Shown here in pieces: positions 1-34,120 of a stretch of DNA of 34,120 bases. Each line of letters begins with the position of its first letter. Position 1 is the first letter of the stretch. The translations under genes and the position numbers were made by a program. The DNA is from Planctomycetota bacterium (GTDB lineage Bacteria > Planctomycetota > Planctomycetia > Pirellulales > Thermoguttaceae), in the NCBI GenBank assembly GCA_029550925.1, contig JAKPGL010000123.1, positions 1 through 34,120 of the forward strand, read 5' to 3'. A model generated the notes under the pieces. That model searched no databases and was not told the origin of the DNA. It was given only the letters and a program-made list of their open reading frames with translations.

Positions 1-726
1 CATGAAGAAATTGGGCGCCTGCCCGATGGGTGTAAATGTAACCACGATGGTCCCCAGGGGTGCCGGTCAGATACTCGGCCACCCCAACCGTGTTACTGCT
101 GCCGTCCGTAATGTCCTCGATTCTTGTCACCCGGTTGAGGCTAAAGACGCACCTTTGCGTGAAAGGGACGCTCACGCCCCTACCTTCATTCCACGTGTCG
201 CCGTCGGTCAGGCCGGTAAAAATCCCCAAATAGTTGCTTACGAATAGAAGGATATCCGGCGATCCATGCGGCGAAGGCTTGCACTGCCCGCCCCTACCGT
301 CGCTGGGACATAATAGCGTCGGCACTGACGTGTTGAGGACCGACTTGGGCCAGACCGAAGGAGCCTGCGAGTACCACGGCTTGCAATTCGTCTTCAGCGC
401 CTCTTGGAACCCTTCGTAGAGCGGCTGCTGTTCCATGAACGGCAGGAGGGCATGTAAGAAGTAGGGCCATTCCGGCCAACCGAAAACTCCTCCAGCGCCG
501 TACGACCCTAGGGGAAAGCTCCGGTGGGCGCTATGGTAATTGTGCATAGCCAGACCAATCTGTTTGAGGTTATTGGCGCACTGGGCGCGTCGGGCCGCCT
601 CCCGGGCCGCCTGCACCGCCGGTAAAAGCAAAGCAATCAAAATCCCGATAATCGCAATCACCACCAAAAGCTCCACCAGCGTGAAACCATGTAGGGGCTG
701 GCGGAAGAAACTATACTTATGCCCAT
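1..726 (-). CDS. DUF1559 pilin-like protein, 3' end outside window
   Basis: The visible part is 242 codons starting at the ATG at 726, chosen because AAGGA lies 9 bases upstream and the prepilin signal follows at once. A short leader ends in HG, then [20 protein letters not shown], the type III (prepilin) signal: cleavage expected after Gly14, with Glu at +5. After the N-terminal helix come ARRAQCANNLKQIGLAMHNY and later DITDGSSNT, both typical of the planctomycete DUF1559 family. The exact role of this family is unknown; members are thought to be exported pseudopilin-like proteins. The C-terminus, where an H-x9-DG motif is usual, is cut off by the window edge. Family assignment is secure; function is not. 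Confidence 0.93.
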
Positions 727-1109
727 TGTAAAATATCCTTCTTTTTTCCCCCAGAGAGCAATCCCTTTTCCCAGCGGGCCGTATCTCCAGAGAGGATGGA
801 GAGGTTCCCCATGAAATGGGAAATTTTCGATCCCAGTAGAACAACCTCATGAACCTCATGTTTTTACCTCCTTCAGGTTGGCCAGCGGAAAATTTTCCGG
901 TAACACTTCAGCCAAATGAAGCACATCCGCCTCTCCCCTGGTGGGAGAGGCCGGCGGAGCCGAAGGCGAAGCCGGGTGAGGGGGGCTAAACATGCTGCCT
1001 GTTTCCTTCTTTCCTCCCTCTGCCTAACCCTCTCCCCGCAGTGGGCAGTGAGGAAACCTAGGTCTAACTCCATTCGGCTGAAATGTTACACTCGTGGCTG
1101 GCTTCCCAA
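727..1109. other. intergenic region holding element A1
   Basis: Gap between two minus-strand genes. It holds palindromic element A1 (900-1089), which ends only 20 bases from the GH2 stop codon, and a 9-base tandem duplication, AACCTCATG twice, near 844-861. I see no convincing promoter or small gene here. Confidence 0.5.
900..1089. repeat. MITE-like palindromic element A1
   Basis: A 190-bp element with inverted ends. The left end GTAACACTTCAGCCAAATG (900-918) matches the reverse complement of the right end CATTCGGCTGAAATGTTAC (1071-1089) at 17 of 19 positions. Inside, a CCTCTCCCCTGG...CCGGGTGAGGGGG arm is followed by a partly complementary CCCTCTGCCTAACCCTCTCCCC arm, so most of the element can fold on itself. 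It matches element A2 (4791-4977) over nearly its whole length. It lies directly downstream of the GH2 gene, where its RNA could act as a terminator (inference). No clear target-site duplication was found. Confidence 0.75.
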
Positions 1110-4100
1110 CTATTTGGACTCTTCCTCCACCAGAAAGACTTGGGGGAGTTCCTCCAGGGTGAGGGGCGGAATGGACGGGGTGAAACGGTCTGAGGCCGCG
1201 TACCGGACCAAACAGTCCAGAAGGTACCCGGCCTCGGGCAGCCCGTTTTCGACACCCTCCAGGACCTGCAAGCAACAGACCAGGATCTTTCCCTGGCCGA
1301 TCCGCCCCTCGCTGAGGATCCCATACCGGTAGAACTTCCAGCGGTTGGTAGGCTGGAACCACTCTTTGCCGACCTTCGGATCGTAATCTTGACGCATGCC
1401 GGAGATAATCGGGGCAAACTTTTCGCGTTCGGGCGATCCCCGCTCGGTGGTATTCAGCGCCGCCAGTCCGTTGCCGAAAAGTCGGTAGAATTGGTAGGCA
1501 CAGAAACCATCGTGGGGCATCCCGTCCAAGGCCGGATGGGGTTCGATCCATGTGCCCACGCTTTGGATCCAATTTGCATAAAAGCCGATCCCACGCGGCC
1601 GGGCCAACGCCTGCCCATCCGGCAAAAGAATCAACGATTTGCCGGAAGCAACTTGGTGGGCGATCTGCTTTGTCAGCCGACGGGCCAACACCACCTCCGC
1701 CTGCTCCCAGGAAATGTTCGGTTCTACGGCGTAGCGTGCGTCCAGGGTTTTTGAGCCGGTGAGGTTCTTGATCCGCACCGGGCCAAGATCGGGGTTCTTG
1801 GCTGGGAAAACCCAGTAATCCCAATGGTTGGTTTGCTGGCACGCCTCTGAGTCCAGATGGACCACCAAGCGGAAGTGTTCGGCCCGGCTCAGTGGGAATG
1901 GGCCGAGGGTAATCTCGCCGATCGGCTTGACTTCTCCCACCTTAACCTCCACGGGGGCCAGCACACCCTGGGCGAGGGTCTGTGGCCCCGCCTGCACCGT
2001 CCAGACCACCCGTCCGTTGTGGATGGGTTGCTCTCCGTAGTGGGAGATTGCTAGCGTCGTCTGTTTCGGTTGCCCCGCCGCTAACACACGCTCCCAGGGG
2101 CCATCCCGATTCAGCAGCACCGTCTCCCGATTGAACTGGACAATGGGCGCCGGATCAGGGAACTTTTCCGGCTCGTAGAGGGTGTTGAATATGCCGAAGG
2201 TGGGCATATCCCCCTCTACATCGCCGGGATAATCCGTAAAGCACCAATAATGGTAGCCGTCCAAGGTGGGCCGCCATCGGGCGTTCTCGAACTGCTCTTT
2301 AAGATACAGGTAGAATAGGTCCACGGATCGCCGCTGAATTTGGGGATACCGGTCGGTAAGCCCCAACTCGGCGATCTGCCGGCGATGATAGCTGATGCAG
2401 TTGTTATCGATGAACACGCCGGTGTATTTCTCCACCAGCGAGAGGTCCGGAAACGGCCCTACGTAGCTGTTGGGGAACTCGTGCCAGAGGTAAGGCCGGC
2501 CGGCGTACTTTTCATACTTTTCATACTCAGCCTGCCACGATGGGTCCACCGGCCCTGCCGTAATGCACGAGCCGATCCTCCCGGCCTGGGGAACAATATC
2601 CATCTGTACTTTTGCTTTGCTATCGAGCTTCCCGTTCAGATACAGTTTCAGCTCCGTTCCATCGTAAACGACGGCCAAGTGGTTCCATCGGCCCACGCTC
2701 ATGGCGCCGGCAGATACCAGGAATTCCTTGTAGTAACCTCCCAGGCGAATATGTCCCAGGCCTTTCTCTCCATCCTCAGCGATCAAGAAGCCACGTCCTC
2801 GCACAGGCGCTCCGAAGGAAAACGGCGTGCCGTAATCGCCGGGGGCAAAACAGTCCGGACGCACCCAGAGCGAGACGCTAAAGGGGGCGATGCCGGCAGC
2901 GAACGTGCTTGCCGCCGCTGCTGGGAGGTCCACGCCTCGGCTTTTCGGGCGGGTGCGGATGGCCGTACTGGCGCTGGCTGGCTTCAGGGCGCCAGGTTGC
3001 GAAAAATCGCCGGGCTCCATCGTGGGTTCGTACACGCCGTGGTGGCCATGGCCGCTGGAGTCGGCCGCCTGCCCCACTCCCTTTTCTTCCAATCGCCAAT
3101 AGGCCTCCGGGGCCAACGCCTTGACCGCCTCCGCATAGTTGGGCGTCGAAGGATCAGCCAGTTTCTGCACCTCCGCCTCGCTCAGCGCACGCTTGAAGTA
3201 GGCCACCTCGTCGATAAGCCCATCGAACCGCTGATCTGGGCTAGGCGGCGGGTCCATCTTTGCCCGCTTCGTAATAATGTCCGTCGGAAATACGTCCGCC
3301 CCTTCCGAACCAATAAAAAACCGCGTGGGGTCCAACTCCTTGAACTTCGCATGGGCGTAACGCACGTAGTCTATCCAATCCGGCTTCGGCTTGTCGCCCT
3401 CGCACTCAAACAACTCGTTGGCTGCACTGAACGCGTACCACGACGGATGATTTCGATAGGCCTTGACAATCCGTTCTACCTGCTTTTTCAGCAGCGGGAT
3501 GGCCTCCTTCGGCTTGTGATAGACCTGGCCTTCGCACAAAATCAGCATCCCCACCTCATCGGCCGCCTCGAAGTATTCTTTGATCGGTGTATTGGAAAGA
3601 AAGCGGATTCCGTTGAATCCATAGCGTTTGGCCATCCGGAGCCGATTCACGTAGATACTCTTGTCCGGATACTGGGTGCCGGTAAGCACCTCTACCGAGT
3701 CGTCGCCTAGCCCACGGATGAAATAGGGACGACCGTTCAGCAGCAGTACCCCTCCTTTGCCCACAGTCAGTTGCCTCATGCCGAAACGATCGCTCACCAC
3801 GTCGAGGCATTGCCCGCCGGCCAACAGTTTCACCTCCACCCGGTACAGGAACGGGTCCTCCGGCGACCAAGGCCGCATAGGATCGATCTTGACGTTAATG
3901 ATGGCCGGCTCACTTTCCGCCTGGCCTGGAGCGAAGCGGATCGGGCCGCTCGCTTGAAACTCAGGCCCCCCGCCAGAACACGGCGATACCCGAACCGCCA
4001 GATCGCCTTGCCAAGCAGCGTCCGTCCTGCTGCGCCGCAGCACCACCCGCACCCGGGCGGTTTGCTGGGCCAGGTCAGGAATCACAAACAGATCGTCAAT

Positions 4101-4667
4101 CGCAGGGTCCGAACGCGCCTCCAGGTGCACCCCCCGATACAACCCACCCCACCGTCCAATAAAGTTGAACATACCAACCGGTGCTACTCCCGTACTATCC
4201 ACCCGGCAAGCGATCACCGCAGCAGCGCCCGGCTGGACAAACTCACTGATGTCAAACTCATACGGCGTAACAAACCCCTCCACCACGCCCACCTTCTTCC
4301 CATTGACATATACTTCCGCCGTATTGGAGGTTCCGCCCAGATGAAGCCAGATCCGCCGGCCCGCCCAATCGGCCGGAATCTCCACGCTCCGACGATACCA
4401 TGCCCTACCCTGGTAATCGTTCCGTAAATGGCCTCGCTGTGGGCCAAACCCTTGCGTCTGCCAATTGCCCGGCACCTTGATCTTGTCCGGATAAACCGCC
4501 TCGGCCGTAAACCACCGCTCGGCCACCCCTTGGTCCTGCGGATCCAGACGGAAGTCCCACGGACCACAAAGGTCCACCCGCGCACGCTCTCCACCTACCG
4601 CCCACACCCCATACCCCAGCACCCACACCCAAACCCATTTCGCCACAGATGCTCTACAAACGTTCAT
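1110..4667 (-). CDS. exported GH2 glycosidase with an inserted, permuted LamG domain
   Basis: 1185 residues. The start at 4667 is preferred over an upstream ATG at 4721 because GGGAGGAG precedes it and a signal peptide follows (about residues 1-26). The jelly-roll (about 30-190) and Ig-like sandwich (about 190-300) are typical of glycoside hydrolase family 2 (beta-galactosidase/glucuronidase-like). In the TIM barrel, the AANE motif gives candidate acid/base E418, and RPYLWHEFPNS gives candidate nucleophile E730. WCFTDYPGD near 808-816 fits the end of the barrel. Residues about 472-707 are a foreign LamG-like module lying between the two catalytic glutamates and in circularly permuted order (see findings). 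The C-terminus (about 880-1185) is a sandwich followed by an alpha/beta region. Substrate cannot be inferred. It is flanked by elements A1, B1 and A2. Confidence 0.88.
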   Translation of the reverse strand: MNVCRASVAKWVWVWVLGYGVWAVGGERARVDLCGPWDFRLDPQDQGVAERWFTAEAVYPDKIKVPGNWQTQGFGPQRGHLRNDYQGRAWYRRSVEIPADWAGRRIWLHLGGTSNTAEVYVNGKKVGVVEGFVTPYEFDISEFVQPGAAAVIACRVDSTGVAPVGMFNFIGRWGGLYRGVHLEARSDPAIDDLFVIPDLAQQTARVRVVLRRSRTDAAWQGDLAVRVSPCSGGGPEFQASGPIRFAPGQAESEPAIINVKIDPMRPWSPEDPFLYRVEVKLLAGGQCLDVVSDRFGMRQLTVGKGGVLLLNGRPYFIRGLGDDSVEVLTGTQYPDKSIYVNRLRMAKRYGFNGIRFLSNTPIKEYFEAADEVGMLILCEGQVYHKPKEAIPLLKKQVERIVKAYRNHPSWYAFSAANELFECEGDKPKPDWIDYVRYAHAKFKELDPTRFFIGSEGADVFPTDIITKRAKMDPPPSPDQRFDGLIDEVAYFKRALSEAEVQKLADPSTPNYAEAVKALAPEAYWRLEEKGVGQAADSSGHGHHGVYEPTMEPGDFSQPGALKPASASTAIRTRPKSRGVDLPAAAASTFAAGIAPFSVSLWVRPDCFAPGDYGTPFSFGAPVRGRGFLIAEDGEKGLGHIRLGGYYKEFLVSAGAMSVGRWNHLAVVYDGTELKLYLNGKLDSKAKVQMDIVPQAGRIGSCITAGPVDPSWQAEYEKYEKYAGRPYLWHEFPNSYVGPFPDLSLVEKYTGVFIDNNCISYHRRQIAELGLTDRYPQIQRRSVDLFYLYLKEQFENARWRPTLDGYHYWCFTDYPGDVEGDMPTFGIFNTLYEPEKFPDPAPIVQFNRETVLLNRDGPWERVLAAGQPKQTTLAISHYGEQPIHNGRVVWTVQAGPQTLAQGVLAPVEVKVGEVKPIGEITLGPFPLSRAEHFRLVVHLDSEACQQTNHWDYWVFPAKNPDLGPVRIKNLTGSKTLDARYAVEPNISWEQAEVVLARRLTKQIAHQVASGKSLILLPDGQALARPRGIGFYANWIQSVGTWIEPHPALDGMPHDGFCAYQFYRLFGNGLAALNTTERGSPEREKFAPIISGMRQDYDPKVGKEWFQPTNRWKFYRYGILSEGRIGQGKILVCCLQVLEGVENGLPEAGYLLDCLVRYAASDRFTPSIPPLTLEELPQVFLVEEESK
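2542..3256 (-). other. LamG insertion within the GH2 gene
   Basis: In-frame segment encoding about 236 residues, bounded on both sides by GGGTCCA on the plus strand (TGGACCC in coding sense) at 2542-2548 and 3250-3256. It begins with the end of a LamG unit (FDGLIDEVAYFKRALS), passes through a linker, then the start of a LamG unit (EAYWRLEE...DSSGHGHHG) and its core (PFSVSLWVRPD...WNHLAVVYDG...LYLNGKLDS). Removing 708 bp leaves a natural-looking GH2 sequence, KRAKMDPSWQAEYEKY. Joining the insert ends gives a natural-looking LamG, TAGPVDPPPSPDQRFDGL. Domain identity is based on motifs. Confidence 0.75.
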
Positions 4668-4690
4668 AAACTCCTCCCGTTCCTTTCTAG

Positions 4691-4777
4691 AAGCTCTACC
4701 AAAATGGCCTTTCCTACTCATTCCCTCCAGAGAGGGAGAATAGGTCGAATCCTTTGGAGCTTCGTTTTGTTAGACTC
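4691..4777. repeat. small inverted-end element B1
   Basis: An ~87-bp element upstream of the GH2 start codon. Left CTCTACCAAAATGGCC is an imperfect inverted repeat of right GCTTCGTTTTGTTAGACTCT. The interior (TTTCCTACTCATTCCCTCC, then AGGTCGAATC) matches element B2 at 12361-12442. Its position means it may contribute to, or interrupt, the GH2 promoter region. Confidence 0.65.
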
Positions 4778-4790
4778 TCTTAATCCAATC

Positions 4791-4977
4791 GTAACCCTTC
4801 AGCCGAATGAAGAACATTCGCCTCTCCCCTGGCCGTCGAGAGGCCGGCTAGCCGTCAGGCTAGCCGGGTGAGGGGGAAAAAGGGGGGCTTGTTTCCGTCT
4901 TTCCCCTCACCCTAATCCGCTTGACGCCAGGGGAGAGGAGAGAAACCTAGGCCCACTCCATTCGGCTGAAATGTTGC
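4791..4977. repeat. MITE-like palindromic element A2
   Basis: A 187-bp element. The left end GTAACCCTTCAGCCGAATG (4791-4809) and the right end CATTCGGCTGAAATGTTGC (4959-4977) are inverted repeats. The interior has the CCTCTCCCCTGG...CCGGGTGAGGGGG arm and a complementary CCCTCACCCTAATCCG...CCAGGGGAGAGG arm, so the whole unit can fold as a long hairpin. It shares blocks such as GAAACCTAGG and ACTCCATTCGGCTGAAATG with A1. It lies between the GH2 and LamG genes, so the GH2 gene is bracketed by A-family copies. Confidence 0.75.
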
Positions 4978-5080
4978 ATCTAATCTAGTACAGGCGTTCT
5001 TACTTGGTTGATTTACCGGAACAGGTTAGCCGGATGAAGCTAACTCGTTGCTTAGAGCCGACGGAGGCCACAGATTCTCA

Positions 5081-5917
5081 TCATGGACGACGAGATTGCC
5101 TCTGCCTGAACCCCCTGGAAATCCAAGGGATCGCCAAACTGCCAAGAACCGCTAAGACGAAACTGGCCGGTTCGGGGACAGGGGTCGCTAACAACCTCAT
5201 CTGCTCGTCGCTCAAGGCATAACGGAAATAGGCAAACTCGTCAATCAAACCCTTAAACGCCTGACCGCCCGTATAAAGCCCCCCCAACGTGCCGCCGGTG
5301 GGTGTGCTCGTATTCAAGGTATAAGCCAGCGAGCTGTCCAACTGGCCGTTGAGAAACAGCTTCAGTGTGTTCCCGTCGTAAGTAATCCCAATATGGTTCC
5401 ACTGCTGGTCAATCAGTTTTCCGACAGAGTAGAGGATATTGTTATAGTAAGTTCCGATGGCTAACTGCCCGTCATTGGTACCATTCTCGGCGATGAGAAA
5501 GGCGTTCTGATTGGGGCTGGCTGGGCCGTAGCTTAGGGGCGTCCCCCAATCAGCAAAACCGTCAGGCTTGACCCACAGCGAAATGCTAAATGGCGAGGCC
5601 CCCGACGCAAACAGCGTCCCAGCCACGCCGCTAAAGTCCACTACTGAACCATTGGCTCCGATAGCACTGTCGGAATCAAAAGGCCACAGGGCGCCGGGTG
5701 TTTGGTTTAGACTCGGCGAGCCGGTGTGCTGGGCATTGCGGTTGTTGCCGCTGAAGTCGTACACCGTCCCCCAAATGGTTTCATTGAGGCGGTAGTATCC
5801 GGCCGGGTTGAGGGACTGCACGTAGTCGATGTAGCCGCCCAGAGCCGTACTCGTGCTACTCCCTACCAGAACACATGCTCCTAACCACAGGATGCTCAGC
5901 CGGGTTCGCCCTTTCAT
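5081..5917 (-). CDS. LamG-domain PEP-CTERM surface protein
   Basis: 278 residues. The start at 5917 (MKGRTRLSIL) is chosen over 6016 because GGGAGGAGG precedes it and a signal peptide follows (about 1-27, ending TALG). One LamG/concanavalin A-like jelly-roll spans about 30-235 (AGYYRLNE, FSISLWVKPD, WNHIGITYDG, LKLFLNGQLDS, FKGLIDEFAYF). The C-terminus has VPEPAS, a hydrophobic stretch and an Arg-rich tail, the PEP-CTERM signal recognised by exosortase, so the protein is expected to be exported and processed at the envelope. Its LamG resembles the one embedded in the neighbouring GH2 and is in normal order. A sigma70-type promoter is visible at 6038-6065. Ligand unknown. Confidence 0.9.
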   Translation of the reverse strand: MKGRTRLSILWLGACVLVGSSTSTALGGYIDYVQSLNPAGYYRLNETIWGTVYDFSGNNRNAQHTGSPSLNQTPGALWPFDSDSAIGANGSVVDFSGVAGTLFASGASPFSISLWVKPDGFADWGTPLSYGPASPNQNAFLIAENGTNDGQLAIGTYYNNILYSVGKLIDQQWNHIGITYDGNTLKLFLNGQLDSSLAYTLNTSTPTGGTLGGLYTGGQAFKGLIDEFAYFRYALSDEQMRLLATPVPEPASFVLAVLGSLAIPWISRGFRQRQSRRP

Positions 5918-6340
5918 AACACCTCCTCCCATCGTAGCAAGTCTTGGGCCTGGCAACCAACCCGACAGGCAAGCGGGTCCAGGCCGCAGCCCGCTCCTGT
6001 CGAACCTTTCAGACATCAGACATCTTACATTCTCCTTAGTCTAATCCACGCCTTTCCCAAGTCAACGCTCTGTCCGAAAAATTCCGAAAAAATTTCCGGC
6101 ACTGGGAAAAGCCGCTTTGCCCGGAAATTAGCATCCCCCCTGGCCATGCCGCAGTGCCGGCACTTCCTTAGTTCTCCCACAGCAGTTTCAAGAGACGCCC
6201 ACTATATCTTGGGGCAAAATGACGATTTGGCCACAATATATAGTAGGAGAATTGGGAGAAGGGATGTTGTAGCCCTAGGCACTCGAGGCCTGCTTCTCCT
6301 GGGACCTACAGAGGGCAACCTTCGGCGGAACTGGCCACTG
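5918..6340. other. intergenic region with one promoter
   Basis: Contains the promoter of the LamG/PEP-CTERM gene (6038-6065) and an inverted repeat ACTATAT...ATATAGT (6201-6207 and 6238-6244) separated by 30 bases, of unknown meaning. No convincing gene. Confidence 0.5.
6038..6065 (-). promoter_or_regulatory. sigma70-type promoter of the LamG/PEP-CTERM gene
   Basis: On the minus strand, TTGACT (-35, plus coordinates 6060-6065) and TAGACT (-10, 6038-6043) are separated by 16 bases. The start codon is at 5917, giving a leader of roughly 110 bases. Prediction by consensus only. Confidence 0.5.
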
Positions 6341-7153
6341 TTACCTTTTGGGTCCTGGTTTCCAGAAGAGGTTGGCAGGTTCTTCGGGCCGTTCGATCAC
6401 CAGCCAAACGTCGAACCGCTGATGGGGGCGTTCCGCTTTTAATGTGGGCGCCAACTTCAGCCGAAGCACACTCTGCGGCGGCCCCCCCAACCGGGGCACT
6501 TCATACACAAATAGACTCGGATCATTGGTCAGCCGACGCTGAAAACCATATCGGCCGGCCAAAAACTGCACCAACTCCCGACCGTCCCCAGTAGTGCCCT
6601 GAAAAGTGATCCGTTGCAGTTGCTGATAGGAATTGAAGTAGTAGGTCAGCGCACCGGCCAGGTCGGTCTCGGCTGGTCCGGTTACGAGCGGTACCCGGTA
6701 GCCTTGGAGTTGCAGATCGGCGAGGCTGGAGGAAACCCTCGGCCAACGGGCCAACACCTCCCGGATCGTTAGATCGAAGCGAAATACTTCGTCCAAAGAG
6801 AGGGGCTGAGGGCCGGGGTGGGCTTTGCCCTCTAAAGTAGGGGCAATTGGATCACCAAAAGGAGGCAGTCCGCTTTGAGAAAGTCCGGAAGTGGCCAAGC
6901 CCTCTAGGGAATGGTCGTTGGATGAGGCATATTCTCCCTGACTGACGGGGTTTGTGGAATCTTTGGGCCATGGAGCATCCGGAAGATTCCCCCCAGAAGA
7001 AGGATCGCGAGAGGATTGCTGAGGATTAGGCAAAGTAGCTTTCCAGGTTTGCCAAAGCGAACTGGCCCCCCAGGGGCCGACGGCTGCCATCAGCAGCCCT
7101 CCCATCGCCAACAGCCAACTCGCCGCTTTTCCTGTCCGAGCCTGGGCGTGCAT
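6341..7153 (-). CDS. unrecognised membrane-anchored protein
   Basis: 270 residues. I do not recognise the family with confidence. The N-terminus has a hydrophobic segment at about 12-30 (SWLLAMGGLLMAAVGPWG), likely a signal anchor or uncleaved signal. Residues about 40-115 are Ser/Pro/Gly-rich and probably disordered. A folded C-terminal half (about 118-265) starts LSLDEVFRFDLTIREVLARWPRV, includes GYRVPLVTG and YYFNSYQQLQRITFQG, and ends on beta-rich sequence (QRRLTNDPSLFVYEVPRL, RFDVWLVIERPEEP). The domain is probably envelope-facing. The start at 7153 is the first ATG; the ribosome binding site is weak. It may follow the DUF1559 gene upstream, but a 296-base gap separates them. Confidence 0.75.
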   Translation of the reverse strand: MHAQARTGKAASWLLAMGGLLMAAVGPWGASSLWQTWKATLPNPQQSSRDPSSGGNLPDAPWPKDSTNPVSQGEYASSNDHSLEGLATSGLSQSGLPPFGDPIAPTLEGKAHPGPQPLSLDEVFRFDLTIREVLARWPRVSSSLADLQLQGYRVPLVTGPAETDLAGALTYYFNSYQQLQRITFQGTTGDGRELVQFLAGRYGFQRRLTNDPSLFVYEVPRLGGPPQSVLRLKLAPTLKAERPHQRFDVWLVIERPEEPANLFWKPGPKR

Positions 7154-7449
7154 CGGAAAAGTCCAACCCTCTGCTATTCCCCCGTTGAGATTTCTGCGTC
7201 CCGAACGCAGGAACTCCGAAGTTCACCGGGAGTCTGCCGGAAACCAGCTTTCGCTACCACATCTTGGGACAAAAAGCCCCTAGAATACCCATCGGCCAGA
7301 GGGCCGGGTTGGCTTGTAAAGATAGAAAGATTTTCGTCTCAACGCATTTCAAGATAAGAAATTACGAAAAATCCAGGAAATCGGAATACACAAGAATTGC
7401 CGGCCCCTATTGGCGGAATCCGCCCCCAAGAGATAGGCGAAAAAGCTGA

Positions 7450-8424
7450 CTACGGCAAAGTAACTGCATTGCCGTCGTTCCGCACACACAGCCAGCGGAA
7501 GGTCTGTAGATCGATCGAGAAGGAGATGGGCCGCACCGAGCCGTCAGCCAAGGCCACATTCACTCCCCCAGGGTGAGAAGAGCCGAAGCGGGTTACCCAA
7601 CAGACCTTGCTGGTATCGGAGGGATTTTGCTCGTTTTCGCCGCATTCGGTGGGATGGGTCGTATCTGCAAGAGGGGGGTATTGGGCGATCCGGGTGGCAT
7701 CCGTATCGCCTGAAGAGGCAAACGCCCCACAATTGACATACGGTTCGTTATCCCCACCGCTCCAGCCAAAGGAAAAGATTTTTTGAAACTTTTCCCCCAG
7801 GAGGATGGTATTCGAGGTTCCGTCCCGGATTTCCGCAAAGCCGACCGGAGGGTTGCACACTCGGGTAACCACCGGGCCGTTAGCTTTGCTATAGCTTTCG
7901 CCGGCGCAGCCGGCATAGTCCGAACGGGCCGTGCCGGTGTCGGATGGATACCGGGCCGCCCGGCGACGACTGGGACAGTAATAAATCGAAATGGGAGTCT
8001 TATAAATCGTGTTGTTATCGGTTTGGTTATAGAGGTTTTCTTGTTCAATGAATGGGAAGATTTGGTAGAAGAAGTTCCAATCGCCTCGATAGGGGGAATC
8101 GCAGCAGCCGTTACAGTCGGTAGTACCGGGCTTATCTTTGCCCGCATCCGGCAGGACCCCATAAGCAGCGTGATAATTATGGAACGCCAGGGCGATTTGC
8201 TTTAGATGGTTGGTGCACTGCATCCTTCGGGCCGCCTCCCGGGCCGACTGCACCGCCGGCAGGAGCAGGGCAATTAAAATCCCGATGATCGTAATCACCA
8301 CCAACAGTTCCACTAACGTGAAACCATGTAGCACCGGGCGGAAGGAGTTATCCTCCCGCTCAGGCAACGTTTCACTCGCCCCTACATAGCTAACCCCCAA
8401 CCGATTGGGCCCCCTCCCGGTCAT
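7450..8424 (-). CDS. DUF1559 pilin-like protein, complete
   Basis: 324 residues. The start at 8424 (MTGRGPNRLG) is chosen over 8481 because AAGGAG sits 8 bases upstream. Prepilin signal: a 34-residue leader ends in HG, then [21 protein letters not shown] with Glu39 at +5. Then ARRMQCTNHLKQIALAFHNYH, a Cys-rich loop (TTDCNGCCDSP), DGTSNTILLGE, and near the C-terminus the H-x9-DG motif (H284, D294, G295 in HPGGVNVALADGS). These are the standard hallmarks of planctomycete DUF1559 proteins, which are exported and pseudopilin-like with unknown exact function. A promoter is predicted at 8480-8509. It is transcribed divergently from ileS. Confidence 0.94.
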   Translation of the reverse strand: MTGRGPNRLGVSYVGASETLPEREDNSFRPVLHGFTLVELLVVITIIGILIALLLPAVQSAREAARRMQCTNHLKQIALAFHNYHAAYGVLPDAGKDKPGTTDCNGCCDSPYRGDWNFFYQIFPFIEQENLYNQTDNNTIYKTPISIYYCPSRRRAARYPSDTGTARSDYAGCAGESYSKANGPVVTRVCNPPVGFAEIRDGTSNTILLGEKFQKIFSFGWSGGDNEPYVNCGAFASSGDTDATRIAQYPPLADTTHPTECGENEQNPSDTSKVCWVTRFGSSHPGGVNVALADGSVRPISFSIDLQTFRWLCVRNDGNAVTLP

Positions 8425-8755
8425 GGCGATCTCCTTTTCTCCAAAAACAATCCAAGGATACCCCCAACAACCAATCGGCATTGTAACCCCTTTCCACCCC
8501 CCAAATCAACAACTGCTTGAAAAAACTCCGCATTGCAAAACGGATGGCGATGTGCTTAACTAATAAGGTTTTGGACTATGCCCTAGAAAGTACGGCGGAC
8601 CGTGTTTTGCTTTTGGATTTTCCTAGATTTTCGCGTGCCGGCAGGGAAGACCGGCCGGCAGCCGGTGTTACTTTGTAAGACCAGCAGCCAGCCGGGTAAG
8701 GAATCACACATCCTTCGATAGTAAGCCAGCCTGTAGGTGAAGGACGACTCTAGCG
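8425..8755. other. divergent intergenic region between DUF1559 gene and ileS
   Basis: Holds the minus-strand promoter at 8480-8509 and a palindromic motif at 8649-8671 (ACCGGCcggcaGCCGGT followed by GTTAC). The latter shares the 13-mer GTAACACCGGCTG, in opposite orientation, with the repeats behind mfd (22744-22756). No clear sigma70 promoter or tRNA-sensing leader was seen for ileS. Confidence 0.45.
8480..8509 (-). promoter_or_regulatory. sigma70-type promoter of the DUF1559 gene
   Basis: On the minus strand, TTGATT (plus coordinates 8504-8509) and TACAAT (8480-8485) are separated by 18 bases. This is about 56 bases upstream of the start codon at 8424. Consensus-based prediction. Confidence 0.5.
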
Positions 8756-11700
8756 ATGTTTCGAGCTGTAGAAAGCAATGTTTTTTTCCCCAAGTTAGAG
8801 GAAGAAGTCTTACGGTTTTGGAAAGAGCGGCAGATTTATGAAAAATCGTTGGAAAATCGGCGTGGTGCGCCGCTATTTGTCTTTTACGAAGGGCCGCCGA
8901 CGGCCAACGGCCTGCCGCATCCGGGCCATTGCCTCACCCGGGCCATCAAAGACCTTTTCCCCCGCTATCGGACGATGCGAGGCTACCTCTGCAAACGGAA
9001 AGCCGGCTGGGACACCCACGGCCTGCCCGTCGAAGTCGAGGTCTGCAAAGAACTCGGCATCCATAGCAAAGCCGAGATCGAACAGTACGGCGTCGAAGCT
9101 TTCATCCACCGCTGCCTGGAGAGTGTGTTCCGATACACGAAGGAGTGGGAAGAACTTACCGAACGGCTTGGCTTCTGGATTCACCTGAAAGAGGCTTATG
9201 TTACCTATCACCAGAGTTATGTAGAAAGCGTCTGGTGGGCGCTCAAAGAGCTGTTTGATCGGGGGCTTTTGTATCAGGGGCATAAGATCGTTTGGTGGTG
9301 GGCGCAGGGGGGGACGGCCCTTTCGTCGGGCGAAGTGGGCCAGGGATACCGGCAAGTGGCCGATCCGAGCGTCTATGTCCGGTTTCCGCTATTAGAGCCT
9401 GTGCCTGTGCCGACCCACGTCGATCCGACAGGCCAAATGGCCGCCGACCTTTTGGTCTGGACCACCACGCCCTGGACCTTGCCGAGCAATCAGTTCGCCG
9501 CCGTCAAACCCGACTTGGAATACTCTTTGGTCGATATCGACGGCGAAGGCCGACCCGTAATCATCGCCTCGGCCCTGGTGGAACAGGTAGCCGGCAAAGC
9601 GGGCAAACAGTTCACCATTCTAACTGCTTACCAGGGCGCTGAACTGATAGGCCGACGGTATCGCCCGCCGTTCGACTACTTCTACCGCAGCCAGGCCAAC
9701 CAGCAGGGCCAACTCCGCTCCGGCGGCAAGGACTATCTTGCCTGGCGAATCGTGCCGGCGGAGTTTGTTACCGTGGATACCGGCACCGGCGTGGTGCATC
9801 AGGCCCCGGCTTTCGGGGAAGTCGATTATGAACTCCTGCTGGAGGAACAGGCCCGGTTTGTCGAAGGCGAGGGACCGCCGCTTTTGTGTCCGGTGGCCCC
9901 CGATGGAACCTTCACCCATGAGTGTCCCGACTTGCAGGGCCGATGGGTCAAAGACTGCGACCGGGACATCATCCGCCAGTTGAAAGCCGAGGGGTTGCTC
10001 TTCCACCAGGAACAGTATCTCCATGAATATCCCTTCTGCTGGCGGGCGGAAGAAGACCCGCTCATCCAATATCCCCGCCGAAGCTGGTTCATTCGCACCC
10101 GGCAATTTCGGGAAGAGATGTTGGCCAATAATCGGCTGATCAACTGGCTGCCAGAGCATATTCGGGACGGCCGGTTCGGCAACTTCTTGGAAACCAATGT
10201 CGATTGGGCCTTATCCCGCGAACGCTACTGGGGCACGCCGCTGCCGATCTGGGTCTGCGAAAAGACCGGCTACGCCGAGGCGGTAGCTAGCTATGAAGAG
10301 CTTTTGTCCAAGCCGGGCGTCGCCGGCGCCGAAGTCTGGCTGGAAGCCAAACGCCGAAATCCCGACCTGCCCGAACATCTGAAAGTCCATAAACCCTACA
10401 TCGACGCCATCACCTACGACTCCCCCAAAGCCCCAGGGGCCAAGATGCGCCGGGTGCCCGATGTGATCGACTGCTGGTTCGACTCCGGGGCGATGCCCTT
10501 CGCCCAGTGGGGCTACCCGAATACTCCCGGTTCGGACGAGGCCTTCTGGGAGCAGTTCCCGGCCGATTTTATCAGCGAGGCGATCGACCAAACCCGTGGC
10601 TGGTTTTACAGTTTGCTGGCCATCAGTACGCTGCTATTTGGCAATCGGTCGGCAACTTCTGCCGCTGCACCTCCGCCGAGCGCCCAGGCGAAGAAGACGA
10701 AAAAGAAGTCTTCCAAGGGCGCCGACCACGCCGGGCCTTCCGGGAAGGATGATTCCAAGGCCCGCCCGGTCCCTTATCCCCATCCCTATCGCAACTGCAT
10801 TGTGCTGGGGCTGATGCTGGCCGAGTGGTGGGAAAGCCCCGACGGCAAACGCCGGTTTCTTTCCGAAACCGAGGCCCAACAGGCCTGCGCCCAAGGGTAT
10901 GTCCATAAAGTGGGCAAAATGTCCAAACAGTTGCGGAACTACCGCGCTCCGGAGGAAATCTTCGATCAATACGGCGCTGACGCCTTGCGGTGGTATTTCT
11001 TCGCCAATCAGGCGCCCTGGACTTCCATCGTCTATAGTGAACGCACGATCAAAGAAAGCATTCCCGAATTTTTGCTTCGGCTTTGGAACGTTTATAGTTT
11101 CTTTGTGATCTATGCGAATATCGACGGGTTCGACCCGGCCAAAGAGATCGGCAAACCGGCCGGTCAGTTGACGCCCCAGGTGCTCGCTCAGGCCCGTTCC
11201 TATCGGCCCATCCAAAAGCGGGCCGAATTGGACCGCTGGATCCTGAGCGAACTCCATCGGACCACCCAGGCCGTCGCCGCCGCGATGGACGCCTACGACA
11301 ATTTCACCGCCTGCCAGCGGCTGTCGGAGTTTTTGGACGGTCTGAGCAATTGGTATGTTCGGCTTAGTCGGGATCGCTTCTGGAGCGGCGAACTGACCGC
11401 TGATAAAATGGACGCCCACTGGACGTTATATGAATGCCTGATCACGCTCGTCAAACTGATCGCGCCGTTTACGCCCTTTACCGCCGAAACCATCTGGCAA
11501 AACCTGGCCGCCGCCGCCTTCCACGGCCAGGCAACCGAAAGCGTCCACCTGTGCGATTATCCGACCCCCGCGTCGGAAGCCATCGACGAAACCCTCTCGA
11601 TCCGGATGGCCTTGGCCAGGGAAATCGTCTCCCTGGGCCGAAGCGCCCGGATGAACGCCAAGTTGAAAGTCCGCCAGCCGCTGGCAAGGGTAGAAGTCGT

Positions 11701-12358
11701 CTTGGCCGATCGGCAGCATCTGGACTGGCTCCAACAACACGCCGATCTGATCGGCAAGGAATTGAACGTCCATCAGGTGGAGTTCATCACCCAGGCGGAG
11801 CAGTATATCCGTTATACGGTGCTGCCGGACCTGAAACGGCTTGGGCCGCGTTTGGGCCGGCGACTGCCCGCGGTCCGCGAAAAACTGGCCCAGACCGACC
11901 CCGGCCGATTGCTCCACCAGCTTCAATCGGCAGGTTCGATCCGCCTAGAACTTCCGGACGGGCCGGTCGAACTTTCCCAGGAAGAAGTGCTGGTTCGGTT
12001 AGAAGCAAAACCCGGTTGGACCGCCGCTCAAGGCCAAGCCAGTGTGGTGGTCCTTTCGACGGAACTCACGCCGGAACTCCTGTCCGAGGGATTGGCCCGC
12101 GAACTGGTCCATGCCATCCAAAACCGCCGCAAAGATATCCAGTGCGAATATACCGACCGGATCCATGTGGCCGTGGTTACCGAGTCGGCGGAACTCCGCT
12201 CGGCCATCCAGACCCACCGGGACTATATCATGCACGAGACCCTGGCCCTTGATCTGACGGATTCACCCCTGCCGGGGGCTGAGCCCGTAGAAGTCAAACT
12301 TTCCGGCCACCCGGCCGTCCTTTATCTCCAAATCACCTCCACGCAAAAAAAGAAATAA
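8756..12358 (+). CDS. ileS: isoleucyl-tRNA synthetase, type-2-like
   Basis: 1200 residues; charges tRNA-Ile with isoleucine in the cytoplasm. The class I signature appears as [12 protein letters not shown] (HIGH motif as H55-P-G-H58) and the second as KMSKQ (K721-Q725). [16 protein letters not shown] and [14 protein letters not shown] are typical of IleRS, and the editing domain lies at about 200-400. The overall pattern looks like the eukaryote-like type 2 enzyme, a group generally less sensitive to mupirocin (family knowledge). Oddities: residues about 631-677 form a Lys/Ser/Ala/Pro-rich low-complexity insert just before [13 protein letters not shown], and the usual WSP-C-TALS zinc-type loop reads [12 protein letters not shown], lacking its Cys. 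The start is the ATG at 8756, with AAGGA about 12 bases upstream. Element B2 follows the stop. Confidence 0.96.
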
Positions 12359-12699
12359 GTGACTCTAACAAAACGGCCCTTCCTACTCACTTCCTTCAGG
12401 GGAGAAGAGGTCGAATCTTTCGGGGCTTCGTTTTGTTAGAGCCTCTAAGGGACCCAGGCTGCTTCGGACGAACGGAGGAAATCGCTTCTCTTCAATAGTC
12501 TCCCGGATAGCCTGCCACGGTATGCATCTGTCATTCCCGCGAAAAAGCCCCCTTGTGCCTGCTAGGGTGTCATTCCCGCGAAAGCGCCAGTCCAGGGATG
12601 GGATTTGCCCTTGCCTTTGGGACCGAATTTCGGGGATAATTCGTTTTTCCTTCGCAAAAATAGGCAATCTACAGAAAATAGGCAACGGAATTGCCCAGC
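12359..12699. other. intergenic region with element B2 and tandem repeats
   Basis: After ileS come element B2 (12361-12442) and two direct copies of TGTCATTCCCGCGAAA (starting near 12530 and 12568), part of a dispersed CATTCCCGCG repeat also seen near 17033 and 33640. No gene seen. Confidence 0.5.
12361..12442. repeat. small inverted-end element B2
   Basis: An 82-bp element. The left end GACTCTAACAAAACGGCCC and the right end CGGGGCTTCGTTTTGTTAGAG are inverted repeats (CTCTAACAAAACG matches exactly). The interior TTCCTACTCACTTCC and AGAGGTCGAATC match B1. It starts two bases after the ileS stop codon, so its hairpin may serve as the ileS transcription terminator (inference). Confidence 0.7.
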
Positions 12700-13917
12700 A
12701 TGAATCCCGTTTTCCGATGGATTTTGGCCGGGCTGTTGGCCATGGGAGTTTGGCCGATCTCGGCCCAGGCCCAAACCGCTCCCTTTCCGTACTCTCCACA
12801 GCAATATGAGGGGGAGTATTTACCGCCTGATCGTCGGGATCGTTATCCCTCCTTCCCCTCCACTCCTCAAAGAATCGGGGCGAAAACTTCTCCTACAACT
12901 CCTTCCCAATCTTTATCCTCTCCTTGGGGAGATGCAACGGGACTTCGTGGGGGTCAACCGAGGGAAAATCCCACCTCCTCATCTCCCGAAGCCCCTCCTG
13001 AGTTTACCCCCTTCCAGGCATGGGCGGACGAGAACCAGGCTTCCCCTTTACCATTCCCCCCACAGGCCGCGGAAAATTCCTCCGCGCCGCTTCTCCAGGA
13101 GGAAGACCTTCGCAAACCGGTCGAACTGCTAGGGCAGCCGATCCCTCTGAAACCCGAACATTGGACCTGGCAACTGCTCCCCCAAGGGCTGATCTACCGG
13201 TCCTATTTGGCCGGGGTGAAGGAACCGCGGTGCGGCATCGTGTTCAATCACGACAGCTACTACGGGTGGATTTGGGACATTGGGTTGGGCGCCCGACTTG
13301 GCATGATCCGATACGGCAACGAGGACCCCCTCCACCCTGAAGGCATCCAACTGGACTTTGAAGGCGCCGCTCTGTTGCGGATCGACCCGGAAGAAGAACG
13401 GGACGTGGTCGGCTGCGACTATCGGTATGGATTTCCGCTGACCTGGGGATCGGGGCCGATCCGCACCAAGCTGGGCTATTATCATCTCAGTTCCCATCTC
13501 GGCGACGAATTGATGTTAAAAAATCCCGGGATTTATCGGGACAATTACGTGCGGGACTCGGTGGTTTTCGGCAAATCGCTTTATCTGACGCCCAGCTTGC
13601 GGTTTTACGGCGAAGTGGCTTGGGCGTTTCATGTGGACGGACGGGCCAAGCCGTGGGAGTTCCAATGCGGCATGGATTTTAGTCCGCTTCGGGCAGGCCA
13701 GTGGGGTGGGGCGCCATTTTTGGCCCTCAATGGCCATTGGCGGCAGGAGTTCGATTACCACGGCTCTTTCACCGTGCAAACGGGCTGGCAATGGCGCAAC
13801 GCCCACGGCGGAACCTTTCGGATCGGGATGCAGTACTACCGGGGCAAAAGCGAACAATGGTCTCTGGCCGACCGATCGGAAGATAAAATCGGCCTGGGTG
13901 TGTGGTACGATTTCTAA
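12700..13917 (+). CDS. DUF1207 family exported protein
   Basis: 405 residues. The start is ATG 12700 rather than an in-frame TTG at 12691, because MNPVFRWILAGLLAMGVWPISAQAQ forms a clean signal peptide (cut after about residue 25). Residues about 30-120 are Pro/Ser-rich and probably disordered. From about 135 onward WQLLPQGLIYRSYLAGVKEPR begins the DUF1207 domain. It continues with beta-strand-rich sequence (FYGEVAWAFHVDG, GTFRIGMQYYRG) and ends in WYDF, with an aromatic terminal residue as in outer-membrane barrel proteins. The function of DUF1207 is not established; an outer-membrane barrel-like role is inference. It converges on the glycosyltransferase gene. Confidence 0.85.
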   Translation: MNPVFRWILAGLLAMGVWPISAQAQTAPFPYSPQQYEGEYLPPDRRDRYPSFPSTPQRIGAKTSPTTPSQSLSSPWGDATGLRGGQPRENPTSSSPEAPPEFTPFQAWADENQASPLPFPPQAAENSSAPLLQEEDLRKPVELLGQPIPLKPEHWTWQLLPQGLIYRSYLAGVKEPRCGIVFNHDSYYGWIWDIGLGARLGMIRYGNEDPLHPEGIQLDFEGAALLRIDPEEERDVVGCDYRYGFPLTWGSGPIRTKLGYYHLSSHLGDELMLKNPGIYRDNYVRDSVVFGKSLYLTPSLRFYGEVAWAFHVDGRAKPWEFQCGMDFSPLRAGQWGGAPFLALNGHWRQEFDYHGSFTVQTGWQWRNAHGGTFRIGMQYYRGKSEQWSLADRSEDKIGLGVWYDF

Positions 13918-13929
13918 GGTTCGCCTTCC

Positions 13930-14006
13930 GCGCACGGCATCCTCAGACGCACCCCTACCAGACGTTGGCTGGTCTGCATGAGCGGGAAGCTCCCCAGGCC
14001 GTGCGC
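13930..14006. terminator. long hairpin between convergent genes
   Basis: GCGCACGG (13930-13937) pairs with CCGTGCGC (13999-14006), enclosing a smaller CAGAC...GTCTG hairpin. It fills the gap between the convergent DUF1207 and glycosyltransferase genes, so it could terminate transcription from both sides, although there is no T-tract. The role is inferred from position. Confidence 0.35.
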
Positions 14007-14014
14007 CCGCCCGC

Positions 14015-15259
14015 TTAACGGAAGATATTCGGCGCCCGGACGCGTTGGTTGGCCCGGAGCAAGGCGGAGGGATAGAGCGTGCCTCGCCAGACGACGCCGC
14101 CTCGTCGCCAACCCAACCAGGCGGCCCGAAGTAAAAAATACCCGTGCAGTGGGACCGCCAACGGAAACAGCAAGCCCGGCCCGATCGGTTCTCGATACGT
14201 TTTGTGCAACAGGAAGATGCTTCCCAGGCAGCCCACAAGCATCAGGCCGACTTCTGCACCCAACAGGGCGCCGCATAGGATATTTTGCATATAGGTTCCT
14301 GCGGCCCCACCGCCTGTGTGGATCGCCCAAACGATCCACGTCCCGGCTGCGACCACCGGCGCCAATTCCAAAACGGCGGTCAGGAGCCAGATGACCACCG
14401 CCCGCAGCAAGCTGCACTGGGCCACCGAGGCATAGGATTTTTCTACGCCTCGGGCCATCTCCCGAAGGTTCCGATACCATTCCAACTGAATCCAATCCGG
14501 CGCCAGCAGAAAAGCGCATCGGGCGCCCGAGCGTTTCATCAGGAGGCCCAGCCCCAGGTCGTCGGCCACCTCGAGCCGAAGCCACGGGAACCCTTCGGTC
14601 CGCTCCAAGGCCGATCGACGGACCAGATTGAAGGCCCCGACGCCGATAAAGGCGCTGGACCGAGGGTTGCTGACGGCCCAGACCCGCATCATGGCGCAGA
14701 ACATCCGCAAAAATGCCGTGATTGCCGTGCGCAGGAGCCACCCTCGAGCCAAAATCCGCGGCGAGGCCGCCACGAAATCCAGGCGTTCCATTTCGGCCCA
14801 GGCCACGATCCGCCGGAGGGTACCGGGTCGGAGATGCACGTCGGCGTCCATCAGCAAGACCCACTCGCCCTGGCTTTGCTGGAAACCCTGCCAAAGGGCG
14901 TGGACCTTGCCCAACCAGCCGTCGGGCAACTGGTGGATGTGCATTGGCCGAATCCGTCGGTCCTGGGCGGCCAATCGGTCCACCAATTCGCCGGTCCGGT
15001 CGGTGGAGCGATCGTCGATGAGCACGATTTCTAGCCGGGGGTAATCTTCTTCTAGCAGGCGACGAACGGCCGGGCCTAACGTTTCCTCTTCGTTGCAGGC
15101 CGGGATGAGGATCGAAAGGGTGGGCCGCTTGGGCGGCTCTGGGACAGAGAGTCGGCTCAGGTGGGGCGCCTTCCGCACCGTCTGCCGACCGGCCCACAGC
15201 ATCCACAACCAATAGACCATCCCGACCAATCCATATCCGACCACCAGCCAACAGATCAT
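14015..15259 (-). CDS. membrane glycosyltransferase family 2 (HpnB-like)
   Basis: 414 residues. An N-terminal membrane helix (about 3-23) precedes a GT-A domain. PTLSILIPACNEEETL opens the nucleotide-sugar fold, IDDRSTDRT follows, MDADVHLRPGTL carries the DxD metal site (D138-A-D140), and VADDLGLGLLMKRSG carries the acidic catalytic-base region. DGWLGKVHALWQG is characteristic of the subgroup near hopanoid-associated HpnB and similar enzymes. Three or more hydrophobic segments in the last 140 residues anchor it in the membrane. It probably transfers a sugar to a lipid or polysaccharide acceptor; the acceptor cannot be told, and no hopanoid genes are adjacent. It begins 14 bases after the foldase gene, so the two are probably co-transcribed. 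Confidence 0.87.
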   Translation of the reverse strand: MICWLVVGYGLVGMVYWLWMLWAGRQTVRKAPHLSRLSVPEPPKRPTLSILIPACNEEETLGPAVRRLLEEDYPRLEIVLIDDRSTDRTGELVDRLAAQDRRIRPMHIHQLPDGWLGKVHALWQGFQQSQGEWVLLMDADVHLRPGTLRRIVAWAEMERLDFVAASPRILARGWLLRTAITAFLRMFCAMMRVWAVSNPRSSAFIGVGAFNLVRRSALERTEGFPWLRLEVADDLGLGLLMKRSGARCAFLLAPDWIQLEWYRNLREMARGVEKSYASVAQCSLLRAVVIWLLTAVLELAPVVAAGTWIVWAIHTGGGAAGTYMQNILCGALLGAEVGLMLVGCLGSIFLLHKTYREPIGPGLLFPLAVPLHGYFLLRAAWLGWRRGGVVWRGTLYPSALLRANQRVRAPNIFR

Positions 15260-15273
15260 CGCCGCTTATCCCC

Positions 15274-16728
15274 TTATGGAGCGGGAGGCCCGCCGGGCGA
15301 TTCCCCGGCCTTCGGGGTAGGCGGCGGGGAAGGGAGCGGCGCCTTGGCCGGGCCTTTCTCGGTCAGGGTTTGGTCGGTCTCTAACGGCAGTTCTGCGGCG
15401 GCGGAAGGCGCCTGCAAGAGAATTTTCACCCCGTAGCGCTGCGCCAATTGATCGAAAAGCCGATCCAACGCCTCTTGCCGACGCCGTTCGAGAAGAGTTT
15501 GTTCGATGATTCGCTGCACCTCGCCCAGGGCGGCGGTCCGAGCAGGTACTTTTTTATCCACGAACACCAAATAATAATTGCCCCGGACTTCGATGGGCTT
15601 CTGTGTCCACTGGCCTTCTTGGAGTTGGAAGAGCGGTTCGGTATTGCCCAGTAGCGGATCGGGCCGATTGCGGAAGAGTTGTCGCAGCCCAGCGGCGGGC
15701 TGGCCGTCGGCGTCTTTCAGACTAGCCGCTGTCTGGACAAACTGCTCCGGCGATTGAATTTTGGCGGCGGTTTCCACGGCGGTTTTCTGATCGGAAAATC
15801 GCATCAAGATTACATGGAGCATTTCCGGCTGCTGGAACTCGGCCTGATGGGTGCGATAATAGGTTTCAATGTCGGCAGGGGTAGGCGGCGGAGCGTCGGC
15901 AATCTCCCGTTCGATGAACCGACGCAATAGCAACGTTTCGAGGGTTTCTTCGCGCATGGCCAAGAACTCGGGGTCTTCGTGGAGTTTCATTTCGCGGGCG
16001 CGACGGAGAAACAGGTCGTTTTGCACCAGCGCCCGCAGAAGCCGAGCACGCATCAGGGGATTGTTCCATTGGCGGAGTTCGGCATCCCGGCGTTGGGCGT
16101 CTCCGGAAAGCCCCTGGGCGGCCAGGAGTTGGTCCAGCCGGTTTCGTAGGAGCAGGTCCAGGTCGGCTTCGGTCAATTTTTCCTCGCCGATCAAGGCCAC
16201 CACTTGTCCTTCGGTCGGCTTGCCGGTCGATTGCAGGCGGCGTTGGACCACCCATTTTTCGATCGGCCCATAAAGGCCAGACAAACGTTCACAGGCCGCC
16301 AAGGCCGATTCCGCCTGCTTTTTGATCTCTTCGTCCGGGGCTTCTTGGTGCAAGAGGGCAAAGGCCTGGGCGGCTTGGGCGTACTGCTCGGCCCGTAGGT
16401 GCAAGTTGCCGATCCGAAGCAGCGCCTCCAACCGATCCTGGGCCTCCGGTTGGGCGTCCAAATAGGCCTGCCAAGCGGCGGCCGCCGCCCCGGCCAAACC
16501 CCGACTCTCCAAATCCTTGGCCGCTGTTTTCAGCAGGTTCGGGTCTTTCGTCGGTTGGGCGGTGGCCGGCAAACGATGGGCAAGCCAAACCCAAAACACC
16601 GCCCCGGCCACCCATAAGCCGGCCAATTCAAAAAAGATCGCCACACCCCAAACACCTAACTTCGGCGGCGCCTGCACACTTGAGGACGCCGACTCAGAAA
16701 AATCAGAAAAACCATTGGGTTCCGACAT
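15274..16728 (-). CDS. membrane-anchored PpiC/SurA-like peptidyl-prolyl isomerase
   Basis: 484 residues. One transmembrane helix (about 26-50) anchors the protein after a short cytoplasmic tail. A helical, TPR-like region follows (about 65-150: AAAAWQAYLDAQPEAQDRLEALLRIGNLHLRAEQYAQAAQAF, split over two repeats). Next come a SurA N-terminal-like helical part (KLTEADLDLLLRNRLDQLL) and a parvulin-type domain (about 300-395: LHVILMRFSD, QFVQTAASLKDADGQPAAG, NYYLVFVDKKVPA). The last 35 residues are Pro/Lys-rich. Parvulin-type foldases help exported proteins fold. Catalytic competence is not certain because the domain is diverged. It is first in an apparent operon with the glycosyltransferase. Confidence 0.82.
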   Translation of the reverse strand: MSEPNGFSDFSESASSSVQAPPKLGVWGVAIFFELAGLWVAGAVFWVWLAHRLPATAQPTKDPNLLKTAAKDLESRGLAGAAAAAWQAYLDAQPEAQDRLEALLRIGNLHLRAEQYAQAAQAFALLHQEAPDEEIKKQAESALAACERLSGLYGPIEKWVVQRRLQSTGKPTEGQVVALIGEEKLTEADLDLLLRNRLDQLLAAQGLSGDAQRRDAELRQWNNPLMRARLLRALVQNDLFLRRAREMKLHEDPEFLAMREETLETLLLRRFIEREIADAPPPTPADIETYYRTHQAEFQQPEMLHVILMRFSDQKTAVETAAKIQSPEQFVQTAASLKDADGQPAAGLRQLFRNRPDPLLGNTEPLFQLQEGQWTQKPIEVRGNYYLVFVDKKVPARTAALGEVQRIIEQTLLERRRQEALDRLFDQLAQRYGVKILLQAPSAAAELPLETDQTLTEKGPAKAPLPSPPPTPKAGESPGGPPAP

Positions 16729-17258
16729 GGCACACCCTTTCCTTGGAAAAAGTTTTGGGAGAGGACTCCTACGGCGACCGAAAACCTCCTCTGGATAGGC
16801 AGCAACCGCTTCCTCAGCAGTGGGCTGACCCCTTCCAGAAACCCCTTATGTTCCTATGGCGTATTATGGCCTGTTTGCCCAACGGGAAAAAGCCAGGGGG
16901 CTTTAATGGCAACACTTCTACCGGGTAAAGCAGCTTCGTGGATTTCTCGGCAAAGCATGTCATTCCCTCGCCTCATACTATTTCTTCAATTTTTCGCCCA
17001 TCCCTACACCGTGGATTTTTCGGCAAAAAATGACATTCCCGCGTAAGCGGCGGCCCAGGCTCCTTGACGCCACCCCTTTGTAGGAATAACTAAAGTAACC
17101 GCCTCAAGGTACCCTGGATGGGAAACCTTCGCGGGGATGACACGAAAGCGATTCCCCGTTCGGCTGACCTGTCCCCTTTACTCGTTCTATTGTGTCCAAA
17201 ACACCGGGAAAAAAGATGTGGGTGCCCCGCCGGTTGATAGAAGGTCTATCCTTTTGTA
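16729..17258. other. repeat-rich intergenic region
   Basis: 530 bases without a supported gene. A 31-base direct repeat begins CGTGGATTT and ends CATTCCC, at 16937-16967 and 17010-17040; the second copy runs into CATTCCCGCG. Weak matches to the A-family ends occur at about 16904 (GCAACACTTCTACCGGG) and 17160 (TTCGGCTGACCTGT), suggesting a decayed copy. A possible promoter, TTGATA-17-TATTGG (17234-17262), precedes the next gene. Confidence 0.45.
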
Positions 17259-18182
17259 TTGGGGACGCTAGGCCGCACGTTTAGCCCTTTTCTGCCCAAG
17301 GGACCATCTGCCTCAGGCCGGTCTGGCCCACTCCCCCAATTCCTTACACCCGAATGGGCCGATTTTATTGATCCTAAAGGCCGGTTGATTCCCAAAGAAA
17401 CCCTGCAGGCGGAATCGCCCACGGATCGGGCCAATCGCCGCCGGAAAGTGGACGAGCTTTTGGCCCAGCGTCAGCGGGCCTTTCAGGCCGTTGCCAGCAT
17501 GGGGTTGCCGCCCAGCACCCCACCGTCCCCGGGAGGCCATGAACAAAGCAGTCTTTCCAAAAGTAAACCTCCAATTTACTCCAAGCTATCTCCTGAAAAT
17601 AAACCACTTGTTTCCGCCGAAAAGACGGCCCGAGAAGTTGAATTCTCTATCTGCAAAACAGAATCGGCCATTGTCCACGAAAGAATAGAGTATGGAATTC
17701 TATTGGACGAAAACGGAATTGTTCTTTGGAAACAACAAGGAACAGAATCATCTGTCCGGTTTACTCCAAAGCAGTTAGCAATGATGCCTGGAAGAGTCTT
17801 GACTCATAATCACGTACCCGCATATGGGACCCATCCTACGTTTTCAAAGGCGGATGTAAAACTGATGATCGAAAGGCAATTGAAACAGATTCGGGCAGTT
17901 ACTCCAAAGTATCGGTTTCTCATGTCGCCTACTAGACCGTTGCCTCAAAGTGAACAGGCAAGAAAACAATTAGCAACAGAAGTAACTGCTGCTTTTCAAA
18001 CCTACTTTTATCAACTTATGGAACCTAAACGAAACCATTTGGAAAAACAGGTAAAACGTGGTAAAATGACTTTCGAAGAGTACAAAAGACGTTATATAGA
18101 AATAGCCGTAGAAACTGCTCATCTAGCTTGGTCGCACACCGCGGAACAATATGGTTTCTTCTATAAAAGAGAAAAAAGATGA
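17259..18182 (+). CDS. THNH-motif phage-head/toxin-like protein
   Basis: 307 residues from a TTG at 17259; the true start is uncertain, as no good ribosome binding site exists and the first 28 codons lie in repeat C1. The N-terminal part (to about residue 93) is GC-rich and contains PEWADFIDPKGRLIP and a basic helix, RANRRRKVDELLAQRQRAF. From about residue 94 the DNA becomes clearly A/T-richer. That part holds a domain with EYGILLDENGIVLW, GRVLTHNHVPAYG (T182-H-N-H185), FSKADV and IRAVTPKYRF, then basic helices. This HNH(P)...FS..D arrangement is known to me from C-terminal domains of phage head-morphogenesis-type and toxin-like proteins; exact activity is unknown. The stop overlaps the next start (ATGA). 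It is probably horizontally acquired. Confidence 0.6.
   Translation: MGTLGRTFSPFLPKGPSASGRSGPLPQFLTPEWADFIDPKGRLIPKETLQAESPTDRANRRRKVDELLAQRQRAFQAVASMGLPPSTPPSPGGHEQSSLSKSKPPIYSKLSPENKPLVSAEKTAREVEFSICKTESAIVHERIEYGILLDENGIVLWKQQGTESSVRFTPKQLAMMPGRVLTHNHVPAYGTHPTFSKADVKLMIERQLKQIRAVTPKYRFLMSPTRPLPQSEQARKQLATEVTAAFQTYFYQLMEPKRNHLEKQVKRGKMTFEEYKRRYIEIAVETAHLAWSHTAEQYGFFYKREKR
17270..17344 (+). repeat. 75-bp repeat C, copy 1
   Basis: AGGCCGCACGTTTAGCCC...ACTCCCCCAATTCCT. It matches copy 2 (19206-19280) at 70 of 75 positions in the same orientation. It lies at the 5' end of the THNH-protein reading frame, which suggests that the annotated N-terminus of that frame is not ancestral. Confidence 0.8.
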
Positions 18183-18403
18183 CCGTGGAACTATTCAATC
18201 CTGAATGCGGTATCTGTAAACACATCCACCATGGGATGACGACGTGCGACGCATTTCCCAATGGAATTCCAGAGGAGATTCTTTGGGGAGGCCGGAGCCA
18301 CCAATCTCCCTATCCCGGGGATGGCGGAATTCAATTTAAACCAAGAGTTCCATTTGCGGAGAAAAAATCCATCGCACATTCCACAGGGACAGAAGAACGT
18401 TAA
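18179..18403 (+). CDS. small Cys-motif protein, partner of the THNH gene
   Basis: 74 residues, starting at an ATG that overlaps the preceding stop (ATGA), so translation is probably coupled. The protein opens MTVELFNPECGICKHIHHG with C-x2-C, then CDAFPNGIPEEILWGG, SHQSPYPGDGGIQFKP. I recognise the pattern C.AFP.GIP.eI..G..H..P.PGD.GI.F as a recurring small-protein family that I cannot name. The paired Cys/His residues suggest metal binding. Overlap with a toxin-like gene would fit an immunity or accessory role, which is inference. The DNA is A/T-richer than the flanking chromosome, like the second half of the preceding gene, so the two probably arrived together. Confidence 0.65.
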   Translation: MTVELFNPECGICKHIHHGMTTCDAFPNGIPEEILWGGRSHQSPYPGDGGIQFKPRVPFAEKKSIAHSTGTEER

Positions 18404-18476
18404 GTCGTCCCTATTGATTCAGACGGGACAGTGATTGTCTAAAGAAGGGCTTATATTTTTTTCAAGGAAGGACCAT

Positions 18477-18716
18477 ATGGCCGCGGAAAACGCAACCAAG
18501 GCCAAGGAAGGCCGACAGACGTCGGGGCTGTCATCGCCAAGGCCTGCGCCAGACGATCACAATAGCCGAATGCGGCAACTGGCCCACCAGCGACTGGAGC
18601 GGCTGTTCGACGAAGCGGTAAGCGCTCGGTTCTACGGCCGTGTGCAGATTGAAATCAGCTTCGAGAACGGTCGGGCCTTGGTGGTGCATCGGCGAATTGA
18701 TGGCGTCGATAAATAG
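18477..18716 (+). CDS. small DUF2292-like protein
   Basis: 79 residues from ATG 18477, chosen over an upstream start at 18435 because AAGGAAGG lies just ahead of it. A charged N-terminal stretch (MAAENATKAKEG) leads into a helix (RMRQLAHQRLERLFDEAV) and a compact beta region (RFYGRVQIEISFENGRALVVHRR, split here for description). The last part recalls small DUF2292-type proteins (G.v.i...nG.vv.i); the match is from memory and weak. Function unknown. GC content returns to the chromosomal level, unlike the two genes before it. The putative structured RNA follows. Confidence 0.6.
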   Translation: MAAENATKAKEGRQTSGLSSPRPAPDDHNSRMRQLAHQRLERLFDEAVSARFYGRVQIEISFENGRALVVHRRIDGVDK

Positions 18717-18769
18717 CCGCCTGCTCAGACCGCGGCGCTATGACCGGCAAGCTGCCGGGGGATGGTGCT

Positions 18770-18941
18770 GTGGGAAATTGTTGCCTCCATGGGGACTTGA
18801 CGCTTAGCTGCTTGCTGCATAGATTACTTATGGGGATGGGCTGCTAGGCCCATCTCAAGCAGGCGTCGGGTGTCGGAACAACCGGGCCCGGCAAAGTCTT
18901 AGGCGCTTGGAGTGCGCTTGGGATTTTGCCGGGCCTTTTTT
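18770..18941 (+). ncRNA. putative structured small RNA ending in a terminator
   Basis: A gene-free stretch that folds as one long interrupted hairpin. TTGTT (18778-18782) can pair with AACAA (18877-18881), GACGC (18799-18803) with GCGTC (18863-18867), CTGCTTG (18808-18814) with CAAGCAG (18856-18862), and GATGGGC (18835-18841) with GCCCATC (18848-18854). It leads into the strong terminator at 18885-18941. The long rod with internal bulges resembles 6S RNA in topology, but I cannot confirm a family. It could instead be the 3' untranslated region of the preceding gene. The 5' end is uncertain. Confidence 0.4.
18885..18941 (+). terminator. rho-independent terminator
   Basis: GGCCCGGCAAA (18885-18895) pairs with TTTGCCGGGCC (18925-18935), followed by six Ts. 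A smaller GGCGC...GCGCT hairpin occupies the loop. It terminates transcription coming through 18477-18880. Confidence 0.8.
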
Positions 18942-18954
18942 ATTTGTCCGTTCT

Positions 18955-18978
18955 TTTTGTCAGACCGACTTGACAAAA
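18955..18978 (+). promoter_or_regulatory. operator-like inverted repeat
   Basis: TTTTGTCA (18955-18962) and TGACAAAA (18971-18978) form a perfect 8-bp inverted repeat with an 8-base spacer. It lies 13 bases before the start codon at 18992. It could be a repressor site or a small hairpin; there is no regulator gene next to it. Confidence 0.4.
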
Positions 18979-18991
18979 GAAAGGGCCACGG

Positions 18992-19336
18992 ATGGCAGAA
19001 CGTCCCACCAAGCGAGAAAACGGCGTGGATTTCCCGGCGGAAGCCTACGCCTACACGCCGGATCCGGAAAAGCCAAGCACCTGGAAACTGCGGTTGTGGG
19101 AGGACCCGGAAAAGAAGGAGACCCCGCGGCAAGTCGGCATGGCCATTGCCGCCCTCGGCCCCGGCGGATTCCGCGGCAACAGGGTGGAAAGACCTGCCCA
19201 AGATAAGGCCGCACGTTTAGCCCTTTTCTGCTCAAGGAGCCATCTGCCTCAAGCCGGTCTGGCTCACTCCCCCAATTCCTACTCACCACACGCCCCCCTC
19301 GCCCTGGCGGGAGGCTCCCGCCGTCCCTATTTTTGA
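18992..19336 (+). CDS. phage-type small protein with repeat-derived C-terminus
   Basis: 114 residues from ATG 18992, preceded by AAGGG. Residues 10-70 (DFPAEAYAYTPDPEKPSTWKL, split from RLWEDPE, and IAALGPGGFRGNRVE) match a recurring phage-associated motif, Y.pDpekPSTWKL...ALgpGGfRG..V..P, found in short proteins or prohead-protease-linked domains. The usual ending, a basic helix of the type LP.VK..IR.AW, is absent. From about residue 72 the sequence is encoded by repeat C copy 2 and then by low-complexity DNA to the stop at 19336. The gene therefore looks truncated and fused to repeat sequence, and may be a decayed remnant. The frame stays open, so it could still be expressed. Confidence 0.55.
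   Translation: MAERPTKRENGVDFPAEAYAYTPDPEKPSTWKLRLWEDPEKKETPRQVGMAIAALGPGGFRGNRVERPAQDKAARLALFCSRSHLPQAGLAHSPNSYSPHAPLALAGGSRRPYF
19206..19280 (+). repeat. 75-bp repeat C, copy 2
   Basis: Second copy of the repeat at 17270-17344, same orientation, five mismatches, spaced 1936 bp. It begins inside the phage-type gene at 18992 and supplies part of its C-terminal coding sequence. On the minus strand both copies read through a peptide with PDR.EADG and RKGLNVRP, a repeat-encoded reading frame rather than a real gene. Confidence 0.8.
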
Positions 19337-19399
19337 GGAAACCGAAAAAATAAACTGGGCTTTTCCCGGGAGGGATGGCGGATTTAGAATAGACACAGC

Positions 19400-22300
19400 A
19401 TGACAGTCGCGCTATCGGCTTCGGCCCGGCCCGGCCAGCTTCAGGAGTTGGTCGGACGCCTCGAGCGGCACGAAGGCTTCGACCAGGTGGTTGCCAGCCT
19501 CCGGGCGGGGCAGGCAGCTACTTTGGACGGAGTCTGGGGTTCGGCGTGCGCGCTGGCGGCGGCGGCTCTCGCCGCCCACGCTCCCGGACCTCTTCTTGTC
19601 CTTACCGCCCAGCCGGAAGAAACCGAAGATTTCCTAGAAGACCTGGACCTATTCCTTCCCCCAGACCAGGCCCCCCGGGAACAATTCCCTGCTCTGGAAC
19701 ATCTGCCCGACGAAAAGACCGCCCCGGACGAATTTTTCGGCCAGCGATTGCGGGTGCTCAACCGTCTCCGGGGGGCAACTGCTCCGAAACTGATCGTTGG
19801 CCCTATCCAGGCCCTGCTCCAACCCGTCCCGGAACCCTCCCTCCTGGAAGCCCACAGCCGCACGATTCACGTGGGGATGACGCTGGAAATGGAACATCTG
19901 GTGGAATGGCTCCAGGCCGAGGGCTTCCAACGGATGACCGCGGTGGCGTTGCCGGGCGAGTTTTCGGTCCGAGGGGGCCTGCTTGATCTGTTTCCCCCCG
20001 ACGCGGAAGAACCGCTCCGCATTGAATTCTTCGGCGATCAGATCGAGTCCATCCGACGGTTCGAGGTGGCAAGCCAACGAAGCGTCCAACCGGTGGAAAG
20101 GGCGACGCTCACCGGGCTGTTGGCCACAGAAAACGCCCGGGGGTATTTGACCGATTATCTGCCGGAAACGGCTTGGGCGGTGATGGTGGAACCGGGCGAA
20201 CTAGAACGCATCGGCCAGCAATATCTCCAGCGACTCCAAGGGGTGGAAAAGCTTCATACCTATTTAGAGGTTTTGCAACGGCTGATCCGATTTCCGTCGG
20301 CGACGATTTCGGCGGTGGCGGCCAGTTCCTTGGAGACCACGTGTCGGCTGAAGATCGAATCGGTCGAGCGGTTTACCGGCGATATCCACCGAGTCCGAGA
20401 AGAATTGGACGCCGTTGGGGCGGATCAGCAGGTCTATCTGGTCTGCCCGACGGAGGCGGAGATCGACCGGCTCAGAGAACTTTTCCAGGAAAGTCGATTA
20501 GCCAGGGAAGGTCGGCTGCAATTGCTGCTGGGTCGCCTGCACCGGGGATTTCGGTTGGTTCCGGACCGGGTGGTGCTGGTTTCTAGCGGCGAGCTTTTCC
20601 AGCGGGAGGAGATTCGTCGCCCGGCGGCCCGGCATCTGGGCAAGGTGATCGACAGCTTCCTGGAGTTGCGGGAAGGGGAGTTGGTGGTTCATGTGGCCCA
20701 TGGGATCGCCCGGTATCGGGGCCTGCAATTGTTGGAGAAGGACCGGCAGGTCGAAGAACATTTGGTGCTGGAGTTCGCTGAGGGAACGAAACTTTATGTT
20801 CCTACCTCCAAAATCGGGCTGGTGCAAAAATATGTAGGCGGTACGAAGGCCCGACCCCGATTGGCCAAACTGGGCGGTCGGCTATGGGCCCGGCAAAAAA
20901 AGGCCGTCGAACAGGCCGTTACCGATCTGGCCGCCGAAATGCTCCACATGCAGGCCAAACGCGCCGCCCTGCCCGGCATCCGGTTTCCGCCGGACAACCA
21001 ATGGCAACAAGAATTCGACGCCTCGTTCCCCTATGCGGAAACGGCCGACCAATTGGCCGCCATCCAGGCTGTCAAACAAGATATGCAGTCCTCCCGACCG
21101 ATGGATCGGCTCCTGTGCGGGGATGTGGGCTACGGCAAAACCGAAGTGGCAATGCGGGCCGCCTTCAAAGCCGTCTGCGCCGGCTACCAAGCTGCCATCC
21201 TCACGCCGACCACCATCCTGGCCGAACAGCATCTGCGCACCTTCACCAGCCGAATGGCCGAGTTCCCGGTCCGCATCGCGGTCCTCTCCCGATTTGTGCC
21301 CCGGCGTCAACAGGACCAAATCCTCGAAGACCTGGCCGCCGGACGAATCGACATCATCATCGGCACCCATCGGCTGGTGCAGCCGGATGTGCGGTTCCAC
21401 AACCTAGGACTCGTGATCATCGACGAAGAACAGCGGTTCGGCGTAGAACTGAAAGAGCGGTTCAAACGGTTCCGAGAAATGGCCGACGTACTGACCATGA
21501 CCGCCACGCCCATCCCCCGCACCTTGCACATGGCCTTGGTGGGTCTGCGAGACGTATCCAACCTGCAAACGCCGCCGGCGGAACGACTGGCGGTGGAAAC
21601 TCGTGTCTGCCGATTCGATCCCGAACTGATCCGTCATGCGGTGCTGCGGGAACTGAACCGGAACGGCCAAATTTTCTTCGTCCACAATCGGGTGGCGGAC
21701 ATCGAGGAAATAGCCTATCAGCTTCAGCAGATTGTGCCGGAGGCGTCGCTGCGGATCGGACACGCCCAGATGTCGGAAGACCACCTCGAACGAGTGATGC
21801 TCGATTTTATCGACCATCGGTTTGACATCCTTTTGTGTACCACCATCATTGAAAGCGGCCTGGACATCCCGAACGTGAACACTATTTTCATCAACGAGGC
21901 GGATCGGTACGGCCTGGCCGACCTGCATCAGCTCCGAGGCCGAGTCGGCCGGTATAAACATCGGGCCTATTGCTATCTGCTGATCCACCCGGAACGGTAC
22001 ATTTCGCCGAATGCGGCGCGGCGTTTGCGGGCCGTCGAAGAATATAGCCACCTGGGGGCCGGCTTTGCCCTGGCCATGCGGGACCTCGAAATCCGCGGGG
22101 CCGGGAACATCCTGGGCCGGGAACAAAGCGGCCATATTGCGATGGTAGGCTATGAACTGTATTGCCAACTGCTCGAACAGGCCATTGCCCGACTCAAGCG
22201 CCAGCCGGTCAAAACGCCGCTGGAAGTGGATATCGATCTGCCGGGGGCCGCCTACCTGCCCAGAACCTATGTGCCCGACATGCGACTGAAAATGGACCTT

Positions 22301-22690
22301 TACCGTCGCCTGGCCCGGGCCGAAACCTACCAAGACTTGCAAATCCTACGCACAGAAATGCAAGACCGGTTTGGCCCCCTGCCGGCGGAAGGGGATCGAC
22401 TGCTTCGCATCCATGAAATCCGGATTGCCGCCACCCGGTGGTATCTGTCGGCCATCCGAATGGAACGGCATGAGATGGACACCCCCTATGTGGTTTTGGT
22501 CTATCGGGTGGAGTCGTTGATACGTCGGCTGGCCCAATCCCACAGGGGTCGGCTCCGAATCGCCGACGCCAAAACCGCCTATCTCCCCTTGCCAAAAGAA
22601 CTTACAACGCCGGACGAAATCCTCCAGATCGTCAAAATGCTGTTGCAATCGGAGGAAAAGACCCACTATAATCCCTCTGCCAGTACGTAA
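19400..22690 (+). CDS. mfd: transcription-repair coupling factor Mfd
   Basis: 1096 residues. Mfd removes RNA polymerase stalled at DNA lesions and recruits UvrA. N-terminal UvrB-like region: GEFSVRGGLLDLFPPDAEEPLRIEFFGD (in two halves at about 187-215). The RNA polymerase-interacting CarD-like domain contains GELVVHVAHGIARYRGL near 428. The RecG-like helicase motor has Walker A GDVGYGKTE (574-582) and Walker B DEEQ (675-678), plus TATPIPRTLHMAL and motif VI HQLRGRVGRYKHRAY. The C-terminal TRCF domain follows, including LPRTYVPDMRLKMDLYRRL. It is slightly shorter than the E. coli protein, within the normal range. Start at ATG 19400; the ribosome binding site is weak. Its last ~45 bases recur downstream (see findings). 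Confidence 0.98.
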   Translation: MTVALSASARPGQLQELVGRLERHEGFDQVVASLRAGQAATLDGVWGSACALAAAALAAHAPGPLLVLTAQPEETEDFLEDLDLFLPPDQAPREQFPALEHLPDEKTAPDEFFGQRLRVLNRLRGATAPKLIVGPIQALLQPVPEPSLLEAHSRTIHVGMTLEMEHLVEWLQAEGFQRMTAVALPGEFSVRGGLLDLFPPDAEEPLRIEFFGDQIESIRRFEVASQRSVQPVERATLTGLLATENARGYLTDYLPETAWAVMVEPGELERIGQQYLQRLQGVEKLHTYLEVLQRLIRFPSATISAVAASSLETTCRLKIESVERFTGDIHRVREELDAVGADQQVYLVCPTEAEIDRLRELFQESRLAREGRLQLLLGRLHRGFRLVPDRVVLVSSGELFQREEIRRPAARHLGKVIDSFLELREGELVVHVAHGIARYRGLQLLEKDRQVEEHLVLEFAEGTKLYVPTSKIGLVQKYVGGTKARPRLAKLGGRLWARQKKAVEQAVTDLAAEMLHMQAKRAALPGIRFPPDNQWQQEFDASFPYAETADQLAAIQAVKQDMQSSRPMDRLLCGDVGYGKTEVAMRAAFKAVCAGYQAAILTPTTILAEQHLRTFTSRMAEFPVRIAVLSRFVPRRQQDQILEDLAAGRIDIIIGTHRLVQPDVRFHNLGLVIIDEEQRFGVELKERFKRFREMADVLTMTATPIPRTLHMALVGLRDVSNLQTPPAERLAVETRVCRFDPELIRHAVLRELNRNGQIFFVHNRVADIEEIAYQLQQIVPEASLRIGHAQMSEDHLERVMLDFIDHRFDILLCTTIIESGLDIPNVNTIFINEADRYGLADLHQLRGRVGRYKHRAYCYLLIHPERYISPNAARRLRAVEEYSHLGAGFALAMRDLEIRGAGNILGREQSGHIAMVGYELYCQLLEQAIARLKRQPVKTPLEVDIDLPGAAYLPRTYVPDMRLKMDLYRRLARAETYQDLQILRTEMQDRFGPLPAEGDRLLRIHEIRIAATRWYLSAIRMERHEMDTPYVVLVYRVESLIRRLAQSHRGRLRIADAKTAYLPLPKELTTPDEILQIVKMLLQSEEKTHYNPSAST

Positions 22691-22818
22691 CCCCGGTGTT
22701 AGCCATGTACCACCGGCTGTTAGCCGGTAGCCAAGTGGCATAGGTAACACCGGCTGTTAGCCGGTAACCAAGTTGTAATCGGAAGAAAAGGTCCGATGCA
22801 CTTCCACCGCTAGTACGG
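22690..22818. repeat. palindromic repeats and a partial copy of the mfd 3' end
   Basis: Two perfect copies of ACCGGCTGTTAGCCGGT (22712-22728 and 22749-22765), each a hairpin, plus a degenerate copy at about 22690-22705, with spacing of about 37 bases. Behind them, 22771-22818 resembles mfd codons at 22642-22688 (TTGYAATCGGARGAAAAG, later GCYAGTACG). This suggests a local duplication around the palindromes. The hairpins may also terminate mfd transcription, although no T-run follows. Confidence 0.6.
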
Positions 22819-22976
22819 GCGAGGGGGCGGATTTGCTGACCCCCTGGATGGGCCAGCCAGGATACACCTCTTGTCCTCGTTTTTCCTGGGGATCGCAATG
22901 TTCGAGGAAAATGGGTGAGAAGTTGGAGAGGTTGGCCCCCTGAAAGGTGGGTTTTTGGGACTTAGGAAGAATCTGC

Positions 22977-24626
22977 GTGGTCCGGCATTGTTATCCAATC
23001 CTTCTGTTTGTGGCCACGATCGGAGCGGTCGTCGTCTGCCTTCGCCCCCAATGGGGGGCCAAATGGCTGGCCCAGATTGAGAGTTGGACCCAGAAGGCCC
23101 AAGCCGCCTCCCCTTCGGAGGATTCGCCGCCCCCCCAAAATACGGCTACTCCTTTCCCCACGCTTCCTTCAATCCAAATCAACCCGCCGCAAAGACCTAC
23201 TTCTGGGGGAAGGGCTTCCCAGTGGCCGATCCTACCCCAAACAACCGACCTTTCGGATTCCGACCAAATTACCCCCGGCGAAAGCATTCCGTACGCACCT
23301 TCCGGACAGACCAGTCCCACCGCTCCTAGTTGGTCTGCCCGCTCGGAACAGAGGCCAGCTTCTTCCGAAAACGAGGGTTTAGCAAAGGAGCCGCCTCTAG
23401 GCAACTTTCCCCCAGGCAGAGGGGATTTTCGAGGGACACCTTCTCCGTCCCCGCCAGAACGGCGGGACAGAACACCTTCTTTTGAAGGGGCCGCAGAGGG
23501 GATGCCCAGAGAACCTTCCCCCCCGTCTGCAAACCGCCTCCTCTTGGAAAGGAATCCCCATGAAAGGGCAGCCCCCGAAGCCGATCCTTCAGCGGAAAAA
23601 ACACCCCTCGAAGGTGCTCGGGCAGTAGCCCGCGTGGGCGCGGATGTAGTGCTGATGAGCGATGTTTGGGTGACGGCGGAGCAGTTTCTGATTTCGCTTT
23701 ACTCTCGGCAGAAGGCCCAGACGCCCAATCTCCCGTCCCCGCCGCCGCTGGAGGGGATTTTGGCCCAGAGGGACTCTTTGGTACAGGCCCAGCTTCCCAA
23801 CCTGGTCCGTCAATTGGTTGACGCCAAATTGGCCTATTACGACGCCCTGACGGTAGTCCCCCAAGAGGCTCTGAAAAACATGGAGGACCAGGTGGCCAAA
23901 CACTTTGAAAAAGTGGAAATGCCGAAATTCTTGGAGTTTTATCAGGCTCAGACCTACCAGGATTTGGACGCACGGTTGCGCGCTGGGGGCACTTCCTTGG
24001 CCCGGCATCGTCGGCTGTATTTCGAACGGACGTTGGCCGCCCAATGGTTGGCCCAAAAAGTGAAGGTCAACGAAGACGTCGGCTACGAAGAGATGTGGGC
24101 CTGGTATCAGCAGCATCTAGGAGAGTTTGAGCAACCGGCCCAGGCCCGATGGGAGCAGATCAGCGTCCGCATTTCCAAGTATCCGAGCCGACAGGCCGCC
24201 TGGGCCGCCCTGGCTCAGGCCGGTAATCAGGTGCTGGACGGCCGTCCGTTTGCCGAGGTAGCCAGGCAGTTCTCCGACGCCCCAAACGCCGCCGACGGCG
24301 GACTGCGCGATTGGACCAGCCTGGGCAGCCTACGATCGGAAATTTTGAATCAGGCCGTCTTTACCCTCCCCATCGGAGCGATGAGTCCCATCCTGGAAGA
24401 CGGCGACTGGCTGCACATCGTGCGGGTGATCGATCGGCAGGAAGCCCGCCGGATTCCGTTTGTCGAAGCCCAGGTGAAAATCCGCGAAGAAATCCGCAAA
24501 CAGCGTACCCAAATCCAACACCAAGCTTACCTGGACCAGCTCCGCCAGCGGGCGCCGGTCTGGACGGTGCTAGACGACCGAGCGAGCCGCTCCCGAACTG
24601 CCTCGCTCCAGCGGGGCGATTATTAA
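22977..24626 (+). CDS. SurA/PpiC-like exported foldase
   Basis: 549 residues. The start is taken as GTG 22977, because AGGAAG lies 7 bases upstream; a GTG at 22947 in the same frame is less well placed. An N-terminal hydrophobic segment (CYPILLFVATIGAVVVCL) anchors or exports the protein. Residues about 35-215 are extremely Pro/Ser-rich and probably disordered. A SurA-like helical part (VLMSDVWVTAEQFLISL, LPNLVRQLVDAKLAYYDAL) follows, then one parvulin domain at about 395-495 (FAEVARQFSDAPNAADGGLRDW, split; ILNQAVFTLPIGAMSPIL, HIVRVIDR). The GG(L/D)...W and F.l..G..S.i signatures are typical of parvulins. It probably assists envelope protein folding. It differs from the foldase at 15274 mainly in its long disordered linker and in lacking the TPR-like region. 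Confidence 0.82.
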   Translation: MVRHCYPILLFVATIGAVVVCLRPQWGAKWLAQIESWTQKAQAASPSEDSPPPQNTATPFPTLPSIQINPPQRPTSGGRASQWPILPQTTDLSDSDQITPGESIPYAPSGQTSPTAPSWSARSEQRPASSENEGLAKEPPLGNFPPGRGDFRGTPSPSPPERRDRTPSFEGAAEGMPREPSPPSANRLLLERNPHERAAPEADPSAEKTPLEGARAVARVGADVVLMSDVWVTAEQFLISLYSRQKAQTPNLPSPPPLEGILAQRDSLVQAQLPNLVRQLVDAKLAYYDALTVVPQEALKNMEDQVAKHFEKVEMPKFLEFYQAQTYQDLDARLRAGGTSLARHRRLYFERTLAAQWLAQKVKVNEDVGYEEMWAWYQQHLGEFEQPAQARWEQISVRISKYPSRQAAWAALAQAGNQVLDGRPFAEVARQFSDAPNAADGGLRDWTSLGSLRSEILNQAVFTLPIGAMSPILEDGDWLHIVRVIDRQEARRIPFVEAQVKIREEIRKQRTQIQHQAYLDQLRQRAPVWTVLDDRASRSRTASLQRGDY

Positions 24627-25094
24627 CCTCTTCTTTTTGCTCTCTCTGATGGCACCTTGAATTGCCAACGAAACCTCTCCCACCAGACGATACCCTATTT
24701 TGAGGTCTTCCGGCGGCGGGTATTCGAACCATCGCCATAATCCTTTCCTCCAACCCTGGCTTGGGAAGGCTCATGGGAGGCTCAAGGTTTCGTATCTCCC
24801 GCCGGAAAAGAACGCCAATTCGGCACTCCCCCCTAAAGTGGGAAACTCAGAGTCTTCCCTTTTTCTTTCCTTATCACGGACTTCGACACGATCCGAAAAG
24901 GCCAAGTTTTCCGAAGGATCATATCCTACCAGTTGTATGTTCCACCCCCCCTAAATAGGCTGATATTTTTTCTCCAAAAATCCTTGCCATTCTGACGGGA
25001 TAATTTATGCATAAGTAGAGGCTCAAGGAGAAAGTATTTTTCAAAGGAGAGGCGCATCGTATCCGTATTTCTCGTTTCAGTCGAGGGGAAAGTC
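24627..25094. other. 468-base intergenic leader of the chemotaxis receptor
   Basis: No supported gene. A possible promoter is TTGCCA (24984-24989), 16 bases, TATGCA (25006-25011). A direct repeat GGCTCAAGG occurs near 24779 and 25019. GAGGGG at 25084 is the ribosome binding site of the receptor gene. Confidence 0.35.
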
Positions 25095-26690
25095 ATGAGT
25101 CTGAAGAGTCTGTGGGGACGGTTTGGCTTTAAGGGGAAGGTGTTTTTGTTGAGTCTGATGGGGATGGTGCTGACCGCGGCGGTGGTCATTGGCGCGATCT
25201 TGGTCCAGAAAGAACAACTGGCGGGACAAGTCCGGGACGAAATGGACCGCCTGGGCCGGGAGGAGTGCTCCAAGATCGCTAAGGACGTGTATCTGATGCT
25301 CCGGGTCAGCCACGGCAAACTGCAAAAGGAGCTTCAGAACAATCTCAAAGTGGCCCGGGAAGTATTCCGGCAGACCGGGCAGGTTCGTTTCTCTCAGGAA
25401 AAGATCGCCTGGGACGCCGTCAACCAGGTAACCAAACAACCCCAACGAGTGGAACTACCGAAGATGGAGGTAGGCGGCCAATGGTTGGGCCAGAATTGGG
25501 ACGTCGCTAAGCCTTCGCCGATTGTGGATAAGGTGCAGGAACTGGTCGGCGGCACATGCACCGTCTTCCAACGGATGAACGAAGCCGGCGATATGATCCG
25601 GGTCTGCACGAACGTAAAAGGGAAAGACGGTCGGCGGGCCATCGGCACCTACATTCCCGCCCGGAATCCAGACGGCACTCCGAACCCGGTGATTGCTCAG
25701 GTATTGGCCGGGCAGACTTACGTAGGCCGGGCCAAGGTGGTCGATGATTGGTGCCTGACCGCGTATGAACCGATCCGCGACGACAAGAACCAGATCGTCG
25801 GCATGTTGTACTACGGCATCAAGCAGGAAGACATGCCCGATCTGCGCCAAGGGATTATGGACATTGTGGTTGGTAAGACGGGCTATGTGTATATTTTAGG
25901 CGGCACCGGCGATCATCAGGGGCACTACCTCATTTCCTACAAGGGCCAGCGGGACGGCGAAAACATCTGGGAAGCCAAGGACGCCAACGGAAATTTGTTT
26001 ATCCAGTCCATCGTCAAAAAGGCCCTGGCTACCAAGGACGGCCAATGCGATTTCGAGCGGTATCCCTGGCAGAATAAGGGCGAAGACCGTGCCCGCTACA
26101 AAGTGGCTGCCGTTACGTATTTCGCTCCCTGGGATTGGGTGATTGGCGTTGGGGCATATGAAGATGATTTCCATGACGCGATCGCCCGGATCGATGGGGC
26201 CTGTAATGGGATGGTCTATTGGGGGCTTTTGGGCACGGCGGCGGCGCTAGTCCTTTGCGGCGGTATTGCTTATGTCGCCACGACGAAGATTGCCCGGCCG
26301 CTCACGCAGACTGTCTCGGTGATGGAAGCGGTGGCCCAGGGCGATTATAGCAAGCGATTGGACTTCACCAGCCAGGATGAGTTCGGCCGAATGGCCGCCG
26401 CCGTCAATAAAGCCATTGACGCCACCGTGCAAGCGATGGACGAAGTGAAACATGCGGCTGAACGAGAAAAACAACTCCAGGCCGAGCGTGCCGAGGCGGA
26501 ACGCAGCCGCATGGAAGAAGAACGCCGCAAAGCCGAGACCCTGCGCCGCAAGGTGGATCAACTGCTGGAGGTGGTCCATGCGGCCGCCCAGGGCGACCTG
26601 ACCCAGCAAGCCACTATTGAACAAAGCAACGATGCGGTGGACGAGCTGGCCAAGGGCGTCAACAAGATGTTGGCCGATCTGGCGATCTGA
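25095..26690 (+). CDS. methyl-accepting chemotaxis receptor, sensor half
   Basis: 531 residues before a premature stop; the signalling half continues in another frame from 26681. TM1 is at about 15-38. A large periplasmic sensor (about 40-370) looks like a double Cache domain: an N-terminal helix ([20 protein letters not shown], split), then [52 protein letters not shown] second Cache follows with [20 protein letters not shown] and [18 protein letters not shown]2 is at about 372-395. HAMP begins at [20 protein letters not shown], then a coiled coil and a second HAMP-like stretch ([11 protein letters not shown]). Cache receptors sense small ligands; this ligand is unknown. Start ATG 25095 with GAGGGG. 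No other chemotaxis genes are visible here. Confidence 0.88.
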
Positions 26691-26698
26691 TCGGTCAG

Positions 26699-27448
26699 GT
26701 GAACGAAAGTGCTGCTCAGTTTGCCGAAGGCTCTCGGGTGATCGCCGACGGCGCACAGACGCTGGCTCAAGGCGCCCAGACGCAAAGCTCCAGCGTCGAA
26801 GAGATGACTGCTTCGATCGAAGAGTTGGCCCGCAGCGTCGATCAGATCAAACAACGGGCCTTAGAAGCGGACCAAAAGGCCAAACAGACCCGTCAGGTGG
26901 CCGATCAAGGCGGCAAAGCCGTCCAACGCTCCATCGAGGCCATGCAACTGATCAAGGCCAGCGCCGAGCGCATTAGCGAGATCATCCAAGTGATCTCCGA
27001 GATCGCCAGCCAGACGAACCTGTTGGCCCTGAACGCTGCGATCGAGGCGGCCCGAGCGGGTGAACACGGCATGGGCTTTGCCGTCGTGGCCGACGAGGTC
27101 CGCAAACTCGCCGAACGCAGCAACAAAGCCGCCGGCGAAATCTCCAAACTCATCAAAGAATCCACCGAACGGGTGTCCGAAGGCGCCTTGCTCAGCGAAG
27201 AAACGGGCAAAGCCCTCCAGGAAATTATCCGGGGTGTGGAAACCACCGCGGCGGAAATCGGCGCCATTGCCGAGGCCACGGTCCAACAGGCTACGCGCGC
27301 TCAGGAGGTCTCTTCCGGCATCCAAAGCATCGCTCATGTAACCGAGCAGAACGCCGCGGGAAGCGAAGAAATGGCCTCCTCCAGCGAACAACTCGGCGCC
27401 CAGGCGGCTACGCTGAAAGAATTGGTCAGCCGATTTAAACTCCACTAA
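26699..27448 (+). CDS. methyl-accepting chemotaxis receptor, signalling half (frameshifted)
   Basis: 249 residues from GTG 26699, but the open frame really continues from 26681, so this is the second half of the receptor at 25095. It contains the cytoplasmic coiled-coil hairpin: [20 protein letters not shown], the conserved CheA/CheW-binding tip [40 protein letters not shown] (shown in two pieces), and ends [18 protein letters not shown]. Adding one base near 26681 restores [19 protein letters not shown], a normal junction. The interruption is thus a single-base deletion, either real (inactivating) or a sequencing error. Terminator hairpins follow the stop. Confidence 0.88.
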
Positions 27449-27458
27449 AAACCACATA

Positions 27459-27488
27459 AACGAGCGGCATTCTCCTTCGCCGCTCGTT
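27459..27488. terminator. hairpin after the receptor gene
   Basis: AACGAGCGGC pairs with GCCGCTCGTT around a 10-base loop, 11 bases after the stop codon. There is no T-run. A second hairpin, CCGGGTTCCC...GGGAACCCGG, lies at about 27502-27533. Confidence 0.45.
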
Positions 27489-27557
27489 ACTGGCAAAACC
27501 AGCCGGGTTCCCTCCGGGGCAGGGGAACCCGGCCCAGGAAAAAGAAGGTTGGGGCGT

Positions 27558-27612
27558 GCGGCCCGGTCGCTTAGAGGAGGACTCCTCGGCCGGGCCGCTT
27601 TTGTTTTCTTGG
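27558..27612 (+). terminator. strong terminator between convergent genes
   Basis: GCGGCCCGG (27558-27566) pairs with CCGGGCCGC (27590-27598), with an inner GGAG...CTCC stem, followed by TTTTGTTTT. It serves the receptor gene on the plus strand. The hairpin alone may also stop transcripts of the convergent oxidoreductase gene. Confidence 0.8.
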
Positions 27613-27633
27613 CGGTCCCAAAACGCCGCCGAC

Positions 27634-29499
27634 TTACTTTCCGTGCAGATCGGCGGCCGCAAAGTCCAAACCCAACTCCAAAAGGGTCTCTTTTTTGGGA
27701 ACCCCGGTCGCCGGGTCCCAGCCCATCGCTTCCAGGTATTCTCGGACCTGGGTATCCACATCCACGGTTACCCCGGCTACAGGGCCGTCCTTTAGCGGCG
27801 GATCGCCGACAACGCGGCCTGGGATTTTGATGTCGATATTCCGCACGCCTTCCCGCAGATTGAAGGCGATTCGCAGGGCGGCAATCCGCGCCCCGATCCG
27901 GTCGATCTCCTCCAACGTGTATTTCCGGCCGGTAACACAGGTTAGCACGTCCGGTAGGCATTCCGGCGGCAACACACACCAGGCAAATATACACATGCCA
28001 GCCGCCGAACTGGCGTGATGATGGTTGCTCACACGCCGATGAATCTGCCCCTTACCAGTGTATTTATATTTATCAAACTGCTCGGTTACTAGTCCCGGCG
28101 GAGCAAACTGGGCCTCCACCGTCCAGGCGCTCATCTGGGTATGTCGGCCTGGGGTGGCGTCCATTTTGTAGCTGGCGGCCAAACCAGGACTGAGCCGAGG
28201 ATCGTGCATCGGGACCTCTTCGCCGCCGATGTGCATCGCATATTGTTCCGCCCCACGACCGATCCGCTCGGCGGCCGCTTTGGCGCCGTCCTGCAACACC
28301 CGGCCAAACCCTTCGCCGCGGGCAATCTGCTCGGTCAGTTGCACAATGGCCTCCGCGTTGCCCCAGGTGAGTTTCAGCCCGCCGGTATCCGCATCCGTAA
28401 GAATTCCCTTTTCATAGCACTCAAAGGCGAAGGCCACCGTGCAGCCGGTGCTGATCGTATCCAGCCCGGCCCGATTGCAGATTTCGTTGCACCGGTTGAT
28501 CGAGGCTAGATCGTCGTTAAGCAGCATGGCGCCGAAGGAACCGAGAGTTTCATACTCCGGCTTGTGTCCTTTGGAGGCGAATGGACCGGTTTCGACCTCG
28601 GTTTCGCCGCCGCAGCCGATCGGACACCGCCAGCAGGCGTATTTTCGTCGTTGGATGGCCAACACCGAATCGTCGCTGATTTTCGAAGCGGTGGGGAAAT
28701 CCGCCGGACTGCCGGCCCAGTTTTTGATCGGACAATCGGCCGAGGCCACCGAACCCGCCGTGAGTCCCGCCGTGCCGTATTGGTGAAGCACCTGGAAAAC
28801 ACCCTGCTGACGCATGAACTCCCGGTACCGTTGCAGGGCGGACCGAAGCCCGTCCGGATCGGCCACGCTGGGAGTCTGGTTTCCGACGGCGACGATGGCT
28901 TTCAGCCGCTTGGAACCCATCACCGCGCCCAGTCCGCTTCGACCGGCGGCCCGGCCCCGATCGTTGATCACACAGGCCAGCAACGCCTTTCGTTCGCCCG
29001 GCGGGCCGATGGAGGCGGCCCGGGCTGCACTGCCATACTGCTGCTGGACCCGCTCCTCCAACTCGTTGGTGTCCAAGCCCCACCAGCCATCCGCAGGCAC
29101 CAATTCCGCCCGTCCATCCTGTAACAATAGATACACCGGCGCCGCACTGACGCCTCGAAACAGTACCGCGTCAAATCCGGCCGCCTTCATCGCCGGCCCA
29201 AACTCGCCGCCCGAATTGGCGTCCCCCCAGCCGCCCGTCTTCGGACTCTTGCCCACCACCACATACCGGTTGCCGGTAATCGCCGGCGTGCCGGTCAGCA
29301 GCCCGCCGAAAAACCCTAGCCAATTCTCCGGCCCCAACGGATCGACCTTCGGCCGTTGCAACCGGTAGAGATACCAGGCGCCCAGCCCGTAACCGCCCAA
29401 ATACTGCTGGTAGGCCTCATCCGGCGGGGTTTCCACCCGCAGTTCCCGCGTCTCCAAATCCACAAACAATACTCGACCCATCGTTCCTGGAACCGCCAT
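27634..29499 (-). CDS. aldehyde ferredoxin oxidoreductase (AOR family, tungsten/molybdenum)
   Basis: 621 residues. Oxidises an aldehyde to the acid (or the reverse), passing electrons to ferredoxin through a tungsto- or molybdopterin and one 4Fe-4S cluster. N-terminal domain: GRVLFVDLETREL, YLGGYGLGAWYLY, then GKSPKTGGWGDANSGGEFGP, the bis-pterin binding region. Cluster ligands: C289-x2-C292-x3-C296 (CWRCPIGC) and C503 in GMCIFAWC. EYETLGSFGAMLLNDDLASI is typical of the family. Length fits the usual ~600 residues. The start at 29499 is supported by AAGGAG 9 bases upstream. No ferredoxin or pterin-biosynthesis gene is adjacent. Substrate class is open; the subfamily is not clear from motifs. 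Confidence 0.93.
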   Translation of the reverse strand: MAVPGTMGRVLFVDLETRELRVETPPDEAYQQYLGGYGLGAWYLYRLQRPKVDPLGPENWLGFFGGLLTGTPAITGNRYVVVGKSPKTGGWGDANSGGEFGPAMKAAGFDAVLFRGVSAAPVYLLLQDGRAELVPADGWWGLDTNELEERVQQQYGSAARAASIGPPGERKALLACVINDRGRAAGRSGLGAVMGSKRLKAIVAVGNQTPSVADPDGLRSALQRYREFMRQQGVFQVLHQYGTAGLTAGSVASADCPIKNWAGSPADFPTASKISDDSVLAIQRRKYACWRCPIGCGGETEVETGPFASKGHKPEYETLGSFGAMLLNDDLASINRCNEICNRAGLDTISTGCTVAFAFECYEKGILTDADTGGLKLTWGNAEAIVQLTEQIARGEGFGRVLQDGAKAAAERIGRGAEQYAMHIGGEEVPMHDPRLSPGLAASYKMDATPGRHTQMSAWTVEAQFAPPGLVTEQFDKYKYTGKGQIHRRVSNHHHASSAAGMCIFAWCVLPPECLPDVLTCVTGRKYTLEEIDRIGARIAALRIAFNLREGVRNIDIKIPGRVVGDPPLKDGPVAGVTVDVDTQVREYLEAMGWDPATGVPKKETLLELGLDFAAADLHGK

Positions 29500-29576
29500 C
29501 GCTCGGACTCCTTTGGTCTTGTTCGAGGAGAAACATTCCTGAATATTTTATGTCTTATGCATATATTCTCCGATCC

Positions 29577-30182
29577 CTATCGGCCTGACAAGGGGACCCG
29601 CTCCAAACGAACCGGGTCCTTGGAAAGTAGGCTATCGCCCGCCTCGGACAAAAACCGGACCAGGTTTTCGGCCGTGTCGGTGAACTTGGCCGTCCGGAAC
29701 CGGCCCGTGGAAATTTCCCCTTTCAGTTTGCCTGTTTCGATGGCTTGGCGTTTGGCGTCGTTGTCCATCGGCCAGATGGTCAGCCGACCGGCGTCGATCT
29801 GGTAGCGCCAAATAAAATACCCTTCGACCGTCTCCCAACCTTTTTCTTTGATCTTTTCGACCAGGCCCGGTTTGAGTTCGGCGATGTTCAGATAGGTCTT
29901 TTCGCCCACCTGGCTGACAAAAAGCAGCATTTCGGCGGCCGGGTCCAACTGGCCCTCGTGGTGCGAGACGCCTACCACCCGAAACACGCCGTCCGGCCAC
30001 TGGTCGCCGGCCTGGCCGATGTGGTAAAAGCTGATCCGCCCATCTTCGGCCACATGCCGCCAAAGCCCCAGCAGTTGTTTATCCGGCTTGGCTTTTTGGG
30101 GATCGACCAGCGGCTTGGTCGAATCCACACACCCGGCCAAAAACGCGATCCCGGCCCCCAAAGTCCATACCCAACGTCTCAT
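29577..30182 (-). CDS. predicted lipoprotein of unknown function
   Basis: 201 residues. The start at 30182 is chosen over 30230 because GGAGG lies 7 bases upstream and a lipoprotein signal follows: MRRWVWTLGAGIAFLAGC, with lipobox LAGC and lipidated Cys18. The mature part contains LLGLWRHVAEDGRISFYHIG, FRVVGVSHHEGQ, LLFVSQVGEKTYLNIAEL and YFIWRYQIDAGRLTIWPMD, the shape of a small beta-barrel or calycin-like domain. I do not recognise a named family. It sits between the CPBP protease gene (170 bases upstream) and the oxidoreductase (77 bases downstream), all on the minus strand; co-transcription is possible but unproven. Confidence 0.8.
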   Translation of the reverse strand: MRRWVWTLGAGIAFLAGCVDSTKPLVDPQKAKPDKQLLGLWRHVAEDGRISFYHIGQAGDQWPDGVFRVVGVSHHEGQLDPAAEMLLFVSQVGEKTYLNIAELKPGLVEKIKEKGWETVEGYFIWRYQIDAGRLTIWPMDNDAKRQAIETGKLKGEISTGRFRTAKFTDTAENLVRFLSEAGDSLLSKDPVRLERVPLSGR

Positions 30183-30352
30183 ATCCCCGCCTCCTTTAGA
30201 AAAAAAGACCTCTCCCACGCGGAAACACACACCTCCTGGAACCGGACAGGTCCTTTCCTTGATGGATGATATTTTACCGCTCAGAACAGACGGCTGTCAG
30301 CCTAGCCCCCCAAGCGTTCTTTCAGGCCAGGTTGCGCGGTTCCCAGCGTATT

Positions 30353-31159
30353 TTATCCCGCAAACCGCCGCTTGGTCAGATAGACCAAGGCGATGAAATC
30401 ATAGAGGGCATGGCTGACGATCGGCCCCAGCAGGTTGCCGCTCTGAATCCGCTGCCAACCCAGATACGCCCCGATCAGACCGGCCAGCAGGGCGTAAAAT
30501 GGGCTGATCCAGTGCAATAGGCCAAACACGGCGCTTACCGCCCCGACGGCCAACCAGACGCCTACCTCCTGGCCCCACAGCCCGCTTAACCACTGGACCG
30601 CCGCATCCTGGAATACGCCTCGAAAGAGCACTTCTTCCCCGACCCCGGCCAGAAGCGAAATCGCCGCCAACTGCCACACCCCACATCGGCGGAAAAGCGG
30701 AACTACAAACTGCTCCAGCACCCGGACCAACCGTCCCCACGGCCCCCAGGGATAGTTCACTCCTAGCCATAAACCGGCCAAAAGCGGCCCGGTAAGGACT
30801 GCACCCGCCAGGGCGTCCTTGACGTTCCAGTGGATTTTAGCCCATATCGGTTGTCCTATCAGCCAACCCAACCCAACCGCCAGCAAGAGAAGCCCCCCTT
30901 CGACCGCCGCCCCCACTCGAAGGATCGCCCCCGGCTCGAGGGGCGGAACCCTTTCCGACCGCCCCATCTCTTTTACCGGCCGACGTCCCGCCGCATCGAC
31001 CAACGGATCCCCTACTGCCGACTCCGGGGAGCGCTCCGGCTGGGATGCCGCCCCTTCGGGCACTGGACAAACATCCTCCGACGCCCTCGGCGGCAGAGTC
31101 CGATCCCATCGTTCCTCATGGCCGCCCATCCCAGACGCTTGCTCTTCGGGCCGATCCAT
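30353..31159 (-). CDS. CPBP family intramembrane metalloprotease
   Basis: 268 residues. A hydrophilic, Pro/Glu-rich N-terminal tail of about 75 residues precedes several membrane helices (from about 80). The three CPBP motifs are present: EEVLFRG (E175, E176, R180), FGLLHW (H216) and SHALYDF (H250, D254). The family (also called Abi/CAAX-protease-like, Rce1-related) contains membrane proteases involved in prenyl-protein processing in eukaryotes and in bacteriocin self-immunity or unknown roles in bacteria. Start at 31159, with GAGGAG ahead. The long cytoplasmic tail is unusual for the family. Substrate unknown. Confidence 0.9.
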   Translation of the reverse strand: MDRPEEQASGMGGHEERWDRTLPPRASEDVCPVPEGAASQPERSPESAVGDPLVDAAGRRPVKEMGRSERVPPLEPGAILRVGAAVEGGLLLLAVGLGWLIGQPIWAKIHWNVKDALAGAVLTGPLLAGLWLGVNYPWGPWGRLVRVLEQFVVPLFRRCGVWQLAAISLLAGVGEEVLFRGVFQDAAVQWLSGLWGQEVGVWLAVGAVSAVFGLLHWISPFYALLAGLIGAYLGWQRIQSGNLLGPIVSHALYDFIALVYLTKRRFAG

Positions 31160-31318
31160 CGTCTCTCCTCTTGTTTTGCCCTTTTCCTGTGCCGTTTCGG
31201 AAATTGTAACATTGTTTTTTTCCCCGGAGATTCGCCCCCCAGTTCCAATACCCCTAAAAATGGGGGCACAATACCCCCGTGTCGTTTTCCCTATTCCCCA
31301 AAATTTTTTACCACATGC

Positions 31319-31348
31319 TTGACAACGCCAAGGGAAGGTAAGTATGAT
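31319..31348 (+). promoter_or_regulatory. near-consensus sigma70 promoter
   Basis: TTGACA (31319-31324), 18-base spacer, TATGAT (31343-31348), reading toward the double-LamG gene. It is the best promoter match in the window. The distance to the start codon is about 400 bases. Confidence 0.55.
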
Positions 31349-31406
31349 AGAAAAAGCACCGATAATGCATAATGTAAATGATTTCCGGAGATCCCTATTT
31401 CCCAGG

Positions 31407-31651
31407 AAACATTTCAGCCGAATGGAGGGTGGCTATTTTTCCCCTCTTCCCTGGCGTCCCAGGCGTAGAGGGAAGGAGAAAATGGGATTCAACAAGGACA
31501 AATTTGTTCCCTAATAGGCAAGGAAGGCGCCTTCGTCCGGCTATAGCGTTTGCTTGGCTGGGCTCTGCCTCGGTAGGAAAAGGCGGAAATACGAGACCAC
31601 TTCCGTGGGGATGAGAAGAAGAGAAACTCCTGCATTGGACTGAAATAGTGA
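31407..31651. repeat. decayed A-family element A4
   Basis: The left end GAAACATTTCAGCCGAATG (31407-31425) differs from the A-family end at one position. It is followed by GAGGGTGGCTATTTTT, resembling the subterminal sequence of A3. A degraded right end, TGCATTGGACTGAAATAGTG, lies at 31631-31650. A CTTCCCT...AGGGAAG hairpin lies inside. The right boundary is uncertain. Confidence 0.5.
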
Positions 31652-31754
31652 ATAGGTTGAGTGGTTCCTTACTTTGCTCGGGAGGACGGCGACCATGAAT
31701 CCGCATCGTCCTGGGTTGTTTTCTGGGCCTCTTTGCTGGGAAAGGGTTCGAACG

Positions 31755-33344
31755 ATGAAGCGACTTCCTGTTGGGTTTTGTCTGGGCGCGTGGATCGGCG
31801 GGATTGTGCTGCTGGCGCCTTCGGTGGTCCAGGCCGTGGTATTGTTGCCGTATGAGCAGGTAGTGCTTGGGGACAATCCTGTCGCCTACTGGCGGTTGGA
31901 GGAGACTACCGGGACTACTGCCTATGACTCTTCTGGCAACGCCAAGGACGGGACGTACACTGGCGGTGTTACGCTCGGCCAGGCAGGAGGCCCGATGGGG
32001 GGCATGGCGGCCAGGTTTGATGGGTCAAGCGGCCATGTTCAATTGCCGGGCACCTGGGGGGGCACTGACTGGTCGGCGCTTACCATTGAGGCATGGGTCA
32101 ACACCGACTCGCCCGTTACGGGTGATTTCCAGAGCATTGTAGCTTCTTCCAACGAGAGCTCCCTGAACTTTGCCCATTTCCACTTAGGGACGTCGTATGG
32201 CACTGGCGCGAGAGTTATGACTGGTGGTGGGGCGGCTTGGGCTGAGGTTCAGCCGCCGCCGTCCCCTACGCCCACCGGCGTGTGGCGCCATATCGCCCTT
32301 GTGGCGCAATCTGGAGACACAAGAGTTTACGTGGACGGACTGCGCACCGGTACGGGGAGCACTCTGCAATTCACGTATATCGTACCTAGCTATGCCGGCG
32401 ATGTAGCGATTGGCAGGGGGGGCTATGGTGGAGGGGGCAATCCTGGCCGTTGGTTTAAGGGGCTAATCGACGAGGTAGCCATCTATAAGACCGCGCTGAG
32501 CGATCAGCAGGTGCTTGCTCACTACATTGCGGGCCAGCCGGAGTATGTCCGCCTCGTTGCGGCCAGCCAACCGGTGATCTATTACAAACTCCACGAGGCA
32601 GGGGTGAGCACCGGGGCGAGGGCAGGTAACTATGGATTTCTCGGCGCCTCTATGCACGGCACGTACCGCGGCTCGTTTACCGATGTGCCAAGCGCCTACA
32701 GCCCGTTGGTCTTCGCCAAGCAGTTCAATAGCTCGTATGTTTCGGTTCCGGCGGTTTCGGTTCCGGGCGCGGATAACGTGCAGCAGTTTACGTTCGAGTT
32801 TTGGATGAAGCCCAGCACATCCAATGACTTGCAAGCGATTTACGCCGCCGATGGCTGGTCGCAAGGAAAGGTCCATCTAAACCTATCCTCCTCAGGTCAA
32901 GAGTTAGAGCTAGGGATTTATGGACTCCCTTCCCCGTATCCTAGAGTTAACTTAGCCCCGTATGCCCCGCTCGGCCAATGGAGCCACATCGTCGTTACCT
33001 ACGATACGCTCTCCAACCCGGGGAACTATATTGTCAACTACTATGTCAACGGGGCGTTGATCGAGACCGATACCGGCACCGGGTCGCAGGCGGCCACCTT
33101 CGCTACGACGGGTTCCATCGGGGCCTGGTACATTACCTGGAATCAAGTCTATTCCCGATATTTCAAGGGAGCGCTGGGCGATTTTGCCGTATATCCCTAT
33201 GTCCTCAGCGCCCATGATGTGTATCTTCACTATGCCGGCATTCCGGAGCCGAGCACCTGGGTGTTGATGGTTTTGGGCGCCCTGGGTTTGGCGGGTTCCC
33301 GGCTTTTCGCCCGTCGGAAAAAAAGCCAGGGAACCTCTGAATAA
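31755..33344 (+). CDS. double-LamG PEP-CTERM surface protein
   Basis: 529 residues from ATG 31755, chosen because MKRLPVGFCLGAWIGGIVLL...VVQA is a classic signal peptide. An in-frame ATG at 31695 with GGAGG 9 bases upstream is a real alternative and would add 20 residues. Two LamG jelly-rolls: the first runs from PVAYWRLEETTGTTAYDSSG to FKGLIDEVAIYKTALSDQQV. After the linker AGQPEYVRLVAASQPVIYYKL, the second runs to FKGALGDFAVYPYVLS. The end IPEPSTWVLMVLGALGLAG plus RRKK is a PEP-CTERM exosortase signal. It is probably a surface or matrix protein that binds carbohydrate or protein; ligand unknown. The linker between its LamGs has the same layout as the start of the module inserted in the GH2. 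Confidence 0.9.
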   Translation: MKRLPVGFCLGAWIGGIVLLAPSVVQAVVLLPYEQVVLGDNPVAYWRLEETTGTTAYDSSGNAKDGTYTGGVTLGQAGGPMGGMAARFDGSSGHVQLPGTWGGTDWSALTIEAWVNTDSPVTGDFQSIVASSNESSLNFAHFHLGTSYGTGARVMTGGGAAWAEVQPPPSPTPTGVWRHIALVAQSGDTRVYVDGLRTGTGSTLQFTYIVPSYAGDVAIGRGGYGGGGNPGRWFKGLIDEVAIYKTALSDQQVLAHYIAGQPEYVRLVAASQPVIYYKLHEAGVSTGARAGNYGFLGASMHGTYRGSFTDVPSAYSPLVFAKQFNSSYVSVPAVSVPGADNVQQFTFEFWMKPSTSNDLQAIYAADGWSQGKVHLNLSSSGQELELGIYGLPSPYPRVNLAPYAPLGQWSHIVVTYDTLSNPGNYIVNYYVNGALIETDTGTGSQAATFATTGSIGAWYITWNQVYSRYFKGALGDFAVYPYVLSAHDVYLHYAGIPEPSTWVLMVLGALGLAGSRLFARRKKSQGTSE

Positions 33345-33870
33345 TTCAGGGGGGGCCATTTCATACCGGTTGGGAACGGCGCCTTCAGGCCCCTCCAACA
33401 GGGTTGCCAGCAATGCTGGCGCACAACGAACTAGAAGGTAACATTTCAGCCGAATGCCAAGGAGGCTGATTTTACGGCGGAAATTCCCCGGAATCGCCAC
33501 TGCCGCGCTAGCGGTAGTCCGGGGCCCTATGAGGGCGGCTATGTTGTTGTTATGCCTCCCAAATAGAGGTTGCAAGAAGCCTGGATTGGCCGCGCAAGCT
33601 CCCAATCTAGGTCTTTCAAGAGTTTTTGTTTTTCTGGATTCCCGCTAGAGCGGGAATGACAACCTTGGGGAAATTTTGCTCTAAAATAAGCCTCCTCTGC
33701 ATTCGGCTGAAATGTTACGAATTTTGTAGAGGCTCCCTATAAGAATCGAATCCTTGAGGAGTTTTTGGCTGGAGGGACCTTTTGTTGGCCAATTATGTTG
33801 GCCAAATTAACCGTCTGCCCATCGAACGGGTCAGGAAGGGCTGGATTGGCTTTTGGAAGGAGGGGTTGAG
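33345..33870. other. 526-base intergenic region with element A3
   Basis: No supported gene. It is mostly element A3 (33438-33718), followed by an A/T-rich stretch to the ribosome binding site AAGGAGG (33857-33863) of the next DUF1559 gene. Confidence 0.5.
33438..33718. repeat. MITE-like palindromic element A3
   Basis: 281 bp. The ends GTAACATTTCAGCCGAATG (33438-33456) and CATTCGGCTGAAATGTTAC (33700-33718) are perfect 19-bp inverted repeats. Similarity extends inward for about 50 bases (GGAGGCTGATTTTA versus GGAGGCTTATTTTA; GGAAATTCCCC versus AAATTTCCCC). The interior differs from A1 and A2 and holds two further hairpins: CCCCGGA...TCCGGGG enclosing CTGCCGCgctaGCGGTAG, and ATTCCCGCtagaGCGGGAAT. 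No transposase frame is present, so the element would be non-autonomous if mobile. Confidence 0.8.
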
Positions 33871-34120
33871 ATGCGTAGCGATTTTCGAGGAAAAAGATGG
33901 GCCTTTACCTTGGTCGAGCTATTGGTCGTTATTGCGATTATCGGGATTTTGATTGCTTTGCTTTTACCGGCGGTGCAGGCGGCCCGGGAGGCGGCACGGC
34001 GCGCCCAGTGTATGAATAACTTGAAGCAGCTTAGCCTCGGCATGCTCAACCACGAGTCGCAAATGGGACACTTCCCGACGGGCGGCTTTTTTCCTTCAGG
34101 CACCGGCGGATGGTGGATCG
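33871..34120 (+). CDS. DUF1559 pilin-like protein, 5' end only
   Basis: 83 codons are visible from ATG 33871; AAGGAGG lies 7 bases upstream, a very strong ribosome binding site. The leader [11 protein letters not shown] is followed by [20 protein letters not shown] (Glu at +5), then [20 protein letters not shown] and [19 protein letters not shown], typical of DUF1559. The residue before the cleavage site is Ala rather than the usual Gly, which prepilin peptidases can sometimes accept. The rest lies beyond the window. Confidence 0.93.

Follow-up and report, generated by a model that had tools for sequence, protein, structure and literature searches.

Attenuators of the BglG/SacY/LicT type are controlled by an RNA-binding antiterminator protein acting at a RAT hairpin. 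The element described here resembles them in having a small bulged leader hairpin that overlaps the 5' arm of a terminator, the two structures being mutually exclusive, but differs in sequence, loop and target, the latter being sugar genes there and phage head genes here. No RAT-like family scored at threshold in the Rfam scans of the window, of ten phage loci and of 18 further loci, and we know of no BglG-type protein for the phage element. The late region of phage lambda consists of the promoter pR', the 6S leader RNA and the terminator tR', where Q acts through DNA and the polymerase. A promoter, a short leader and a strong terminator before late genes, beside a small phage gene, are common to both arrangements; no Q-like protein is known here, and the present element has a conserved competing hairpin. 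In the LoaP system, a leader hairpin makes the polymerase pass an intrinsic terminator; the LoaP hairpins have UNCG tetraloops and, in the schematic described, lie apart from the terminator (PMC12691694).

The element is a so far unnamed attenuator-like RNA, situated in related phages mostly just before head genes. On balance, we think it probable that it is a transcription attenuator, with an antiterminator competing against a terminator, in the leader of the phage head (late) operon. In the literature searched we recognised no antiterminator/terminator pair at phage structural genes; one may be in print elsewhere.

The window, that is, the whole analysed stretch of planctomycete DNA (34,120 nucleotides), had been annotated at 18770–18941 as carrying a structured RNA with a strong intrinsic terminator. 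This was borne out: the stretch has a predicted folding energy of −90 kcal/mol, whereas its shuffles average −61.6 (z −7.10, with none of 200 as low), and a 22-bp stem is followed by a T run. The terminator (18885–18941, plus strand) is formed by a perfect stem, 18885–18906/18914–18935, with a loop of 7 and a U run; the stem has four G-U and no A-C pairs on the plus strand, as expected of a hairpin kept as plus-strand RNA. Much of the fold signal comes from the terminator, as without it z is −2.96 for 18770–18884 (a value reached by 4 of 300 shuffles) and, for 18797–18884, −4.16 (reached by none of 300), the ends having been chosen after the fact. The statement that no reading frame explains the stretch also holds for ORFs of at least 80 aa: three touch it (18899–19201 on the minus strand, 18907–19206 and 18912–19220 on the plus strand), and none covers its first 129 bases. 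The only frame there with relatives is that of P0002 (18992–19336).

The conserved core occupies 18865–18941 and includes, besides the terminator, a hairpin absent from the first-pass annotation. In the window this antiterminator hairpin (18865–18892, plus strand) consists of GUCGGGU, the bulged G18872, UCGG, the loop AACAA (18877–18881), CCGG and GCCCGGC, with 11 pairs, of which the inner 8 are conserved; the consensus is GGGU-R-YCGG-AACAA-CCGR-GCCC, where R is the bulged purine, and the loop is AACAA in most elements of the first group considered below. The terminator's 5' arm begins with the very bases that serve as the hairpin's 3' arm, so the two structures exclude each other. Two features expected of a transcription attenuator in general are present, namely, bases shared with the terminator (18885–18892 in the window) and conservation of the competing hairpin.

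The annotation instead stressed a long rod (18797–18877, plus strand, by folding). Its hairpins are real (z −7.1), including GATGGGC/GCCCATC at 18836–18855, but the rod does not seem to be the conserved part. Moreover, its 5' arm starts at 18797, exactly where a promoter-like site, TTGACG-17-TAGATT (18797–18825, plus strand), begins, the only one found in 18300–19450; a transcript from this site would lack the arm. No rod was noticed when related phage loci were read by eye, and we set it aside as the functional shape. An alternative pairing, of 18717–18724 with 18859–18866, was likewise set aside.

The host genome is 4.9 Mb long. The RNA is flanked by P0001 (79 aa) and P0002, and mfd follows downstream. 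Phage likeness starts at about 17346 and stops at about 19204, exactly within a pair of 75-bp direct repeats; hence, judging by the sequence, approximately 1.86 kb of phage head-gene DNA in the planctomycete genome contains the RNA. The left (17270–17344) and right (19206–19280) copies of the repeat are 93% identical, and no third copy is found in the genome at E ≤ 0.001. The pair exactly frames the fragment, resembling a very long target duplication. In each of two congeneric genomes, the 1.5 kb preceding mfd contains nothing resembling the RNA. In an earlier search of relatives 9 of 60 matched, and besides the window itself these matches were only stretches of 20–33 bases. A host small RNA conserved across the family was rejected, as blastn against 119 family genomes (E ≤ 1e-4) yielded the window as the sole match and nothing in the 118 others. 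The RNA of the window is probably a relic of a bacterial virus, because the gene that it would control, P0002, breaks off after 71 codons. The suggestion of an island-encoded regulatory RNA or an mRNA tail comes near: the site is a phage fragment, and the element is most readily understood as a regulated leader belonging to the gene that follows.

The likeness to 6S RNA, also suggested in the annotation, found no support. A covariance-model search against Rfam yields no family at the gathering score in the window, and in 18600–19060, where a cut-off of E 10 lets five matches through, 6S (RF00013) is still absent; these five (Srn266, three miRNA families and CRISPR-DR9) were taken as chance. 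The large central bubble of 6S is not seen either, the core being a bulged 8-pair hairpin with a five-base loop, followed by the terminator. We leave next to no probability for the 6S RNA of the host: the RNA is hairpin-rich, long and ends in a strong terminator, and the 6S model finds nothing elsewhere in the genome at E ≤ 0.001, but it lies in a phage fragment, its relatives are phages, and it is seen neither before mfd in the two congeneric genomes nor by blastn in the 118 other family genomes. As far as covariance models allow, 6S is already refuted. The same model matches only 7 of 40 sampled genomes, 4 of them over the cut-off, and none here; hence planctomycete 6S is either divergent or missing.

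At the gathering score, Rfam gives nothing in ten phage loci except two tRNAs, and nothing in 18 further loci. The nearest family is P35 (RF01677), a small RNA of Pseudomonas, which likewise has a small GGAAC hairpin directly before a terminator; its scores, 28.6 bits for L165 and 31.5 bits (E 0.0012) for L169, are far below its gathering score of 70 bits, hence these elements are non-members. P35 is not listed among the matches with E up to 10 in 18600–19060, and a 30-base piece of its consensus retrieves nothing from 50,697 phage records. If our reading is right, this is a conserved RNA family with no Rfam entry at threshold, lying before the head genes of many uncultured phages.

From about its residue 30, TPEWADFIDPKGRL, onwards (17346–18182, plus strand), P0004 is, by reading, what remains of the 3' end of a phage minor-head gene, with an extra C-terminal domain; the PEWADFIDPEGR boundary is also found inside the Mu F-like protein of the phage contigs L057, L059 and L060. 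No HMM from Pfam, PHROG or NCBIfam matches P0004. The C-terminal domain (ORF 17259–18182) contains THNHVPAYGTHPTFSKAD, which is reminiscent of the metal-binding motif of JAB/RadC-like proteins. A small cysteine-containing ORF, read by eye, follows (18179–18403, plus strand; phrog_33375, function unknown, E 5.4e-6).

P0001 (18477–18716, plus strand) is related, through its alignment relatives, to DUF2292-like proteins: of the 26 relatives in the alignment, 8 match Pfam DUF2292 (PF10055) at E ≤ 0.1, the best at 6e-5. P0001 itself matches no named family, and no Pfam model up to E 5, DUF2292 included. Its AlphaFold model is a helix with a beta hairpin (mean pLDDT 79.4); the fold has no PDB match at E ≤ 0.001, and the profile none at E ≤ 0.1 (best 0.58). 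The predicted structure says nothing about RNA binding. Neither P0001 nor one DUF2292-like protein of the second group, described below, has a match among phage records.

P0002 (18992–19204, plus strand; phrog_19463) comprises the N-terminal 71 residues of a phage head gene, the frame running beyond homology to 19336. These residues are 83% identical to a gene of the phage contigs L057–L060 and 85% identical to a gene of genome G114. No model gives a function for the P0002-type gene, phrog_19463 being of unknown function; from the gene position we infer a protease or a scaffold. The N-terminal domain also occurs in enterobacterial phages, Salmonella phage 9NA and its relatives (27 records), being up to 63% identical among the matches listed, and there the gene precedes capsid genes. 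In phage 9NA no such element is seen in the stretch that was read, nor by the covariance model R2 (see below).

In L060 and L059, the genes for terminase, portal, a Mu F-like minor head protein, a small protein and the P0001-like protein are followed by an intergenic stretch with the terminator, and then by the P0002-like, decoration-like and capsid genes. The succession of a P0001-like gene, a strong terminator and a P0002-like gene is common to all of L057–L060, and the order is the same in L147/L149 and L063. In L057 (3556–4320) a further gene separates the P0001-like gene from the terminator, the latter being kept together with about 75 bp before it. The same order is retained in L154, L156, L157 and L160, where the P0002-family gene has no N-terminal domain, and the intergenic stretches share with the window a block of sequence immediately preceding the terminator. 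Head-gene tails of this kind may be mobile as cassettes: in genome G024, the cassette in L141 (360–2004) starts in the same way, PEWEDFIDAEGRL, continues with two more ORFs and a P0001-like gene, and stands in a host setting without the RNA.

A first-group pattern, derived from the window, L157 and L160, gave 14 matches in 13 virus contigs, and a terminator with a T run was present in 12 matches from 11 contigs, mostly flanked by a P0001-like gene upstream and a P0002-family gene downstream. Two matches, in L171 and L173, have no terminator on reading and were taken as chance. L163 and L167 lie on the same contigs as L157 and L160, L164 and L170 share one sequence, and L165, L166 and L175 are closely related; hence independent lineages are fewer than contigs. 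In a less circular check the upper stem was left free (NNN on each side of the loop), which yielded 19 matches in 18 contigs, the 12 earlier ones and seven new (L206–L212). All 12 matches with the terminator have complementary triplets (CGG/CCG or UGG/CCA), compared with one of the seven matches lacking it on reading, three of which share one sequence; these seven were also taken as chance. The motif TTGACGCTT...ATTACT, common to the window and L060, was dropped, and its four pattern matches were not used.

The model R2, from which the window and the loci identified by protein similarity had been left out, was searched in 97 sources. It finds the window (50.7 bits), L154, L155, L156, L157, L160 and L177, and misses L057–L060 and L063, which are found by R1, a model built with these loci. 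R1 has no match at L147/L149, though a promoter and a terminator are present there, nor in L061/L062, their second loci L152/L153, L158, L159 and L161, despite their P0002-family genes. Among 392 genomes of the phylum R1 matched seven (E ≤ 0.01), and two are credited, that of the window and L177 of genome G334; the matches in G145 (L180), G269, G378, G381 and G444 were taken as chance, those in the last four after reading. Weak or antisense matches (L200–L203) were not used. The L177 hairpin, GGGU-A-UUGA-AACAA-UCAA-GCCC, has the same shape with a different upper stem. A DUF2292-like ORF precedes this element, and the gene behind it we take, by reading alone, for the small terminase subunit. 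In total, 14 of the 17 folded first-group elements are preceded by a DUF2292-like gene.

Aligned with the related elements, 18865–18941 proves both conserved and covarying, the opposite of the lack of conservation and covariation named in the annotation as grounds for abandoning the RNA. In the alignment A6 (16 sequences, 15 distinct) the pairs of the hairpin and the terminator are kept in 94.5% of cells, with nine double changes. For the longer hairpin in the 15 distinct sequences, 99.2% of cells are paired, with the reservation that GGGCCC is a palindrome and some pairing of GGG with it comes easily; seven double-changed cells fall in four pairs, a result seen in none of 500 shuffles, and the pair-type count is reached by 5 of 500. 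Sliding the pairing partners abolishes the covariation of the hairpin.

Two U-G pairs of the hairpin are nearly invariant, which makes sense only if it is the RNA of this strand that folds. This bears on the very remote chance that we see a DNA-level element, a packaging or recombination site that is palindromic by accident. The head/packaging region would be a suitable place for such a site, and direct repeats bound the fragment in the window; however, the U-G pairs, as well as the balance of G-U and A-C pairs in the terminator stem, favour RNA of one strand, and the elements read share the orientation of the next gene.

A second, AT-richer group of elements emerged from the best 80 of 102 P0002 loci, where 23 distinct elements with an overlapping terminator were identified. 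The regular expression for this group, CGG-ARGAA-CCG or UCG-ARGAA-CGA with outer pairs GCY/GGC, partly fixes the inner stem, and under it pairing holds in 97.8% of cells over the six pairs, while 14 cells are changed on both sides versus 4.3 in shuffles; the numbers of double-changed pairs (2 vs 1.9) and of pair types (3 vs 3.9) do not exceed those in shuffles. A DUF2292-like ORF lies upstream in 15 of the 18 second-group loci looked at. The two groups may have either common descent or only a common plan.

The first 34 nucleotides fold into a hairpin in all 37 elements of both groups, with a five-base loop in 35, and the full sequences fold into the terminator instead; in the window the energies are −48 kcal/mol for the full fold and −16 kcal/mol for the hairpin. 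The overlapping shape is found at 25 of 33 motif-bearing terminators in the loci examined versus 3 of 21 others, and two of these three exceptions (L081 and L111) look like the same element. This proportion bears on the main rival to the attenuator, passive partial read-through. Here a plain terminator with fixed, incomplete read-through would set the ratio of head proteins or insulate two transcription units, and the upstream hairpin would only aid termination or RNA stability. The terminator is indeed the strongest part of the element, it stands between the minor-head/DUF2292-like genes and the capsid genes, where a change in the expression level is plausible, and L060 has space for a downstream promoter. 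Nevertheless, we regard this explanation as rather unlikely, as a plain terminator needs neither the bulged purine, nor the AACAA loop, nor a 5' arm covarying with the terminator's own 5' arm, and the overlapping shape is rare at other terminators.

The terminator sits just before a phage gene of the same direction. In the second group the distance from the end of its stem to the start codon chosen for the gene is 2–54 nucleotides in 12 of 19 cases and 106–321 nucleotides in the other seven; the former leave no space for a promoter, so that only read-through would bring transcription to the gene. L060 has a promoter-like site between the terminator and the gene, therefore read-through is not forced there.

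Upstream promoter-like sites, within 130 nucleotides, precede 9 of 18 elements (the window, L147, L063, L165, L166, the first copy in L169, L174, L177 and L204), compared with 0.94 on average and at most 3 in 200 shuffles; of these elements, L165 and L166 are related to each other, and R1 does not match L147. The sites in L165 and L166 have the same −10 box (TAGATT) and spacing as that in the window. The other nine elements have no such site in the 130 nucleotides upstream, and in L154, L156, L157 and L160 TTGACA is instead found where the P0001-like gene begins.

In the window, L063, L147, L165, L166 and L204 the promoter-like site and the terminator lie within 60–125 nucleotides, an arrangement that would also suit a small phage RNA made for its own sake. 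As with lambda 6S RNA, which is transcribed from pR' as far as tR', the short terminated transcript would then itself be the product, acting in trans or merely marking an idle late promoter. We find this alternative distinctly unlikely given the fixed place of the element directly before a gene of the same direction, which in the 12 second-group cases is too close for another promoter, and given the coincidence of the conserved bases with the terminator's own arm, which suits a switch in cis.

The 85-kb phage G540 (L169, L204) carries three copies of the element on one strand, at 45249, 43761 and 36090, each preceding a gene that is structural-looking by reading. Only the first copy follows a DUF2292-like gene; the third has a site TTGGCA-18-TAGAAT in front and no DUF2292-like gene. 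Several copies in one phage might indicate a processive antitermination site of the nut or put type, whose hairpin would recruit a factor or act directly on RNA polymerase, the adjacent terminator being only the first of several to be passed. The small hairpin with a five-base loop also recalls boxB. Still, we hold this to be highly improbable, since the overlap between the hairpin and the terminator arm marks a competing antiterminator and is not needed by nut and put sites, and each copy comes with its own terminator.

For the attenuator, the anatomy, the overlap and the covariation lead us to infer transcription, read-through and a factor as follows. RNA polymerase starting at the upstream promoter (18797–18825 in the window) would make the antiterminator hairpin first. 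If a factor held this hairpin, the terminator could not form, and the polymerase would enter the head genes; with no factor, the RNA would refold into the far stabler terminator, leaving a short RNA of about 110 nucleotides. Such a factor is needed because the terminator easily wins thermodynamically. It would be a phage protein, perhaps the DUF2292-like protein encoded alongside, which by position only is the best candidate. More tentatively, and with considerable doubt, one may imagine a widespread two-part phage switch, in which DUF2292-like proteins would bind the bulged five-loop hairpin behind their own gene and thereby open the terminator into the head genes. The same protein/RNA pair would then operate in phages as unlike each other as the planctomycete phages and the second group, explaining the function of these small proteins. 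If the attenuator reading is right, the element gains a candidate partner protein from a family without known function, and the timing of capsid production in such phages would follow a simple rule that can be tested.

Finally, an inverted repeat, CTTTTTGTCA / TTGACAAAAG, noticed by eye at 18951–18979, lies between the terminator and the start of P0002, and could be a candidate operator.
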